Source: Actinomycetes bacterium (GTDB lineage Bacteria > Planctomycetota > Phycisphaerae > JAACET01). From it: a stretch of DNA of 64,000 bases. Below, one piece after another: positions 1 to 64,000 of the stretch (position 1 is the first letter of the stretch; each line of letters begins with the position of its first letter). The notes beneath the pieces were generated by a model. That model saw only the letters and a program-made list of their open reading frames with translations. It had not been told where the DNA came from and made no database searches. Where the stretch lies: positions 125,170 through 189,169 of the forward strand of contig JAUXAG010000001.1 of assembly GCA_030614915.1 (NCBI GenBank), given 5' to 3'. The translations under genes were made by a program, and so were the position numbers.

Positions 1-406
1 AAGACCAAGATATTTCTGGCCGATGCTGAAACTCATCCAGCCGCAGCGAGAGGTCAGAACCGGCCTCGCCGAAGCAGGCTTCGTCGACGCATCTCGCGGA
101 AGCTCAAAGCCCATCTGGCTGATTCCTTCGTGCAGCTATTTAGAATGTGGGCCCTGATTCACTTGATTTGTCGCACATCCATATGGAACTTGCGGCTGAT
201 GCGGGGGAAGATCAAACGCTATAGGCAGGCGCCTGCCAGTCAAATCCCGATGCGAAGTGTTGACGGCGGGCGGGCAAGCCATGCCCTGCCAGGAACACCA
301 CAAGCCCAATCCAAGTCCCTCGAGTCTAAGAACAGGGCACGGGTGGTGGCCTGATTTGGTGGCCGAAGTAGTCTGAACATCACAGATTGCCCTCGCTGGA
401 CAAGGG
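1..406. other. Left-edge region without a recognised gene
   Basis: About 400 bases precede the end of hisF. One forward frame stays open from base 1 to a stop near 354, but its translation is rich in Arg, Ser and Pro and shows no motif I know. A second forward frame is open only for the first 160 bases or so. It could be the tail of a gene cut by the window edge; nothing supports a function. Confidence 0.4.
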
Positions 407-1168
407 CTATTTCAAGTTTACACCACGAGTTTGCAGATAGGTTTTTAATTCCGGTATATCGATAATATGGAAATGAAATACCGAAGCAGCAAGAAGGATT
501 GTTGCCCCAGCTTCTACAGCCTCGTAGAAATGTTCCTTTTTGCCAGCTCCGCCTGAGGCTACGATTTTGGCCGAACAGCTATCGGCGATTGCCCTGATCA
601 CGGGAAGGTCGTATCCTGTTTGGGCGCCGTCTCCGGCCTTGCTGGTTGGAAGTATTACAGAAACCCCGAAACCGTCGACCTTTTTAGCCCACTCTATGGC
701 ATCAGCGCCAGTAGCAGTTCGCCCGCCATCGATATAGACTTCATAGCCAGACGGCAGCGATTCGTTCACGTCTACATCTATAGCAACGGTAACTTTTTCC
801 GGGCCGAATTCTACAACCATTTCCTTGATAATCTCAGGTTTGCGGAAAGCGGCACTGCTGGTTGATATTTTGTTTGCCCCTGCCTCTAAAACCACTGCTG
901 CCGAAGCGACGTTAGAAATACCACCGCCAACAGTAAATGGAACGGTAGTAACTTCAGCTACTCTTCTAACAACTTCGAGCATAGTAGGGCGATTTTCAAT
1001 AGTCGCGGTTATGTCCAGAAGGGCAAGTTCATCCGCTTGGGCCCGGCAATAAGCTTTTGCACATTCGGCGGGGTCGCCTGCGTCACGAATGTCCACAAAA
1101 TGAACGCCTTTGACAACGCGACCATTCTGCATATCAAGGCAAGGCATAATACTGACGGGCTTGGACAC
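407..1168 (-). CDS. hisF: Imidazole glycerol phosphate synthase, cyclase subunit HisF
   Basis: This cytoplasmic (beta/alpha)8-barrel is the cyclase half of the HisH-HisF synthase. It uses ammonia from HisH and PRFAR to make imidazole glycerol phosphate and AICAR in histidine biosynthesis. At 253 residues it has the usual length. The N-terminal barrel motif with Asp12 (PCLDMQNGRVVKGVHF), the second catalytic Asp131 in VAIDVD, the GGGI phosphate loop (81-84) and the C-terminal ASGGAGKKEHF and AASVFHF motifs are all present. Odd: the loop that usually reads TS(I/M)DRDGT is TSKAGDGA (175-182), so the first Asp and the Arg are replaced. It stands alone here; hisH and hisA lie near 28-29.5 kb on the other strand. 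A HisF paralogue with another role is possible, but the rest of the sequence is ordinary HisF. Confidence 0.93.
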   Translation of the reverse strand: MSKPVSIMPCLDMQNGRVVKGVHFVDIRDAGDPAECAKAYCRAQADELALLDITATIENRPTMLEVVRRVAEVTTVPFTVGGGISNVASAAVVLEAGANKISTSSAAFRKPEIIKEMVVEFGPEKVTVAIDVDVNESLPSGYEVYIDGGRTATGADAIEWAKKVDGFGVSVILPTSKAGDGAQTGYDLPVIRAIADSCSAKIVASGGAGKKEHFYEAVEAGATILLAASVFHFHIIDIPELKTYLQTRGVNLK

Positions 1169-1355
1169 TTTAATTTCTCCTTTTATCTGTGCACTTGATA
1201 ATCGGGGCTTCGGTGTTTCAGTCGTCGGCTGTTGTTAGCTTGCCTAACTTCTTGAAATGATAAAACTTGTTGGTGGTTTAAGCAATGCATTTCCCTCAAG
1301 AGGTCAAAGATGCTGGATAGGCTCTAAGTGTGTGCTGAACCGTTCGTCACATCAA

Positions 1356-1429
1356 TGGGCCCGGTAGGACTCGAACCTACGACCAATCGATTATGAGTCG
1401 ATTGCTCTGACCAACTGAGCTACGGGCCC
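1356..1429 (-). tRNA. tRNA-Met (CAT), or tRNA-Ile2 (CAT)
   Basis: On the minus strand a cloverleaf can be drawn: acceptor GGGCCCG pairs with CGGGCCC, D stem GCTC/GAGC, anticodon stem ATCGA/TCGAT around loop CTCATAA, and T arm with GGTTCGAGTCC. The anticodon is CAT and the discriminator is A; CCA is not encoded. Elongator Met and lysidine-modified Ile2 tRNAs share this anticodon and I cannot separate them with certainty. Confidence 0.93.
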
Positions 1430-1447
1430 TGAGGAATTGCTTAGTTT

Positions 1448-1629
1448 ACTCAAACTGACCGATTTTGCGATACGTTGTCATTGCGAGCAACCGCTTTGCG
1501 GTTGCGTGGCCTTTTCACTGCTTTAGCAGTAATCTCAATCTCAAAAACGAGATTGCTTCGTCGTTCGCCAAGCTCACTCCTCGCAATGACATACAGCAAG
1601 ATTCCTCTCGAAACCGGTCAGTTTGAGTT
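1448..1629. repeat. Dispersed palindromic repeat with CATTGCGAG core
   Basis: An inner inverted pair GTCATTGCGAG (1477-1487) and CTCGCAATGAC (1580-1590) is nested within an outer inverted pair ACTCAAACTGACCG (1448-1461) and CGGTCAGTTTGAGT (1615-1628). The interior holds the phrases gcgtggcc, actgctttagcagtaatctc and agattgcttcg. The same inner core recurs inverted at 16732-16853 and in part at 63144-63172. The whole unit could fold into one long hairpin. It fills the gap between the tRNA and the phosphodiesterase-like gene; no protein is encoded. Confidence 0.8.
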
Positions 1630-1723
1630 CTTTAGTCTTCTTCGGGTTTCAGCCAGTTGTCCTTGAGGCAATTGTTGGTTGTTTTGCCCGTTGACCTTGA
1701 TCTGCGTGGCATGGCAGCTTCTC

Positions 1724-3088
1724 CTAATCCAGGTCCGCGGGTGGCTCGACAGCAAGGGCCCGGAACATGCATCTGGCCAGATTAACGATCGAGAACCGTT
1801 CTTTGGGTAACTCGACCCCTTGGGCCATAATCATGGCGTCGTGATAAGTATGCATACCCTCAAGCTCTGTCTTCACGAAGGTCTGCGACGCCGCCAGACC
1901 CATTTTCAGATCATAGCCGTCAAATGGTATCGCCACCAGGTCCGCTGCTCTGCCGAAGGTCGTTTCTGTGGACAGCAGTCTGTCGAGCGGCATGTCCGGC
2001 TCAGGCCCATGCGAGTCGGAACCCCAGTAAAGCTCCTCTCGCTTGAAGACCTGTTTTATGACTTGATCGCCATTAGGGGCCCTAAGAGCAAGTAAATCTC
2101 TGGTCAACTCCTCACGGACCTGCTCGAATTCTTCCGGAGGCACAATGCCGGCTGGCTCTCTACCTTTGACATTCACAAAAACCCGCCCAGGTATCAAGGT
2201 GTAGGCCCGCGATTTGGCGGGATCGATGTCAAGCGGGCCGCGTGATGAAGACCCAGCGGGCACGGTCCAGCCCCGCTCAACTAGATAATGTGAGAGCTGA
2301 ACTTCACTGATGATCGGACAAAACCCATGGTCCGACATAACCACGAGACTACATTCGGGACCCACGATGTCCATCAGCTTGCCCAGATAGCTATCGACCT
2401 TTTGGTAGAATCTGACGAACTCCTTGGCATGCTTCCCGCTGCTCTGCTCGTATTCCTCAATCAGAAAGTGGTTGATCCTGTCGGTCGCCATAATGTGTGT
2501 ATGAAAATAATCCCACTGCTCCTGTGCTAAGAAGTGGAACATCGCTTCCATTCGCGAATCGAGTGTCTTGTGTATGTTCGGCAGCATTCGATCCTTTGAT
2601 TCCCGGGCCAGCATCGGGTCCGAGTCGATCTGGTAGTCAATCGATTTGAGGTATTCGCTTATCTGGAGCGGATAGGCAACCTTCTCAACGGTGGGGCAGA
2701 GGAACCCGCTGATCAGGATTCCGTTCACTTGGCGTGGTGGATAGGTCACCGGTACGTTCATTCCGAATACCCGCATACCTACTTCTGAGAGTATCTCCCA
2801 AATCGTCTTGGCCGTGAGCGAGGTAGACCGTGGAATGCTGATCTCATATGTTCTGGGTTTGCGTTCTACAAACCCGTAGATACCATGTTTGCCGGGCTGC
2901 TTGCCGGTGAGATAGGATGTCCAGGCTACGGACGACACGGTGGGATGCACGGAATCCATTTGGCGTAGGCCGACCTTCTCAGCCAGACGGGCGAAGTTCG
3001 GCAACTGCCCGGCTTCGACAAGCCGACTCAGCAAGGAGTAGGGTACGCCGTCGATGCTGAGTAGGATGATGCACTTTCTAGTCGACAC
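1724..3088 (-). CDS. Type I phosphodiesterase/nucleotide pyrophosphatase family protein
   Basis: The 454-residue protein belongs to the alkaline-phosphatase-like metalloenzyme superfamily that includes type I phosphodiesterases and nucleotide pyrophosphatases. Visible signs are the N-terminal metal-site motif LLSIDGVPYSLL, the segment HPTVSSVAWTSYLTGKQPGKHGI where a Thr or Ser would be the nucleophile, HIMATDRINHF (metal-ligand region, mid protein) and VVMSDHGF (DHG, near 255). There is no signal peptide, so it is probably cytoplasmic. The substrate cannot be inferred; related proteins act on nucleotides, phosphonates or lipid-linked phosphates. It is a single gene transcribed towards hisF and separated from smc by about 330 bases. 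Confidence 0.85.
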   Translation of the reverse strand: MSTRKCIILLSIDGVPYSLLSRLVEAGQLPNFARLAEKVGLRQMDSVHPTVSSVAWTSYLTGKQPGKHGIYGFVERKPRTYEISIPRSTSLTAKTIWEILSEVGMRVFGMNVPVTYPPRQVNGILISGFLCPTVEKVAYPLQISEYLKSIDYQIDSDPMLARESKDRMLPNIHKTLDSRMEAMFHFLAQEQWDYFHTHIMATDRINHFLIEEYEQSSGKHAKEFVRFYQKVDSYLGKLMDIVGPECSLVVMSDHGFCPIISEVQLSHYLVERGWTVPAGSSSRGPLDIDPAKSRAYTLIPGRVFVNVKGREPAGIVPPEEFEQVREELTRDLLALRAPNGDQVIKQVFKREELYWGSDSHGPEPDMPLDRLLSTETTFGRAADLVAIPFDGYDLKMGLAASQTFVKTELEGMHTYHDAMIMAQGVELPKERFSIVNLARCMFRALAVEPPADLD

Positions 3089-3212
3089 AGGAAGCTCTCT
3101 ATAGTACTCTTATAATGGCCTTATTATAGCCTTAATTTTAGTTTAGTCAAAGACTGATTTGTTCAAACTTTATATTTTTATACAAAGTGCGTCAACGTAA
3201 AGCGACAAGCCA

Positions 3213-3425
3213 GTGGTTGGGGGCACGGGGCTGAGTATTTCGCAGAATCTAAGTATAGTCGCGGTGGCTGGGGGATTACTCTGGTGGGTGATGCAAAAGC
3301 GTCGGCAGTTGGGAGGGAAAGTTGATCCCAAGACGGGCAGGGTGGTATTCGCGGGGGAAAGTTCAGCTATCCGCGCTCCGAGGGTAAATGCCACCCAGCA
3401 AAAACGTCATAAACGAAAACGCTAG
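3213..3425 (+). CDS. Possible small membrane protein
   Basis: A 70-codon frame beginning GTG would encode a short N-terminus, one hydrophobic stretch ([14 protein letters not shown]) and a very basic Lys/Arg tail ending in KRHKRKR, a plausible small single-pass membrane protein. Its stop overlaps the last bases of smc on the opposite strand. There is no convincing ribosome binding site and I know no family. An antisense frame of similar length covers the same bases. This may be chance. Confidence 0.3.
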
Positions 3426-6400
3426 GCTACTGCGGCGGACTGGTTTTCAAACTTGACCGAGACGCGTTTGGATATTCCGGGCTCCTGCATGGTTACGCCA
3501 TAGAGGACGTCGGCGATGGTCATGGTGCGCTTGGCGTGAGTAATGATGATAAACTGACTATCCACCAGGAATTCCCGAACCAAGGCGTTGAAGCGGTCGT
3601 TGTTGGCTTCGTCAAGGGCGGCGTCAACCTCGTCGAGGATGCACAATGGGCTGGGCTTGGAACGGAAGATAGCGAAGAGCAGGGCTACGGCAGCGAGGGT
3701 TTTTTCTCCGCCGGAAAGCAGGCTGATAGACTGAAGCTCCTTACCCGGGGGCCGAGCGATAATCTCGATGCCGCATTCGAGGGGGTCATCGGGGTCTGAG
3801 AGCAAGACGTCTGCCCGTCCGCCGCCGAAGAGCTTGCGGAAGAACTCGCCGAAACGCTCGCGAATCTCGGCGAAACTGGTTAGGAACAGCTCTCGCGATT
3901 CGAGGTTGATGCGGCGGATCAGGTCCTCGAGCTGATTCTTACTCTTGATGATGTCGTTGTGCTGTCCCTGGAGGAAGGCCAGGCGGGCTTCGAGCTCCTC
4001 CTGCTGGGTGATGGCGTCGAGGTTGACATTGCCGAGACGCTGTATTTTGCCGCGCAATTCCTCTATCTCGCGGGCAACCTGCTCGAGGTCGAGCTCGGCA
4101 GGTTCGTAGCTTTCATATTCCTGTTCCAGGGATAGGGCGAAATCTTCGCGGACCCGCTGGCTGAGCGTCTCTATGCGGAGAGCGACCTCGCTGAGCTTGA
4201 GCTGGTTCTGGTGGAGACTCTCAACGAGTTCGGACTGCTGCTGGCTAAGCCGGCGGAGGTTCTGGGCACGGAGCTCAATTTCCTGGGCGAGGCGGTCTCT
4301 GCGGTGATGGCAGTCGGTGCATTCTTTCTGGATTAACTGGCGGTCGGCGAAGAGCTGGGCGAGGCGAGCCTCGGTCTTGAGAATAGTGTGCTCGGTATCA
4401 GCAATTCGTTGGCGGGCGGCCTGGATATCCTGGCAGATCGAGCGGGCCTGGCTGCGGTTCTGCTCGAGGGTGTGTTGAACCTGGCTCAGCTCGGACTTGG
4501 CAGCGGAGAACTGCTCGTGTGCCTTGGTGAGGGCGACACGGAGGTCAGCTACTTTCTCGGCCAAGGCCTGTTGGACATCCAAGGCCTGGCTGTGCTGGGC
4601 AGTAAGATTGGCGATCTTTTCGTTACGCTGCTGGGAGAGCTCTTCCAGGTGAGTGAGTTGAATGCGAGAATCATCCTGGGCAGTCAGGGCCTCGGTAATT
4701 TCGGCTTCCAACTGGCTGATTTCGCTGACTAATCGGGGCTTGTCTTTGCTGAGGTCGGCGATGGCCTCGGCGTTTTGCTGGATTTGGCTGGTATTCTGGG
4801 CCTGGGCGACATTGGCCTCGTAGATGGCGGTGCGGAGCTTCTGCTGGGTTTGCTGAAGATGGCTAAGCTGCGCCTGGGAGCTGTCGAGCCGATCGGCGAG
4901 TTCGGTGATCTGGGCCTCGATGCGGGGCATACGCTCAGAGAGCTGGCGGAGCTGGCTATGGCGAAGCATGAGCCCGGAGGTTCCACTGGCTGGTCCGAGG
5001 CGGAGCAGGCCATCGGGTTCGAGGAGCTGGCCCTGGGGGGTGACGTAGCGGTAGCCGGGGGGGGCTTGGCGGGCTAAGGATAAGGCGGCAGTGAGGTCTT
5101 TGACGACAATGGTACGTCCGAGCAGATGCCAAGCGACCGGGGCAAGATCCGGCTCGAACCTTACATAATCAACGGCCCGGCCGAGGTATTCAGAGTGCTG
5201 GGTCCAGTCGTAGCCGTTGACCCAAGGGGGAATCAGGTCCAGGCAGAGGAAACTTACCCGTCCGGGGAGTTTAGCGAGCTGGTCTATCTGGGCGGTGAGC
5301 TTTCGACTGTCGGTAACGACGAGAAACTGCTCGGCCCCGGCCAGGGCGGCCTCGACCAGGGCGGCACGGCTGACGTCGGCCTCGAAGAGGTCTGCGATCA
5401 TGCCGAAAATGTACTCGAAACGTCCTGCTGACTTGGCCTGCAGTATCTGGCGCACGCCCTGGTGGATGCCATCGAGTCGAGCCTTCATGTCCTCTAAAAG
5501 GCTTTGGCGAGATTTAACGGCTGAACGGGTTTCCTTGGCCTGGGTCAGCTGCTCCTGGAGTTGGGCGAGCTGGACCTGGGCTTGCAGAGTTTGGGTCTTG
5601 CAGCGTTCCCAGGCCTGCTGATCCTGGGCCAAAACCGTGCTGACTTGCCGGTCCTTGGCTTCCAGCTGGGCCTTGCGAATAAGCAGCTCTTCGAGCCTGG
5701 AGTCCAAAGCGGATGCCTCGTTGGCGATGCGGTCGCGCTGGGCGCCCAAGGTTTGGCGAAAACGATCTTGGCCGGAGATTTCGTTATGCAGTTGACTGGT
5801 GCGGCGGACCAGGTCCATTACGCCACTTTTCTGATCTTCCAGGTCCGCGGCCAGGCGGACAGTCTCTTGGCCGGCCAAGGCGTGCTTGTCCTGCAGCCCG
5901 TTGAGCTGGTCCTGGAGGTCGGCCTCCTGGCTGCAGTACTGCTGAGCCAACTCGTCCTGGCGGGCCAGGTGAGTCTGCAATTCACCGGTGAGGGCCTTGA
6001 GTTGGACGGCCCGTTGGCGATGGTGGTCGAGATCTTGTTTGGATTCGTCTGCCCGGGTGCGAGCAAACTGGATGTGGTCGCGGGCAGAAGAGATGTGAGA
6101 GCGGTTCTGAACCAACTGGTTGTCGGCGGCGGTAATCTGACGGTCAAAATCGGCCAACTCCAGTCCCAGGCGAACCTTCTCGGCGGAGATTTGGCCCATC
6201 TGAGAGCTCAGGGCAGCGTTCTGGTCTTCGATTCGGCTCTTGGTCTGCTCGATGGTGCTGCGCCGGCGGACGAGGTTATCAAACTCGGCCAGGGCCCCGC
6301 TTATGCGCAACTGGCGAAGACGATGATCGTACTGCTGGAAGCTGCGGGCCTTGCCGGCCTGGAGTTTAACGGAGCGGAGCTGACGCTGTACCTCCTCGAT

Positions 6401-6982
6401 GATATCGGTAACCCGCAGGAGGTCCTGCTCGGTGCGTTCGAGCTTTCTGGTGGCTTCTTTGCGTCGGGCCTTGTACTTGGCGATGCCGGCAGCCTCGTCA
6501 AAGACGGCCCGGCGTTCGATGCTGCTGGACTGGACGAGCAGCTCAACTTTTCCCTGCTCGATGATGGAGTAGGAATCGTATCCCAATCCGGTGTCCAGGA
6601 ACAACTCGCGAATGTCCTTGAGCCGACAAGCATTCTTGTTGATCAGATATTCGCTTTCCCCGGAACGATAGAGCTTACGAGTAACTCCGACGAAGTCGGA
6701 ATCGCAGGACAAGGCTCGATCGGTGTTGTCGAAAGTGAGGGTGACTTCGGCTAAGCCCTGGCTCTTGCGGGTGGCCGAGCCGTTAAAGATCACATCCATC
6801 ATTTGGCTTCCGCGAAGACTCTTGGCGCTCTGTTCGCCGAGGACCCAGCGGACGGCATCGACCAGGTTGCTCTTTCCGCAGCCGTTGGGCCCGACAATAG
6901 CGGTGATGCCGTCTTCAAAGACAAAATCGGTGCGGTCGGCAAAGCTTTTGAATCCATGAAGTTCGAGCTTGCGCAGTTTCAT
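3422..6982 (-). CDS. smc: Chromosome segregation ATPase SMC
   Basis: SMC condensin organises and segregates the chromosome. The protein has an N-terminal head with Walker [10 protein letters not shown] (about 31-39) after the hallmark [17 protein letters not shown], a long coiled coil, a hinge around 500-680 (with [15 protein letters not shown] and a Gly-rich hinge end), a second coiled coil, and a C-terminal head with signature [19 protein letters not shown] and Walker [15 protein letters not shown] place the start at the ATG at 6982, which is preceded by AGAGGA and gives the canonical MKLRKL start (1186 residues). An in-frame start 51 bases upstream would add an atypical hydrophobic leader. 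No scpA or scpB is visible in the window. A long open frame on the opposite strand (5561-6754) is a shadow of the coiled-coil codon bias. Confidence 0.97.
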
Positions 6983-7019
6983 AAGGCAAACGTCCTCTCT
7001 GAAGATCAAAAATAAAAGA

Positions 7020-7079
7020 TCAATGCGTAGCATCCTTTGGAAAATAGAAATGACAAATCAATGCGTAGCATCCTGTGGA
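7020..7079. repeat. Short direct repeat of the GCGTAGCATCC family
   Basis: The phrase ATCAATGCGTAGCATCC occurs at about 7019 and again about 38 bases downstream, between smc and the FlgI-like gene. Related phrases (CGCATAGCGTCCTTC, CGCGTAGCGTCCTTC, GCGTAGCATCACC) are found near 14487, 25436, 25559 and 25590, so this is a dispersed intergenic repeat rather than a local duplication. Confidence 0.6.
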
Positions 7080-7123
7080 AATTCAAAAAGGGAAGGAAAG
7101 ATTTTTGCATTTTCATATCAGCA

Positions 7124-8911
7124 CTAGGGGCTGGAAGTTTCGGGCCTTTGTGGGGCCCAGGCCGAGGCCCGCTCGACCAGATCCCTGGCAGCAGGCGATT
7201 GCTGGAGGACAAATCCAGCCGAGACGTCCTTGTTCTGCCATAAGCCATATAGGGCCGCAACAACCTGAGAATAGTTCATTCCTAAACCATGATGGACACC
7301 TTCATGATCAGGTTCGACGTCCGAGCCCAGAGCTTTTATCAGAGAGACGATATCCGGGGCGCTTTGCAGTATTAGGCCGATGTCCCCGCTTGGCGTGCGG
7401 CGCAACAGCGAGAGTTGCGCCGACGGCTTGGCCTGAGCGTTGGGGTCCTGCTCAGAAGGCGAGGTCGAACTTATAGTCAGAAGTCTGTCGCGAGAAAGAT
7501 AGAAAACCGGGACCCGGCATTGAGGCGGTTGGCCGATGAGCACAATGCGCGGCTCTTTGGTAGTCTGGACATAGATAAGCGGCTGGCCCTTGGAAAGGAC
7601 AAGGTCCAAGGCAAACTCTGCGGGACGCTCAAAGCGAACCCGGCGTACGCTGGGGTCGGCGTTTCTGGCCAGGCCTTCGTAAGCTCGAATTCGGACCAGG
7701 GAGTTGCGGCTGTCCAACAAGGGCCTGAGAAACTGATTGGCACGATAGGGGTGGGGCATCTGGGACAATGCGGAAGTAGCCAGCAATTGATAGGGGCTGG
7801 AATCATCGGCGGCAATTCGGCCCAGAAGCGAAAGGGCCTCGAGGTCGTCCAGCAAGGCAGCGGTGCGGGCGGCATAAAAAGCGACCCGCGGGTCAGCAGA
7901 CTCATAAGCGTCTCGTAAGTCCGGCAGGGTGGACTTGCCGATGGATTCGAGAGCTGCGGCAATTCGATCGGCTTGAGATTTAGGGTTAGCCAGCTCGGCG
8001 ATGAGCTGCCTGGATCGTGTGGCTATGTAAACCGGGTCGGTGCTGAGATAGGTCTGGAGGACCAACATTAAGAAGTGCCGCTGGCGAGTATGGTATTCGC
8101 GGGGAATTATGAGCCTGACAATGTTTACACTTTGGGCCTCGGCAGTGGGAAGCTCGCCGGGGGAACTGGGAAAACGGAAGTTGAGCCGGTTGGCGATTTG
8201 TCTGACCAAGCGGTAAGAGCCACCGGGGACTTGCAGGACCAGATTTAACGGCCTGGTGCGCAGGACCTTGCCGCCGCCGATTATCCGGGCCGAGCGAAGC
8301 GAGACGGGATGCTTTGCAGAATCGAGGTTGCTGAAAGGATTGACAAAAACCGGCGCCGGTTCCGGGTATGCAGCCACGACCATGGGGCTCCTTCTGATGG
8401 GAGCACCGGCTGTGGAAATTAGCTCGATGGCAAGCTCGCAGACTAGAAGCTCACCGCCGGCCAGCGAGGTGGTCTGAGTATTGGGCAAAGCTGAGATGTT
8501 CAGATCGATTTTATCACCGTCGGCGGCAGCCGGTGGAATCCGAGCTTCGACCACGACCACAGCGGTAGAGAGTTTGCCAATAAGGGCTCGGGCGTCGATA
8601 TTGTCATAATGGGCGGTGCCGTCGGCTTTGGTCCGGCCACGAAATCCGTCCTGGATGATGCCCAGGATCTGTTTGGGGCACTCACGTGATCCGGTGCCGT
8701 CCAGTCCGATCACCAGGCCATAGCCGCGAACAGAGATGGGTTGCAGACCCTCCAGGTCGACTATGGCTCCGATGGTGTCGTCGAGTAAAGAGATGTTCCA
8801 GTCGGGAGCAGGTCTGGGCGGAGCTGAAGTAGTCGGCCCGATACTGCAAGAAGAGAAACCGGCGCCGAGGCAAAACAATGTTATGACTGTAAAAAGGACT
8901 CTTGTAGCCAT
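7124..8911 (-). CDS. FlgI-like (P-ring domain) lipoprotein with repeat region
   Basis: Starting at the ATG at 8911 (AAGAGAA upstream), the protein begins with a hydrophobic segment ending in a lipobox-like GFSSC, so it is probably a lipoprotein. Residues about 40-320 resemble flagellar P-ring protein FlgI: VRGYGLVIGLDGTGS, SALPNTQTTSLAGGELL and a later segment resembling the FlgI C-terminal half. After this comes a stretch of short helical pairs (VAFYAARTAALLDDLEAL, LVRIRAYEGLA) like HEAT repeats, then an unrecognised C-terminal domain. Real FlgI is about 370 residues and Sec-exported without a lipid. No flagellar gene neighbours it, so a ring-forming role outside the flagellum is as likely as a motility role. 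It lies upstream of smc with 141 bases between them. Confidence 0.75.
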   Translation of the reverse strand: MATRVLFTVITLFCLGAGFSSCSIGPTTSAPPRPAPDWNISLLDDTIGAIVDLEGLQPISVRGYGLVIGLDGTGSRECPKQILGIIQDGFRGRTKADGTAHYDNIDARALIGKLSTAVVVVEARIPPAAADGDKIDLNISALPNTQTTSLAGGELLVCELAIELISTAGAPIRRSPMVVAAYPEPAPVFVNPFSNLDSAKHPVSLRSARIIGGGKVLRTRPLNLVLQVPGGSYRLVRQIANRLNFRFPSSPGELPTAEAQSVNIVRLIIPREYHTRQRHFLMLVLQTYLSTDPVYIATRSRQLIAELANPKSQADRIAAALESIGKSTLPDLRDAYESADPRVAFYAARTAALLDDLEALSLLGRIAADDSSPYQLLATSALSQMPHPYRANQFLRPLLDSRNSLVRIRAYEGLARNADPSVRRVRFERPAEFALDLVLSKGQPLIYVQTTKEPRIVLIGQPPQCRVPVFYLSRDRLLTISSTSPSEQDPNAQAKPSAQLSLLRRTPSGDIGLILQSAPDIVSLIKALGSDVEPDHEGVHHGLGMNYSQVVAALYGLWQNKDVSAGFVLQQSPAARDLVERASAWAPQRPETSSP

Positions 8912-9653
8912 GATATTTTCTCTTGGTGGTTGGCGCTGGTGCGAAGGGCCTTTTTCCAAAGGCTCAGGTCCTTCGGCAGACAGGCAAGGCCTTGGACAAT
9001 TATCGGACCCTTACATCTAAAACTTTAGTCCTCTGTCAGTGCACCACTGAATATACCACTTCTAGGGGTGACGCTACCAAAAGGACGTACACCTGGGGTT
9101 CCAGGCTAACCGAAGGTCCTCAAATGGTCAAGTGGAATCTGGGCAATATAACAGACAGACGAAGAAAGGCTTGAGGCTTGAGGCTTGAGGCTTGAGGCGG
9201 ATAATACAGAAAGAAATACAGAAATTAGCCACAGATGAAGAAAGGCGTGCGGCTTGGGGCCTGTGGCTTGAGGCGGAAAACTCAGACAGAAATACATGGG
9301 GAGTTTGGAGGGTGACTAATAACAGCCCACCTGGACAGGGTGGGTGGGATTACAAGCTGCAGGAGCCGACACCTGGCAACCTCCGCTTGGGCCTGGCTGA
9401 GGGCATGATCTCAAATGCGAATCAACAGGAAGTGATTCTCAAGAACCTACCGTGGGCCGCACAGAACCAAGGCTTTTGCGGGACGGGGCGTCCATTCCCA
9501 CAGTTGCCATGTGACTGGCCCCTGCCTGTGCCGAGACCACTGGCACACCGATGCGAGAGGGGCTCGGCAGGTGAAAGGTCGGCTCCGCCGACCGGTCAGG
9601 TAAGGGTTTTCTAGACCGAAGGTCCTCCTATAATTTGAGTTGAGCTGCCCAAG
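8912..9653. other. Gene-poor region with direct repeats
   Basis: About 740 bases between the FlgI-like gene and nrdR hold the CTTGAGG repeats (separate entry) but no frame with coding character. The stretch 9330-9600 is GC-rich with several possible stems and short blocks such as ACCGAAGGTCCT that occur twice (about 9109 and 9619). I tested it by eye against RNase P, tmRNA, SRP and 6S RNA hallmarks and found none. A structured RNA cannot be excluded. Confidence 0.5.
9160..9298. repeat. CTTGAGG tandem and larger direct repeat
   Basis: Four copies of GGCTTGA lie head to tail at 9168-9199, followed by GGCGG and an AT-rich tail. About 75 bases downstream the block GAAGAAAGGC...GCTTGAGGCGG...CAGAAATACA is repeated in degenerate form, so there are two nested periods (7 and about 75 bases). 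The same phrase is scattered elsewhere: 30229-30245 and 42281-42347. Confidence 0.75.
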
Positions 9654-10148
9654 CTAGGCTTCAAAGAGCCTCTGCTGGGCCTTGAGTTCGGGGACACTGC
9701 TCTGGATGCTGCGGATTTCGTCCACGAATTCACCGACATCGCTGAATTTGTGATAGACACTGGCAAAACGGACATAGGCCACCTGGTCAACCTTTCGCAA
9801 CTTTTCGGCAACTCGTTGGCCTATGTTGATACTGGCTATTTCTCGGTCGGCGACCTTAAAGATTTCCTTGTCCACTTGGTCAACGAGCTTGTCGAGTACG
9901 GCGGCCTCGATGGGCCTTTTGTAGCAGGCCTTTTGAAGACCGGTAAGAATATGGTCTCGGTCGTAAGGTACTCGGCGACCATCGCGTTTGATAACCGTGA
10001 GCCTGGAGGTATCTTCGACCCGCTCGTAGGTGGTGAATCGCCGATTACATTGAGTGCACTGCCGTCGTCGGCGAATAACCTTACCGGCCTCACTGGAGCG
10101 TGAGTCTATGACCTTGTCTTTTTCGCTGTTGCAGAAGGGACAACGCAT
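9654..10148 (-). CDS. nrdR: Transcriptional repressor NrdR
   Basis: NrdR is a zinc-ribbon/ATP-cone repressor of ribonucleotide reductase genes that senses ATP and dATP. The zinc ribbon is complete (Cys3, Cys6, Cys31, Cys34 with the basic IRRRRQCTQCNRRFTTYERV stretch) and the ATP-cone follows (LTVIKRDGRRVPYDRDHIL onward). At 164 residues it has normal length. It is divergent from the YggS-like gene, with 329 bases between. No ribonucleotide reductase gene is in the window, so its targets lie elsewhere. Confidence 0.96.
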   Translation of the reverse strand: MRCPFCNSEKDKVIDSRSSEAGKVIRRRRQCTQCNRRFTTYERVEDTSRLTVIKRDGRRVPYDRDHILTGLQKACYKRPIEAAVLDKLVDQVDKEIFKVADREIASINIGQRVAEKLRKVDQVAYVRFASVYHKFSDVGEFVDEIRSIQSSVPELKAQQRLFEA

Positions 10149-10477
10149 GCATAAATTCCCAGGTGCCTAGACAAGCCAGCCAACGGGGGCATATTCATCT
10201 TCAGATCCGGACATGGCCCCACGGCAGGGCACCAAAGCGAATAGCGACCCCGACTTGTAGAGGTCAGGTAGTAGTTTAGCATCTATATGTAGTAGAATCA
10301 AGAAAAAAATGGGTCTGGAAGATTAAATTTTATTTTGATAATTCCGCCAAAAAGCTTGAATATTCGCAGATGCACCCGCCGACGGGTATGGACTTTACCG
10401 CAAGCAGCAAATTGGTATGATAAGGGGCCGACCGAACGAGTCGCCCAACGGGTGTAATAGTCACTTACAGGCGGGCT
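10149..10477. other. Divergent intergenic region nrdR/yggS-like
   Basis: This stretch of 329 bases should hold the promoters for nrdR (leftward) and the PLP-protein gene (rightward). It contains an AT-rich patch near 10290-10360. I could not pick out a confident -35/-10 pair or an NrdR box, and no small gene is apparent. Confidence 0.4.
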
Positions 10478-11236
10478 ATGAAACAAATCAAGAAGAAGCT
10501 CGCAAATAACCTTTCGCGGGTACAGGAGGAGATAGCCTCGGCCTGCTCGCGATCGGGCCGGGAACCGAGTGAAGTTACGCTGGTGGTGGTAACGAAATCT
10601 GTGGGTCTGGAGGTCATCCGAGCCCTGATAGAACTGGGGCAGGTGGAGCTGGGCGAGAACCGTGCCCAGGCACTGGTCAAACGAGCGGCTATGCTGGAGG
10701 AGCTAAGCCAAAGAGCTAAACAGGCCACCTTGGGCGGTCAAGATAAGCTCGAAGCTCTGCCGCAAGTACGTTGGCACATGGTGGGACACCTGCAACGTAA
10801 TAAGGTGGCCATGGTTCTCAATTGCAGCGGGATAATACATTCGGTGGACAGCCTACGACTGGCCGAAGACATCAACAGCAAGGCAGGCAAGCAGAACATG
10901 TCGGTAGATGTGCTGATGGAGGTTAACTGCTCTGGAGAATCGAGCAAGCATGGGATTATCCCGGCGGCGGTGAACCACCTGGCGGAACAATTCGCCACGC
11001 TGGAACAGCTGCGGCTGGTAGGGCTGATGACCATGGGTCCGCTGGCTGAGAATGCAGAGGACTCGCGGTTGGCCTTCGTGCGTCTGCGCGAACTTCTGGA
11101 GGATATGCACGTGGAGCGGTACGTGGATAAGACTTGCCGGCACTTGTCGATGGGTACAACACAGGATTACACTGTGGCCATAGAAGAAGGTGCTACGATG
11201 GTGCGTGTGGGGCGAGCCTTGTTTGAAGGCTTGTAA
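10478..11236 (+). CDS. YggS-family pyridoxal-phosphate homeostasis protein
   Basis: This is a PLP-binding, alanine-racemase-fold protein of the YggS/PLPBP family, which buffers vitamin B6 and affects amino acid homeostasis without known catalysis. The Schiff-base lysine is Lys40 in LVVVTKSV. Other family marks are GENRAQ (usually GENYVQ), VRWHMVGHLQRNK, LMEVNCSGESSKHG, LRLVGLMTMGPLAE and the phosphate-binding end LSMGTTQDYTVAIEEGATMVRVG; family members usually read SMGMSxD where this has SMGTTQD. An insertion of about 20 residues precedes VRWHMVG. It heads a rightward run with the two small membrane genes that follow. Confidence 0.93.
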   Translation: MKQIKKKLANNLSRVQEEIASACSRSGREPSEVTLVVVTKSVGLEVIRALIELGQVELGENRAQALVKRAAMLEELSQRAKQATLGGQDKLEALPQVRWHMVGHLQRNKVAMVLNCSGIIHSVDSLRLAEDINSKAGKQNMSVDVLMEVNCSGESSKHGIIPAAVNHLAEQFATLEQLRLVGLMTMGPLAENAEDSRLAFVRLRELLEDMHVERYVDKTCRHLSMGTTQDYTVAIEEGATMVRVGRALFEGL

Positions 11237-11263
11237 GGCTTTGATAGCTAAAGGATTATAGTT

Positions 11264-11545
11264 GTGCTCAGAATATGGACCGAACATGGCTTTGATGTGT
11301 TTTTCCTGTGGCGATGGATCCTGGCGGTAAGCGGGGGGGTATACACGCTGCTGGGGATGATCCAGTCGGTGAGCCGATGGTTGGACTGGCTCGAGCCGAG
11401 AAACCGCCTCAGCAGGATCAGACGACATTACGTGACGCTGCACCTGCTGCGTGTGCGGGTGAGGGATTTTTGGTGGGAACTGCTGCAGATTGTTTTCTTG
11501 GTTGTTCTGCTGGTATTGATTATTCGTGGACACTACCTGTTATGA
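11264..11545 (+). CDS. Small membrane protein with two hydrophobic segments, unknown
   Basis: The gene starts at a GTG (AAAGGA about 12 bases upstream) 27 bases after the YggS-like gene. It encodes 93 residues: an N-terminal hydrophobic segment (FFLWRWILAVSGGVYTLLGMI), a basic linker with RNRLSRIRR, and a C-terminal hydrophobic segment (LLQIVFLVVLLVLII). I do not recognise a family. Its stop overlaps the start of the next gene as ATGA, so the two are probably translated together and may form a complex. Confidence 0.7.
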   Translation: MLRIWTEHGFDVFFLWRWILAVSGGVYTLLGMIQSVSRWLDWLEPRNRLSRIRRHYVTLHLLRVRVRDFWWELLQIVFLVVLLVLIIRGHYLL

Positions 11546-12309
11546 GTGCCGAGCCGAGCAAGAAGGAAAAGGTTGAGCCTGAATCGAGGCTGGCGTTGAC
11601 GCGCCAGGCCAGGCGTTTGGGGCTAACGGTACGGGAGAACTGGTCCGACGAGGAGTTGAGCAAACATTTGGGGGCGCGGAAGGAGCAGATCGAGTCCCTG
11701 GATTGGGGGGGCTTGATGGACATTGTAAGCTGGGCCAAACATCCGGTGCCGACTCGTCCGGATAAATTGGCGGTGGCCCAGATTATTCTGGCCCACAGAC
11801 GAGGGCATTATCAGGGGCTGAGCCACAGGGGATTGATGGCTTTGGCGGTGCTGCGAAATGTGCGCTTCAAAAAAACCGACAGTGCCAGGAAAGTGATATC
11901 CCGGCTGCGACGGAGCGAGGGGATATGGGGCTATGTCCTGCGGAAGCGGGATAAATGGCTGGGCTCGATGCTGAGCGATTTGCTGGATGCCGATCCGGAA
12001 ATTCAAGGTGTGCAGCAGACAGACAAATCGTCACAAGAAGCTACGCTGCGGGAGCATATCGAAGAGAAGGGACTGATCGAAGGCTTGGGCAGCGGACTGC
12101 GGGGAGCAGCTGACGGGTATATCCACGAGAAAATGGAAGAAATAGAGGCTCGTATAGATTATAAACTAGATGAGATCGACAAGCGGCTGGCCGAGTGGCG
12201 GAATCGGGAACTGACCAACCGACTGCGGATGATTAAGATCACCTTGATATTTTCAGTGGTGATCGCCCTGCTGAGTTTGTTGTATACTTACGTGATAGGG
12301 TATTTGTAA
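11542..12309 (+). CDS. Tail-anchored coiled-coil protein, unknown
   Basis: I choose the ATG at 11542 that overlaps the preceding stop (ATGA). Upstream in-frame codons belong to the previous gene's other frame. The 255-residue product is cytosolic and charged, with an SAP- or HeH-like helical start (ALTRQARRLGLTVRENWSDE), a segment around 60-150 rich in basic residues, a coiled coil about 185-230 (KMEEIEARIDYKLDEIDKRL), and one C-terminal transmembrane helix (ITLIFSVVIALLSLLYTYVI). It is presumably anchored in the inner membrane beside its small partner. No enzyme motif is visible. Confidence 0.7.
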   Translation: MSAEPSKKEKVEPESRLALTRQARRLGLTVRENWSDEELSKHLGARKEQIESLDWGGLMDIVSWAKHPVPTRPDKLAVAQIILAHRRGHYQGLSHRGLMALAVLRNVRFKKTDSARKVISRLRRSEGIWGYVLRKRDKWLGSMLSDLLDADPEIQGVQQTDKSSQEATLREHIEEKGLIEGLGSGLRGAADGYIHEKMEEIEARIDYKLDEIDKRLAEWRNRELTNRLRMIKITLIFSVVIALLSLLYTYVIGYL

Positions 12310-12320
12310 CCAGGACTCTT

Positions 12321-12590
12321 GGGCATTCTAACAAAACCTGACGCGGCCGCGACGCCTGGAATTTTGGTTGCCGCCTAGAAGCGAGGAGGATACGATGCAG
12401 GGAGCATCATTGACGACGAGCGACGCCGGCGGCGGGCAAAAGGACGGCGTCCCTTCGGGTTGCGAGCAAAATCGGCGTCTGCTGCGTCAGAACTCCTAAG
12501 CATAGCATCCAGGTATGCCGCCGGAGTTCTTCCTTGCATCCATCCGATTTTTCTCGCAACGCGGCTCACGTCAGGTTTTGTTAGAGTGCC
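12321..12590. mobile_element. MITE-like element with 22-bp terminal inverted repeats
   Basis: The ends GGCATTCTAACAAAACCTGA (from 12322) and the reverse complement at 12569-12590 match over 22 bases with one difference. Inside are further nested inverted pairs: GCGAGCAAAATCGG (12462-12475) with CCGATTTTTCTCGC (12544-12557), and AGAACTCC (12489-12496) with GGAGTTCT (12533-12540). No transposase frame is present, and a target duplication is not obvious. A second end of the same family (26 of 28 bases) lies at 21009-21036. This fits a non-autonomous, foldable element. Confidence 0.75.
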
Positions 12591-12612
12591 TTAGGTCCAG
12601 CGGAGGTAAGAT

Positions 12613-13110
12613 ATGTTCGAGCACCTATCGACCAGAGCCAACAAAGCGATGAGATTGAGCCAGCAGATAGCCCGGGAGATGAACCTGGACTACGTGGGCA
12701 GCGAACACGTACTGCTGGGGGTTCTGGAGGAGGGGACCGGGGCTGGGGCTTTGCTGCTCAAGGAGTCGGGTCTGACACGGACCAAGATTCGCGAGCAAGT
12801 GACGAAACTCACCGCCGCCCAGATGGAGGAGACCTGGGTGATAGGTCGTCTGCCGGGGACGCCGCATTTTACGAATGTTATTGCCAAGGCAATCGAGCAG
12901 GCCCAGAAACTGGGGCATAACTACGTAGGTCCCGAGCACCTGCTTTTGGGGCTGCTCAAAGAAGAGGGTTGCGTAGCCCAGAGAATCCTTCTGAAAGCAG
13001 GGATGAACATCAGCGGGGTGCGGAAGCGAATCAATGAGATACTAGCCGAACGAGGTGAAAAACGGATAGGTCCGCCCAACAGCCAGGGAAAAACTCACAC
13101 CGAGAATTAA
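12613..13110 (+). CDS. Stand-alone Clp N-terminal domain protein
   Basis: The 165-residue protein consists of the double Clp N-domain of ClpC/ClpA: FEHLSTRANKAMRLSQQIARE, then repeat one (YVGSEHVLLGVLEE) and repeat two (YVGPEHLLLGLLKEEG), ending in KRINEIL. The AAA+ modules are absent and the frame ends normally, so this is a free N-domain. Such proteins may act as adaptors or decoys for a full Clp ATPase that must be encoded elsewhere; that role is inference. A strong ribosome site (GGAGGT) precedes the ATG. It converges with the VWA gene, the two stops lying four bases apart. Confidence 0.9.
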   Translation: MFEHLSTRANKAMRLSQQIAREMNLDYVGSEHVLLGVLEEGTGAGALLLKESGLTRTKIREQVTKLTAAQMEETWVIGRLPGTPHFTNVIAKAIEQAQKLGHNYVGPEHLLLGLLKEEGCVAQRILLKAGMNISGVRKRINEILAERGEKRIGPPNSQGKTHTEN

Positions 13111-13114
13111 TCTA

Positions 13115-14071
13115 TCAAGGCATCAAGACTTCGAAGTCCGGGGCAGGTTGTCCCGAAACTCCCAAATTCTGCACGAAGCGGAAGGAACCGCGGTTCTGGG
13201 CCGCCAGGTTCCGCAGCAACTCTGTGCCACCCTGGTAACTAAAGCCGATGGTATTGATCTGGGTACGGGCCTGGGGATTGTACGATTTGACGGCCTGGAG
13301 CACGGTCTGAGGGAAATCGCCGTCACTGAGCAGGAAGATGACGTCAGCTGGACCTGAGGGCAAGCTCAAAGCGGCGTGAAGGGCTGGGGCTGGATCGGTG
13401 GGTCCGGAAGGCGGGTCCAGACGAGCGATCTTCTGGAGGAAATCGTAGGCCATCTGCTTTTTGGCCGGCGAGGCGACCAGGAATGCCGACGGTTTCATCA
13501 GCAAAGGCTCTCCGGAAGAAAAGAAGATCAACTGGAACTGCTGGCTGGGCTGCAGGCGAGCCAGGGCAGCCAAGAGCTCATTGCGGACAAACTCGAACTG
13601 GTCCCACATGGAGCCGGAGCGGTCAACGACAAAGACGATCTTGTACCCGGCAGCAGATGAGCCGAAGAAACTCACCAAAGGTGCAGCCGGCTGTGGGGCG
13701 GTGGAAAAAACGGCTAAAGGTCCGTCAAGATTCCGCCCAGAACTCAAGCCGATTACCCTGGGGTCTTGAACCACCCGGCTTGGCATGGCCGAAAGGGGCA
13801 AATCTTGAACGGCTGGCCCGTCCAATAAGCTGCTCAAGGAAGAGGCCGAATGAGAGCGGATAAGCGGGCGGTCTTCCAGAGCTTCACTAGGGTCGGCAAA
13901 ACGCAGCCGGCCAATGGCGTTTGACTCAGCTAAGGGGTCGCCGGCGGGGGTGAATATAAAATAGAGAATAACAAAAGCTAGCAGATGTATGGCCAACGAA
14001 ACGGGCCAGGCAACAGCCCAGACCTTCGCGTCAGTGGCGGGGGAATGCGGATGTCGCCAAAACACGCTCAT
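13115..14071 (-). CDS. Membrane-anchored von Willebrand factor A domain protein
   Basis: I start at the ATG at 14071 (GGGAAG eight bases upstream), giving 318 residues; the frame is open further upstream. One transmembrane helix (VSLAIHLLAFVILYFIF, about 25-42) is followed by a low-complexity linker and a C-terminal VWA domain from about 145 onward. The MIDAS motif DxSxS is intact (VVDRSGSMWDQ), and the later Thr and Asp positions are probably SGPTDPA and LLSDGDFP. The domain probably faces the periplasm and binds a partner through a divalent cation. Nearby CACGAAGGA/TCCTTCGTG forms an inverted pair just upstream (14101-14137). Confidence 0.85.
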   Translation of the reverse strand: MSVFWRHPHSPATDAKVWAVAWPVSLAIHLLAFVILYFIFTPAGDPLAESNAIGRLRFADPSEALEDRPLIRSHSASSLSSLLDGPAVQDLPLSAMPSRVVQDPRVIGLSSGRNLDGPLAVFSTAPQPAAPLVSFFGSSAAGYKIVFVVDRSGSMWDQFEFVRNELLAALARLQPSQQFQLIFFSSGEPLLMKPSAFLVASPAKKQMAYDFLQKIARLDPPSGPTDPAPALHAALSLPSGPADVIFLLSDGDFPQTVLQAVKSYNPQARTQINTIGFSYQGGTELLRNLAAQNRGSFRFVQNLGVSGQPAPDFEVLMP

Positions 14072-14290
14072 AAGAACTTCCCACAAAAAGCCCATTACCA
14101 CGAAGGACTGATAACAAATGTCATCCTTCGTGCCCTTCGTGGAGCTTCCCCTCCTGCCGATTATGTTGAACAGTTGATCAGGAGAACAGGAGACCGCAGG
14201 CGAGCGGATCGGGTATAATCTAACACCCATACGCCGTTGTTGTTGCGTTCTGTTTTCTACTGCTCAACTGTTCTGTTGCTCACCTGCTCT

Positions 14291-14319
14291 ATTTCGAGCG
14301 GCTGCTGGCCGCTCGAAAT
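14291..14319. terminator. Strong hairpin abutting tRNA-Leu
   Basis: ATTTCGAGCGGC and GCCGCTCGAAAT form a perfect 12-base stem around TGCTG or its complement, directly next to the 3' end of tRNA-Leu on the minus strand. No T-run follows, so it may be a processing or stability element rather than a classical intrinsic terminator. Confidence 0.6.
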
Positions 14320-14401
<82 letters not shown>

Positions 14402-14590
14402 AGCTCCTGTGGCAAAGGCAAGTGTACAACAATGGAGGCGGCCAAGTCAAGCTGAAGGGGATTGGGGGCTCCACACAGAGGCACAACGCATAGCGTCCTT
14501 CGGAAGGCACAGAGACACAAAGGCACAAAGCAAGATAAGACCTCGGATCCTGATTCTGCAAGACCCTAATGCACCCGGGACTGGGGTTGA

Positions 14591-15658
14591 CTATCGCTCT
14601 GGCTTGGGAGTTCTGCTCATGAGCTCAGAGATGGCTTCTTGAGGTTCTTGGCCTTGGAAGAGGACGGCCTGGACCTTGAAGGTAATGGGCATATCCACAT
14701 GGTGTTGGCGGGCCAGGGCTGTCAAGGACCGGGTGGTGCCTACACCCTCAGCCACGGCATCCATGCGGGAAAGTATGTCGCGAAGCTTTTGGCCTTTGCC
14801 GATTTGTTCGCCCACATACCTGTTTCTACCCAATGGCGATATACAGGTGGTTACCAAGTCTCCCAGGCCTGCCAAACCGGCAAAGGTTTCCTCGTCGGCC
14901 CTGAGGGCGACGCCCAAACGGGTTATTTCCACCAGTCCCCGGGTCAAGAGGGCGGCTTTGGCGTTATCTCCCAGGCCAAGACCGTCGATAATCCCGGCGG
15001 CCAGGGCGATGACGTTCTTGCTGGCCCCGGCCAACTCTACGCCAAGCAGGTCGGCATTGGTGTAGAGGCGGAAAAACTTCCTGGTAAAGATTTGTTGGCC
15101 CCACTGGGCCAACTGTGAATCCGGCGAAGCGACCACGGCGGTAGCCGGCAGCTGCCGGGCCAACTCGCGAGCTATAGTAGGGCCTGACAAGGCTCCCAGC
15201 CTGCGGTCGTGGCCGGTGAGCTCGGCGAGGATTTCGCTTGGCCGCATCAGCGTGTCGTTTTCTATGCCCTTGGTTACTGAGAGGATAGCGGCATCAGTTT
15301 GCAGATAGGGGGCGATTTTTTGCCAGACGCTGCGCATGTATTGGCAGGGCACGGCTGAGATGACCAGGCCGGCAGAGTCCAAAGCCTCCTCGGCCCGGCT
15401 GGTCAGGTGCAGTCGTCCATGGAGTTTGAAACCGGGCAGGAACTTTCGGTTCTCTCGACATTCGAGCATGTCTTTGATATTTTCGGGAAAGGCTCCCCAC
15501 AATCGCACCTGGTATCCGTTATCAGCCAGGATGATGCCGCAGACGCTGCCCATAGCCCCGTCGCCGATCACAGCTATTCTTTCGTCTGTGCCCGTCGTGA
15601 ATCTCCCGATTGATGCTTCCGAGGTGGCGATTCTAGTGGCCCAGGGCGGTCCCGGCAA
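14591..15658 (-). CDS. gpsA: Glycerol-3-phosphate dehydrogenase GpsA
   Basis: NAD(P)-dependent glycerol-3-phosphate dehydrogenase makes sn-glycerol 3-phosphate for phospholipids, the substrate of PlsY encoded near 29.5 kb. The Rossmann motif is IAVIGDGAMGS (about 28-38); later come SVTKGIE, LSGPTIARELA (usually LSGPS), GASKNVIALAAGIIDGLGLGDNAKAALLTRG with the catalytic Lys, and GLAGLGDLVTTCISPLGRNR. The only plausible initiation codon is the TTG at 15658, with AAGGGG about 11 bases upstream; this adds some 27 residues before the Rossmann fold compared with most GpsA. tRNA-Arg lies just upstream and may share its promoter. Confidence 0.94.
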   Translation of the reverse strand: MPGPPWATRIATSEASIGRFTTGTDERIAVIGDGAMGSVCGIILADNGYQVRLWGAFPENIKDMLECRENRKFLPGFKLHGRLHLTSRAEEALDSAGLVISAVPCQYMRSVWQKIAPYLQTDAAILSVTKGIENDTLMRPSEILAELTGHDRRLGALSGPTIARELARQLPATAVVASPDSQLAQWGQQIFTRKFFRLYTNADLLGVELAGASKNVIALAAGIIDGLGLGDNAKAALLTRGLVEITRLGVALRADEETFAGLAGLGDLVTTCISPLGRNRYVGEQIGKGQKLRDILSRMDAVAEGVGTTRSLTALARQHHVDMPITFKVQAVLFQGQEPQEAISELMSRTPKPER

Positions 15659-15701
15659 GCGTGGGAACCCCTTGAAGTGTGCTCGGAGTTGAATCGGCTA
15701 A

Positions 15702-15775
15702 CGCGCCTCACAGGACTCGAACCTGTAACCTTCGGTTCCGTAGACCGACGCTCTGTCCAATTGAGCTAGAGGCGC
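15702..15775 (-). tRNA. tRNA-Arg (ACG)
   Basis: Acceptor GCGCCTC pairs perfectly with GAGGCGC, discriminator G. D stem GCTC/GAGC, anticodon stem TCGGT/ACCGA around CTACGGA (anticodon ACG, read as ICG), T loop GGTTCGAGTCC. CCA is not encoded. Confidence 0.95.
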
Positions 15776-16241
15776 CAACACTTCTAAGTCGTTTAACAGT
15801 AGCAGGTTCACACGCATACTGTCAAGTCTTGTCTAGGTCCCAGAGGGGGTGGGCCACAAATGGGCAACAAAACGGCCATTTATGGCCTGAGCACTGACGG
15901 CACGGGTATGCTCCAATAAGTCTTCTCGAACAGCTAGAAGCGATCTCAAGACTTCAATTTGTGCTGCGAACAATGGCAGCTTATCTCAGTTCCAATAAAA
16001 GAAAAGTAAATAAGCAACCCCCCAGGATGAACCTGGGCATAATCAAAGAGACCCCCGGCGTAAAGCCGGGGGCTAAATAAAACCGCCCATCGGCAACAGC
16101 TATAACAAAGGCCGCCTGCCACTTGGGCAAGCTGAGGGGGGCAACCTACCCGTGGGGATGACAAGCGGCCTTATAAGCGCTCTATGCTAAGCCCCGCTGG
16201 CGGAAATCAAGCTGATCGCCGAGAGCAAGGCAAAACTTTAT
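15776..16241. other. Intergenic region with hairpins and a coding remnant
   Basis: No intact gene is visible. Between 15833 and about 15994 a minus-strand frame is open for more than 50 codons with coding-like composition but no start codon, which looks like a gene fragment of unknown origin. Around 16012-16075 two hairpins of a dispersed family occur (CCCAGG..CCTGGG and ACCCCCGGC..GCCGGGGGCT). An inverted pair AAGGCCGC/GCGGCCTT (about 16107-16172) could fold at the 3' side of the PEP-CTERM remnant. Confidence 0.5.
16012..16078. repeat. Dispersed CCCCCGG hairpin
   Basis: ACCCCCGGC-GTAAA-GCCGGGGGCTAAATA forms a strong stem (about 16050-16078), preceded by CCCCCCAGG...CCTGGG. The same two-part arrangement recurs at 25385-25412 and 25490-25516 (ACCCCCGG-TAAAA-CCGGGGGCTAAATATA). 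The conserved trailing CTAAATA suggests a mobile or transcribed unit rather than chance palindromes. Confidence 0.65.
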
Positions 16242-16578
16242 CTACTTTGGCCTCCACCTCAACAGGGCCAAACCTGCGAACAGCACCATCCCCAGCGTCG
16301 CCGGCTCTGGAATGATTCGGCAGGACGGGGCATCTCCCGTTAAATCTCCTCCAGACTACTGTTGTCGCCCCCCCCTTTGGCGACAAGGACGTTCTCCCAT
16401 AACTCCTGGCCGTCACCATCTGAGCCGTTTTGGGGAATCATAATACCAAAACCTGCTGTGGCCAACCAAACTCGACCCCTTCCGGCACAAAATACACAAG
16501 CAAAAAACTCCGAACACGGATAATATAACCTTCTTCCCCGTCAAACGAATCCTTCGCAAGATTAAGTTCTGTGTCTAC
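16242..16578 (-). pseudogene. Decayed PEP-CTERM protein gene
   Basis: Read on the minus strand, the last 37 codons up to the TAG at 16242-16244 give a textbook PEP-CTERM sorting signal: IIPEPATLGM, a hydrophobic helix (VLFAGLALL) and a basic end RWRPK. The upstream protein is split over frames. One frame reads plausible sequence (AKDSFDGEEGYIIRVRSF, then VYFVPEGVEFGWPQQ) to a TGA near 16437; a second continues with NGSDGDGQELWENVLVAKGG to a TAA; a third holds the tail. At least two frameshifts are needed, one near a run of eight Gs. No start codon is found at the left end. Such proteins are anchored and processed by exosortase and are linked to exopolysaccharide. Degradation or assembly error in the G-run are both possible. 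Confidence 0.75.
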
Positions 16579-16703
16579 CCTTTAATTATAATCATTCGTT
16601 TGTTTTTGTAAATCGGGGGACAACCTATTCTTCTTATCGGGGAATCCCCTATGGTGCGAGGCAGCAAGACCTATAAAAAAGGCTCGGATGCTTAGTTAGG
16701 ATG

Positions 16704-16876
16704 TTGCTCTGTTGAAAAGATGTCGGGCCGGGTCATTGCGAGCACTTCGCTTCGCTCAGCATAAACTCCGCGAAGCAATCTCAAAGCTCAGAAGTCGAGA
16801 TTACTGCTAAAGCAGTGATAAGAGGCCACGGCCCCTCTGGACCTCGCAATGACAGAACGAGGCTTTCAACAGAGCA
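16704..16876. repeat. Second copy of the CATTGCGAG palindromic repeat
   Basis: Core GTCATTGCGAG (16732-16742) and CTCGCAATGAC (16843-16853) enclose the same interior phrases as the copy at 1448-1629 but in opposite order. The outer inverted pair differs from that copy: TTGCTCTGTTGAAA (16704-16717) and TTTCAACAGAGCA (16864-16876). A short AT-rich tract and the start of the response regulator region follow. Confidence 0.8.
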
Positions 16877-16937
16877 TTAGGAGGTGTTAAGGATATGTCT
16901 TGAAAGATGGGGCTGCAAATCGCCGCCAGCAGCGAAG

Positions 16938-17627
16938 CTAGCCCTTGTCCTGGCTGTTTACCCATCGAATTGCATGCTGGAGCAGTTCGGTGGCATTTGC
17001 CAGATTCAGTTTTTCCTTGAGGTGGGCACGATAAGTCTCGATTGTCTTTATACTTAGATATAGGTTTTCTGCTATCTGGCGGGTTGTATAACCCTGTCCG
17101 ACCAAACGAAACACTTCCAACTCACGGTCGCTCAGACGTTCTATAGCAGAGGCGCCCACATTGGGGCCTGCGCCAACTAACTTACGCACCATTTTTGGTG
17201 CCATCCTATCGCTCAGGTATATCTGGCCGCTTAGGACTTTACGAATTGCCATGACAATATTCTCCGTGGCTTCGGCCTTCATAATATAGCCCTCGGCTCC
17301 TGCCCGCAGAACACGCTCGGCATACAAGGACTCATCATGCATAGAAAGAGCCAGGATCGACATGTTGGGATAGCGAGCTTTGATATCCTTTATCAGTTCC
17401 ATGCCGCTGGTCTCTTTCAGGGAAATATCAACGATAATCATATCCGGTTTTAGTGCTTTTATGGCTTGCATTGCTTGATGGGCATCCTCGGCTTGGCCGC
17501 AAACCATAAGGTCGTCTTCGCGGTTGAGAAGCTCGGCAAGCCCTTGCCGAACGATAGGGTGGTCATCAACGACGACGATTTTCGTCTTGCGATTTTCGCT
17601 TTTAGCTTGCGGTTTTTTCGAGACCAT
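16938..17627 (-). CDS. NarL/FixJ-type response regulator
   Basis: A 229-residue two-domain regulator. The receiver has Asp21-Asp22, phosphoacceptor Asp67 in IIVDISL, Ser/Thr in ALSMHDES and Lys in YIMKAEA. The C-terminal LuxR-type helix-turn-helix is clear (LSDRELEVFRLVGQGYTTRQIAENLYLSIKTIETYRAHLKEKL). It follows the histidine kinase by 20 bases in the same direction, so the pair forms a two-component system. Targets are not evident from the neighbours. Confidence 0.95.
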   Translation of the reverse strand: MVSKKPQAKSENRKTKIVVVDDHPIVRQGLAELLNREDDLMVCGQAEDAHQAMQAIKALKPDMIIVDISLKETSGMELIKDIKARYPNMSILALSMHDESLYAERVLRAGAEGYIMKAEATENIVMAIRKVLSGQIYLSDRMAPKMVRKLVGAGPNVGASAIERLSDRELEVFRLVGQGYTTRQIAENLYLSIKTIETYRAHLKEKLNLANATELLQHAIRWVNSQDKG

Positions 17628-17647
17628 AATCTTTCCCCATGTTTTTG

Positions 17648-19690
17648 TTATCGGTTTGGGTTTGGAAAGCTGCAGATCACGATTGTTCCTCCTCCGGCGG
17701 CTTTGTGAATATCGAGTGAGCCGCCAATTATATCGGCGCGGTGGCCCATAATCTGCAATCCCATCCCTCTGCCCTTAGTTCTGGACGCTTTTGGAAAATC
17801 CAGACCGTCACTTTTTACAGTGAGGGTCGATTCATCCTTGCCGTAAGCCAAGGCCATCTGGATATTCTTTGCTTTGCCGTGTTTGATTGCATTAGTAATG
17901 GCCTCCTGAGTCATGCGATAAAGGTGTGCTGTCACTTCAGTATTCTCCAGCTCAATTGGCCGATCACATTTGAAAGTACAGCGGATGCCGAAGAGCTTCT
18001 GCGTGGCTTCGGCCAGTTCCTCCAGCGACGATACCAAGCCACCAGCGTCCAGATCTACCGGATGAAGGCCTTTGGCTAGATCGCGTGCCTGCTCCATGGC
18101 CTCCTTGACAAGCTTGCTTATTTGGGTAAGGTCGGCTGCTTCATCCGGCGACTTGGCAGCAAGCTTCTGCTCCAAGGCCTTGGTCATAAAGGCAATGCCG
18201 GTAAGCTGCTGGCCGAGGCTGTCGTGAAGTTCGCGTCCAACCCGCTGCTGTTCGCGATCGCTAACATCGAGAATCTCCCTTTCCAGGTGCTTGCGCTCTT
18301 CGATGTTACGCAGTAATTGCTTATTGGCTTGGGTCAATTCTTCCGTACGAGCCCGGACAAGCTCCTCGAGCTGCTCTCGATACTTGATCAAGTCTTCTTC
18401 TGCCCGTTTGCGCTCGGTGATGTCGCGAACAAACACGAAGAATTGTCTGTCTACTATATCAAGATAATTTGCGCTGACCTCAACATCGACAATCCTGCCA
18501 TCCTTGCGCCTATGTTTAGTCTCAAAACGCTCGTAACCACCTTTAATTACTTTTTTGATATGTTCAGTTATTTCTTCATTTGTTTCCGTCACCTCGATAT
18601 CGGATACAAACTTCATAAGCAATTCTTCGCGGGAATAACCTAAAATTTGACAAATTGAATCGTTGACGTCAACGAAGCGACCATTGGTGTCGGAAATCCA
18701 AAAACCATCGAGTGCTGTTTGTATGATTGTTGCATATTCCTTCTCTTTACGCTTGCGCTCGGTGATGTCCCGAAAGTACCAAATTCTACCGTCGTAGATA
18801 CCCCGTGAATCTATCAAGGGAGAGGAATACCTATCGAAAACTTTCCCGTCCTTAAATTTTATCTCGTCCCTACTTTTCTCATTTTCGTGAGTGTAAAGAT
18901 ATTCTACTTTTCCAAGGAACTTATTAGGTTCTTCTAATTGTCCCAGTACATATTGGAGCATTGTTTTATCGTCTCTTGTATCTAACATTTGCTGAGGTAT
19001 ACTCCACATTTCTCCAAACCTCTTATTCAACAGAATAGATTTTCCCTCCCGGTCCACAACCAGAATTCCATCAATCGACGTCTCAGACTGCGCTTCTAAG
19101 ATAGTGGTCTTAAACAAAAGGGCTCTCTCTGTTTGTTTGTACTCGGTGATATCGATGGCATAGTGGAGATATGTCTGCTCATCGAGTGGAATCCAATGCG
19201 TATCCCATATCTTACCCCAGGCATCGAGTTCAGGATTTCTGGCTGGCTCTTGGCTTCTTAATGCTTTATCTGCAAGACAAAAATAACAACAAGTACCTCC
19301 AGGTGGAGCCTTTTTGTGTTCATCGATATATTTCTTATCTTCTTCAGGGATGAAATCGCTCTTTGCGAAATCCCGCCAGCAATAGCCCCCAACCTTGGCT
19401 CCGGCATCTCGTGCAAGACGGTTGGCAGCCAAAACAGTTCTGTCCTTACGAATGAGCATTGCCAGATGGGGCAAGCTGTCCAACAGGAGTTCGTTCAGGC
19501 GATGCTTCTCCGCCAGAACCTTCTGGGCCGTCTTTCGCTTAGTGACGTTTCTATCGGCACCTTTGCTCATGTTGGCCAGGCTTGAGCGAATTCCGATATT
19601 AGCCAGTTCCGTCTTTTTTGGGCCAGGCGACACCTTCCTTTTAGCGGTCAGGCCCTGTTTGATGGACTTTTTACTTTTCTTTATGGCCAT
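17648..19690 (-). CDS. Multi-PAS sensor histidine kinase (HisKA_3 type)
   Basis: The 680-residue kinase has a Lys/Arg-rich N-terminus, three PAS-like domains (about 65-185, 195-310, 320-430), a coiled-coil linker, and a C-terminal HisKA_3 dimerisation helix with phosphoacceptor His489 in RELHDSLGQQLTGIAF. The ATPase domain carries an N-box NAIKHG and a G-box GRGMGLQIMGHRA. No transmembrane segment is visible, so it is probably a cytoplasmic sensor. The first PAS holds an unusual cysteine group, Cys104 plus Cys134, Cys135 and Cys138 (CCYFC), which could bind iron, zinc or haem; that is inference. It partners the response regulator that follows. Confidence 0.93.
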   Translation of the reverse strand: MAIKKSKKSIKQGLTAKRKVSPGPKKTELANIGIRSSLANMSKGADRNVTKRKTAQKVLAEKHRLNELLLDSLPHLAMLIRKDRTVLAANRLARDAGAKVGGYCWRDFAKSDFIPEEDKKYIDEHKKAPPGGTCCYFCLADKALRSQEPARNPELDAWGKIWDTHWIPLDEQTYLHYAIDITEYKQTERALLFKTTILEAQSETSIDGILVVDREGKSILLNKRFGEMWSIPQQMLDTRDDKTMLQYVLGQLEEPNKFLGKVEYLYTHENEKSRDEIKFKDGKVFDRYSSPLIDSRGIYDGRIWYFRDITERKRKEKEYATIIQTALDGFWISDTNGRFVDVNDSICQILGYSREELLMKFVSDIEVTETNEEITEHIKKVIKGGYERFETKHRRKDGRIVDVEVSANYLDIVDRQFFVFVRDITERKRAEEDLIKYREQLEELVRARTEELTQANKQLLRNIEERKHLEREILDVSDREQQRVGRELHDSLGQQLTGIAFMTKALEQKLAAKSPDEAADLTQISKLVKEAMEQARDLAKGLHPVDLDAGGLVSSLEELAEATQKLFGIRCTFKCDRPIELENTEVTAHLYRMTQEAITNAIKHGKAKNIQMALAYGKDESTLTVKSDGLDFPKASRTKGRGMGLQIMGHRADIIGGSLDIHKAAGGGTIVICSFPNPNR

Positions 19691-19817
19691 TATTAGATCT
19701 CCCCGCCGGTCCTAATATGAAAAGCAGCAATATGTTATCTCGCTGATGTGCCCCAGAGATTGTACTACTTGGGAAGTTAGGATTCCATGCCTATTTGCGG
19801 TGAGCAAAGCAGGGCAG

Positions 19818-20600
19818 TTATTGTTCATCTTTTAGTTCCGTAATTGAGGGCTCCGGGCCACAAATCGGACATTGCGGATTTCGATTGACCCTGACCTGCC
19901 GGAACTGCATCTGCAAAGCATCGTAGATTAATAGCCGATCGGTCAAGAGCTTCCCAATCCCCATTAGAAACTTCAGGGCCTCGGTAGCCTGCAGGCATCC
20001 TATAACCCCGGGCAACGTCCCCAGGACCCCCGCCTGGGCGCAGGAAGGCACGGCTCCAACAGGCGGCGGCGAGGCAAGCACACATCGGTAACACGCCGTT
20101 CCCCCCGGCAGCACCGTGATTATTTGACCGTCAAAGCCCAACACACTGGCGTGCGAAAACGGCACCTTCTCGAAGTAGCAGGCATCATTGATCAAAAACT
20201 TCGACGGAAAATTGTCCGTTGCATCGAGGACGAAGTCATAGTCCTTGATAATCTCTGCGATGTTTGACGCCGTCACCTTGGCTAAATACGTCCTAACCTT
20301 CACCTCTGGGTTGATCGCTTTGATTTTCCGCTGGGCCGAGGCTATCTTTTCCTTGCCCACATCCTCGCTGAAATGGATTATTTGCCTTTGCAAATTCGCC
20401 AGCTCAACTCTGTCGGTATCGATGATACCAATGGTTCCGACCCCCGCGGCCGCCAGATATAAAGCAGCCGGGCTGCCCAGACCCCCAGTCCCCACAATCA
20501 AGACCCTTGAGGCCAGAAGTTTCTCTTGCCCTGCCGCCCCTACTTCCTTGAGAATCATCTGTCGACTGTAGCGCTCGATCTGCTGCTCAGTTAGATTCAC
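19818..20600 (-). CDS. moeB: MoeB/ThiF-type adenylyltransferase
   Basis: This E1-like enzyme adenylates the C-terminal glycine of a ubiquitin-fold sulfur carrier (MoaD or ThiS). Features are the YSRQMILKEVGAAGQEKL start, the nucleotide loop IVGTGGLGSPAALYLAAAGVG, LQRQIIH, DATDNFPSKFLIND, the region with the candidate Cys in VPSCAQAGVLG, and the zinc pairs CYRC and CPIC. At 260 residues it matches the short MoeB form without a rhodanese domain. MoeB versus ThiF or HesA cannot be settled by eye, and no molybdopterin or thiamine gene is adjacent. Confidence 0.85.
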   Translation of the reverse strand: MNLTEQQIERYSRQMILKEVGAAGQEKLLASRVLIVGTGGLGSPAALYLAAAGVGTIGIIDTDRVELANLQRQIIHFSEDVGKEKIASAQRKIKAINPEVKVRTYLAKVTASNIAEIIKDYDFVLDATDNFPSKFLINDACYFEKVPFSHASVLGFDGQIITVLPGGTACYRCVLASPPPVGAVPSCAQAGVLGTLPGVIGCLQATEALKFLMGIGKLLTDRLLIYDALQMQFRQVRVNRNPQCPICGPEPSITELKDEQ

Positions 20601-21262
20601 AACCAGCTCCCATTAAATACACCAAGGCCAGCTGCTTGCCTTGGCTCAACACCGTCGTCGCCTGACCTTTCGCCCCGCCAGCAGTCCCGACACGGCAAGG
20701 CCGTCTGGCGTCTGTGCTTCTTTGCCGTTGATTACCGACCTCACCATTCTATCCCCCTCTTCCAGGCCCTGTCGATAGCCTGGGCGAGAAGACCTCCTGT
20801 TTATCTGTCCAGGTCTTTTGTGATACCCTTGCAAAAAGGTGATGGACCCCGCCGCCAGAATAGGTCTAAGTTTAGATGACAGAATATCATACGGAGTTTT
20901 TTTGCCTGAAGTCTTTGGCCTTTTTCGCAAAGGAGATGTCGATGACTCGCATTTAGCAAGACATCACGGAGACGATTGGCGAGCCGCCCTCGAATCCTTC
21001 GGCCCTTAGGGCACTCTAACAACACCTGACGCGGCCAGATACGCTTGGCTGTATGCGGCTACATGGGATCCAGAAAATAGGCTCACACACGCAACTGGGG
21101 TTGTTGTCTACATGGGAGAGAATTCCGAATGCAAGAGTCGCAGAAAAGTAGTTACTCTTGAGTTCATATCGGTTAGACTTTTCAATTACCGTGGTTGATG
21201 GAACCGATAAGAGAGGCTTGGGTATAGCATTTCGGCCAATAAGGTAGGAGAGTTTCTTTGCC
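20601..21262. other. Intergenic region with an orphan repeat end
   Basis: About 660 bases between moeB and the RND exporter show no credible gene. It contains the solitary terminal sequence related to the element at 12321-12590 and, near 21245-21255, the ribosome site (AGGTAGGAGAG) of the following gene. Confidence 0.45.
21009..21036. repeat. Solo terminal sequence of the MITE-like family
   Basis: The 28 bases beginning GGGCACTCTAACAACACC match the left end of the 12321-12590 element at 26 positions. The opposite terminus is not found within the next kilobase, so this is a truncated copy. Confidence 0.6.
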
Positions 21263-23737
21263 ATGAAAAACGGTGATCTGAGCCGCAAGAGCGTTACTGC
21301 CGGCATTGGGAGATTAATCAGTCGCCATCCTGGGAAGCTAGTGGTTTTGTTTTTGGCAATCACTGTATTGATGGCCCTTCCTCTGAAGAATATTAACACC
21401 TCTACAAGGATATCCGACTATTTGCCGGGTTGTGAGTATCTGGACACAGACGACAAACTGCGCGAGCAGTTTAATGCCAGCAAATCCGTGATAAGCGTTC
21501 TGACAGCGGACTCGGGCAACATAATGACCCGGCAGGGCCTGATCGTCTTGCGAGAAATAGAGCAGGCCATATTAGCCTCCGAGGAAGTGAGTGAGTATCT
21601 AATAAGCTATGACAGGGCCGTGGAGACGATGGGGGGCACATTGGAGCGGGCAATTATCAAGAAATCCAGGGGGAGATACACGCTAGACAACCTTCCAGAA
21701 AAGTATATGAAGAATGCTATTACCAAGGTCCTGGCCCTTGAGAGCTCCGCAAGCCTGGTTTCGAAGGGGCAAAGCGATCAGAGGGATTCGGCGGTCATAG
21801 TCGTTCACTTCAACCACAACAAAATAGAAAGGGACAACGAGGACGCCGAACTGGCTTTGCTGAAAGTAATGCAGAACAAAGTTCCGGACGGCTATAGCTT
21901 AACCTCATTGGCGGCTAAGAACTACCATTTGGAGCAGGATGCCAAAGAGGGTATCCGCACGACCTTGCCCATATCGCTGACTCTGCTGCTGTTGGTGCTA
22001 ATGATAACTCTGAGGAATCTCATAGATTTTGTTGCCTCTGTCGTCGGGCTGGCCGTAACCATGATAATTTCCTTTGGGGCCTTTTGCCTTCTTGGGCTTA
22101 GATTCAGTCAGATGACGTTCTTTGCCCCCATTGTTATTATGGTTCTGGCCATCGACTATGCCATACACCTGCTTCTTCGGCATAGAGAATACAGAAGAAA
22201 AGGCCTGGAAGTTTCCCAGGCTATGTCCCAGGGGATAAAGTTCACGGGTGTATCGGTATTATTTTCTGCCTTGACCACAATGTTCGGATTCGGGTCGAAC
22301 GCCCTGTCGAAGATACCGGCGGTGGCATCGTTCGGGCTGTTTCTGGCCTTGGGAATAGGTGTGTCCTTTCTGGTGATGACATTTTTCGTCCCCTCGCTTA
22401 GGCTTTTATGTTCTTATTTTACGGCATTGCTGGCGGGCAAGAGCGGCCAAGGACAATCCTCGAGCAGATTGATCGCAAACAAATCAGGATTAGAAGCAGA
22501 TAACCGAGAGCCGTCCAGTCATGGCTGGGTCAAGTTTGTTTTATATCCGCTTTTTTTGGGCATTGTGGGGGTAGCATTGGTCCTTTCCGGGAAGGGATTG
22601 TTGCTAGCCAGACACATAAAGAGAGACATGAGTGCCGAGCAGATATATGCCAAGGACTCGCCGGTGTTGCAGACCCTGGATGCCCTTCATGAAAAATTCC
22701 CGAGCATTGGGCTACATAGAGCCTATATCCTGATCGAAGCGGACATATACGAACCGGAGGTGCTGGCTGCTGTGGATAAGTCGATTGCGAACATGGCCGA
22801 TGATGAACATGTGGCCAAGATAGGTGAAGCAGCAAAAGTCCGCTCGATAATTCCTTACCTGAAGGAAATAGTCAAGCCAGACAAGAAGCGTCGCCCCAGA
22901 GGTCGCAGGGTTCGCATCAAAGTCAGGGACGCCAACGGCGACCGCCTGCCGGACACGAAGGAAGGGTTGGCCAAGGTTCTCGACGAGTTGTACACAAATG
23001 GGATAGACAAGCTGGTAAGTGCAGGGAGTGTAAAGTCGCTACTGAGCAGGAACGGCGCCAATAGAGCATACGATATGATCCTGCTTATAGTTGACACACG
23101 TAGTACGCAGGGAACGGGTGCGGGAGAATTGCGGGCAGAGTTCCGGGATAATTTTGAACTATTACGAGCTATAGATGGAGTCAGGATCAGTTACGCCGGC
23201 TTTATCTTCGAGCGCCACGCAATCATAACAGAGATGACCAACGGGATGATCAAATCTACCTTTGTTTCTATATTGTTGTGCACTGTTATTGTGATTCTAC
23301 TATTTCGTTCCCTGCGGCTCGGCCTGATAGCAGCTATACCGATTATCCTGATAGCGGGGTGGATATTGGGGATTATGTATGTGCTTGGCTTTACCCTCAA
23401 TGTAATAACGGCTACGGTTACGGCCATGAGCATTGGGGTCGGTATAGACTATTCGATCCACCTGGTGGAAAGGTATCGCCAGGAGAGAGAGACAGGAAAG
23501 GCAATAGGCAAGGCCATGAGCAAGTGCATTCGCACCACCGGGCCTTCGCTGCTAGGCGCTGGGATAACGACATTCTCCGGATTTTTTGTCATGAGCTACA
23601 GCCAAATCAATATGATCCGGTCCTTTGGGATTCTGGCATCGCTGGTGATAGTATTGGCTCTGGCGGGCTCGCTAATAGTGCTGCCAGTGATGCTGATGAG
23701 CTCAGAAAAAGCGGCAGAATGGCTGAAAAGAAAGTAG
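21263..23737 (+). CDS. RND superfamily exporter (MMPL type)
   Basis: The 824-residue inner-membrane protein has the duplicated architecture of MMPL-type RND permeases: an N-terminal helix (LVVLFLAITVLMAL), a periplasmic domain, five clustered helices, then the same again. The two helix-4-like segments match each other (IVIMVLAIDYAIHLLLRHRE and the second-half counterpart GVGIDYSIHLVERYRQ), with GAGITTFSGFFVMSYSQ in the second half. Such proteins move lipids, hopanoids or other hydrophobic molecules using the proton gradient. There is no adjacent adaptor or outer-membrane factor. Its substrate is unknown. The start ATG has a good AGGAGAG site. Confidence 0.92.
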   Translation: MKNGDLSRKSVTAGIGRLISRHPGKLVVLFLAITVLMALPLKNINTSTRISDYLPGCEYLDTDDKLREQFNASKSVISVLTADSGNIMTRQGLIVLREIEQAILASEEVSEYLISYDRAVETMGGTLERAIIKKSRGRYTLDNLPEKYMKNAITKVLALESSASLVSKGQSDQRDSAVIVVHFNHNKIERDNEDAELALLKVMQNKVPDGYSLTSLAAKNYHLEQDAKEGIRTTLPISLTLLLLVLMITLRNLIDFVASVVGLAVTMIISFGAFCLLGLRFSQMTFFAPIVIMVLAIDYAIHLLLRHREYRRKGLEVSQAMSQGIKFTGVSVLFSALTTMFGFGSNALSKIPAVASFGLFLALGIGVSFLVMTFFVPSLRLLCSYFTALLAGKSGQGQSSSRLIANKSGLEADNREPSSHGWVKFVLYPLFLGIVGVALVLSGKGLLLARHIKRDMSAEQIYAKDSPVLQTLDALHEKFPSIGLHRAYILIEADIYEPEVLAAVDKSIANMADDEHVAKIGEAAKVRSIIPYLKEIVKPDKKRRPRGRRVRIKVRDANGDRLPDTKEGLAKVLDELYTNGIDKLVSAGSVKSLLSRNGANRAYDMILLIVDTRSTQGTGAGELRAEFRDNFELLRAIDGVRISYAGFIFERHAIITEMTNGMIKSTFVSILLCTVIVILLFRSLRLGLIAAIPIILIAGWILGIMYVLGFTLNVITATVTAMSIGVGIDYSIHLVERYRQERETGKAIGKAMSKCIRTTGPSLLGAGITTFSGFFVMSYSQINMIRSFGILASLVIVLALAGSLIVLPVMLMSSEKAAEWLKRK

Positions 23738-24189
23738 CCTGATCAGCGACGATTAGAATTACCGGTCGGAAAGGACGGCAATAGAGTGTCTGGAATCAAG
23801 TTAGGAAATTTCAGCTGGTCACAGATGAACAGGTACGGTTGTTGATAAAGCTGATCAATAAAAAAACAGGATCGCGACGGAGAATTTTAAACGGACTTGC
23901 CCAGCCATTCCAGCTCGCAGCCGCCCTCTAGAGTCTCACTGGGCCCTCGACTCAGCAAGGGCGTTTCCAGTACTTGCCGGCCACCCTATCCGCCAGCAGC
24001 ACTTGGTCTGAATATTCGCAGGATTCGTCCCCGATTCTTCCCAACCCTCAGACGAGGCCCCAGAGCCAGACAAGCAATTTTATATTTTTTTCTCTTGCAA
24101 TATGGCCCAAAGTCTTTATCTATATCTCCTGGGAACTGGTCTAGTGGTTGTTTCAATGTTGTTTATCTTGCAGAAAGGAATCACGAGTT
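23738..24189. other. Leader region of the histone-fold gene
   Basis: About 450 bases with no convincing frame. The last 130 bases are AT-rich with a possible -35 TTGCAA near 24092, but no confident -10 at standard spacing. Confidence 0.4.
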
Positions 24190-24384
24190 ATGGCTAAAAG
24201 AGCAGCGAAGAAGGAAGTCCTGGTTGTAGCCAGCAAGGTCAAGGCTTATATCCGCGGCAAAAAGATGATGTGCTCAGCGGATGCCATCGCCGCCTTGTCC
24301 GACAAGGTCCGTTGCATCATCGATTGCGGCATCGCCCGCACAAAAGCCAACAAGCGAAGCACCGTAAAGCCGCAAGACCTGTAA
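24190..24384 (+). CDS. Bacterial histone-fold protein
   Basis: From the ATG at 24190 (AAAGGA 11 bases upstream) the gene encodes 64 residues. After a basic start (AKRAAKKE) the sequence follows a histone fold: helix 1 LVVASKVKAYIRGKKMMC, loop, long helix 2 SADAIAALSDKVRCIIDCGIARTKANKR, then STVKPQDL, which mirrors the archaeal histone end GRKTVKAEDV. Bacterial single-fold histones with the phrases SKVK, RAKANGRKT and QDL are known from several phyla. The protein is expected to form dimers that coat or bend DNA. Three cysteines are unusual in such a small protein. It is monocistronic, with a hairpin just downstream. A DUF1931-type relative is the alternative name. Confidence 0.85.
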   Translation: MAKRAAKKEVLVVASKVKAYIRGKKMMCSADAIAALSDKVRCIIDCGIARTKANKRSTVKPQDL

Positions 24385-24409
24385 ACCTGCTATCTACACC
24401 TCCAAAGGT

Positions 24410-24452
24410 AGAGCGGACATAACTCACCCTCGGGGTTTGTTATGTCTGCTCT
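24410..24452 (+). terminator. Terminator hairpin after the histone-fold gene
   Basis: AGAGCGGACATAAC pairs with GTTATGTCTGCTCT over 14 positions with one mismatch, 25 bases after the stop. The T-run that follows is weak. It ends the monocistronic unit. Confidence 0.7.
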
Positions 24453-24560
24453 GTCTGCGCCCAAACGCTCGCCGCCATAACAGGCCCGGTCTGGGCGTTT
24501 CTCAATCCGGCCAAGGCCCTTCGACCGCTAAGGCCTGATCACAAATACAAAAAAAGTCAA

Positions 24561-25187
24561 TTAATCTATTGAATTGTTCAGCAATGCTCGGCGAAGTTTG
24601 CCCAGCGGGAACAAACGCCACTGGCCCGCCAGCCCCGACGTGGAGCCCGCCAGGGAGATATTCTCGGCCGGAATTTGGCAGCGCTGCTGAAGGCTCCGCA
24701 GCAAGGCCTCCAATTGTGATAACTGCACACGACCGGGCGGCCCTTGGCCAAAGTCACCTATCAGGCAAACTTTGATTATCGAACCTGCGGAAGTTGCCCG
24801 GCGGCTCAGCCCAGCCCAGCCGGCATTCTCTTGTTGGGTCCACTGCTGGCTGACTTGAATCCTCCCATCCGCCCCCCCGCGCCCATTGGTAATCACGAAG
24901 TGGTAAGCTAAGGCCCCCAGAGCTTTTTGTCTGCAAGACTCCGCCAGGCTCTGGGCATTGCCACTTGGGGTCCCGGATTGATGTATCTCTATGTATTGCC
25001 AGCGTGAGCCGTCCACCGGCACTCGGGTCTCGAATACCTGTCCAATGGGGTTGAACGCCGCCGCCAGACTGAAAGCCGTTACATCCATCAGAGGCGCCGG
25101 CTGTAAGAGTCTCAGGATAATCGCCCCCGCGGTCACCGACAGCACCAAAAAGCCCAGAACCTTGGTCATCCTTTCCCGTGACGACAT
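24561..25187 (-). CDS. PGRP/amidase_2-like protein lacking a zinc ligand
   Basis: A 208-residue protein with an N-terminal membrane anchor or signal (VLGFLVLSVTAGAIILRLL) and an N-acetylmuramoyl-L-alanine amidase/PGRP fold: WQYIEIHQSGTPSGNA with His69, ALAYHFVITNGRG with His95, and the strand VCLIGDFGQGP. In active members a third ligand appears near the end as GHRDV...CPG. Here that stretch reads AGSTSGLAGQWRLFP, with neither His nor Cys. So it may bind peptidoglycan without cleaving it, or use another ligand. The context offers no partner. Confidence 0.75.
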   Translation of the reverse strand: MSSRERMTKVLGFLVLSVTAGAIILRLLQPAPLMDVTAFSLAAAFNPIGQVFETRVPVDGSRWQYIEIHQSGTPSGNAQSLAESCRQKALGALAYHFVITNGRGGADGRIQVSQQWTQQENAGWAGLSRRATSAGSIIKVCLIGDFGQGPPGRVQLSQLEALLRSLQQRCQIPAENISLAGSTSGLAGQWRLFPLGKLRRALLNNSID

Positions 25188-25716
25188 GAGTCTTCCTTAC
25201 TCCTGCGTTTTGGCAGTGTGGCTTGCGTACTAGACCAGCCCGTCAGAGCCCGCCTTGCGATATGTTGCTTTGCTTCTAGCAAAGGTATCGGGCCCCGTCA
25301 AGAATTTACTACACAAAAACTGCAAAAAAAATCTCCTCGACTCACAAGTCCAAGCGGTCCGGTTATAGATCACGGCCCATTCGCCCCCCAGGACCTAGCC
25401 TGGGGGCTTTCAAGGGTAACAAACCCCCGGTAACGCGTAGCGGTCCTTCCCGTAGGGACCTGTGGTCAGAAACCCGGGGAAGCAAAGAAACCCCCGGTAA
25501 AACCGGGGGCTAAATATAAGATGGATCCCTGCCTGCGCAGGGATGACAGCAAGGATAACGCGTAGCGTCCTTCCCGTAGGGACCTTGCGTAGCATCACCA
25601 CGTGAGTGGTCGGAAACCTTAATGCACCCGCCACTATCTCAGCTCTTGCACATCAAGGGCTGAAACGGTAAAAAGCATTACTGCAGCCGATTGCCTCACT
25701 ACTCAAAGGGCCCCGT
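25188..25716. repeat. Cluster of dispersed hairpins
   Basis: More than 500 bases without a gene hold at least five palindromes: CCCCCCAGG/CCTGGGGGC (25385-25412), ACCCCCGG/CCGGGGGCTAAATA (25490-25516), ATCCCTGC/GCAGGGATGAC (25525-25546) and two units of CGCGTAGCGTCCTTCCCGTAGGGACC (about 25434 and 25557). Members of the same families occur at 16 kb, 31 kb and 59.6 kb, so this is a sink for small repeats upstream of the prepilin peptidase gene. Confidence 0.65.
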
Positions 25717-26913
25717 ATGCCCGTGCTCTTGTGTCTATTTGTCTTCCTGATCGGCTCCTGTGTGGGCAGTTTCCTGAACGTCCTCATTTACAGGCTGCCC
25801 CGACACATATCCATCGTAAGCCCCCGCTCCCATTGCCCTGGATGCAGTCATCCCATCGGGTGGTACGACAATATCCCCCTGCTCAGCTGGTTTCTGCTGG
25901 GCCGAGCCTGTCGACACTGCGGCCAGCCCATCCGGGCCACTTATCTACTGGTCGAGCTGGCCTGTGCCCTTGGATTCACCTTGATTTTCATCGCCTACAT
26001 GCTCCTCGGCCTGCGGGAAGGTATGCCCCTTTTGGCCGCCGGCCCTCAATCAGCCGATTGGGCGATCCTGGCCCTGCACCTCTGGTTCATATCAGCTCTG
26101 CTGGCAGCCTCGATTATCGATTTTCAATGCAGGGTTATCCCCCTGTCCATAACCAGCCTGACCGTTGGCGTTGCCGTCCTCGTCCATGCATTGTTTCCTC
26201 AGCCCATGCTCTGGCGGATATCCGCCCCCACAGCAGGCCTGACCGTCGGCGGATGTCTGGGCTTGATTATCTCCGCCGTGCTTTTGCGGCTGGGTATATT
26301 CCGCCCGACTTTTGGCCCAGAGCTTGAAAAGGGATTCGTCCGTCGCTCACGCCGAAGATCTCGCAAGCACGCCTCCCACACCGCCGGGCCTGGCGAGCCT
26401 GATCGCTCGGCCACGGTAAGTGCCCGAAGAGAAATGCCCCACGAAATACTGTACCTTAGCCCACCTGCTGCCCTAGCTATTGTAGGTTGGCTCCTTACTT
26501 CTGGCGATACACCCTTGGCTGCCGCATGGCAGAGGATTTTTGTCAATGCTCATCTGAACTCCTTGGCCGCGGCCCTTTTCGGATTCCTCATCGGGGGCGC
26601 AATCGTCTGGCTGATCAGGATTCTGGGCACTCTGGCCTTTGGCCGAGAGGCCATGGGCCTTGGCGATGTCCACCTCATGGCTGCCGGGGGTGCGGTCCTC
26701 GGCTGGCTTGGACCGCTACTGGCCTTTTTCATCGCTCCCTTCTTCGGTCTGCTGGCCGTCGTCTTCTCCGCTGCCCGTCAACGAGCCGGTGAACTTCCCT
26801 ACGGACCCTGGTTGTCATTGGGACTCTTGACTGTTATCCTCTTTCAGGACAAGATATGGGCCTACATTGGTCCGGGCCTGGAAATCCTCTGGGACCTGCT
26901 GGGGCCTGGTTGA
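25717..26913 (+). CDS. Prepilin peptidase (A24 family) with long cytoplasmic insert
   Basis: This integral membrane aspartic protease cleaves and methylates type IV pilins or type II secretion pseudopilins. The N-terminal cytoplasmic domain has the two zinc pairs Cys40/Cys43 and Cys65/Cys68. The two catalytic Asp motifs are present as IIDFQCRVIPL and GLGDVHLMAAGGAVLGW. At 398 residues it is longer than the usual 250-280. The extra length is an Arg/Ser-rich loop (around 210-245, RRSRRRSRKH) between membrane segments. No pilus genes are adjacent. LapA-like and OmpA-like genes follow in the same direction. Confidence 0.92.
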   Translation: MPVLLCLFVFLIGSCVGSFLNVLIYRLPRHISIVSPRSHCPGCSHPIGWYDNIPLLSWFLLGRACRHCGQPIRATYLLVELACALGFTLIFIAYMLLGLREGMPLLAAGPQSADWAILALHLWFISALLAASIIDFQCRVIPLSITSLTVGVAVLVHALFPQPMLWRISAPTAGLTVGGCLGLIISAVLLRLGIFRPTFGPELEKGFVRRSRRRSRKHASHTAGPGEPDRSATVSARREMPHEILYLSPPAALAIVGWLLTSGDTPLAAAWQRIFVNAHLNSLAAALFGFLIGGAIVWLIRILGTLAFGREAMGLGDVHLMAAGGAVLGWLGPLLAFFIAPFFGLLAVVFSAARQRAGELPYGPWLSLGLLTVILFQDKIWAYIGPGLEILWDLLGPG

Positions 26914-26945
26914 GTCCCTTCTGAATTCAACGCGGAGAACAAGAT

Positions 26946-27248
26946 ATGCCGCACACTTGGCAAAAAATAAAAGTTTATGCGAAATTATTTTTTATTTGCG
27001 TGGTTATACTTGCAGCCCTGGTCTTTATCGTTTCTAATAGGCGACTGGTGACCATCAGCTTCGGCTGGTGGACGCTTGCCGAGATCGGAGCTTGGTTCCT
27101 CATAGTTCTGGCTGGCGTGGCGGGTATTGTTGTTTTCTTGGTTGTCGGCCGAACCAGTTCCCTGCTGCGGGATTTCAGGCGCCTGCGCAGCGAAAATAAA
27201 AACCGCAACCAAAACTTGCCCAATGCTGATTCGCCGTTTGGACAATAA
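26946..27248 (+). CDS. LapA-domain (DUF1049) membrane protein
   Basis: A 100-residue protein with two transmembrane helices (FFICVVILAALVFIVSN and the Gly-rich WFLIVLAGVAGIVVFLVVG) and a basic cytoplasmic tail. The pattern VSNRRLVTISFGWW between them is that of the LapA/YciS family, which in enterobacteria works with LapB in lipopolysaccharide assembly control. That role here is inference. It starts 32 bases after the prepilin peptidase gene. Confidence 0.8.
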   Translation: MPHTWQKIKVYAKLFFICVVILAALVFIVSNRRLVTISFGWWTLAEIGAWFLIVLAGVAGIVVFLVVGRTSSLLRDFRRLRSENKNRNQNLPNADSPFGQ

Positions 27249-27377
27249 CCTTCGCTTAAGGGCACGTTGAGCCCCCGAGGCCATCCGGGTGGCTGCGTGC
27301 AAAGGCGAGTTCCCGTTATACGTCATTTGTGCTCAAGTGGTATTAGAAAAATCGTCGTGACAAAAAGGAGGTCCATT

Positions 27378-27995
27378 ATGACGAGGAAGATCTTCCGCTT
27401 GATGTTTTTGACGGGGCTGTTAGTGCTCAGCAGCCTCTCTGCCGGATGTGGTCTTTTTGGTGGGAACAAGGAGTTGACCGCCTCGCGGTTGGAGGTCGAA
27501 AACCTCAGAGGTCAATTGGAGCGCGCCGAGCGTGACCTGGACGAGGCCGAGGAGGATAACCAGGACCTGGAGAGTGAACTGGTCCAAGCCAGAGCAGAGT
27601 TGGCCGCCAAACCTGCTGTCGGACCACCATCTCCTGGAACCCGTCAGGTTATTACTGTTTCCGGTAGTGTCCTGTTCAGGGCGGGTGCAGCCGACCTTAC
27701 CTCTGCGGGAAAGAGTAAACTCGATTCCGTTGCCAGCGATATAAAAAGTCGCTACCCCGGCCATCACATCTCCGTCGAAGGCCACACCGACCCTTCTCCT
27801 CTGGTAAGGACCAAACCCAAGTGGGGCACAAATCTGTGGCTCTCGACCAATCGGGCCAAGGCTGTAGCTGATCATCTGATCGATCGTGGCATCGACAAGG
27901 GTCTGGTCAGTATTGTTGGTCACGGACCTAATAGGCCAACCGGACGCGGTGCCGATCAGGACCGCCGGGTCGAAATAATCGTTTTGTCTCGCTAA
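27378..27995 (+). CDS. OmpA-like lipoprotein
   Basis: The start at ATG 27378 follows a perfect AAAAAGGAGGT site. The 205-residue product has a lipoprotein signal ending LSAGC, a coiled-coil stretch about 35-75 (LRGQLERAERDLDEAEED), and a C-terminal OmpA peptidoglycan-binding domain: ISVEGHTDPSP, LSTNRAKAVADHLIDRGID, VGHGPNRPTG and the end DRRVEIIVL. It is probably a Pal- or YiaD-type protein tethering the outer membrane to peptidoglycan. Confidence 0.9.
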   Translation: MTRKIFRLMFLTGLLVLSSLSAGCGLFGGNKELTASRLEVENLRGQLERAERDLDEAEEDNQDLESELVQARAELAAKPAVGPPSPGTRQVITVSGSVLFRAGAADLTSAGKSKLDSVASDIKSRYPGHHISVEGHTDPSPLVRTKPKWGTNLWLSTNRAKAVADHLIDRGIDKGLVSIVGHGPNRPTGRGADQDRRVEIIVLSR

Positions 27996-28155
27996 GGCAG
28001 TTATCCTTCAACTCGCCGAGCCTAGCAGGTGAGCTAACAGTGTCTGCGGTAAATAGAGTGCTTCTCTAACCCTTTGCTGTTGCAACTATTAGCTTGCCTG
28101 CTCCCGAGAGGGCCGATAGACTCTAAGAGCAATCCTGCAAAGCTCCGGAAGCATC

Positions 28156-28797
28156 ATGCTGGCAATCGTCGATTATGGAATGGGTAATCTGCGCTCTGTG
28201 GCCAAGGCCTTTGAGCATCTGGCTTGCCCTGCCCGGATCACCAGAAGCACTGGCGATATTGAACGGGCCGATCGCCTCGTGCTTCCCGGCGTAGGTGCCT
28301 TCGGCGACGCCATGAGTGCTCTGAACTCTTACGGCCTGGTCGAGCCGATCCTTTCTTTCATTAACTCCGGCAAACCTTTTCTGGGCATTTGTCTGGGCCT
28401 GCAGTTGCTCTTTGAGCTTAGCAACGAAGACGGTCAACACCAAGGCCTGGGAGTCTGGCCCGGGTGCTGCATTCGTTTTGACTTTGCCGATCATCGTCAA
28501 GGGCGTGGTTTGAAAATCCCCCACATGGGATGGAACACTATCACCAGGCAAAACCAATGTCCCCTTTTTAGCGACTTGCCTGAGGTCTGCTATGTTTATT
28601 TCGTGCATAGTTATTACGTGGCCCCCGAGCAGCAAGATGTCTGTGCCGCTCTTACCGAGTACGGCCCATTGAGCTTCACCAGCGCCGCTTGGAAAGGCAA
28701 TGTTTTCGCCACCCAGTTTCACCCCGAAAAATCACAGCGCATAGGCCTGAAGATGCTTCAAAACTTCATTGACTTTCAAGCTCTTGGCAGCGTTTGA
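28156..28797 (+). CDS. hisH: Imidazole glycerol phosphate synthase, glutaminase subunit HisH
   Basis: The class I glutamine amidotransferase half of the synthase supplies ammonia to HisF. Marks: [15 protein letters not shown] start, oxyanion strand [11 protein letters not shown], nucleophile Cys in [19 protein letters not shown], and the His-Glu pair in [11 protein letters not shown]. Length 213 residues is typical. The gene for HisF is about 27 kb away at the left edge. hisH is followed by hisA nine bases downstream. Confidence 0.96.
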
Positions 28798-28806
28798 GAA
28801 AATCCA

Positions 28807-29541
28807 ATGGATATACTACCAGCCATTGATTTGCGCAGCGGCAAATGTGTGCGTCTGATTCAGGGCGATTACCAACGACAGATCGACTACGGTGACGATC
28901 CTGTTGAAGTGGCGATTGGTTTTGAAGTGGCCGGGGCAGCTTGGATTCATATCGTTGACTTGGATGGCGCCCGAGCCGGCAAGATCGGGAATTTGCCGAG
29001 CATCAAAGCTATTACGAAAGCCACCGAGGTCAAGATAGAAGTCGGCGGTGGGGTACGCTGCTTGGAAGATATCGAGCAGTTGCTTGAGGCCGGAGTGAGC
29101 CGGGTAATCCTGGGGACCAAGGCGTTGGAGGATTGGCCTTGGTTTACAGATTTGGTGCACCGGGAGGAATTGGCCCAGAAGCTGGCCTTGGGTCTGGATG
29201 CTCGGGATGGTCTTTTGGCCGTTAGCGGCTGGACCGCCCAGACCGCCCAATCCGCTCTGGAGCTCAGCCGGCGGGTCCAAGGTTGGCCGTTGGCGGCTAT
29301 CATTTATACCGATATCAGCAAGGACGGGATGTTGGCCGGGGCCAATCTTGAAGGTAGCGAAGAACTGGCCCGAGCCACTGATGTGCCGATTATTGCCGCC
29401 GGCGGAGTTAGCACCGAGGCCGACGTCCGGGCCCTGGCCCAGCTGCCCTTGGCCGGTATAATCATTGGCCGAGCACTCTATGAAGGCCGAATTACAATAG
29501 CCCAGGCCCTGAAAATCGTTCAGAAGCACAGCTCAACCTGA
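28807..29541 (+). CDS. hisA: Phosphoribosyl-formimino-AICAR isomerase HisA
   Basis: HisA isomerises ProFAR to PRFAR, the substrate of HisH-HisF. The (beta/alpha)8 barrel begins MDILPAIDLRSGKCVRLIQG with catalytic Asp8, includes IKIEVGGGVRCLEDIEQLLE-type phosphate loop text and VILGTKALED, the second Asp in YTDISKDGMLAGANL, and the closing IIAAGGVST and GIIIGRALYEG loops. Length 244 is normal. It forms a tight rightward unit with hisH and plsY. Confidence 0.96.
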   Translation: MDILPAIDLRSGKCVRLIQGDYQRQIDYGDDPVEVAIGFEVAGAAWIHIVDLDGARAGKIGNLPSIKAITKATEVKIEVGGGVRCLEDIEQLLEAGVSRVILGTKALEDWPWFTDLVHREELAQKLALGLDARDGLLAVSGWTAQTAQSALELSRRVQGWPLAAIIYTDISKDGMLAGANLEGSEELARATDVPIIAAGGVSTEADVRALAQLPLAGIIIGRALYEGRITIAQALKIVQKHSST

Positions 29542-29548
29542 TTGAACC

Positions 29549-30229
29549 ATGGGAGTGTACCTTATAATCCTGTTTGTTTGCCCGCTGCTGGCCTTCTTAG
29601 TGGGCGGGATTCCCTTCGGGGTCATTCTGACAGCGGCCCGGGGCATTGATATCCGCAGCGTCGCTTCGGGTAACATCGGGGCTACCAACGTCGCCCGGGC
29701 CCTGGGGCGTAAGTGGGGTATTTGCTGCTTCGGGCTCGACGTGCTCAAAGGGGCTGTGCCCACCGCGGCTATGGGTGTATTGCTCGCCCGCTGGGGGCTA
29801 AACGCATCGTGCGTTGGTTTTCTGGCCTGGGCCCTGGTAGGTAGTGCAGCGGTACTGGGCCACGTCTTCCCCGTATATCTCAAATTCAGGGGGGGCAAAG
29901 GCGTAGCCACCAGCACCGGCGTGGCCCTGGCTGTCTGGCCCTTCTACACCCTACCGGCCCTGGTAGCCTTACTGGCCTGGCTGGTGGTAACCCTGGCGAG
30001 CCGCACGGTTTCGGCTGGTTCGTTGGTAGCTTGTCTAGCCTTCTTGATCAGCTATTTGGCTGGTTTTTGGATATTCGATCAGCCGCGTTGGATTATTCCC
30101 CCCTGGTCGCTCCAGAGTCAATGGCCCCTGCTGATTGCCGCCTGCCTGCTGCCGGTGTTGATCATCATCCGCCACCGGGCCAATATTACCCGCCTGCTGA
30201 GAGGCCAAGAACATCGAATAGGAAGATAG
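29549..30229 (+). CDS. plsY: Acyl-phosphate:glycerol-3-phosphate acyltransferase PlsY
   Basis: This integral membrane acyltransferase makes lysophosphatidate from acyl-phosphate and the glycerol 3-phosphate that GpsA supplies. All three family motifs are visible: GGIPFGVIL with the following GIDIRSVASGNIGATNVARALG, then VFPVYLKFRGGKGVATSTGV, plus a conserved loop before the last helix. About five to six transmembrane helices in 226 residues. It starts seven bases after hisA, an unusual operon partner. Confidence 0.95.
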   Translation: MGVYLIILFVCPLLAFLVGGIPFGVILTAARGIDIRSVASGNIGATNVARALGRKWGICCFGLDVLKGAVPTAAMGVLLARWGLNASCVGFLAWALVGSAAVLGHVFPVYLKFRGGKGVATSTGVALAVWPFYTLPALVALLAWLVVTLASRTVSAGSLVACLAFLISYLAGFWIFDQPRWIIPPWSLQSQWPLLIAACLLPVLIIIRHRANITRLLRGQEHRIGR

Positions 30230-30245
30230 GCTTGAGGCTTGAGGG
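30229..30245. repeat. CTTGAGG repeat, short copy
   Basis: GGCTTGAGGCTTGAGGG follows plsY by one base. It belongs to the family at 9160-9298 and 42281-42347. Confidence 0.6.
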
Positions 30246-30317
30246 GACTAGAGAGAATAATAGAAGAGGATCTTGCTGGTTAAAAAGATCAGAACACTTA
30301 GTTGTTGAGGAGATTCA

Positions 30318-30902
30318 ATGATGGTGGAAAGAATTTATGCGTTAGCCGGAGAATTTCAGCACCAATCCCCCGAGGACGCTTGGGAGGATTTGTTTGATTA
30401 TTTGAACAGGATCGGATTTCGCCAGTGCTATTGTAACGAAGATGAGTTGCTGCAGTGTTTTTCAAGATATATGCAGCAATACGGCATGTATAGAAACACC
30501 GGCCTTACTAAAGAAAAATTGTTAGAGATACTGCTATGCGGAAAAGATACATATTTGGAATTTCTCTGCAATTTTGATGACGAAACTTTTATAAAAGCAT
30601 GGCACAAAACACGTGAGCTTTTGGGAGGACTCGATATTTCAACAAGTCCAGTAATGATTACAAAATTGCTGATGGGTTTCGGCGGCAAAACTGCTGCCTA
30701 CGACAGCCAATTCCTGAAAACCCTCAGCTCAAATCCAACTTTCTTGCAGTATGGAATAAATCACTTCGTAGAGCTACTGCAGGACAGCGGGCTTGAAGAG
30801 TTGAAAACACACGGGGATGAAAATCCTATACCGTGGCAACGCGTACTGGACATGGCATTTTGGTGTGCGTCTAGACCTGGACACGAGGAATTCCTAATTT
30901 AG
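30318..30902 (+). CDS. Unrecognised AT-rich orphan gene
   Basis: The 194-residue product is soluble, acidic and mainly helical, with a Cys pair in RQCYCNEDEL and phrases such as EDAWEDLFDYLNRIGF and LLMGFGGKTAAYDSQFL. I recognise no family. Codon and base composition are clearly more AT-rich than the neighbouring his and bsh genes, which suggests recent acquisition. The start (MM, ATGATG) follows GAGGAGATTCA. The second half (DSQFLKTLSSNPTFLQYGINHFVELL) is vaguely like HhH-GPD or other helical DNA-binding proteins, but there is no firm evidence. Confidence 0.6.
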   Translation: MMVERIYALAGEFQHQSPEDAWEDLFDYLNRIGFRQCYCNEDELLQCFSRYMQQYGMYRNTGLTKEKLLEILLCGKDTYLEFLCNFDDETFIKAWHKTRELLGGLDISTSPVMITKLLMGFGGKTAAYDSQFLKTLSSNPTFLQYGINHFVELLQDSGLEELKTHGDENPIPWQRVLDMAFWCASRPGHEEFLI

Positions 30903-31075
30903 GTTAATTGAAGTAGCCGTGGGGTGAGGCGAAGGTGGGGCAGAAGCATAAACCTTTTGGGATAAGAAATCTTTTCGTCGGAGGACGGAGAGTTTGGTGG
31001 GGCGAAACAAGATGGATTACCGCCAAAGCGGTGATAAGCCCGCCTGCGCGGGAATGACAAACCTGCAGAGGTCTA
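30903..31075. repeat. Intergenic repeat with CGCGGGAATGAC hairpin
   Basis: CCCGCCTGCGCGGGAATGAC (31039-31058) and the flanking CCGCCAAAGCGGTGATAA form two small hairpins related to the copies at 25525-25546 and 59579-59601. No gene is seen. Confidence 0.6.
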
Positions 31076-31195
31076 CTAGGGCAGGAATTTGTTGGGGGCT
31101 TTGAGTTTGTCGGGCAGGTAGGTTTTGACTACAAATTCCAGGCTATGCTTGGCAAAGGCCTGCTGCTGGACCCGCTCATTTCTTCTGAGGGCGGA
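31076..31195 (-). pseudogene. Coding-like tail without a start
   Basis: Immediately after the DUF1638 stop, a different minus-strand frame runs to a TAG at 31076-31078 and reads AFAKHSLEFVVKTYLPDKLK followed by APNKFLP, a very protein-like sequence. No ATG, GTG or TTG opens it before the in-frame TAA upstream. It may be the detached C-terminus of a small gene or the result of a one-base shift just after the overlapping ATGA. Confidence 0.4.
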
Positions 31196-31895
31196 TTATG
31201 TTCTCGTCGAACGACTCGGCCACCTCCTGGCCCGGCTCAAGGACGAGCACCTCCTCTGGCCGCCATTGGCCATCCAAGAGACGCTGCAAAAGCCCGCTCT
31301 GGCCTAGAAGCTCATCGTATGACCAGCTCATCTCCTTCGCGCATCGCTGAGTAAAATCCTTCTGCTCTTGTGCATCCGGCCAATCCCAATCCACATACGT
31401 GGCCAGCTTATAATTGCGCATCCAGCTCTGCTCGACTTCCATAAGGTATTTGGCGTTATCTTCCCCGTATTCTTGCGTGTACTGGGCCAACACTCTCTCG
31501 TAACGCTGTCGGCTGGGCTGATCGCTGTGCTTTATCCAGCCCGCCGAATACCAGTAGACGCCCGGATGCGAATCGAAGTATTCCCGGTACCACTCCTTTG
31601 AGCCCAGCAGAAAGGTGATGCAATCGTGCCCCCGGGGAACAACCAGCCGCGTTTTGCCGGTTCTCAATCCCACCACCCCTCTCGAGCAGAGTCCGTAGCC
31701 TAGAATTATGGCCTCGAAGGCCTGGCTGTCAGCCTGGTCGATTGCCTCTTGAGCCTGCCGCCGCAACTCGTCCGGCGTATTGTGCAGGCCCTGTTCCAGA
31801 AAAAGCAGTTCGATGTCATTTTTGCTCCGCGAAGCGCAGAGCTGAAGCTCCCGTTCCAGAACCGCGCAACTGATAACTTTCAGTCTCATATACAT
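31176..31895 (-). CDS. DUF1638 protein
   Basis: The 239-residue protein starts MRLKVISCAVLERELQLCAS and contains LLFLEQGLHNTPDELR, ILGYGLCSRGVVGL and LVVPRGHDCITFLLGSKEWY, the pattern of DUF1638. This family occurs in anaerobes, often beside corrinoid or methyl-transfer genes; its chemistry is not known to me. The conserved Cys and His residues (Cys10, Cys in GYGLCSRG, HDC) suggest metal or substrate binding. It is the last gene of the long operon, seven bases after pncB. Confidence 0.82.
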   Translation of the reverse strand: MYMRLKVISCAVLERELQLCASRSKNDIELLFLEQGLHNTPDELRRQAQEAIDQADSQAFEAIILGYGLCSRGVVGLRTGKTRLVVPRGHDCITFLLGSKEWYREYFDSHPGVYWYSAGWIKHSDQPSRQRYERVLAQYTQEYGEDNAKYLMEVEQSWMRNYKLATYVDWDWPDAQEQKDFTQRCAKEMSWSYDELLGQSGLLQRLLDGQWRPEEVLVLEPGQEVAESFDENIIRPQKK

Positions 31896-31902
31896 TCTGA
31901 GG

Positions 31903-33396
31903 CTATTGGGCTTTGATTGTTTCCTGCGTCAGTTTGGCCAGCTGGGCTGAGATATACACGGGATATTTGCCGGGGTTTCTCAGCGACTTCAAATCCGCCG
32001 GCAAAGACTCAACCGCCCGTCCGGTGCGTTCGGTCAGCGTTGTCAGCGGCTCTTGCTGAGCCACTCTGCGTCCGCCGTTGAGGACCGGAGTCAGTAGATC
32101 TTCGCAGTGAGATATTCCCTTGAGCTCCTGTCGGGAGTCGAGTTGCCCCGCCTTAGCTACGGTCAGTTGCGAGGCCTGGCCCATATCCTCATCTGCCAAA
32201 CCTATCACATCCGCTAGGCAGTGCCCCTGCTCATCGAAGCAGCGCCACAGCCGCTTGCGCCCCGGAAGGGTCTGCTTTTGGGCACTGGACGACGTCTTCA
32301 TTCGCCCGACCCAGCGTCCGTCCTGCTCGATGGCCGTCAGCTTATACACGCCCCCCAACGCCGGAAAGTCGTAAGAACAGATCAACTGCGTCCCCACGCC
32401 CCAGCAATTAATCTTTGCTCCTTCTTTTTTGAGCCGAGCGATTTGGTACTCATTCAAATCACCGCTGGCCACGATCAGCGGATCCTCGAAGCCAGCCTCG
32501 GTGAACATGCGGTAGGCCAATTTACTCAAGGCGGCCAGATCGCCAGAGTCGAGGCGGATTGCGGGGCGAACTTCTCGGCCCTGCCGGCGCAACTCCTGAA
32601 AAACTTTCAAGGCCTTGGGTAATCCGCTCTTGGCTGTGTCATACGTGTCCACCAGGAGTATCGGCTTTTCGGGAAAGACTTTCGCATAGGCCCGAAACGC
32701 CTCCAACTCGTCATCAAAGCTCATCACCCAGCTGTGGGCCTGGGTCCCGGCCACGGGGATCCCATAGACCTTGCCGGCCAATACGTTGCTGGTTGAATTC
32801 ACCCCGCCGATATAGGCTGACCGGGAGCCGGTAAGGCCGCCGTCGGGTCCCTGTGCCCGTCGCAGGCCGAACTCCATCACGGGATCGTGCTGGGCAGCCA
32901 GGCAGAGGCGAGCCGCCTTGGTCGCAATCAGCGTAGGGTAGTTCAGGGCATTCAGCACAAAGCTCTCGATGAGTTGCACCTGGCCCAACGGCCCCTGGGC
33001 CCGCAGTAGCGGCTCGCCCGGAAAAACCACCGTCCCTTCCGGAACGGCCCAGAGATCGCCGGCAAATTTCAGATCCCCCAGATACTCCAGAAACTCCGCC
33101 CTGAATATTCCCGTGCCGGCGAGGTAATCCAGGTCTTGGGCCTCAAAGCAGAGCCCTTCGAGAAAATCGAGTAGCTGCTCCAGCCCCGCGCTGACGGCGA
33201 AACCGTTATCTGCGGGCAGCTCGCGAAAAAAATACTCAAAGCACGCTGGCTGTTCGGTCCGTCCGCCCGCCTGGTAACCGGCGAGCATGGTCAGCTCATA
33301 CAAATCAACCAGCAGGGCCAGCCCCTCCCGCTTGATCCACGGCCCAATACCCCCTTCGCCGCTTCTGGGGCTATCTTTATCCGATTTAGAGTTCAT
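31903..33396 (-). CDS. pncB: Nicotinate phosphoribosyltransferase PncB
   Basis: PncB converts nicotinate and PRPP to nicotinate mononucleotide in NAD salvage (Preiss-Handler route). Marks are LLVDLYELTMLAGYQ, FEYFFRELPADNGFAVSAG, EFGLRRAQGPDGGLTGSRS, GIPVAGTQAHSWVMSF with the catalytic His region, LLVDTYDT, RLDSGDLAALS and VASGDLNEYQI. Length 497 is normal for the longer bacterial class. It lies three bases after pncA, which supplies its substrate. Confidence 0.95.
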   Translation of the reverse strand: MNSKSDKDSPRSGEGGIGPWIKREGLALLVDLYELTMLAGYQAGGRTEQPACFEYFFRELPADNGFAVSAGLEQLLDFLEGLCFEAQDLDYLAGTGIFRAEFLEYLGDLKFAGDLWAVPEGTVVFPGEPLLRAQGPLGQVQLIESFVLNALNYPTLIATKAARLCLAAQHDPVMEFGLRRAQGPDGGLTGSRSAYIGGVNSTSNVLAGKVYGIPVAGTQAHSWVMSFDDELEAFRAYAKVFPEKPILLVDTYDTAKSGLPKALKVFQELRRQGREVRPAIRLDSGDLAALSKLAYRMFTEAGFEDPLIVASGDLNEYQIARLKKEGAKINCWGVGTQLICSYDFPALGGVYKLTAIEQDGRWVGRMKTSSSAQKQTLPGRKRLWRCFDEQGHCLADVIGLADEDMGQASQLTVAKAGQLDSRQELKGISHCEDLLTPVLNGGRRVAQQEPLTTLTERTGRAVESLPADLKSLRNPGKYPVYISAQLAKLTQETIKAQ

Positions 33397-33399
33397 CGA

Positions 33400-34011
33400 T
33401 CAAACCGACCTGGGCAACTTCTTGGACTCCACGATCAAGGCCCCAGCCTTGGACATCTCATCCAGTGCTTTTTTCACCGCTCCTTTGGGGATATCCAATC
33501 CACGGCAGGCATCGGAGACCAGCACTAGCTGAAAACCTTCTTTCAGGCCCGCCTGTACCGTCTCCTTCACACAATAGTTGGTGGCCAGACCAACTACGAA
33601 CAGGCGTTCGACTTGTTGATGCCGCAGAGTCTGGGCCAAATCACCTACATCAAAAACGCTGTAGGCCTCCCGGTCCTTTTCGGTCCCCTTGCTCAGGACC
33701 GTTGCGTGCAGCGGCACCTGCAGTTGCGGATGAAAACCCGCGCCATCGGAACCAGCCAAACAGTGTTTGGGCCAGGAACCATCCACAAACTTTGGCTGCT
33801 CGCTGAAGCTCACGTGCCCCGGCGGATGCCAGTCCCGGCTAAAAACTACCGTGGTGAATAATTCCTGCAAACGGTTGATAACCGGCACGACTTCGTCGCC
33901 ATCGGGAACGGCAAGAGCTCCACCCGGACAAAAGTCCTTTTGAACGTCCACCACAATCAGGGCATCCCGAGCGGTCATCTCCCCTATCTCTACGCTCTTC
34001 TTTTTAGCCAT
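33400..34011 (-). CDS. pncA: Nicotinamidase PncA
   Basis: An isochorismatase-fold amidase that releases nicotinate and ammonia from nicotinamide. The catalytic triad is visible: Asp in IVVDVQKDFCPGG, Lys in VLSKGTEKDREAYS and Cys in VGLATNYCVKETV. The metal site is in SRDWHPPGHVSF. Length 203. It starts 82 bases after bshA, the widest gap in the operon, so an internal promoter is possible. Confidence 0.95.
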   Translation of the reverse strand: MAKKKSVEIGEMTARDALIVVDVQKDFCPGGALAVPDGDEVVPVINRLQELFTTVVFSRDWHPPGHVSFSEQPKFVDGSWPKHCLAGSDGAGFHPQLQVPLHATVLSKGTEKDREAYSVFDVGDLAQTLRHQQVERLFVVGLATNYCVKETVQAGLKEGFQLVLVSDACRGLDIPKGAVKKALDEMSKAGALIVESKKLPRSV

Positions 34012-34093
34012 TACTCGCTCCGTATAATCCTTCTAATCATATTCAAAGTATCATCGCCTCAGCCCCCTGTCAAAGCATGAATGGTTCCCCGAC

Positions 34094-35218
34094 CTAGCCG
34101 GATAGTAGCCGCTCATAAAGCTTCACATATTGCGGCACAATCTTGGACTGTTCAAACAGCTCCTGAGCCCGGGTTCTGCCGGCCTGGCCCATCTTGGCCG
34201 CTAATTCCTCATTCTGAAGGATTTCCAACACGTGCTTGCTCATGGATTGGATATCACCGACCTCGTCCAGAAAGCCGCTCTGTCCCACTGCCACCACCTC
34301 GCTGAGGCCGCCAACGTTGGTGGTAACCGTAGGAACTGCGCAACTCATGGCCTCCAGGGTTACCAGGGAAAAGCTCTCGATCTGGGAGGTCAGCAGCAAA
34401 ACATCAGCCAAGGGCAAAAGATCCTCCACCGCTTCCTGTTTGCCCAGAATCCAGGTCGAATCCATCACCCCCAGCCGGTCCGCTTCGCTCTTGGCCAGGG
34501 AGAGCTCGGGCCCAGAGCCTATCAGAAGCAGCTTGGCCGGCAGCTCCTGCCTCACCCGGGCAAATACCTTTATCACATCCGAACATCGCTTCACCGACCG
34601 GAAGTTCGATATGTGCATTACGATCTTTTCACCCGCCTGGGCAAAGTGCTTGCGTCTGGCTTGGTTGGGCTTCTCCGCGGGCTTGAGCTTGGAAGTGTCC
34701 ACGAAATTCGGAATCACCTCGATGGGTATATCAAGGTCGAACTCCGCCAGCGTCCGCTGGCGAAGGTACTGGCTTACTGCGGTAACCGCATCGCTGGAGG
34801 CTATGGCAAAGCGGGTAATCTCCCACAGCGAAGGGTCGGCGCCTACCAGGGTAATATCCGTGCCGTGCAGCGTCGTAAGGGTCTTGATCTTGCCGGTGAG
34901 CATTTCCTGAGCCAGCCGGGCGCAGATCGAATAGGGCACTGCATAGTGCACGTGCAGCAGGTCCAGCCTTTCCCGCACGGCTACCTCCGCCATCTTTGCT
35001 GCCAGGCTGATTGTTGCCGGACGGTGCTGAAAAATCGGATAATCGATTACCGGGACTTCGTGGAAATAAACGTTGTCATAATATGCGCCCAAGCGGAAGG
35101 GCATGGCATAGGCGATAAAGTGCACGGTATGGCCCTCATCCGCCAGAGCCAGCCCCAACTCCGTTGCCACTACCCCCGAGCCACCATAGGTCGGATAGCA
35201 TGTAATTCCGATGCGCAC
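34094..35218 (-). CDS. bshA: N-acetylglucosaminyl L-malate synthase BshA
   Basis: BshA, a GT4 glycosyltransferase, joins UDP-GlcNAc to L-malate in the first step of bacillithiol synthesis. Marks: MRIGITCYPTYGGSGVVATE start, HVHYAVPYSICARLA, TTLHGTDITLVG, MHISNFRSVKRCSDVI, LLIGSGPELS and the donor-site ESFSLVTLEAMSCAVPTVTT. Length 374 is typical. The start is a GTG four bases after the bshB stop, with GGAG inside the end of bshB, implying coupling. Confidence 0.94.
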   Translation of the reverse strand: MRIGITCYPTYGGSGVVATELGLALADEGHTVHFIAYAMPFRLGAYYDNVYFHEVPVIDYPIFQHRPATISLAAKMAEVAVRERLDLLHVHYAVPYSICARLAQEMLTGKIKTLTTLHGTDITLVGADPSLWEITRFAIASSDAVTAVSQYLRQRTLAEFDLDIPIEVIPNFVDTSKLKPAEKPNQARRKHFAQAGEKIVMHISNFRSVKRCSDVIKVFARVRQELPAKLLLIGSGPELSLAKSEADRLGVMDSTWILGKQEAVEDLLPLADVLLLTSQIESFSLVTLEAMSCAVPTVTTNVGGLSEVVAVGQSGFLDEVGDIQSMSKHVLEILQNEELAAKMGQAGRTRAQELFEQSKIVPQYVKLYERLLSG

Positions 35219-35222
35219 GTTT

Positions 35223-35951
35223 TCAGCTCCATAACTCCACGGGGTCGAATATCTCCGCCGGTTCGTGCATAAAGTATGGCTCGCCGTAGATTCTGCCGAT
35301 TAATCCCCCGAAATAGCGGGCCTTCGCTTCCCAGAAACCCATGAACTCCTTCGAGGATATAAAGGTCGCCGGCCCCTTGCTGCCCGCTTGATAAAACTGC
35401 GTGGAAAAGGCCATTACCGCCCGGCGTTTAGTCTCGAAATCCTCCGAGATGTCCACCACGAATGAAACCTCCTTGACAAAATGTTCCGGGTAGTAGCACA
35501 AGCGCTTGATCTGATGGCGCTCTTGGGCGGTATCGTACTTGAGCCTGTCGGCCAGCCAGGCGGCATCGGAGACCAATTGCCCCCCGCGATAATGGTCCGG
35601 ATGCCGATCCACTTCCAGACCGGCCAGCACCACCTTGGGCCGATACTTGCGAATAACCTCGACCACCTTTCGCCTGGCCTGTGGATCATCTGCCGATAGT
35701 TCGCCGTCGGCAAGGGCCAGATTTTCCCGCACCGGCAAGCCCAGAATCTGCGTAGCCTTGGCCGTCTCCGCTTCTCGCTGGGCGACCGAACCCCGGCTGG
35801 CCATCTGCCCCGCCGTCAGATCCACGATGCCCACCTTATGCCCCAGCCGCACCATCTTGGCGATCAGCCCGCCGGCGTTCAGCTCGGCATCATCCGGATG
35901 GGCCGCGAACGCCAAGAGGTCCAGCTCTTCAGTTCCGCTGCCTTGACTCAT
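35223..35951 (-). CDS. bshB1: Bacillithiol biosynthesis deacetylase BshB
   Basis: This LmbE-type zinc deacetylase removes the acetyl group from GlcNAc-malate. The metal motif is FAAHPDDAELNAGG (usually AHPDDxELG), with a later His in VDRHPDHYRGG. Phrases IVDLTAGQMASRGSVAQRE and ALADGELSADDP fit BshB1. Length 242. The ATG follows AAAGGATGAG, five bases after bshC. Confidence 0.93.
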   Translation of the reverse strand: MSQGSGTEELDLLAFAAHPDDAELNAGGLIAKMVRLGHKVGIVDLTAGQMASRGSVAQREAETAKATQILGLPVRENLALADGELSADDPQARRKVVEVIRKYRPKVVLAGLEVDRHPDHYRGGQLVSDAAWLADRLKYDTAQERHQIKRLCYYPEHFVKEVSFVVDISEDFETKRRAVMAFSTQFYQAGSKGPATFISSKEFMGFWEAKARYFGGLIGRIYGEPYFMHEPAEIFDPVELWS

Positions 35952-35956
35952 CCTTT

Positions 35957-37603
35957 CTACTCCATTGTTCTTTGTTTGCTCTCATCAGCCCCGAAGTCCA
36001 TGTACATAACCCGATGGTGAAAATCGAAAACATCCACGCCCCGGATAATCTCCTCCAGGACTCCGGGCCCATAGTACACCAGATAGCCAAACAGAGAAAA
36101 GGCCCTTTCCTGCGGCTTTCCCCCCGGTCGAAGGCTCATGCGTATCCGCTGGTATTGCCGTCGGCTTATCTGCCGGTCCAGATTCACAAACTCCAGACCG
36201 CGTTTCAATAGCCGTTCGATGTCCCGCCCGGCGCGCTTGGAAATCTTATTGGCGAACCTCTGGGCCGAGCTGTCCTGCTCCTTTATCTTTTGGGCCAATT
36301 GCCCCAGCTTCTCCTGCGCCCCTTGAGCCAATTTTTGCAGGGTTTGGCCCCCGGGCGCCTCGGCCTTAGGTTCGGCGAGTCCCTCGTCCGCCTCGCCTTC
36401 AGCGAGCAGGGTCTCGATACTGGGCCCGGACTTGGCCATCAGCCGGGCGATCTTAGGCTCAACCAGGGTCATTGACGCCCTTGGCCAAATCACGGGCATA
36501 CTCACCCCCAGCCGCTCGTACAAACCGCCCAGTTGAGCATAATAGGAAATCTCCCCCGGCCCAGCCACGTAAGCCACCGTCGGTAGCAAATAATCCTGCA
36601 CCACCGGCCGAAGCCCAACCGAACAGCTGAAGCGATCCGGATGGGCCCCGGCCAGATCACTCAGATCCTTCAGCGTATAACTCTCAGACGTTCCCACGGT
36701 GATCTTACCTTCTTCAGCGACTATGGCTTGCCGCTGATTCTCGTCAATCAGATAAACCATTCCCCGCCCCCGGCCCTCGATCTGGGGCTTATATCCCTGT
36801 TCGCTGAGTTTGGCGGTGCTCTTGGCGAATGTTTCCTGCAACTGGGCCAGGCCGGCAATCATCCGCCTGAAGATTTGACCAGCCCGGCTGTACACAACAT
36901 ACGGCTCAAGCAGCACCAGCCCCTGTTCTGCAAATAGCCTGGCGTAAATCCGGCCAAACCATCGGCCCCAGGGCTCAGAAACCCGCGGCTTATAGACCTG
37001 CTGCCACTGGGGACGAAACTCGCTCTGGGGCATCAGAGCTGCCAATTGCTCGAAGGCCTCCACCGCCGACTCTTCCACCGGCAGATTGCAGATTTGTTGC
37101 TGCATCTGGCCCAGATCAGCCCGGATGTGCCGCAGCTGGCCCTGGCGATCCATCCACGTGCTCGCGTTGATCTGGCTTATGTTGGTGTCCTCCGAGGCAA
37201 TCCAGAACACCGGCGCTACAGCCTTGCCCGTTGTTTCCCTGAGGTGCTGGGCCAATTTTATGGCTGAGATGGCCTTGTACACGTTGTGCAAGGGCCCCCC
37301 GGCAAAGCCCGCCTGTTGGCCGGTAACCACCGCTATCGCTTGCCCCTCGCCCAGCAGCCGAGCGTTTTGCAGGGCCTGTGCTCCGGCGCCTATCTGCCGA
37401 TTGTATTCGACCAGTGCCCCGCCAAGCCCTGCCCGGCTTTGCTGCTCAGAAGCCAACTCCTCCACTCGCGCCAGCAGGGTCCGCTCATCCGCCGGGTAAT
37501 ACTTGTAAAACGGCGCTAATTTTTTCACACCCCCAAGGTAGTCCAGGTATATCTGTCGCTGCGGGTATATCTTCCCGGCGTCTAACAGGCTCAGCTTAGG
37601 CAT
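35957..37603 (-). CDS. bshC: Bacillithiol ligase (cysteine-adding) BshC
   Basis: BshC adds cysteine to glucosaminyl malate to finish bacillithiol. The 548-residue protein carries the family block VVTGQQAGFAGGPLHNVYKA (about 95-115) and AVAPVFWIASEDTNISQIN, where most members have EDHDF or EDxDF, then YVVYSRAGQIFRRMI, a SYTLKDLSDLAGAHPDRFS segment, VAYVAGPGEISYYAQL, and a C-terminal coiled coil ending in a Rossmann-like return. The EDTN variant is worth noting. Its start overlaps the end of the methyltransferase gene by eight bases. Confidence 0.92.
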   Translation of the reverse strand: MPKLSLLDAGKIYPQRQIYLDYLGGVKKLAPFYKYYPADERTLLARVEELASEQQSRAGLGGALVEYNRQIGAGAQALQNARLLGEGQAIAVVTGQQAGFAGGPLHNVYKAISAIKLAQHLRETTGKAVAPVFWIASEDTNISQINASTWMDRQGQLRHIRADLGQMQQQICNLPVEESAVEAFEQLAALMPQSEFRPQWQQVYKPRVSEPWGRWFGRIYARLFAEQGLVLLEPYVVYSRAGQIFRRMIAGLAQLQETFAKSTAKLSEQGYKPQIEGRGRGMVYLIDENQRQAIVAEEGKITVGTSESYTLKDLSDLAGAHPDRFSCSVGLRPVVQDYLLPTVAYVAGPGEISYYAQLGGLYERLGVSMPVIWPRASMTLVEPKIARLMAKSGPSIETLLAEGEADEGLAEPKAEAPGGQTLQKLAQGAQEKLGQLAQKIKEQDSSAQRFANKISKRAGRDIERLLKRGLEFVNLDRQISRRQYQRIRMSLRPGGKPQERAFSLFGYLVYYGPGVLEEIIRGVDVFDFHHRVMYMDFGADESKQRTME

Positions 37604-38363
37604 CTTTGCGCCCCATGATTATCAGCCTCGGCGAATCGCTGTCCTGCTCGTGCCCTTCAAAGTCTCCCCAGAGGCCTTCGATGCTCAGGCCGCACTGGAC
37701 GAACATATCTTCGATCTGTCGGCGACTGTAGAGTTTGACCGATTCGTTCAGGCAATACTCCTTGTCCTCGGCAATAATCCGAATCTGCTTTTCAATCCGC
37801 CCCTCTTCGGTAATCCGCCGATGCTGTTCGATAATCCACCGGCCGTCGGTTACTCGGCTATAAGGCTCGAGAGTTTGGCGCAGCTGGGGTTCGTTGATGT
37901 AGTCCATCCAAAATACTCCGCCGGTTCTAAGAGCACAGCTAGCCTGGCGGATAACACTAAGGTTCTCCTGATCGGTGGGAAAGTAGCCAAAAGAGGTAAA
38001 CAAAAGAGTAGCACAAGTGAAATGATTCTGGAACGGTAAGTGGCGCATGTCAGCCCGAACCAGTAGGGCCGAGCTGTTGGTTTGTGTCAAACGACGGGCA
38101 GTTTCGGACAACATTGCCTCGGAGCGGTCCACTCCCACGGCCAACTCTGCCTGGCAGCTGAAGCGTAACAGATGCCTGCCAGCCCCACAGGCGATGTCCA
38201 GAATTCTTAGCCGAGCCTTTGGCGGAGTCTGACTGATGATGAAATCCGCTTCGTCTCGAGCGGCAGCTTCGTCGCGATGAGCGTATACCCTTAGGTAGTC
38301 GCGTTGGAAAGCGGAATCGTACCAGGGCTTGGACGAAGGATGGGCTGAGCTGGACTTGCTCAC
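37596..38363 (-). CDS. Class I SAM-dependent methyltransferase
   Basis: A 255-residue methyltransferase with motif I LDIACGAGRHLLRFS, acidic motif II VGVDRSEAML, motif III RADMRHLPF and TLLFTSFGYFPT. The substrate is unknown. GTGA overlap with the upstream hydrolase gene and an eight-base overlap with bshC put it firmly within the bacillithiol operon, so a thiol or a cofactor is an attractive substrate, by context only. Confidence 0.85.
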   Translation of the reverse strand: MSKSSSAHPSSKPWYDSAFQRDYLRVYAHRDEAAARDEADFIISQTPPKARLRILDIACGAGRHLLRFSCQAELAVGVDRSEAMLSETARRLTQTNSSALLVRADMRHLPFQNHFTCATLLFTSFGYFPTDQENLSVIRQASCALRTGGVFWMDYINEPQLRQTLEPYSRVTDGRWIIEQHRRITEEGRIEKQIRIIAEDKEYCLNESVKLYSRRQIEDMFVQCGLSIEGLWGDFEGHEQDSDSPRLIIMGRKDA

Positions 38364-39001
38364 TTGATTCCGTGCTCCCGTTTGTACTGCGTCCAGTTCC
38401 GTTTGAGATTCACGAACTCCTCGAAGCTGCGGCAGAGCAGGAAGGGGTTTTCCCGGCGTTCCTGGCCGATGGTCGAGCTGGTCCGCACACCATAATCATG
38501 TCCTGGGAAGACTTGGGTCTGGTCGGGCAGCTTGAGGAGCTTGTCGAATAAGCTGTGATATTCGTCCCGGGCAGAGGCTCCGAGATCGGTGCCTCCAACC
38601 TTGCCGACAAAAAGGGTGTCGCCGGTGATCAATTTGTCCTCGACTAGCAGACAGATGCTGTCAGCCGTGTGCCCGGGAGTGTGTAGAATCTTCACCGGCA
38701 ACGATCCGACTTCCAACTGGTCGCCATCTTCTACGCCCAACTGGCCGGCCCCGGCGGCCAACTTATGGCAGAGAACCTGAGCTCCCGTGGCCCGGGCAAT
38801 CCGCCCGCTCAGTTGGCTGTGGTCGTAATGCCCGTGTGTATTCGCCACATACACTACCTCCAGGCCATGATCACTCAGCAGGGACAGCACCTTCTTCTGA
38901 TTATACGAGGGGTCCACCAGCAGAGCCTTTTTCGACTGCTCGTCGCCCACCAGGTAGCCGAAGTTACGATCTCCTCCCACGGCAATTTGCTCGAATATCA
39001 T
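38360..39001 (-). CDS. Metallo-beta-lactamase-fold hydrolase, glyoxalase II/persulfide dioxygenase-like
   Basis: The 213-residue protein has the metal signature THGHYDH, ILHTPGHTADSICL, the bridging Asp in ITGDTLFVGKVG and the last His in FPGHDYG. It resembles glyoxalase II and ETHE1-type persulfide dioxygenases, which act on thiol conjugates. As first gene of an operon making bacillithiol it probably handles a bacillithiol conjugate or persulfide; this is inference. The end of the gene overlaps the methyltransferase start. Confidence 0.85.
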   Translation of the reverse strand: MIFEQIAVGGDRNFGYLVGDEQSKKALLVDPSYNQKKVLSLLSDHGLEVVYVANTHGHYDHSQLSGRIARATGAQVLCHKLAAGAGQLGVEDGDQLEVGSLPVKILHTPGHTADSICLLVEDKLITGDTLFVGKVGGTDLGASARDEYHSLFDKLLKLPDQTQVFPGHDYGVRTSSTIGQERRENPFLLCRSFEEFVNLKRNWTQYKREHGIK

Positions 39002-39234
39002 TGCTATCCCTTTCCAAGGGTCATTTGGACACTCTGTGTCTGAGTATTCTAGTGTTTTGGCGTTCTTTTAGCTAGTCCACCGGCCAAGAATGGTAATCCT
39101 CGTCCAACGACGGCCGGAATAAGCGGTTGACTGCCCGGTATGCTCTCAGTAGCATAGAGGGCCCGATTGCGACGGCAGGGGCTATTTGCCTGCTGGTTTG
39201 CTGTATTTTGTACTTCTAACCCCGCGAGTATGGT
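39002..39234. promoter_or_regulatory. Divergent promoter region
   Basis: Between the leftward bacillithiol/NAD operon and the rightward phosphoesterase-yidC pair lie 233 bases that must carry both promoters. I see no unmistakable -35/-10 pair and no operator palindrome. Confidence 0.45.
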
Positions 39235-39987
39235 ATGTTTGCGGTCATTTCCGATATCCACGGCAACCTCGAGGCTCTACAGGTGGTCCTGGGCCGCATT
39301 AGAGAGCTCGACATCACTGAAATCATCTGCCTGGGTGACATTGTCGGCTATGGCCCGGACCCCCTGCAGTGCCTCGACCTGGTTGCCGAGCACTGTGAGC
39401 AAACGGTCATGGGCAATCATGACTTTGCCGTCCTCTACGAGCCCGCCAACTTTAATGTCGGGGCTGAGCAGGCCTGCTTCTGGACGCGAGAGCAACTCCT
39501 GGGCGACTGCCAAGACCAACGCCGCCGAGATCGCACCCACTTTTTGGGCTCGGCACCTGTAAAGGTAACTCGTGGTCAAATGAGTTTTGTCCACGCCTCG
39601 CCCCGCCGTCCCATCAACGAGTATATTTTCCCCGACGACGTCTACTCCAATGTCAACAAGCTCACCAGCATCTTCGAGCGGGTGGACAGTTTTTGCTTCG
39701 TCGGTCATACGCATTTTGCCGGCGTCTTCCTGCCCGACCCCGATTTCTACAGCCCTCAGGAATTGGATAACCATTTTGATTTTAACACTGCAGCCCGGGC
39801 CATCATCAACGTCGGCTCCGTGGGCCAGCCCCGGGACCACGACCCCCGGGCCTGCTTCGTTACCGTCGATAAAACCCAGGTAAAGTTTGTTCGCGTCGAG
39901 TATGATATTCAAGCGGTGGTCGATAAGATTCGAGCCGTCGATAAGCTTGACGATTTTCATGGCCTGCGCCTTCTGGAAGGCCGCTGA
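39235..39987 (+). CDS. Metallophosphoesterase (YfcE/DevT-like)
   Basis: A calcineurin-type phosphoesterase of 250 residues: metal motifs FAVISDIHGNLEAL, IICLGDIVGYGPDP, VMGNHDFAV, SFVHASPRRP and FVGHTHFAGV, with NVGSVGQPRD near the end. The family includes phosphodiesterases for small nucleotides; the substrate cannot be read from sequence. It lies 14 bases before yidC. Confidence 0.9.
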   Translation: MFAVISDIHGNLEALQVVLGRIRELDITEIICLGDIVGYGPDPLQCLDLVAEHCEQTVMGNHDFAVLYEPANFNVGAEQACFWTREQLLGDCQDQRRRDRTHFLGSAPVKVTRGQMSFVHASPRRPINEYIFPDDVYSNVNKLTSIFERVDSFCFVGHTHFAGVFLPDPDFYSPQELDNHFDFNTAARAIINVGSVGQPRDHDPRACFVTVDKTQVKFVRVEYDIQAVVDKIRAVDKLDDFHGLRLLEGR

Positions 39988-40001
39988 TCCCGGAGCATTT
40001 C

Positions 40002-42116
40002 GTGGATGCCAAAAAGTTCTTGCTGGTGCTGGCTGCCTGCTTCCTGATACTCGTTCTGCACAAAAGGATCGGCGAGTATCTCTGGCCCCCGGAGCCCGAA
40101 AAGCTCCCAGCAGAGACCACCGAAGCCCCGCAAGAAACACCGCCCTCTACACAAACACCCGCTGCCGAAAGCAGCCCACAACTAGATCGCCAACCTGGGC
40201 CTAAACCCGACCAAGTCGCCATCCAGCCCCAACTCGTCCAGGGACAATTTGCCACACTTGTTGTCAAAGATGCCGACCAACTTCAAGAACAGACCGTCTT
40301 GTTGGGTTCGCGAAAAAGAGGTTCCGGTTTCAAGCTCGAGGTCCAGTTGAGCACCAACGCTGCCTCTATCGAGCGGGCCTGGCTGACCGAGTTTGCCGGC
40401 GACTCCGACGAATATAAATATGCCCAAAGCCCCTACGGCCAGGGACGCAAAACACCGGTAGTCCTGCTCAGCCCGGTAGCCGGCCGATTCAAACCACCAA
40501 AAGACGACCAGGCCCTTCCAGCTTGTAAGAATTCCCTGGCCATCAGCCGCCTGCTATTCATCGTCCCAAAATCACAGCAGAGCCAGCCCGGCCGCCAAGT
40601 CTTGGCTATGCTCGACGCCTTCAACTGGACACTCGCCGAACACCAACGCGATCAGCAAAAAAGCTGGGCACGCTTTGAAACTACCCTCCAGTTGCAGAAC
40701 CCCGATCAGAGTAAAGTCTTGGCCACTCTCAGCCTGAAAAAGACCTATACTCTGTACAAAGACAGCTACGACCTCCAAGTGGAAATCAAGCTTGGCCTTT
40801 CCCAGGACTCAGCCGGAGACTACACCATCGAATTGGTCCAGGACGGCCCCACCGGCATGGGTCTCGAGTCCGCCCGTGGTGATATGCGGGCCGGGATCTA
40901 CGCTCTGCTGGCAGCCAAAGGCGTCCAAGTCAAGAGCGTCGCTTATGGCGGCATCGAGAAACAGCCTGGCGCCGTAGCGCTGAGCGATCCTAGCAGCGGC
41001 GACCTGCTCTGGGCCGGGGTGATGAACAAATTCTTCGCTGCCTTGCTGGTTCCCGAATCAAACTTCACCGCCCCGGATGCTCCCGAGGTCGCCTCTGTAT
41101 TCAAGCAGGTCCGTATTCTGCCCATTCTCGACCCCGATACCGGCAAAGCCGGCAACGTCCTCGCTCGCCTGGTAGCCCCGGCCATCCAGCTTCAACCGGG
41201 CCAGACCGAGGTCCTGAAGATGAAACTCTTCTTGGGTCCCAAGCGGCGCGACCTGCTTAAATCCGGCGAATATGGCCGATTGATGTTCGCCAAGAGTATT
41301 CAGGCCCGAACTTGTTGCGCTTGGATGACCTTTCTTCGTCCAGTGAGCGAGGGACTTTTGTGGCTGATGGCCAAGATCTATTGGCTCATCCCCAACTACG
41401 GCGTAGCCATCATCCTGCTGGTCGCCCTGGTACGCGTGGCTCTGCATCATTTCACCAGAACCTCCCAGATGTCCATGATCCGCATGAGCAAGATGGGCCC
41501 CGAGATCGAAAAGCTCAAGAAGAAGTACGGCAACAACAGGGAGGAGCTCGGGCGGGCCCAGATGGCCCTCTACAAAGAGAACAAGATCAACCCCCTCAGT
41601 GGTTGCCTGCCCATGGCCCTGCAGATGCCCGTCTGGTTTGCCTTGTTTTCGGCCCTGAGCACGGCCGTAGAACTGCGCCACGCCCCGTTTTTCTGGTGGA
41701 TCAACAATCTTTCCGGACCGGATAATATCACGGCTTACTTTGCCGGCGGTCTGCCCGAAGAACCCTTCTTCACTTTGCCCTTTTTGGGGGCCATCTGGGG
41801 CCTGAATCTCTTGCCCATGCTGCTGGGCGTAGCCTTCTTCCTTCAGCAGAAACTTACTCCCTCAGCCGGCGCCGCCGCTTCGGCTCAGGCCCAGCAGACC
41901 AAGAAAATGATGTACTTTATGATGGCCATTTTCCCTCTCATGCTCTATAGCGCCCCCTCGGGGTTGAATCTTTATATCATGACCTCCACTTTCGTGGGAG
42001 TTATTGAGAGCCACTACATCAAGAAACACATTCGCCGACAGGAAGAGTCCCAGAACCAACCGGTCGCCGGCTCTAGCACTACCAAAATCAAAACGTTGCG
42101 CCTAAAGAAGAAATAG
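40002..42116 (+). CDS. yidC: Membrane protein insertase YidC
   Basis: YidC inserts and folds inner-membrane proteins, alone or with SecYEG. The 704-residue protein starts at a GTG. It has an N-terminal anchor (FLLVLAACFLILVL), a large periplasmic domain (about 60-430) preceded by a Pro/Thr-rich linker, and the conserved C-terminal insertase core: YGVAIILLVALVRVALHHF with the groove Arg, KMGPEIEKLKKKYGNNREEL, NPLSGCLPMALQMPVWFALF, and the last helices ending SAPSGLNLYIMTSTFVG. A basic tail follows. rnpA and rpmH, its usual neighbours, are not here. Confidence 0.96.
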   Translation: MDAKKFLLVLAACFLILVLHKRIGEYLWPPEPEKLPAETTEAPQETPPSTQTPAAESSPQLDRQPGPKPDQVAIQPQLVQGQFATLVVKDADQLQEQTVLLGSRKRGSGFKLEVQLSTNAASIERAWLTEFAGDSDEYKYAQSPYGQGRKTPVVLLSPVAGRFKPPKDDQALPACKNSLAISRLLFIVPKSQQSQPGRQVLAMLDAFNWTLAEHQRDQQKSWARFETTLQLQNPDQSKVLATLSLKKTYTLYKDSYDLQVEIKLGLSQDSAGDYTIELVQDGPTGMGLESARGDMRAGIYALLAAKGVQVKSVAYGGIEKQPGAVALSDPSSGDLLWAGVMNKFFAALLVPESNFTAPDAPEVASVFKQVRILPILDPDTGKAGNVLARLVAPAIQLQPGQTEVLKMKLFLGPKRRDLLKSGEYGRLMFAKSIQARTCCAWMTFLRPVSEGLLWLMAKIYWLIPNYGVAIILLVALVRVALHHFTRTSQMSMIRMSKMGPEIEKLKKKYGNNREELGRAQMALYKENKINPLSGCLPMALQMPVWFALFSALSTAVELRHAPFFWWINNLSGPDNITAYFAGGLPEEPFFTLPFLGAIWGLNLLPMLLGVAFFLQQKLTPSAGAAASAQAQQTKKMMYFMMAIFPLMLYSAPSGLNLYIMTSTFVGVIESHYIKKHIRRQEESQNQPVAGSSTTKIKTLRLKKK

Positions 42117-42195
42117 CCGCCCCACGCATCCTCCCCCGCTGCTGGGACCCCTTGATCTTGGGGGGGGTAATCTGTTAGACTAAGACTACATAAAC

Positions 42196-42270
42196 GGTGG
42201 GAGTAGCTCAGCTGGTTAGAGCACTAGGTTGTGGTCCTAGGGGTCGTGGGTTCGAATCCCATCTCTCACC
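42196..42270 (+). tRNA. tRNA-His (GTG)
   Basis: Acceptor GTGGGAG pairs with CTCTCAC, and the extra G at -1 opposite C73 is the His identity element. Anticodon stem CTAGG/CCTAG around TTGTGGT; T loop GGTTCGAATCC. CCA is not encoded. Confidence 0.97.
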
Positions 42271-42280
42271 CTTATTGAAA

Positions 42281-42347
42281 GGCCTGAGGCTGGAGGCCTG
42301 AGGCTTGAGGGGGACACAGATGAAGAAAGGCTTGAGGCCTGAGGGCC
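42281..42347. repeat. CTTGAGG/CCTGAGG repeat cluster
   Basis: GGCCTGAGGCTGGAGGCCTG followed by AGGCTTGAGGG and then CACAGATGAAGAAAGGCTTG with AGGCCTGAGG, directly downstream of tRNA-His. The phrase CACAGATGAAGAAAGGC also stands at about 9230, so two unlinked loci share more than the 7-base unit. Confidence 0.65.
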
Positions 42348-42455
42348 AGAAAAGGAAGAATTACTAGACGCTGATTCCGCAGATTTCGCTGATTCAGCTC
42401 CTTGAAGGTCTCCTCCAAAAGTGATATCTTATTTGACACTCTTGCTGGGGACAAA

Positions 42456-43184
42456 ATGGCTCAAAATTCTACAATCGAGTGGACCCAGAGCACCTGGAAT
42501 CCAGTAACAGGCTGTTCAAAAATAAGTCCGGGATGTAAGAACTGCTACGCTGAGCGTATGGCTCTACGCCTCAAAGCAATGGGCCAATCCAATTACCGCA
42601 ATGGTTTCCGCGTAACAACACATTCTCATGTTCTCCAAACGCCTTTACGGTGGAAGCAACCCCGCACCATTTTTGTCAATTCAATGAGTGATCTTTTTCA
42701 CAAGAAAGTCCACTTTGATTTTATATCAGAAGTCTTTGACGTCATGTGCCGCACAACTCGACACGAGTTTCAGATATTGACAAAACGTTCCCAGCGTCTA
42801 CTTCAATTAAGCTCTGATCTTCTCTGGCCTGCAAATGTATGTATGGGCGTCTCGGTTGAAAACTCCGATTACGTATGGCGCATCGACCACTTGAGACAAA
42901 TCCCCGCTGCAATAAGATTTGTGTCTTTCGAACCCCTTCTTGCTCCGGTTCAAAATCTTGAGCTTCGTGGCATTGATTGGGTGATTGTTGGCGGCGAATC
43001 CGGCCCAGGCTCAAGACCAATGCTGGTCGAGTGGGTCACCGATATACGCGACCAGTGCCTTGCTGCTAAAGTTCCCTTCTTTTTCAAACAATGGGGCGGG
43101 GTGAACAAGAAAAAAGCCGGCCGAATACTCGACGGTAGAACCTGGAACCAAAAACCACAATCGCAGGAACTTAGCCTTGTTTGA
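42456..43184 (+). CDS. DUF5131 (phage Gp37/Gp68-like) three-cysteine-motif protein
   Basis: From the ATG at 42456 (GGGGACAAA upstream) 242 residues are encoded. It opens with [20 protein letters not shown] and carries CX6CX2C (Cys20, Cys27, Cys30), the three-cysteine motif that names its partner. Further family text: [64 protein letters not shown] and FFFKQWGG. The fold is thought to be a TIM barrel like radical SAM enzymes, and the cysteines may hold an iron-sulfur cluster (inference). The gene is AT-rich relative to its surroundings and overlaps the next gene by eight bases. Confidence 0.88.
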
Positions 43185-44001
43185 GTTGCCAACACCTCAA
43201 GACGATGGCTTATATATTCCAAGTGTTGGTGAATGGTCCCGCGACAAGCACTATTTCCTTATGCGGTATATTGACGCCTTCGTTACTGCCATGAAAAACA
43301 AACAATGGGCAGGCTTGCATTACATTGATATTTTTGCGGGTGCAGGAATTGAGAGATTGGAGGATTCCAAAGAACTTGATTGGGGTTCTCCTCTGATAGC
43401 AGCGAAAGCACCTCATTCATTTGATAAATTACATTTGTGTGAAAAAAACAAGCAGGCCTATGACGCTCTTAACACACGGATAAGAAGAATTAAACCAGAT
43501 TCACAAGTTCTCCACGGTGACGCAAACGAAAAGATTCAGGAAATCCTTGAAGATATTCCCGACAGGACTTTGTCGCTTGCTTTTCTTGATCCTTACGGTT
43601 TGCACCTCGCTTTTGACACACTAAGAGCTCTAGCGAAAAGACGGGCAGACCTTATAATCTTTTTTCCTGATCACCTAGATGCCCTGAGGAACTGGGAGCA
43701 TAATTATCTAGATAATCCAGATTCAAATCTTGATCGTTATTTAGGAAAAGGTTCGGATTGGCGTTCAATAATAAATAAGACTCCTCAAGCCCGTCGAGCT
43801 GAAGTCTTGCGAGAGCTATATGTCAAACAGGTCAGGACACTTGGATATACACAATTTGAGTATGAGCGGATATCAACGAAAAACCGGCCGCTATACGTCT
43901 TGATTTTTTGCTCTCGTAGTGAACTTGCTGCTAAGTTATGGCGAGGAACCTCTCAGACAAAGCTCGATGGGCAAAGAACTTTTGATTTTGATAAATCATA
44001 A
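43177..44001 (+). CDS. tcmP: Three-Cys-motif partner protein TcmP
   Basis: The 274-residue protein begins at a TTG inside the end of the DUF5131 gene; no better start codon is in frame. It has [20 protein letters not shown], a Rossmann-type motif [14 protein letters not shown] (48-61), acidic [14 protein letters not shown] and [14 protein letters not shown] (133-146), which together look like a class I methyltransferase with DPYG in place of DPPY. TcmP is defined by its pairing with three-cysteine-motif proteins; its biochemical role is not established to my knowledge. The pair may modify nucleic acid or act in defence, by inference from phage association. Confidence 0.87.
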
Positions 44002-44127
44002 TCCGAATGGGGTCTATTTTCCGCAATAGTCGATTAGTCGGGCGAGTTCGTCGGGCAAGTCTTTGCAAGACAACAATGACAAGGTTTTCGGTAGTGAGGG
44101 GTTTGGGCAAAGGGGATGGCTTGTCAT

Positions 44128-46113
44128 TCAGCGTTCGCGGCCGGCAAAACCCAGATATTCGTCGAGCCAATCGTCGGTGCGGAGGACGGCTTTTCGCTGG
44201 CGCAGGGCCAATCGCTCAGCCCGGCGTTGAGCAAGGTCAAAAACCCGGCGTGTCAGAGCGGAACTGATGCGGCGGTCGTGTTGGGCGCGGCGGGCCAGGG
44301 CTGCCGAAAGATGTGTAGCGTGACGACGGGGCAATTCATCTTCGAGGCTGACCATGGCCTGAGCGCTTCCGGGATCTCCCTGGCGAGCGGAGCGGCCGAA
44401 AAGCTGACGGTCGATTCGTCCGGCCTCGTGGCGTTCGGTGGCCAAGACGTGCAGTCCGCCCAGTTCGGCCACACCCCGGCCGAGCTTTATATCCGTGCCC
44501 CGCCCGGCCATGTTCGTGGCTACGGTGATCTTGTCGGCCTTGCCGGCGCCGGCTACTATCTGGGCCTCTTCGGCGTGGCGGACAGCGTTGAGCACCTGGT
44601 GGTCCAAACCCTCGGCCCTGAGCAATTGGCTGAGATTCTCGCTGGCCCGCACGCTGCGAGTGCCGACGAGCACGGGACGATGAGTCTGATGGAGGCGGAT
44701 AATTTCAGCAACGACGGCGGACCATTTAGCTGACTCGCTGGTGAAAACCACATCGGGCAGATACTCGCGGATGCAGGGGCGATTGGTGGGAATGACCACC
44801 ACGGGCAAATGATATATCTGCCAGAACTCGCGCCAGGCCTCGGCGGCTGTGCCGGTCATGCCGCTCAGGCGTCGATACATACGAAAGAATCGCTGAAAAC
44901 TCAGGCGGGCGTAGGTGTCTTTTGGAGGTTTGACCTGGAGGGTTTCCTTAGCCTCAATGGCCTGGTGAAGGCCGTCGCGCCAAGTGCGGTCGGGCATGAG
45001 CCGACCGGTGAACTCATCAACGATGACCACCTTGCCGTCGTCAACGACGTATTGCTTGTCCAGCAGATAAAAGGCCCCGGCGGTCAGGGCCTGGACGATG
45101 AGTTCCTCTCGGCGGCGAACGCCCTTCCACAATCCGCCCAGCGGCTGGGTTAGGTCGGCCAGGCGCTGCTTGCCTGCCGGGGTCAATTCAATCTCGCGGT
45201 AGCGGTGGTTGGGGTGGTAATCCCTTCCGGACTGTAACTCTTTGGCCAGCTCTACCGCCTGGCGAAAGGTTTCCACCTGCTCGGGGTTGGGGGCGTCTCC
45301 GGAGATGATCAGAGGGGTAACGGCCTCATCGATGAGGACGGAGTCGGCCTCGTCGACGATGGCATAGTGCAGGCCCCTTTGTACGAGCCGGTCGGTGCCC
45401 CGGCCGCTGCCGTCGGCGATCTTGGCCATCAGAGCGGACGAGAGGCCGCGAAGGCGTCCCAAGGCCAGCCGGTCCCGCAGGAAATCGGCGGTAACCTCCT
45501 TGTTTGTACAGTAGGTGATGTCGGCCTGGTAGGCAAGGCGACGCTCCGCTGGGGCCATTTCCTGCTGGATGTGGGCGACGCTCAGGCCGCAAAAGCGGTA
45601 GATTCGGCCCATCCACTCGGCGTCGCGCTGGGCAAGATAATCGTTGACGGTGATGATATGGCAGCCGCGTCCGCGCCAGCCGGCAATGGTGGCGGGCATG
45701 GTAGCGGCCAGAGTCTTGCCTTCTCCGGTGGCCATTTCAGCGCTACAGCCGGCCTCCAGAGCTAAGGCGCCGGCAACCTGGACCGGATATGGCCTTTCGC
45801 CTAACTGCCGCCAAGCGACCTCGCGCAGCAGAGCAAAGGCCTGCTCGAGGTCGGAGGGGCTCTGGCGCCCGCAGCGGAACAGGTCGCGAAATTCGCTGGC
45901 CTTCTGGCGCAACTGGGCATCGTTGATTTGGGCAAATTGTTTTTCCAAGTCCACAATGCGCTGGGCCCGGCGGAGGAAGCGCTGGCGGCGGGGGACGAAT
46001 CGATTGGTGATTCCGGCGGCCCGGTCCCAGGCGGCATCGAGACCTTTGGGCAGTTGCTCACCGGCTCTGGGCTGGGCGAGCATGCGCCAAGTTGTGCTGG
46101 GCAGGGCAATCAC
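44128..46113 (-). CDS. Short SecA-like ATPase
   Basis: I take the GTG at 46113, two bases after the upstream stop with GGAGG in front, giving 661 residues. SecA motifs are intact: ATGEGKTLAATMPA (about 128), TVNDYLAQRDAEWMG, IVDEADSVLIDEA (about 253), SGMTGTAAEAW, ATNMAGRGTDIKLG and ERHEAGRIDRQLFGRSARQG. The region between the two helicase halves, where the preprotein-binding domain sits, is shortened. The helical scaffold/wing region is mostly missing (normal SecA is about 900 residues), and so is the zinc-binding tail, so it resembles an accessory SecA2 rather than housekeeping SecA. It is the last gene of the operon with the M50/HlyD protein and is expected to drive export of specific substrates. 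Confidence 0.88.
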   Translation of the reverse strand: MIALPSTTWRMLAQPRAGEQLPKGLDAAWDRAAGITNRFVPRRQRFLRRAQRIVDLEKQFAQINDAQLRQKASEFRDLFRCGRQSPSDLEQAFALLREVAWRQLGERPYPVQVAGALALEAGCSAEMATGEGKTLAATMPATIAGWRGRGCHIITVNDYLAQRDAEWMGRIYRFCGLSVAHIQQEMAPAERRLAYQADITYCTNKEVTADFLRDRLALGRLRGLSSALMAKIADGSGRGTDRLVQRGLHYAIVDEADSVLIDEAVTPLIISGDAPNPEQVETFRQAVELAKELQSGRDYHPNHRYREIELTPAGKQRLADLTQPLGGLWKGVRRREELIVQALTAGAFYLLDKQYVVDDGKVVIVDEFTGRLMPDRTWRDGLHQAIEAKETLQVKPPKDTYARLSFQRFFRMYRRLSGMTGTAAEAWREFWQIYHLPVVVIPTNRPCIREYLPDVVFTSESAKWSAVVAEIIRLHQTHRPVLVGTRSVRASENLSQLLRAEGLDHQVLNAVRHAEEAQIVAGAGKADKITVATNMAGRGTDIKLGRGVAELGGLHVLATERHEAGRIDRQLFGRSARQGDPGSAQAMVSLEDELPRRHATHLSAALARRAQHDRRISSALTRRVFDLAQRRAERLALRQRKAVLRTDDWLDEYLGFAGRER

Positions 46114-46115
46114 GA

Positions 46116-48293
46116 TCAGATATTGAACCTCCGCTGAAACAGCTGCTGCAGAGATCGCCACCATTGAGCCATCAGCGGCTTGGCGGGGGTTTCAAAACGA
46201 ACGATGACCCGCTGGCCGGTGATTAGGGACACGGCGCTGTTCTCATCGGGCGTGATATGAATTTCGAAAAACTGTTCGGCAGCTTTTGTACCACTTTGGT
46301 CGTCCGGCGAGGTAGCCATGGAGCCTCCCACGGCATAGCCCAGGGCTGCGGAGGGCAGTCGTCGCATGCCAGCCTCGGGAATCTTCTTAATAGTCCCCTG
46401 CAACTGCATATCCGGCCGTCCCTTGACTCGGATCTGGACGCTCTTGTTGGCCTTAGACATTAGTCTGTCGGCGACCTGCTGGCCGGCTGTGGCTCGAATA
46501 AACAGCTTATCCAGGCTGGCAACCAGACCGACCTTCTCGCCGCGATGCAGATATGCACCTTTGGTCTGTTCGATATCCGGGGCGATCCAGGTGCCGTCAA
46601 ATGGGGCAAGGAGTTTGAGGTTTTCAATCTGCTGCTCGACCTGCTCGACCTGCTTTTTTAGAGCTGCGATTTGGTAGGCGAGGACTTGGGCCTCAGCAAT
46701 CTCCTCGGTCTGGGCCAATCGCTGGCGAGCCTTCAGTCGCTCGCCCTCAGCTTGCAACTGTTTCAACTGAGTTTCGAGTTCACGGCTCTGGGCGGTAACC
46801 AAGGGCGGACCTTGGTTGGTAACCTTCTGTTCGGAAGGCATGAAACCGGTGACAAATCCGTCCTCCTTCATGTAGATAATGCGCAACTCGACCGGCTCGA
46901 CGACGCCCTCAACTCGGCTGCGGTCCGCAACGGGAATCAAGCCGATAGCTGTAAAAACCGCTGCCAGGACAATCAAGGTTGAAAGAACCGCCCGCGGGCG
47001 AGTCCGGATGAGTTCCCCGCTGGTGGTGAGGTAATGGACAAACTTGCCCAAGGGCACGAAGACCCAGGTAACCACCGCAGTCAAGGCCAGGATAGCGCCC
47101 AAGATGAAAAACTTGCCGGCTACGAACAGTAGAATGGCCGAGCAGATGAAGACTCGATACAAGGTTGAGGCAATGCCATAAATAGGCAACCAGAATCTTT
47201 CCCCTGCGGTATTTGCGGGATTGTGCGGATTGCGAACAGCCCAGGCGTAGCGCTTGGCGAGGTAGTAAAGATATTGCCGGGATCGCGGGGCCAGGTTGGC
47301 TATCTCCAGGAGGTCCGAAAGAATGTAGTAGCCGTCAAAGCGGAGCAGGGGATTGGCGTTGAACAGCAGGGTCGAGACGCTGGCGATGAACATGACGTTG
47401 TAAGCAATGGTGTTAAGGCGTGCCCCGGGATCGGTGCGGGCCCAGACGATGGCGGCCACAGCGGCGATGGCCAACTCGACGAACATGCCGGCGGTGCTGA
47501 CGGCAATCCGCTTCCACTTGCTGCGAAAGGCCCAGGCGCTGGAGGCGTCCATGTAAGGCATGGGCATAAAGACCAGGAACATGATGCCCATGACGTGGAC
47601 CTCTCCGCCGGAGCCGCTGACTTTGCCGAATTTTTTGCAGGCGAAGGAGTGTCCGAACTCGTGGCAGACTTTGGCCAGGATAAAACCAAGATAGAGGTAA
47701 GGGATATTGCTGGGGTCCAAGACTCCCCGAGTCTGGGCGAGAAGATCGCCGGCACTTCCGACAAGGAAATAGAGTCCGGTGAGGACCAGGCCCAGCCAAA
47801 GTACGAAGCCGTACCAGGTGAAGATTCGGCCGAATATGCCCACCCAGCGGTCCAGAAAGTGGTCCGGATCGAAGAGGGGGATACGCACAAAGAGCAGATT
47901 CATCAGGTAGCCCTGGACCTCGCGTTTGACGCGCTTGCGATAGCGATTGAATAAACCTTCGGCATCGGGGGGCAGCTCGGCCTGGAGGAGGTTGGAAGTA
48001 TAGAGTTGGCCCAGAAGCTGGATAGCCTCGCCTTGGGTGGGAGCGGAGTCGCCGAGCTGGTCATTGCAGATTTGCCAAACCTGGGCGACGGTCTTCCGTC
48101 CGTCGAGCATGGCTACGAAACGATGGGCAGCCTCATTGAGTCGGAAGAACTGATTGCTGGCCGGGTCCTGAAGAACGTGCCACATTTGGCCGCGAAAATA
48201 CTGGCGGTGAATCTGCACTGTGGAACGCAGTTGGGGTCGCAAGGCGGCCACCCGATACCAGGACTCGCTGAATGTAGGCCGATCCACGGGCAT
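46116..48293 (-). CDS. PqqD-like/M50 peptidase/HlyD fusion membrane protein
   Basis: 725 residues with three parts. Residues about 25-105 form a PqqD-like winged helix (MWHVLQDPASNQFFRLNEAA, then MLDGRKTVAQVW). Residues 150-440 are an M50 site-2-protease-like membrane domain with zinc motif HEFGH (211-215) and the distal NANPLLRFDGYYILSD (Asp320). Residues about 460-710 are a HlyD/biotinyl-lipoyl adaptor with a coiled coil (LKQLQAEGERLKARQR) and LLAPFDGTW. PqqD domains bind leader peptides in RiPP systems, so this protein could recognise, cut and pass a peptide or protein. It stands 15 bases after the GAF-HlyD gene and just before the SecA-like gene. Confidence 0.88.
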   Translation of the reverse strand: MPVDRPTFSESWYRVAALRPQLRSTVQIHRQYFRGQMWHVLQDPASNQFFRLNEAAHRFVAMLDGRKTVAQVWQICNDQLGDSAPTQGEAIQLLGQLYTSNLLQAELPPDAEGLFNRYRKRVKREVQGYLMNLLFVRIPLFDPDHFLDRWVGIFGRIFTWYGFVLWLGLVLTGLYFLVGSAGDLLAQTRGVLDPSNIPYLYLGFILAKVCHEFGHSFACKKFGKVSGSGGEVHVMGIMFLVFMPMPYMDASSAWAFRSKWKRIAVSTAGMFVELAIAAVAAIVWARTDPGARLNTIAYNVMFIASVSTLLFNANPLLRFDGYYILSDLLEIANLAPRSRQYLYYLAKRYAWAVRNPHNPANTAGERFWLPIYGIASTLYRVFICSAILLFVAGKFFILGAILALTAVVTWVFVPLGKFVHYLTTSGELIRTRPRAVLSTLIVLAAVFTAIGLIPVADRSRVEGVVEPVELRIIYMKEDGFVTGFMPSEQKVTNQGPPLVTAQSRELETQLKQLQAEGERLKARQRLAQTEEIAEAQVLAYQIAALKKQVEQVEQQIENLKLLAPFDGTWIAPDIEQTKGAYLHRGEKVGLVASLDKLFIRATAGQQVADRLMSKANKSVQIRVKGRPDMQLQGTIKKIPEAGMRRLPSAALGYAVGGSMATSPDDQSGTKAAEQFFEIHITPDENSAVSLITGQRVIVRFETPAKPLMAQWWRSLQQLFQRRFNI

Positions 48294-48308
48294 GATGGGC
48301 TTTCAAAT

Positions 48309-50201
48309 CTAGATCCACAGTTTCATCCGCAGCCAATCGACCATCCGGTGGGTCCACAGCCAGGCATAGCTGCGTTTGCCGGGAATGGTAATTTTAGCCA
48401 CGCCTTCCAGACCAGGCTTGATTCGCTCTTTGGTCTGGGCATCCATTTGAAGCAGTTGTACGCGGACCTTGACCACATTGCGGTTCTCGAGGACTTCAGC
48501 GATGGGATTGATACGCTCGACGACAAACTTGATTCTTTTTCCCGGATCCGAGGCGGTGGCCAATTCGCCTTCCTGGCCAACTTGCACATCGGCGATCCTG
48601 TCTTCGGGGACGCTCAGCTCGGCACGGAGAGACTTGAGGGGGGCCACCTCAAAGAGGACCTTGCCCTTCTCCACAGGCCCACCTTCCTGCTTTTTCAGAT
48701 CGCCGGTCAAGAGCAGACCGCTTATCGGGGACGTAATCTGGGCTTGGCTGATGTAGAACTCTAGAAGCTCAATGTCAGCTTGGGCCTGTTCGGCCTGGGC
48801 TTGGGCGATCTGAACCTGGGCCTGCTGGCCGTCGCTCATGGCAGCGTCGGCCTCGGTGTCATAGCGGAGCTTTTCGGCCTGGGCCTCGGCCAGCTTCAAC
48901 TCAAGCTCGTCTGTCCGCAGGCTGGCCAATACAGTTGCGTTCGGGCCTGCCTCGACGGAATCGCCCGGCTCAACGTTGACGTTTTCGAGATAGCCGTCAA
49001 ATGGGGCCGGGATTACCTGCCGCTGGGTGGCTTCCAAAACAAAGGGGGCTTCGATCCGGTAGGTGCCCTTAGCCAATGTTAGAAACAGAATAGCGCCCAG
49101 GATCAATATGGCTGCGAGTTTGGCCCAAGTGTGCTTGGCACCGACCACGAGAGACAATCCTTTACGAATCCCGGAAGCGAGCTTGGCCCCGAACCATCGA
49201 TCGTGTTGCTGGAGGTTGTCCAGCCGAGCGGTACACAGCTCGCAGGCCAAGCGCAGTGATTCAACTTCTTCGAGAGTAAAGGGCTTGTCCACGGGTCGTT
49301 CGGCAGTCAAGACGCCGGTAACCTCTCCCCGTCGGCGCAGCGGCAGAGATACCAGGGCCACAGGGCCGTGGCGTCTGGATAAATCGCCCGCCGCACGACT
49401 GACGTATGTGGGCTGCTCGGCAGACGGCTCAAGGACCTCGACGTCCTGGTCGAGGCATTCCTCCATGGCGGATTCGATGTCCTGAATGAGCTTCATCTTA
49501 CGGCTGAACTTCTCGGTATGGCTCATAGCCCGCAATTGGACGTAACGGCCCTTGAGAAAGCCCAGACTCACACGCTCACACTGCCAGCGGGCGGCTATTT
49601 CGTTACAGAAGGCCATGGCCGCCCCGGTGAAACGGTTCTGGTCGTTGACGGCTGCGAGAGTTTCCATGGCCATCTTCAGTCGGGCCATGGCCGCCTGCCG
49701 CTGTTGAAGGGTGAGGCGCATTTCGTAAAGGCTCAGCAGGCTGATGGAAAGTTCGAGTCTTTCGCGGCTGGCATCGAGAGCTACTTGATCGGAAGTTTGC
49801 ACCATAAAGGCAGCCAATCCATGAATAGCCTGGCCGGAGCGAAGGGGGAGCATAACCAAGTGACTTTTGGCCGACTGACCGTAGAGGTCCTCGGGCTTGT
49901 GCAGCGGTTTGACGGCTGTAGTCCGGCTGGCGATTACCTGGGCGGCAGACTCAACCGCCTGGGCCAGCCACACCGGGGGTGTCGCGTCCGGGGCTATAGA
50001 TGGATAAACCGCCAAGACCTCCGGCCGCCCGTCCGCGGCGCAGCGTAGAATTGCTCCGCCGGCAGCGGAGGCCAAGTGACACTGAGCCTCCAACAGATTC
50101 ACCAAGAAGTGCTCAGGGGGGCCGTCAAATTGGCTCAGCCGGTTGATTATCTCAGCTGTGTCGAGCTGGGCCGGACGCGAAGTTTGCTGGGAAGTGTCCA
50201 T
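48309..50201 (-). CDS. GAF-HlyD membrane-spanning adaptor
   Basis: The 630-residue protein starts with cytoplasmic GAF-like regions (about 30-170 and 190-330: VLMLPLRSGQAIHGLAAFMV-type strand and LVSLPLRRRGEVTGVLTAER), then one transmembrane helix (LAAILILGAILFLTL), and a periplasmic HlyD part: VIPAPFDGYLENVNVEPGDS, a coiled coil (LAEAQAEKLRYDTEADAAM) and ITSPISGLLLTGDL, plus a barrel domain. A sensor domain fused to an export adaptor is uncommon. It may gate export by a small-molecule signal; that is inference. Confidence 0.85.
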   Translation of the reverse strand: MDTSQQTSRPAQLDTAEIINRLSQFDGPPEHFLVNLLEAQCHLASAAGGAILRCAADGRPEVLAVYPSIAPDATPPVWLAQAVESAAQVIASRTTAVKPLHKPEDLYGQSAKSHLVMLPLRSGQAIHGLAAFMVQTSDQVALDASRERLELSISLLSLYEMRLTLQQRQAAMARLKMAMETLAAVNDQNRFTGAAMAFCNEIAARWQCERVSLGFLKGRYVQLRAMSHTEKFSRKMKLIQDIESAMEECLDQDVEVLEPSAEQPTYVSRAAGDLSRRHGPVALVSLPLRRRGEVTGVLTAERPVDKPFTLEEVESLRLACELCTARLDNLQQHDRWFGAKLASGIRKGLSLVVGAKHTWAKLAAILILGAILFLTLAKGTYRIEAPFVLEATQRQVIPAPFDGYLENVNVEPGDSVEAGPNATVLASLRTDELELKLAEAQAEKLRYDTEADAAMSDGQQAQVQIAQAQAEQAQADIELLEFYISQAQITSPISGLLLTGDLKKQEGGPVEKGKVLFEVAPLKSLRAELSVPEDRIADVQVGQEGELATASDPGKRIKFVVERINPIAEVLENRNVVKVRVQLLQMDAQTKERIKPGLEGVAKITIPGKRSYAWLWTHRMVDWLRMKLWI

Positions 50202-50245
50202 GTCCTGTACCGCTAGTGAGCTTTATCTAGCCTGAACGTGACCGG

Positions 50246-50623
50246 CTACAGACCGTCCTTGCGCCGCTTGGCCACATCGAGTTCCAACTCGCCGAACTGC
50301 TCCTCGTGCCGCCGGATGAGCTGGCTGAGGGTGATAGCCAGACGCTTGGCGGTGTAGTAGTTTAGGATCACTCTCTCGTTGATCTGGAAGATTATCTCAG
50401 GTTGATCCTGCGGCTTCTGCTGGGCAGTGGGATTGACGACGTTCAGCCCGAAGTCCAACATGACCTCCTCGGCGGTTCCGTTGGTGCGAAAGGCGTTGGC
50501 GTAACCGCTGCGCATGTTTCGCTCGTCAATCCGCAGGCGGACCTGTCGTCGGCCGGTCTGCTCACGAGCCTGCTCCTCGACGGGCTTGTCGGCGGGACTG
50601 TCTGATTCCTTTTCATCTGCCAT
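50246..50623 (-). CDS. DUF3467 protein
   Basis: 125 residues, acidic N-terminus, then RLRIDERNMRSGYANAFRTN, EEVMLDFGLNVV, IIFQINERVILNYYTAKRLA and LSQLIRRHEEQFGELE. This is the DUF3467 pattern (YxN...EVxLDFG). It is a small soluble protein without known activity. It lies three bases after the periplasmic adaptor gene and 44 bases before the GAF-HlyD gene, which makes it part of the export operon. Confidence 0.83.
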   Translation of the reverse strand: MADEKESDSPADKPVEEQAREQTGRRQVRLRIDERNMRSGYANAFRTNGTAEEVMLDFGLNVVNPTAQQKPQDQPEIIFQINERVILNYYTAKRLAITLSQLIRRHEEQFGELELDVAKRRKDGL

Positions 50624-50626
50624 CGA

Positions 50627-51520
50627 TTACTCCTTACTATTATCGTCCAGTGAAATCTGTGGGACCTGCTTATCTTTGTGGCTAACGGTTGAACTTCCGA
50701 CGGGGGGGAAGCTGATCTTGACGTGCTCGCCGGCAGGCCGGTGGGTTTCATTGGGTACTTCCACCCGCACGGTCAAGGTATTACTGGCGGCGTCGGCCAC
50801 GGCGGCAATGTGAATAATTCGGCCATCAACCACGGCTGCCTTTGAACCTTCAAATTCAACCCGGGCCCTCTGTCCGTTTTCCAGGGGCAGGGTGTCTTCC
50901 AGGCGAACAGCTACATCAATCCAAAGTGGATTAATCCTGACCACACGGATTACTTCATCCAGGGCGTTGACGGATTCACCGGGCTCGACGAAAATCTCCT
51001 CGACCTTCCCGGCAATCGGAGTGGTCATCTTCATGCGTTCGACGTGAATCCTGGCCTCATCGAACTTTCGTTGATCCTGTTTGTGCTCGAACCGAGCCAA
51101 TGCCAGCCGGAGCTCGGCAATCTTCACGTCGAGCTTGGCATGGTCAAGTTCCCAGGGGGTGACAACTCCTTCGCTCCTACCTTTTTCGAGTTTATCCAAG
51201 TCCACGTTCTTCTGGGCCAAGTCGGCCTGAGCGGCATCTATGTTGGTGGTGTCCTGAGCCTGGGCTTGGAGTTGTTCGAGCTTCAACTGCTCGGCGGCAT
51301 CGTCCTGCTTGACGAGGGGATCATCAGCCGATACGGCATCTCCGGCCTTGACCAGGACCTGCCCAATGCGTCCGGGGCCGAGGAAGGACAGGGTAACGTC
51401 CTGACTGGGCTTGGTGACCGCTTCTGTTCCGTTGGCAAATACTAGGCTGGGCTGGAGGGCTGCCGAGCCCAATATGACCGATAATAGAATCGCTGTCCTA
51501 TGGGAACTCATCTTTTGCAC
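50627..51520 (-). CDS. Periplasmic adaptor (HlyD/RND membrane-fusion family)
   Basis: A 297-residue exported protein with a signal peptide (ILLSVILGSAALQPSLVFA), a lipoyl-like half (VTLSFLGPGRIGQVLVKAGD, MKMTTPIAGKVEEIFVEPGE), a coiled coil (LAQKNVDLDKLEKGR) and a beta-barrel (PLWIDVAVRLEDTLPLENGQ), ending in ERKFPP-like sequence. It heads the leftward operon. It probably links an inner-membrane component to an outer-membrane channel, which is not encoded nearby. Confidence 0.87.
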   Translation of the reverse strand: MQKMSSHRTAILLSVILGSAALQPSLVFANGTEAVTKPSQDVTLSFLGPGRIGQVLVKAGDAVSADDPLVKQDDAAEQLKLEQLQAQAQDTTNIDAAQADLAQKNVDLDKLEKGRSEGVVTPWELDHAKLDVKIAELRLALARFEHKQDQRKFDEARIHVERMKMTTPIAGKVEEIFVEPGESVNALDEVIRVVRINPLWIDVAVRLEDTLPLENGQRARVEFEGSKAAVVDGRIIHIAAVADAASNTLTVRVEVPNETHRPAGEHVKISFPPVGSSTVSHKDKQVPQISLDDNSKE

Positions 51521-51897
51521 CTCGCTGAACTGGTCTGAGAATTGCAGGATTAGTATCTCAGAGACCTCGCCATAACGTAAGCAGTTTGCCTGCTATTTGT
51601 TATCGGCTGGTACGATAAAGACCGTTAATTCCATATTGCGAGGAGGCCCAAAAAGCACGCCGTGGTAGCCGCAGTCGGACCGGCCCGTTCAGGCCGGCAC
51701 CACGATTGCGGTGGGTCCGGTTGGATTGGGGCCTTACATTTCGGCAGATTTTTAGCAGCGTTTTTGTTGTCTTTATGATGTGGGCTCGGGATCGGTCAGT
51801 ATTGACTCAGCACAGCAAAACCGCGTAGAATAACAACAGTCGATGAGCGAAGCAGCAAAAAGGATCCGTACGGCAAATAGGCAGTGCCTAAAATTTC
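51521..51897. other. Promoter-side region of the export operon
   Basis: About 380 bases between the adaptor gene and tRNA-Ser. Around 51660-51700 sits GGACCGGCCCGTTCAGGCCGG with partial dyad symmetry. The rest shows no gene and no confident promoter motif. Confidence 0.4.
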
Positions 51898-51983
51898 GGA
51901 GGGATGGCCGAGTGGTTTATGGTGACGGTCTTGAAAACCGTTGTACCCTTGTGGTACCGGGGGTTCGAATCCCCCTCCCTCCG
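51898..51983 (+). tRNA. tRNA-Ser (TGA)
   Basis: A class II tRNA: acceptor GGAGGGA with TCCCTCC, discriminator G, anticodon stem ACGGT/ACCGT around CTTGAAA, variable arm TACCCTTGTGGTA and T loop GGTTCGAATCC. CCA is not encoded. Confidence 0.96.
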
Positions 51984-52042
51984 TTCAATCCAGAACGGTG
52001 CTCCTAGCGAACGCGACCGGGGCTCGGACGATAGCAAATAGC

Positions 52043-53449
52043 TTATAGCGATGTCACGTCGTAGCCCAGGTACTTCTGGAAGGCTTCGCGGAGCGGTTCG
52101 AGAACGTGTCCGGCAGTAGCGCTGGTGTGATGGCGATGGCCCAGGTAGCCAATGGTTTGCAACTTGCTCTGCAGATCGGGGATCTCGGCTACCCCGGCAC
52201 AGCCGAAGAAGTCCGCAGGAATAGGGTCATTGGTGAAACGGCCCTGGCCCAAATAGAAGCAGAGCTCGCCGTCCTGGGTCATCATACTGCCATAGGTGAA
52301 GGGCGTAGGTGTAATTCGGCCGGTGTTGCAGCCGTATCCGCTGCCCTTTCCGAAGGCGTTGGCGAGGATGTCGTGGTCGGTGATTTTGCCCTTACGGCTC
52401 ATCAGGCTCGGGGGCACTGGGCCGCAATGGAATAGGATGCACTTGTTCTCTTGGTCGGCGTAGTTGTTGTTCCAATCGAGACACATTGGTGGTTTTCCCG
52501 AGGCCAGCATCAAGGCCCGCATGGTAACGGCGTTGCCCACATCCAGCTCGCAGGCGGCGGGGATGCCTCTGTCATTCAGCATTCCCAGCAACACACAGGG
52601 CGATACGGCTAACTGCTGTTGCATCTCAGACCAGCAACGAAAAGCAATCGCGTCCATATTATATTCTTTGATAACCGTGTCCAAGACTACGCCCAGCTTT
52701 GTCAAGGTATCGAAGGCTCGTTCGGGCACGCCTTTCCATGAAGCTGTTTTTTTGAGCTCGGCTGCTTTGGCGCTGAACTTCTTGCCCTTGCTCTTGAGGG
52801 CTTTTAGGCGAGCGAAGATATCGGACAAGTCCAGCGTTTCCGTGGCAATGCCGTATCGCTGTAGGGCCAACTCGTCGAAGCGCACGGTCTTGAAGGCCGT
52901 GGTGCGGGCCCCGATAGCCCCGACGACCATGTCCTTCATGCCGTTATAGACCCGACAGAGGCGATCGAAGTAGTCGATGTTTCCTGCGAAAGTTTTACTG
53001 AGCGGGTGGATGGTATGGGGTTTGAGGGCAGTGAAGGGCAAGCCGCACTGATAGAAAACGTCCATAACCGAGAACTTGCCGCAGAAGGCGTCCCGGCGGA
53101 GTTCCGGGGCCATTTTATCCAACTCATCGGGGTAGGCTTGAATCAGGATGGGCACGCCGCAGTCCTTCAGGGCAGCGACGGCGCCGGTTTCGTCGCCGAA
53201 ATTCGGCAGGCAAAGAATCAGCCCTCCGAATTTGCCGCGGTTTTTGCGAAGGAATTCAGCATAGATTGCCCCCTCCTTCGGTGTCTCCACGGCCCCGTGA
53301 CGGGTTGCCTGAAGGGCCAAAGTAATTGTCTTATGCCCGAGCCTCTTCAGGGCAGCCTTGAGTTCTTTGCGAGCACCGGCCTGCAGAGATGCGGGGAAAA
53401 AACCTCGATTGCCAAAGAACAGCGCGAATGTCGTCTTGTCTTTTATCAC
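52043..53449 (-). CDS. L-fucose/L-arabinose isomerase family protein
   Basis: The 468-residue protein belongs to the fucose-isomerase-like superfamily of ketol isomerases. Signs are LCLPNFGDETGAVAAL, VGAIGARTTAFKTVRFDE, AFRCWSEMQQ, the manganese-region ACELDVGNAVTMRAL, CLDWNNNYAD and a closing HRHHTSATAGHVLEPL. The exact sugar is unknown. It starts at a GTG with AAGGAG. With the aldolase, it could form a sugar isomerase/aldolase route; a kinase is not in the window. Confidence 0.8.
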   Translation of the reverse strand: MIKDKTTFALFFGNRGFFPASLQAGARKELKAALKRLGHKTITLALQATRHGAVETPKEGAIYAEFLRKNRGKFGGLILCLPNFGDETGAVAALKDCGVPILIQAYPDELDKMAPELRRDAFCGKFSVMDVFYQCGLPFTALKPHTIHPLSKTFAGNIDYFDRLCRVYNGMKDMVVGAIGARTTAFKTVRFDELALQRYGIATETLDLSDIFARLKALKSKGKKFSAKAAELKKTASWKGVPERAFDTLTKLGVVLDTVIKEYNMDAIAFRCWSEMQQQLAVSPCVLLGMLNDRGIPAACELDVGNAVTMRALMLASGKPPMCLDWNNNYADQENKCILFHCGPVPPSLMSRKGKITDHDILANAFGKGSGYGCNTGRITPTPFTYGSMMTQDGELCFYLGQGRFTNDPIPADFFGCAGVAEIPDLQSKLQTIGYLGHRHHTSATAGHVLEPLREAFQKYLGYDVTSL

Positions 53450-53562
53450 AATGCGCTCCTTATCTTTTGAAATCGGATTTTCAAATGCTTCTCAATTTCG
53501 CCGATGGCCGAGCTCGGCTCTGATGTGCGACTGCTTGGGCCGATTGACGGGGCAGGCGTCAG

Positions 53563-54468
53563 TCACTGCGGCAGCAGCACAGCAGCGGACCCGGCTACTT
53601 CCAGTTCCTCAGTAATCAAACCTACGGCGACATTATATACCTTCTCCTGGGCCTTTTGCAGGGAGTCCTTGCAGAGGGACTCGTAGGCTTGGCGAATGGT
53701 GGTGGCGATGTTAATCTTAGAGATGCCCTGCTTGAAGGCCTGTATCAGGAATTCCTTCCGGATGCCCGATCCGCCGTGGAGCACGAGGGGCACATCGGTA
53801 GCGTCGCGCAGGCGATTGAGATGCTCAATGTTCAATCGGGCTTGGAGCTTTTTCTGTGACTTGGCGGCGTGGGAAATTGCGCCGTGTATATTGCCAATGG
53901 CCACGGAGAGCCAATCGAGGCCGGTTTCTTCGACGAAACGCCTGGCCTGGGCAGGATCGGTAAAGCCCCTGCCCGTAGCGAAAAGTTCCTCGTAGGGCGG
54001 CAAGGGGCCTGCTTCGTGCCCGAGGACGGCACCGAGCTCTGCTTCTACGGGAATGCCGGCCTCGTGCGCCATTTTGGCGACTCGGCTGGTGGCAGCGATG
54101 TTTTCGTCGAGTTCCAGGCGTGAGCCGTCCACCATCACTGACTCATAGCCCAGAGCAATAGCCTCGGCGATAATCGATTCAAAGTCCACACGCTGGTCGT
54201 CTTCGTCGATGACCGGCACGTGGTCGAGGTGCAGGCGGGTGTAGCTTTCGTTCTTTACCTTCTCATATTCTTTGCGGATGCTCTCGAGGCTTTGGGCCCC
54301 GAATTTCTCCCACTCCAGCCGTGCAACCTGGATTAGTCCGAAGGCCTTGGTTTGCTCCAGGGCCTGCACGATGGGGGCCATCATGGGCAGATATGGAATG
54401 TTGAAGGCCGGAATTACCGTTCCCGTCTTCCAGGCTTTAAGCATGATGTCTCTGGTCGAGGTCTTCAC
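53563..54468 (-). CDS. Class II (zinc) aldolase
   Basis: A fructose-bisphosphate/tagatose-bisphosphate aldolase-type enzyme of 301 residues. Metal ligands appear in LHLDHVPV, VEAELGAVLG and AIGNIHGAI, and the phosphate loop in LHGGSGIRKE. The GTG start at 54468 (AAAGGAG eight bases before) lies inside the end of the FAD/Fe-S gene, a 32-base overlap. Substrate could be a ketose 1-phosphate from the isomerase route. Confidence 0.88.
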   Translation of the reverse strand: MKTSTRDIMLKAWKTGTVIPAFNIPYLPMMAPIVQALEQTKAFGLIQVARLEWEKFGAQSLESIRKEYEKVKNESYTRLHLDHVPVIDEDDQRVDFESIIAEAIALGYESVMVDGSRLELDENIAATSRVAKMAHEAGIPVEAELGAVLGHEAGPLPPYEELFATGRGFTDPAQARRFVEETGLDWLSVAIGNIHGAISHAAKSQKKLQARLNIEHLNRLRDATDVPLVLHGGSGIRKEFLIQAFKQGISKINIATTIRQAYESLCKDSLQKAQEKVYNVAVGLITEELEVAGSAAVLLPQ

Positions 54469-57400
54469 AATCTTCTCCTTTGACTACGTTAATATCCTGC
54501 TGCTTATTCGGGGTTTCGTTGGGCAGGAGGGGTTGCAGGTCATGGCCGCGGATGGTTTGGGTCCAATGGAGGGGGCTAACGTCGGTGGCGTCGGCAATCT
54601 GATGTCGGCAACTGAATCCGCAAGCGACGACAGCAGAGCCGGGGGGACGGCTGCGGACGGCGGGGAAGAGGCGGTCCTCGCCGATTTGCATGGAGATGTC
54701 GTAGTGTTCTTTTTCGTATCCGAAGGAGCCGGCCATGCCGCAGCAGCCGGAGTCGATCTGCTCGACGGAGATTCGGGGGACGCGATCGAGGAGGCGCTTC
54801 ATGGCGGTGGTGGAAAAGAGTGCCTTTTGATGGCAGTGGCCGTGGATGAGAATGCTGGTGAAGGGGGAACTGAAGCTGCAGTTGAGGGCCCCCTGCTGAA
54901 TCTCGCGGTCCAGGAATTCATCAATCATCATGACGTTTTCTTTTATGCGTTGGCCGAGCTGCTCGTCGTCGATGAGGTCGGGCAGGTCGTCGACGAGGGC
55001 GGAGCAGCAGCCGGGCTCGCAGACAACTATCTTGAGGCCTTGGTGAATGTATGTATCGAGATTGCGGAGGGTTCTTTCGCCGAGGATTTTGGCCTTTCGC
55101 AGAAAGCCGTGAGAGATTCTGGGTCGCTGGCAGCAGCCGGCATTGGCGAGGATAACTTCGTAGCCGCAGGATTCGAGGAGCTCGACGGCTGAGATGCCGA
55201 CGTTGGTCTGATGGTAACTCATGTAAGTATCGTCGAAGAGGACGACTTTTTTGGAGAATTGGCCGTTGGGTTTGGATCGGCGAGCGAACCATTTGGCTAG
55301 AGGCAGACGGGCATAGGCGGGGGCGATGCGGCGGGCGTCGAAACCGATGATTATCTCCAGAAGCTTGCGAAAGAGCCAATTCCTTTGAACGAAATTGACA
55401 AGGGGGGCTTTCCAGCCGGCGATCCTGGCGGCCATCTGGGGGGAGTTGGCGATGATCCTTTCGCGGAGACCTGTGCCGTGGGTGTCGTGATACTTTTGGA
55501 GGAATTCACTTTTGAGCCTAGTGAGGTCAACATTGGCGGGGCACTCTGATTTGCAGCTTTTGCAGGAGAGGCAGAGGTCGAGGACAGCGAAGAGGCGGTT
55601 GCTGGTGATGGCCTCGGGGCCGAGTTGGCCAGTCATGGCCAGGCGGAGGGCGTTGGCTCGGGCGCGGGTGGAGTGCTCCTCGTCGCGAGTGGCGCGGAAG
55701 CTGGGACACATGGCTCCGTCAAGGCGGGCGAGGCAAGCACCGTCGCCATTGCACATTTCAACGGCGGCGGCAAAGCTGCCATCCTCGCGGTAGTGGTACT
55801 CGGTGGGCACGACTGGGGTTTTGTAGTTGGCCCCATAGCGGAGATTGGCGTCCATGGGCTCGGGGTCGATGATGACGCCGGGATTCATCAGACCGGCGGG
55901 GTCGAACAGGGCCTTTACTTGCCGCAAAGCTTCGTAGATCCGCAAGCCAAAGAAACGTTGGAGGAAGGGGCTGCGGACTCGTCCGTCGCCGTGCTCGCCG
56001 CTCCAAGAGCCGCCGTACTTGGTGATTAATCCGAAGGCGTACTCGGCGATGGCCTTCATGTTATCGATATCCTGCTGCTTCTTGAGATCGAGAATGGGGC
56101 GGACATGGATAGTACCGACGCTGGCGTGGGCGTACATGGCCACGGGAACGTCGCGGGCTTGGCAAAACTTCAGTATCTGGTCGATGTAGTCGGGCAGGAC
56201 CTGGACGGGTACACAGGCGTCCTCGATGAAGGCCAAGGGTTTGCGATCGCCCTTCATGCCGAGCATGAGACCGAGGCCGCTTTTGCGGAGTGCCCAGACG
56301 TTGTTCTGTTGGTCGGGCTGGGTTATGACCGGCCAGGTGTAGCCGAGGTTCTTTTCCGCCAGGTATGCGGCGAGTGTTTGGGCTTTGCGCTGGGCTTGAT
56401 CCGCGGTGTCGCCAAAAAACTCGACAATGAGCAGGGCCTGGGGGTCGCCCTGGACAAAGCTGCAGAGAGGAGCGATGTTGAGATTTTTGCGGGCCAGTGA
56501 GAGCACGTCTGCGTTGAGGATTTCAATGGCTGACGGGCTGTGCTCGAGGATGGGGGCTACGGTACGAATAGAATCGATAAGTTCGGCGAAGTGGGCGACG
56601 CAGAGGGCTTTGTGTTCGGGCAAGGGCTCGAGGTTGAGCTTGGCCTCGAGGAATACGCCGAGGGTGCCCTCACTGCCGACCATGAGTTGGGCCAGATTCC
56701 AGGAGTCGGTGTTGATGAAAGAGTCGAGGTTGTATCCCTGGACACGGCGCATGACCTTGGGGAATCGTTTTTCGATCTGGTCGCGATTGGCGTCGATGAT
56801 TTTTTTGAAGTCGCTGAGGATTTTTGGCTGGGCATCGAATTGGTCGCGGGCCATTGGGGCCAAGTCCATAACCGTGCTGTCGGAGAGGACGACCTTGAGC
56901 TCCAGGAGGTGCTCGCGGGTGGTGCCATAGACGATGCTCTTGGTGCCGGAGGAGTTGTTGCCGATCATTCCGCCAATAGTGGCCCGATTGCTGGTGGCGG
57001 GGTCGGGGGCGAAGTGCAGGCCATGGTGGGCCAGCGTAGCGTTGAGCTGGTCAAGGACGATGCCGGGCTGGACTCGAACCCAGCGTTGTTCGACGTTGAG
57101 CTCAAGAATCTGGTCCATGTATTTGGTGAAATCAAGGACCATCGAGGCGCCGACGGCCTGGCCGTTGAGGCTGGTGCCTGAACCGCGGGGCAGGATGCTG
57201 ACGCGGTGGTGGGCGGCAGTCCGGACGGCGGCGAGAACATCATCAGCGTCGCGGGGGACGACAACAGCCAAGGGTGTAATCTGGTAGATGCTGGCGTCGG
57301 TGGCGTAGAGGGCGAGGGTCATGGGGTCGGAGAAGACCTGGCCCCTGATTTGCTGATGAAGGTCTTGTAGAAAATCGGTCGGCGTGGTCTGTTCTGTCAT
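54437..57400 (-). CDS. FAD/Fe-S glycolate or D-lactate dehydrogenase fusion
   Basis: A 987-residue fusion of a GlcD-type FAD oxidase and a GlcF-type iron-sulfur subunit. The PCMH FAD domain is at about 35-220 (VVVPRDADDVLAAV, LPRGSGTSLNGQAVG, TIGGMIGNNSSGTKS), the FAD-oxidase C domain at about 270-530, ferredoxin-like clusters at about 550-640 (CLSCKSCKSECPANVD) and CCG domains after 700 (ANAGCCQRPRISHG, CEPGCCSALVDD, DSGCCGMAGSFGYE). Such fusions oxidise D-lactate, glycolate or 2-hydroxyglutarate and pass electrons to the quinone pool or a ferredoxin. The adjacent aminotransferase favours glycolate to glyoxylate, by inference. Confidence 0.92.
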   Translation of the reverse strand: MTEQTTPTDFLQDLHQQIRGQVFSDPMTLALYATDASIYQITPLAVVVPRDADDVLAAVRTAAHHRVSILPRGSGTSLNGQAVGASMVLDFTKYMDQILELNVEQRWVRVQPGIVLDQLNATLAHHGLHFAPDPATSNRATIGGMIGNNSSGTKSIVYGTTREHLLELKVVLSDSTVMDLAPMARDQFDAQPKILSDFKKIIDANRDQIEKRFPKVMRRVQGYNLDSFINTDSWNLAQLMVGSEGTLGVFLEAKLNLEPLPEHKALCVAHFAELIDSIRTVAPILEHSPSAIEILNADVLSLARKNLNIAPLCSFVQGDPQALLIVEFFGDTADQAQRKAQTLAAYLAEKNLGYTWPVITQPDQQNNVWALRKSGLGLMLGMKGDRKPLAFIEDACVPVQVLPDYIDQILKFCQARDVPVAMYAHASVGTIHVRPILDLKKQQDIDNMKAIAEYAFGLITKYGGSWSGEHGDGRVRSPFLQRFFGLRIYEALRQVKALFDPAGLMNPGVIIDPEPMDANLRYGANYKTPVVPTEYHYREDGSFAAAVEMCNGDGACLARLDGAMCPSFRATRDEEHSTRARANALRLAMTGQLGPEAITSNRLFAVLDLCLSCKSCKSECPANVDLTRLKSEFLQKYHDTHGTGLRERIIANSPQMAARIAGWKAPLVNFVQRNWLFRKLLEIIIGFDARRIAPAYARLPLAKWFARRSKPNGQFSKKVVLFDDTYMSYHQTNVGISAVELLESCGYEVILANAGCCQRPRISHGFLRKAKILGERTLRNLDTYIHQGLKIVVCEPGCCSALVDDLPDLIDDEQLGQRIKENVMMIDEFLDREIQQGALNCSFSSPFTSILIHGHCHQKALFSTTAMKRLLDRVPRISVEQIDSGCCGMAGSFGYEKEHYDISMQIGEDRLFPAVRSRPPGSAVVACGFSCRHQIADATDVSPLHWTQTIRGHDLQPLLPNETPNKQQDINVVKGEDCEDLDQRHHA

Positions 57401-57419
57401 TCTGATTCGGGCCTGTGTA

Positions 57420-58541
57420 TTACTTGATGATTTGTCGCAAGGCGGCCAGGAGCATGTTGACGTGGTTCCTGGTACAACTGCAGCCCATGAGACCTACTCG
57501 CCAGATTTTGCCGGCGAAGTCTCCGAGTCCGCCGCCGACTTCAATATTATATTCGTTGAGCAACTGGGCACGGACGGGGGCGTCGTCGATGGTCGGGGGG
57601 AGCTTTACGGCATTGAGCATGGGCAGGCGATACTCGGGTGCGACGATGAACTCGAAGCCGAGCTCTTCGAGGCCGTCGCGGAGCAACTGGTGGTTTCGGC
57701 GGTGGCGCTCGAAGCGGGCGTCGAGACCCTCTTCGAAGATGAGCCTAAGAGCTTCGTAAAGGGAGTAGACCATGCTGATCGGTGCGGTGTGATGATAGAC
57801 ACGTTTGGCGCCGGCCCAGTAGTTTCTGACCATGGTCATGTCGAGATACCAGCTCTGGGGCTTGGTCTTTCTTTTTTCCATGGCTTCGACGGCGGCGGCG
57901 CTGAAGGAGACGGGGGAGAGGCCTGGCGGGGCAGAGATGCATTTTTGGGTGCCGCTGTAAACGGCGTCGATTTGCCAATCATCGACGCGGACGTCGGTTC
58001 CGGCCAGAGAGGTAACGGTATCGACGAGGAAGAGGGCCCCGGCGTCGTGGACGATTTTGCTGATCTGTTCGAGGGGCCCAAGGACGCCGGTAGAGGTCTC
58101 GGCATGAACGATGGCCACGAGTTTGGGGCTGCATTTTTGCAGGGCCTGTTTTAGCTGGTCGGGGGCAATGGGGCTGCCCCAAGGTGCGTCGATGCGAACG
58201 AGCTTGGCGCCGCAGCGCTCGACGATGTCGGACATGCGGTTGCCGAAGACGCCGTTGACGCAGACCAAGGCAGTGTCGCCGGGCTCGAGGAGATTGACGA
58301 AGCAGGTTTCCATGCCGGCGCTGCCGGTGGCGGAAATGGGGAAGGTCAGCTCGTTTTTTGTTTTGAAGAGCCGGCGGAGCATGTCCTTTACGGCATCCAT
58401 GATATGGATAAATTGAGGGTCGAGGTGACCGATCAGGGGGGTGGCCATGGCTTTGAGGACGCGGGGATGGACGTCGCTGGGGCCCGGGCCCATAAGGAAG
58501 CGGGCAGGGGGATTCAACTCATTTGCGGCGGCCATCGGCAT
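57420..58541 (-). CDS. Class V aminotransferase, alanine/serine-glyoxylate type
   Basis: A PLP-dependent aminotransferase of 373 residues. Marks are FLMGPGPSDVHPRVLKAM, SATGSAGMETCFVNLLEPGD, HAETSTGVLGPL, LFLVDTVTSLAGTDVRVDDW and the Schiff-base Lys in YSGTQKCISAPPGLSP. It fits alanine-glyoxylate or serine-glyoxylate transaminase, which turns glyoxylate into glycine. It is the first gene of the leftward operon that continues with the glycolate-type oxidase, 19 bases on. Confidence 0.92.
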   Translation of the reverse strand: MPMAAANELNPPARFLMGPGPSDVHPRVLKAMATPLIGHLDPQFIHIMDAVKDMLRRLFKTKNELTFPISATGSAGMETCFVNLLEPGDTALVCVNGVFGNRMSDIVERCGAKLVRIDAPWGSPIAPDQLKQALQKCSPKLVAIVHAETSTGVLGPLEQISKIVHDAGALFLVDTVTSLAGTDVRVDDWQIDAVYSGTQKCISAPPGLSPVSFSAAAVEAMEKRKTKPQSWYLDMTMVRNYWAGAKRVYHHTAPISMVYSLYEALRLIFEEGLDARFERHRRNHQLLRDGLEELGFEFIVAPEYRLPMLNAVKLPPTIDDAPVRAQLLNEYNIEVGGGLGDFAGKIWRVGLMGCSCTRNHVNMLLAALRQIIK

Positions 58542-58794
58542 CTCCTAACAGTGGCTGGAAGAGTTGCAAAAAAGCAGATAATACAGGAATCTCTGAAAAA
58601 AGGAACCCGCGGCCGGGCTCAGATACATCAAATCCAGATTGGCTTATAGGGCAAATGGGTAACGGGGTCAATAAGGACCTTTGGGCGTGGTGGCCAGAGA
58701 GATCGGGGCTTGCAAGAGTTCGATCAGCTTCTGGGATGTTTCCCTCAGTGCTGAGGAGCCCGAAAACCGGGAAAATTTTCTTTTCTGAAGGGTG
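58542..58794. other. Divergent intergenic region
   Basis: About 250 bases between the aminotransferase operon and the RRM gene promoter. An AT-rich start follows the aminotransferase gene; near 58768 CCCGAAAACCGGG precedes AAAATTTTCTTTT. No gene is evident. Confidence 0.4.
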
Positions 58795-58823
58795 TTGACA
58801 TACTAAGCGGTATATGCTAGCAT
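58795..58823 (+). promoter_or_regulatory. Sigma-70 type promoter of the RRM gene
   Basis: TTGACA (58795-58800), a 17-base spacer ending in an extended TGC, and TAGCAT (58818-58823). Transcription would start near 58830, leaving an untranslated leader of about 80 bases, a length seen in cold-responsive RNA-binding protein genes. Confidence 0.7.
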
Positions 58824-58910
58824 TCGGCCCTTGTTTATTCTGCCCTGCGACATTTTTCTGGTTTGATTATCTGTCAATCACAATCCGAAGCGTCGCCTGG
58901 AGTCACTGTT

Positions 58911-59213
58911 ATGACGAATATTTATGTAGGGAACCTGTCTTTTGACGTCTCGGACGCTGGTTTGCAGGAGGCCTTTGCAGCCTTCGGGGCCGTCGACAAA
59001 GCCAACGTGGTTACTGATCGGATGACCGGTCGCTCGCGTGGTTTCGGCTTTGTGGAGATGGGCAACGACGAGGAGGCTGCGGCTGCGATTGAGGGGCTAA
59101 ACGGCACGGAGCTGGGTGGGCGGACCATTACGGTCAACGTGGCCAAGCCGAGAGCAGATCGCCCCAGAGGCGGTGGTGGCGGTGGCGGTGGCGGCGGCGG
59201 CCGGCGCTGGTAG
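58911..59213 (+). CDS. RRM-domain RNA-binding protein with glycine-rich tail
   Basis: A 100-residue protein beginning MTNIYVGNLSFDVSD. It contains one RRM: RNP2 IYVGNL and RNP1 RGFGFVEM, with helix AGLQEAFAAFG between. A short Arg/Gly tail (RPRGGGGGGG...RRW) follows. Such small RRM proteins occur in cyanobacteria, planctomycetes and others and act in RNA folding or cold response. The start ATG at 58911 is chosen because the RRM begins there; an upstream extension lacks a ribosome site. Monocistronic with its own promoter. Confidence 0.95.
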   Translation: MTNIYVGNLSFDVSDAGLQEAFAAFGAVDKANVVTDRMTGRSRGFGFVEMGNDEEAAAAIEGLNGTELGGRTITVNVAKPRADRPRGGGGGGGGGGGRRW

Positions 59214-59375
59214 TCATTAGAGCCAGCGAGAGATGTGCTGACATAAGACTCTGGTCGCGTATGGGGAAGGTTCCTCCAAAGGCCGGCGAGTCGGGTGGGG
59301 GGGGGCTGTTTGTAAATAGTGATAGTGGTCGCTGCTGGGCGGGTAGTGTTTTGGTTACGGCTGCAGCGAGGCTGG

Positions 59376-59414
59376 TTAATTAGTGCGTTCAGCTAGGCTG
59401 AACGCACTAATTAA
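59376..59414. repeat. Perfect 18-bp inverted repeat with 3-base loop
   Basis: TTAATTAGTGCGTTCAGC, loop TAG, then the exact reverse complement. It is followed by ATGGGGGCTATATAAAAA, not by a T-run. Such a long perfect stem may serve as a terminator for either strand, a recombination site or an RNA-processing signal. Confidence 0.8.
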
Positions 59415-59578
59415 ATGGGGGCTATATAAAAACATTTAGATGAGCCAAGTAGGTTTACGTGGGTGCTGGAAGACGATACAGCTGGTATGCCCAAAAAAGT
59501 AAAGCGGGTAGTTGCAAACCCCTCAGGACGCTCGTGCTTCGCAGCGCTTCGCAGAGTAGTACAGCCTGGGGGTGTTAG

Positions 59579-59601
59579 ATTCCCGCTTGCGCGGGAATGA
59601 C
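59579..59601. repeat. CGCGGGAATGAC hairpin copy
   Basis: ATTCCCGCTTGCGCGGGAAT then GAC. It is related to copies at 25525-25546 and 31039-31058. Confidence 0.6.
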
Positions 59602-59650
59602 AAGAAAAGAAGCGGAAATGACATTGGAAGAGAGACCGCCCAATAATAAA

Positions 59651-59723
<73 letters not shown>

Positions 59724-59864
59724 TTCAGCGGTGAGTAAGTGTAGCAATCAGGAGTTGATGGGTCAATGAGATTGCGGCAGGGGCAAGTATAGAAGGGTCC
59801 GGCGAGACGACTGGGGACGGCTGGGCATAGCAGGGGGAGGTGGACTAAAAGGCGGAAAATACAT

Positions 59865-59893
59865 TTGACCGGCCCGGAGGGAGGGGCTAGATT
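59865..59893 (+). promoter_or_regulatory. Promoter of the H1-like gene
   Basis: TTGACC (59865-59870), a 17-base spacer and TAGATT (59888-59893). The start point would be about 48 bases before the ATG at 59948. Confidence 0.6.
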
Positions 59894-59947
59894 AAATGGA
59901 CCTTTGCGGAGAAGCAACAATCCCAATGCTCTGAAAGGAGTAAGCCC

Positions 59948-60121
59948 ATGATGGAGTACGATCGGCTCAAAGAGCTGGTGGCCGCGGCTGAAGATGATCT
60001 GCTCAAGGCCGAAGGCGGTAACAAGGCTGCGGGGACGCGGGTGCGGAAAACAATGCAGGATATCAAGGCAGCGGCTCAGGAGGTACGCAAGAAAATCCTG
60101 GAAGTTCGTTCGGCGGACTAA
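59948..60121 (+). CDS. Histone H1-like (Hc1-type) DNA-binding protein
   Basis: A 57-codon gene with AAAGGAG eight bases before the ATG (a second ATG follows at once). The product reads MMEYDRLKELVAAAEDDLLK then AEGGNKAAGTRVRKTMQDIK and a helical basic end VRKKILEVR. The block NKAAGTRVRK and the following helix are the hallmark of small bacterial histone H1-like proteins related to chlamydial Hc1 and its relatives in Bacteroidetes and Planctomycetes, which compact DNA. The long basic tail of chlamydial Hc1 is absent. It sits alone between tRNA-Lys and the phosphomannomutase gene. Confidence 0.88.
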   Translation: MMEYDRLKELVAAAEDDLLKAEGGNKAAGTRVRKTMQDIKAAAQEVRKKILEVRSAD

Positions 60122-60186
60122 GCTGCTTACGTAAGCCATTGATTGTCAGGTAGTTACGAGCACCGTGGTCGATTGAAGGGCACTGG

Positions 60187-61761
60187 CTACTTTTTGGCAG
60201 GGCCGCTGATAAGCTTGGTGACGTCGCGGAGCATCCGCTTCATCAGGGCGTTGGTGTTGGCCTCGAGGTTCAAGCGGAGCTTGGGCTCGGTATTTGAGGG
60301 GCGGACGTTGAACCAGTACTTTTCCAACTCGACGGTGACGCCGTCACGGGTGTCGATGCGAACGTTGGGGGTCTTCCGGTGGTGAGCGATAATGCCGTCA
60401 AGGACGGCCCGCTTGTCGCGGAGCTCAAAATTTATTTCCCCGGAATGATAATATTTTTTCATGGGCTTAATGAGCCTGCTCATGGGGATCTCGGCCTGGC
60501 TGAGGGCGGTGAGCAGAACGAGGAAAGTAATAAAACCTGAATCACAAAACCAGTTGTCGCGGTAATAGTAGTGTCCGGAGAGCTCTCCGCCGAAGACGGC
60601 CCCGGAGTCGGCCATGGCGTGTTTCATAAAGGCATGGCCGACGCGCTCTCTTCGTGGTACGCCGCCCATCTGGGCGACGACCTCAGGGACGATGTGACTG
60701 GAGCGCAAGTCATAGACGATGGTGTCGCCTGGGTTTGAGAAGATAAACTCCTTGGCCAAGACGGCGGTGACCAGATCGGGCCGGACGGTTTGACCCTTTT
60801 CGTCAACAAAAACACAACGGTCGGCATCGCCATCAAAACAGACGCCGAGATCGGCTTTGCGCCTGAGGACAGACTTTTTTAGCTTGGCGAGGTTTTCGTC
60901 AACCAGGGGATTGGGGGGGTGGACGAAGTGGCCGTCGTGCTCAAAGTTCATAGGGATGATTTTGATGGGTAAATCGTCGAAGAGCAGAGGGACGAGCTTG
61001 CCGGCCATGCCGTTGGAAGCGTCGACGACTACCTTGAGGCGGGATATTGGTCCGGCAAACTTGAAGACGTGCTCTTTGTACTGGGCGGTCAAGTCTCTCT
61101 GGGTGAGCTTTCCACGGGAGCGGTCTCGGGTGATACCGGGTCGAGCGGCCAGAGCCAGGGCCTTGATTTTATCCAGGCCGGTTTCGCCGCCGACGGGTCG
61201 AGCGGCCTGGCCGGCAATCTTAAAGCCATTGTCGCCGGCAGGATTGTGACTGGCTGTAACCTGAGCACCGCCACAAGCGCCCAAGTGGTTGACGGCAAAA
61301 TACAACTGGGGCGAGTCAATCATGCCAATGTCTATGCAATTGGCCCCGCTGGCCAGGGCCCCGTCAATGAAAGCGGCGGACAACTCGGGGCTGCCGATGC
61401 GCATATCCCGTCCGACGATCAAGGACTTACTGGAGTTCTGGGCGCGGGCATAACCGGAGACTTCGCTGAGCAGATAGTCGGCCGAGGCATATCCCAGGCG
61501 CCAGGCAACGTCGTTATTGACCTGCTCGGGATAGCTGCCGCGAATATCGTAGGCCTTGATAATCTGCTCGAGCACGCCGGCCAATTGGTCCTGTTCGCTG
61601 GGCCCAAGGGAGCTGGACTTACCGGATCGGAGCCCTAAATCGCATTGCCTGCAAGGGGGGTATCCTCTCATCTGTCGAGCGCGGCAGATATGCAAATCGA
61701 TCTGGCAGTTGTCGCCGGGGCAGTGCACGATCTGCCCGGAAGCATCCTTGGTCGAGGCCAT
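60187..61761 (-). CDS. Phosphomannomutase/phosphoglucomutase with N-terminal cysteine cluster
   Basis: An alpha-D-phosphohexomutase that interconverts mannose or glucose 6- and 1-phosphates to supply GDP-mannose or UDP-glucose for exopolysaccharide and lipopolysaccharide. Core motifs: the phosphoserine loop TASHNPAGDNG, metal loop CFDGDADRCVF, substrate loop GGELSGHYYYRDN and the phosphate-binding VRPSNTEPKLRL. Odd: about 60 extra residues at the N-terminus carry Cys14, Cys19, Cys26, Cys37 and Cys40, a zinc-ribbon-like arrangement not normal in this family. The core proper starts near IIKAYDIRGSYPEQV. Thioredoxin gene lies 46 bases upstream. Confidence 0.93.
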   Translation of the reverse strand: MASTKDASGQIVHCPGDNCQIDLHICRARQMRGYPPCRQCDLGLRSGKSSSLGPSEQDQLAGVLEQIIKAYDIRGSYPEQVNNDVAWRLGYASADYLLSEVSGYARAQNSSKSLIVGRDMRIGSPELSAAFIDGALASGANCIDIGMIDSPQLYFAVNHLGACGGAQVTASHNPAGDNGFKIAGQAARPVGGETGLDKIKALALAARPGITRDRSRGKLTQRDLTAQYKEHVFKFAGPISRLKVVVDASNGMAGKLVPLLFDDLPIKIIPMNFEHDGHFVHPPNPLVDENLAKLKKSVLRRKADLGVCFDGDADRCVFVDEKGQTVRPDLVTAVLAKEFIFSNPGDTIVYDLRSSHIVPEVVAQMGGVPRRERVGHAFMKHAMADSGAVFGGELSGHYYYRDNWFCDSGFITFLVLLTALSQAEIPMSRLIKPMKKYYHSGEINFELRDKRAVLDGIIAHHRKTPNVRIDTRDGVTVELEKYWFNVRPSNTEPKLRLNLEANTNALMKRMLRDVTKLISGPAKK

Positions 61762-61807
61762 GGTTTCTCCAGGTTAGCTCAAAAGGCTGCTGAGCGGGGC
61801 GAAACGA

Positions 61808-62134
61808 TCAAAGCAGCTGGTCCAGGGCTTCGGTGATTTTGTCCTTGGGTGTAAGGCCCACGAATTTTTTTACCGGCTGGCCGTTCTGAAATATGATCAG
61901 GGTGGGGACTCCCTGGATACCATACTGGCCGGGGCTTTGGCGGTTGTCATCGATGTCGAGGCGCCCGACCTTTATGCGTCCGACGTACTCGTCGGCTAAT
62001 TCCTCAATGACCGGGGCCAACATTTTACACGGGCCACACCATTCGGCAGAGAAATCCACCAAGACCGGTGTGGAGCTCTGGATGACTTCAGTTTGGAAAT
62101 TCTGATCGCTGATAGTTACGGTGTTGCCTGGCAT
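61808..62134 (-). CDS. trxA: Thioredoxin
   Basis: A 108-residue thioredoxin starting at the ATG at 62134 (GGAAGGA upstream). The active site is EWCGPCKMLAPV, preceded by VLVDFSA; the cis-Pro loop is GVPTLIIFQNG. It reduces protein disulfides in the cytoplasm; with bacillithiol genes in the same window the organism appears to run at least two thiol systems. Codon choice is like the neighbours. Confidence 0.96.
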   Translation of the reverse strand: MPGNTVTISDQNFQTEVIQSSTPVLVDFSAEWCGPCKMLAPVIEELADEYVGRIKVGRLDIDDNRQSPGQYGIQGVPTLIIFQNGQPVKKFVGLTPKDKITEALDQLL

Positions 62135-62234
62135 GTGATTTTCCTTCCGGGAAAATGAAAACAAACATCCTACGCACTCTAAGCAGCATAAAAGCTGCCC
62201 AGGGCCTGTAGTTTATTGAGGAAGTGGTTGGTTG

Positions 62235-62981
62235 TCAAGGCTCCGGAGGCAAACTGGGAGAAAGGCCCTGCTGACGGACTTTCTCGCGGACGGCGGCGCG
62301 GGCGATGTAGATGAGGGCATCGTGGGGTTCGAAGGCCTTTTTGGGCGAGTGCTGAGGCGGCGGGGCCTGGTCCGGGCCAGTGATAGCGTTGAGCCTACTT
62401 TCCAGGGCGGCGACCTTTTCGTTGAGCAGCCTCAATTGGGCAGTGCAGTCGATGAGGGCTTTTTCATACCGGGCCATCTGTCCGCTCAACTGAGCGAGCG
62501 GATAAGACGACCGTCGAGCGGGTTCAGGTGCAGAAGAAAGGCCGGGGCCCTGACGGACAGGTCGAGGTAGTAAGTCAGCCATGGCCGAGGCGGCAGGCGG
62601 GGGTAGTTGGGCGTTGGGCTGGGAAAAACTGCTGGGCCGTATAGCCAGGGCAGAATAGTCGGAGGATAGGGGCAAATCAGAGGAAGAATTAATTCCCACG
62701 AGAAAAGACAAATCGCCGAGGCGGAGGATGTCGGCGTTGTGGAGAGGCTGGCGGATGGCCCGACGGCTGTTGACGTAAGTGCCATTAAGACTGTGGAGGT
62801 CGGTTATGAAAACGGCGTTTGGGGCGACGTCAACGATACAATGCCAACGGGAAAGGGTGGGGGAATCGAGGTGGAGGCTGCAATTGGGGTCGCTGCCAAT
62901 GAGAGTGGAGCCGGAATTGAGAAGGTAAGTGTCGGGCAGGGCGGATTGGCCATCAAGTAGTAATCTGAGGCTAACATTCAT
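62235..62981 (-). CDS. FHA-domain protein
   Basis: From the ATG at 62981 it encodes 248 residues. The forkhead-associated domain occupies about 1-100: LNSGSTLIGSDPNCSLHLDS, LSRWHCIVDV (usual SRxHA) and DLHSLNGTYVNSRRA. A Pro/Ser-rich linker and a coiled coil (LLNEKVAALESRLNAI) follow. FHA domains bind phosphothreonine, so it may read a Ser/Thr kinase. It lies between a tyrosine-kinase-like gene and thioredoxin, all leftward, so a link to exopolysaccharide control is plausible. Confidence 0.87.
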   Translation of the reverse strand: MNVSLRLLLDGQSALPDTYLLNSGSTLIGSDPNCSLHLDSPTLSRWHCIVDVAPNAVFITDLHSLNGTYVNSRRAIRQPLHNADILRLGDLSFLVGINSSSDLPLSSDYSALAIRPSSFSQPNAQLPPPAASAMADLLPRPVRQGPGLSSAPEPARRSSYPLAQLSGQMARYEKALIDCTAQLRLLNEKVAALESRLNAITGPDQAPPPQHSPKKAFEPHDALIYIARAAVREKVRQQGLSPSLPPEP

Positions 62982-63143
62982 GGCGGTAAGATAAATCAAA
63001 GATAAGAAATCAAAAAGCAAAGTGACAGATCAAAATTCAAAAAGTGAAGGATAAAATTGGAGCTTCTACATGTAATTTTGATCCTCGGGTTTCCAAGGGA
63101 GGCCTATGAAGCAGGCCGTGGCAATCTTGAGCGTCCGAAAGGT

Positions 63144-63172
63144 TGAGATTGCTTCGCTTCGCTCGCAATGAC
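63144..63172. repeat. Partial CATTGCGAG repeat
   Basis: GAGATTGCTTCGCTTCGCTC then GCAATGAC: half of the palindromic family at 1448-1629 and 16704-16876. Confidence 0.6.
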
Positions 63173-63199
63173 ATCCGGCAGTTGAGCTGTTACAGACTA

Positions 63200-64000
63200 C
63201 TAGGTGTTCAAGACCGAGCCGATAACGGAGGCCCCGAGCTCCTCAAGGATGGCGGTGGCTCGGCGGGCCTGGCCGGAACGGGTAGAGCGAGCACTGAAAG
63301 AACAAATAACGCCGTCGGCCAAGGCGGCGATTATACGGCCTTCAGGACAATCGAGTAAAGGTGGAGCGTCGATGATAACGTGCTCAAATCTCTGGGCCAC
63401 CGAATCAATCAGAACTCGACAAGAAGGGGAACTCAAGAGCTCCGCTGAGTGCTCCAAGTGGGAGCCGGCGGGCATAACCGAAAGACGCTCTATACGGGTT
63501 CGACAGAGAGCTTGGGTCAGTGAGGCTGGATTACGCAGGACGTCGGACCAACCAGGCGATTCAGGCAGGTCAAAGACGTCGGCCAAGGCAGGGTTGTCCA
63601 GGTCGGCATCGAGCAGGAGGACGGTTCGTCCGGCCCGGGCCATGCTGATGGCCAAGTTGACACTCAAAGTGGTTTTTGTCTCGGCGGCAGTGGGTGCGGT
63701 CAGGACGATAGTACGCGGGGGTGCAGTATGGCCGAAGAGCAGGGCGGTTCGAATGTTGCGGTACTGGTCGTTGACATAATCGACCATGGAAACTTCCTGT
63801 GGCAACCAGAGCTCGTCCGTCTGGGCGTCATCAGAGCTGGGCAGAGAAGCAAGCACGGGTATGCCGACGCGACGGATGATATCTTCGGCATGGGTCAGGC
63901 GGGAATCGTAATGTTCGACCAGGGAGCCGATTCCGAGGGCCAGCAAAGCGGCCAAGAACGGACTGCCGATGATAAAGAACCAGCGGAGGTCGCTGGCCTT
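63200..64000 (-). CDS. C-terminal part of a Wzc-like chain-length/tyrosine-kinase ATPase (partial)
   Basis: The frame remains open to the right edge, so the gene's start lies outside the window. From the edge it reads a transmembrane helix (WFFIIGSPFLAALLALGIGS), then a cytoplasmic BY-kinase-type domain with Walker A-like TAPTAAETKTTLSVNLA, Walker A' LLLDADLDNPAL and Walker B HVIIDAPPLL. The classical Walker A GEGKST is replaced by AAETKTT: the Lys is kept but the glycines are lost. No C-terminal tyrosine cluster is present (ends GASVIGSVLNT). It probably controls exopolysaccharide chain length and fits with the phosphomannomutase and PEP-CTERM remnant. Confidence 0.9.
   Translation of the reverse strand, partial: KASDLRWFFIIGSPFLAALLALGIGSLVEHYDSRLTHAEDIIRRVGIPVLASLPSSDDAQTDELWLPQEVSMVDYVNDQYRNIRTALLFGHTAPPRTIVLTAPTAAETKTTLSVNLAISMARAGRTVLLLDADLDNPALADVFDLPESPGWSDVLRNPASLTQALCRTRIERLSVMPAGSHLEHSAELLSSPSCRVLIDSVAQRFEHVIIDAPPLLDCPEGRIIAALADGVICSFSARSTRSGQARRATAILEELGASVIGSVLNT

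Follow-up and report, generated by a model that had tools for sequence, protein, structure and literature searches.

Face-to-face (FtF) histones are defined by a predicted tetramer formed via R48 and N52 in the numbering of the FtF HMM (R49 and N53 in HLp of Leptospira perolatii), combined with an RxTxxxxD motif (PMC11390915; PMC12701072), whereas the histones termed bacterial dimers lack R48 and N52; both classes have been reported from Planctomycetota (PMC11390915), histones of which had already been mentioned (PMC10627809; PMC11390915). Among the described proteins HLp (PDB: 9QT0, 9QT1, 9QT2) forms a tetramer, around which about 60 bp of DNA are wrapped through described DNA contacts, with loop 1 of one chain pairing with loop 2 of the partner chain (PMC12701072). 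HBb (Bd0055) of Bdellovibrio bacteriovorus is a dimer that bends DNA, the archaeal HTkC of Thermococcus kodakarensis (PDB: 9F2C) is an FtF histone forming a tetramer torus, and the archaeal nucleosomal histones of the HMfB type assemble into hypernucleosomes. We here compare with these a small histone-like protein encoded in a 64-kb stretch of bacterial DNA (hereinafter the window, meaning this stretch at its full length).

The gene and its flanking elements

The sequence-only reading had described a 64-residue bacterial protein with a single histone fold and three cysteines. The ORF translates exactly as described, with the C-terminus TVKPQDL and cysteines at positions 28, 42, and 46 (Table 1). 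Its start codon is conserved in two congeneric genomes coding for proteins 92% and 84% identical to it, and the Shine-Dalgarno motif AAAGGA about 10 nt ahead of the ATG, a ribosome site noted earlier, is identical in two further congeneric species. Given these congeneric proteins with their conserved start and Shine-Dalgarno region, along with more than 130 relatives, this is a real gene. The gene differs from that of the nearest sister species in 11 codons, and 6 of these differences are silent. A longer, TTG-started ORF (78 aa) finds no backing in the conservation.

Table 1. Features of the histone locus, in window coordinates.
Feature	Position	Strand	Basis
Gene for an alpha3 histone, most likely of FtF type, 64 aa	24190..24384 (stop codon included)	+	Translation, homology, predicted fold
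Shine-Dalgarno region (AGAAAGGA)	24174..24181	+	Conserved in both congeneric species
Conserved upstream block (TATTTTTTTCTCTTGCAATA ... TTTATCTATAT)	about 24077..24127	+	Alignment of three species of the genus
3' hairpin, 18-bp outer stem, no T-run	24406..24456	+	Similar hairpin in both sister species
MMPL-family transporter gene	21263..23737	+	
amidase_2 gene	24561..25187	-	

The gene is solitary, with the MMPL-family transporter gene on one side and the oppositely oriented amidase_2 gene on the other, and, unlike in the case of HLp, it is not adjoined by SMC or MAP genes. The conserved block upstream of it is a probable promoter region, judging from the alignment; a scan of this block for the sigma-70 consensus returned no match. 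The downstream hairpin that had been pointed out does exist and has comparable counterparts in both sisters. The fold of 100 nt containing it has an energy of -34.5 kcal/mol, an intrinsic-terminator scan at the hairpin was negative, and an Rfam search with the region gave no match. As it lacks a T-run, we do not call it an intrinsic terminator; it is likely an mRNA 3' end or a transcript-stability element.

Homology, histone class, and proposed mechanism

A phmmer search against solved structures recovered HLp (9qt0) as the best match (E=2.7e-15, gapless across residues 5-63), followed by the Bdellovibrio histone (E=1.6e-4 and 2.1e-4) and archaeal HTkC (E=0.15); with a profile built from 44 sequences the corresponding values were 1.7e-27 for HLp, 4.7e-12 for HBb, and 7.2e-08 for HTkC. 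Structure prediction, proposed earlier for the dimer and run by us on the monomer with AlphaFold2 (mean pLDDT 88.6), yielded two helices (residues 2-23 and 29-53) followed by a turn of 3 residues (61-63). In a Foldseek search with this model HLp came out on top (E=4.9e-4, probability 1.00); HBb, HTkC, and chains of eukaryotic histones, H4 among them, ranked below it in this order. Both sequence and predicted fold support the original call of a bacterial protein with a single histone fold. The predicted monomer superposes only loosely on HLp (TM about 0.55, rmsd 8 A), which could be expected of a single chain of an intertwined dimer that normally folds against its partner.

None of the 89 distinct aligned relatives departs from R50, N54, R56, T58, and D63, or from S15, K16, and K18 of alpha1, the equivalents of DNA-contacting residues of HLp. 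R50 and N54 correspond to R48 and N52 of the FtF HMM; R56, T58, and D63 supply the RxTxxxxD motif with its RD clamp; and the predicted monomer displays a truncated alpha3 and a shortened alpha2. The likeness to HLp, a proven FtF histone of nearly equal length, thus extends to its tetramer residues (R49, N53, R55), its R55-D62 clamp, its DNA-contact positions S14, K15, and K17, and its truncated alpha3. The differences from HLp comprise T27 to C28, Y40 to R41, A41 to C42, D45 to C46, and T56 to S57. The window histone would have the FtF class and the tetramer torus in common with HTkC, but the latter is a distant, archaeal protein with little N-terminal tail.

The invariance of the FtF-defining residues in the 89 relatives argues that the protein is most likely an FtF histone and not a nucleosomal one of the HMfB type. 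Its comparison with archaeal histones in the sequence-only reading was apt for the RxTxxxxD end, which HMfB-type histones share along with the fold; however, these have a longer alpha2 and a full-length alpha3 helix of about 10 residues, whereas the window protein ends one residue past D63, and its alpha3 is reduced to the short turn. HMfB-type histones were absent from its significant sequence matches, and the closest kin, where that reading had looked to HMfB and known bacterial histones alike, are bacterial FtF proteins typified by HLp, with HBb next. As the second-best homolog in the PDB, HBb raises the alternative of an alpha3 bacterial dimer that bends DNA without forming a tetramer, and Planctomycetota are among the reported sources of such dimers (PMC11390915). 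HBb indeed resembles the window histone in its histone fold, short alpha2, truncated alpha3, and RxTxxxxD motif, but it has S and D in place of R50 and N54, the very residues that bacterial dimers lack and that are invariant in this family, and its scores fall far behind those of HLp; we accordingly regard a dimer of this kind as quite improbable. The points that sit less easily with the FtF assignment are the loose superposition on HLp, the lack of a Pfam match, the replacement of Y41 by R, and the change of the HLp contact T27 to C28. Pfam and NCBIfam searches with the single histone sequence gave nothing above cut-off, as would befit a spurious ORF or an unrelated basic helical protein; nevertheless, other members of the family weakly match the DUF1931 and histone models, and the strong conservation across many genomes together with the significant matches to solved histones already refutes such an origin, to which we assign next to no likelihood.

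The protein is, in our estimate, very probably a single-copy chromosomal FtF alpha3 histone, a tetramer of which would compact the chromosome by wrapping DNA alongside one HU. Nonspecific wrapping by a tetramer is the most likely mechanism in light of the invariant tetramer and DNA-contact residues and the wrapping of about 60 bp by the HLp tetramer. By analogy with HLp, two histone-fold dimers would join via R50, N54, and R56 (R49, N53, and R55 of HLp) into a ring-shaped tetramer, in which a set of basic and loop residues (S15, K16, K18, R22, position 28, S57, and T58) would touch the DNA backbone without sequence specificity; such a tetramer may wrap a similar length of DNA. We likewise infer the abundance of the protein and its in vivo role, which would be chromosome compaction. 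Histone and HU occur together in the window genome, which has one HU gene (G000:C35:213510-213773; L092, L097), whereas Leptospira is reported to be without HU.

The cysteines and Arg41

Of the 89 distinct sequences, 75 have T at position 28, 8 have C, and 6 have S; cysteine occupies position 42 in 30 and position 46 in 10. The three cysteines, earlier called unusual, are so only as an exact trio, which occurs in the window species alone among these sequences, whereas each position on its own recurs as cysteine. Cys28, aligned with the loop-1 DNA contact T27 of HLp, is common to the genus, but the sister with 92% identity, while retaining it, has G42 and A46; no cysteine pair is consistently kept, and 40 of the 89 sequences are devoid of cysteine in the aligned region. 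Relatives may carry charged residues at positions 42 and 46, and both sites therefore look surface-exposed. The idea of disulfides in a dimer finds no support in these comparisons: with Cys42 and Cys46 absent from the sister, both positions apparently exposed, and Cys28 in a loop 1 that would face the cysteine-free loop 2 of the partner, a structural disulfide is unlikely. The cysteines are a variable detail and not a special feature.

The same observations bear on a redox-responsive histone, in which Cys28 at the DNA contact and Cys42 and Cys46 in helix 2 would form a disulfide or bind a metal and thereby switch DNA binding. Three cysteines within 64 residues and the joint recurrence of Cys42 and Cys46 in some relatives (e.g., L007, L012, L041, L070) are in line with it; yet the bacterial cytoplasm is normally reducing, and this adds to the absence of both helix-2 cysteines from the nearest sister, the lack of a constant pair, the exposed positions, and the loop pairing to render such a switch highly unlikely.

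Arg41 is stranger than the cysteines: the column is Tyr in 85 of the 89 sequences and in HLp, and its replacement by Arg is a single-species change. Together with the two new cysteines (G42C and A46C), Y41R, found in the window species only, forms a local burst of substitutions within helix 2 (window 24310-24327). There is a very slender chance that these lineage-specific changes together with Cys28 could give a thiol- or metal-sensitive FtF histone, the wrapping by which responds to redox.

Distribution, host, and gene neighborhood

Relatives of the window histone are encoded on at least 133 genome stretches, the best 80 of which are nearly all from Planctomycetota. The Phycisphaerae and other planctomycete FtF histones (PMC11390915) belong to the same family (about 47-92% identity) with the same invariant residues, although many have longer Lys/Ala-rich N-terminal tails where that of the window histone is short. 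Because FtF histones of Planctomycetota have been described before, the window protein, though genuine, is an ordinary representative of a family already published and extends the known bacterial FtF histones by one well-supported sequence. These are widespread in the class: of 247 sampled genomes 60, or about a quarter, have a homolog, and 3 of the 60 have two; the window genome, of 2.56 Mb in 36 contigs, encodes a single one. The sharing of a chromosome by histone and HU could be studied in this class, for which the window gene itself is not special.

The window genome encodes Omp85 and the window an OmpA-family protein, and the histone locus of a same-class genome (G034) is of Phycisphaerae type, its DNA being 76-77% identical to Planctomycetota/Phycisphaerae records. 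On these grounds the Actinomycetes or Actinomycetota titles of two congeneric MAGs (L002, L003), the lineage of which appears to be Phycisphaerae, are probably wrong, the class is probably Phycisphaerae (Planctomycetota), and we rejected the Actinomycetota host that these titles suggest. The SBP_bac_10 marker gave a sub-threshold match only. In a histone tree built on 57 columns only, with few resolved forks, the window genus and a Sedimentisphaerales sequence form a group (96/83) that falls within the Planctomycetota set.

In most of the fetched relatives the histone gene lies upstream of a block of glycogen genes: a glycogen-synthase-type glycosyltransferase follows it in about 70 of 91 loci, GH57 alpha-amylase and glycogen debranching enzyme genes lie downstream in about 60 of 91, and two divergent small genes, one of them DUF2007-like, precede it in about 70 of 91. 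This conserved neighborhood is seen, for example, in L004, L005, L016, L063, and about 65 further loci, and we know of no description of it. The arrangement was not found in the genus of the window; in the window genome glycosyltransferase and GH57 genes lie together on another contig without a histone, adjoining genes that, as named from their sequences, are mreB-like and flagellar flhF/flhG-like. A MAG labeled as Nitrospira (L044:291-461) carries a planctomycete-like FtF histone with 74% identity over the matched part, which is either a transfer or a mis-binned contig.
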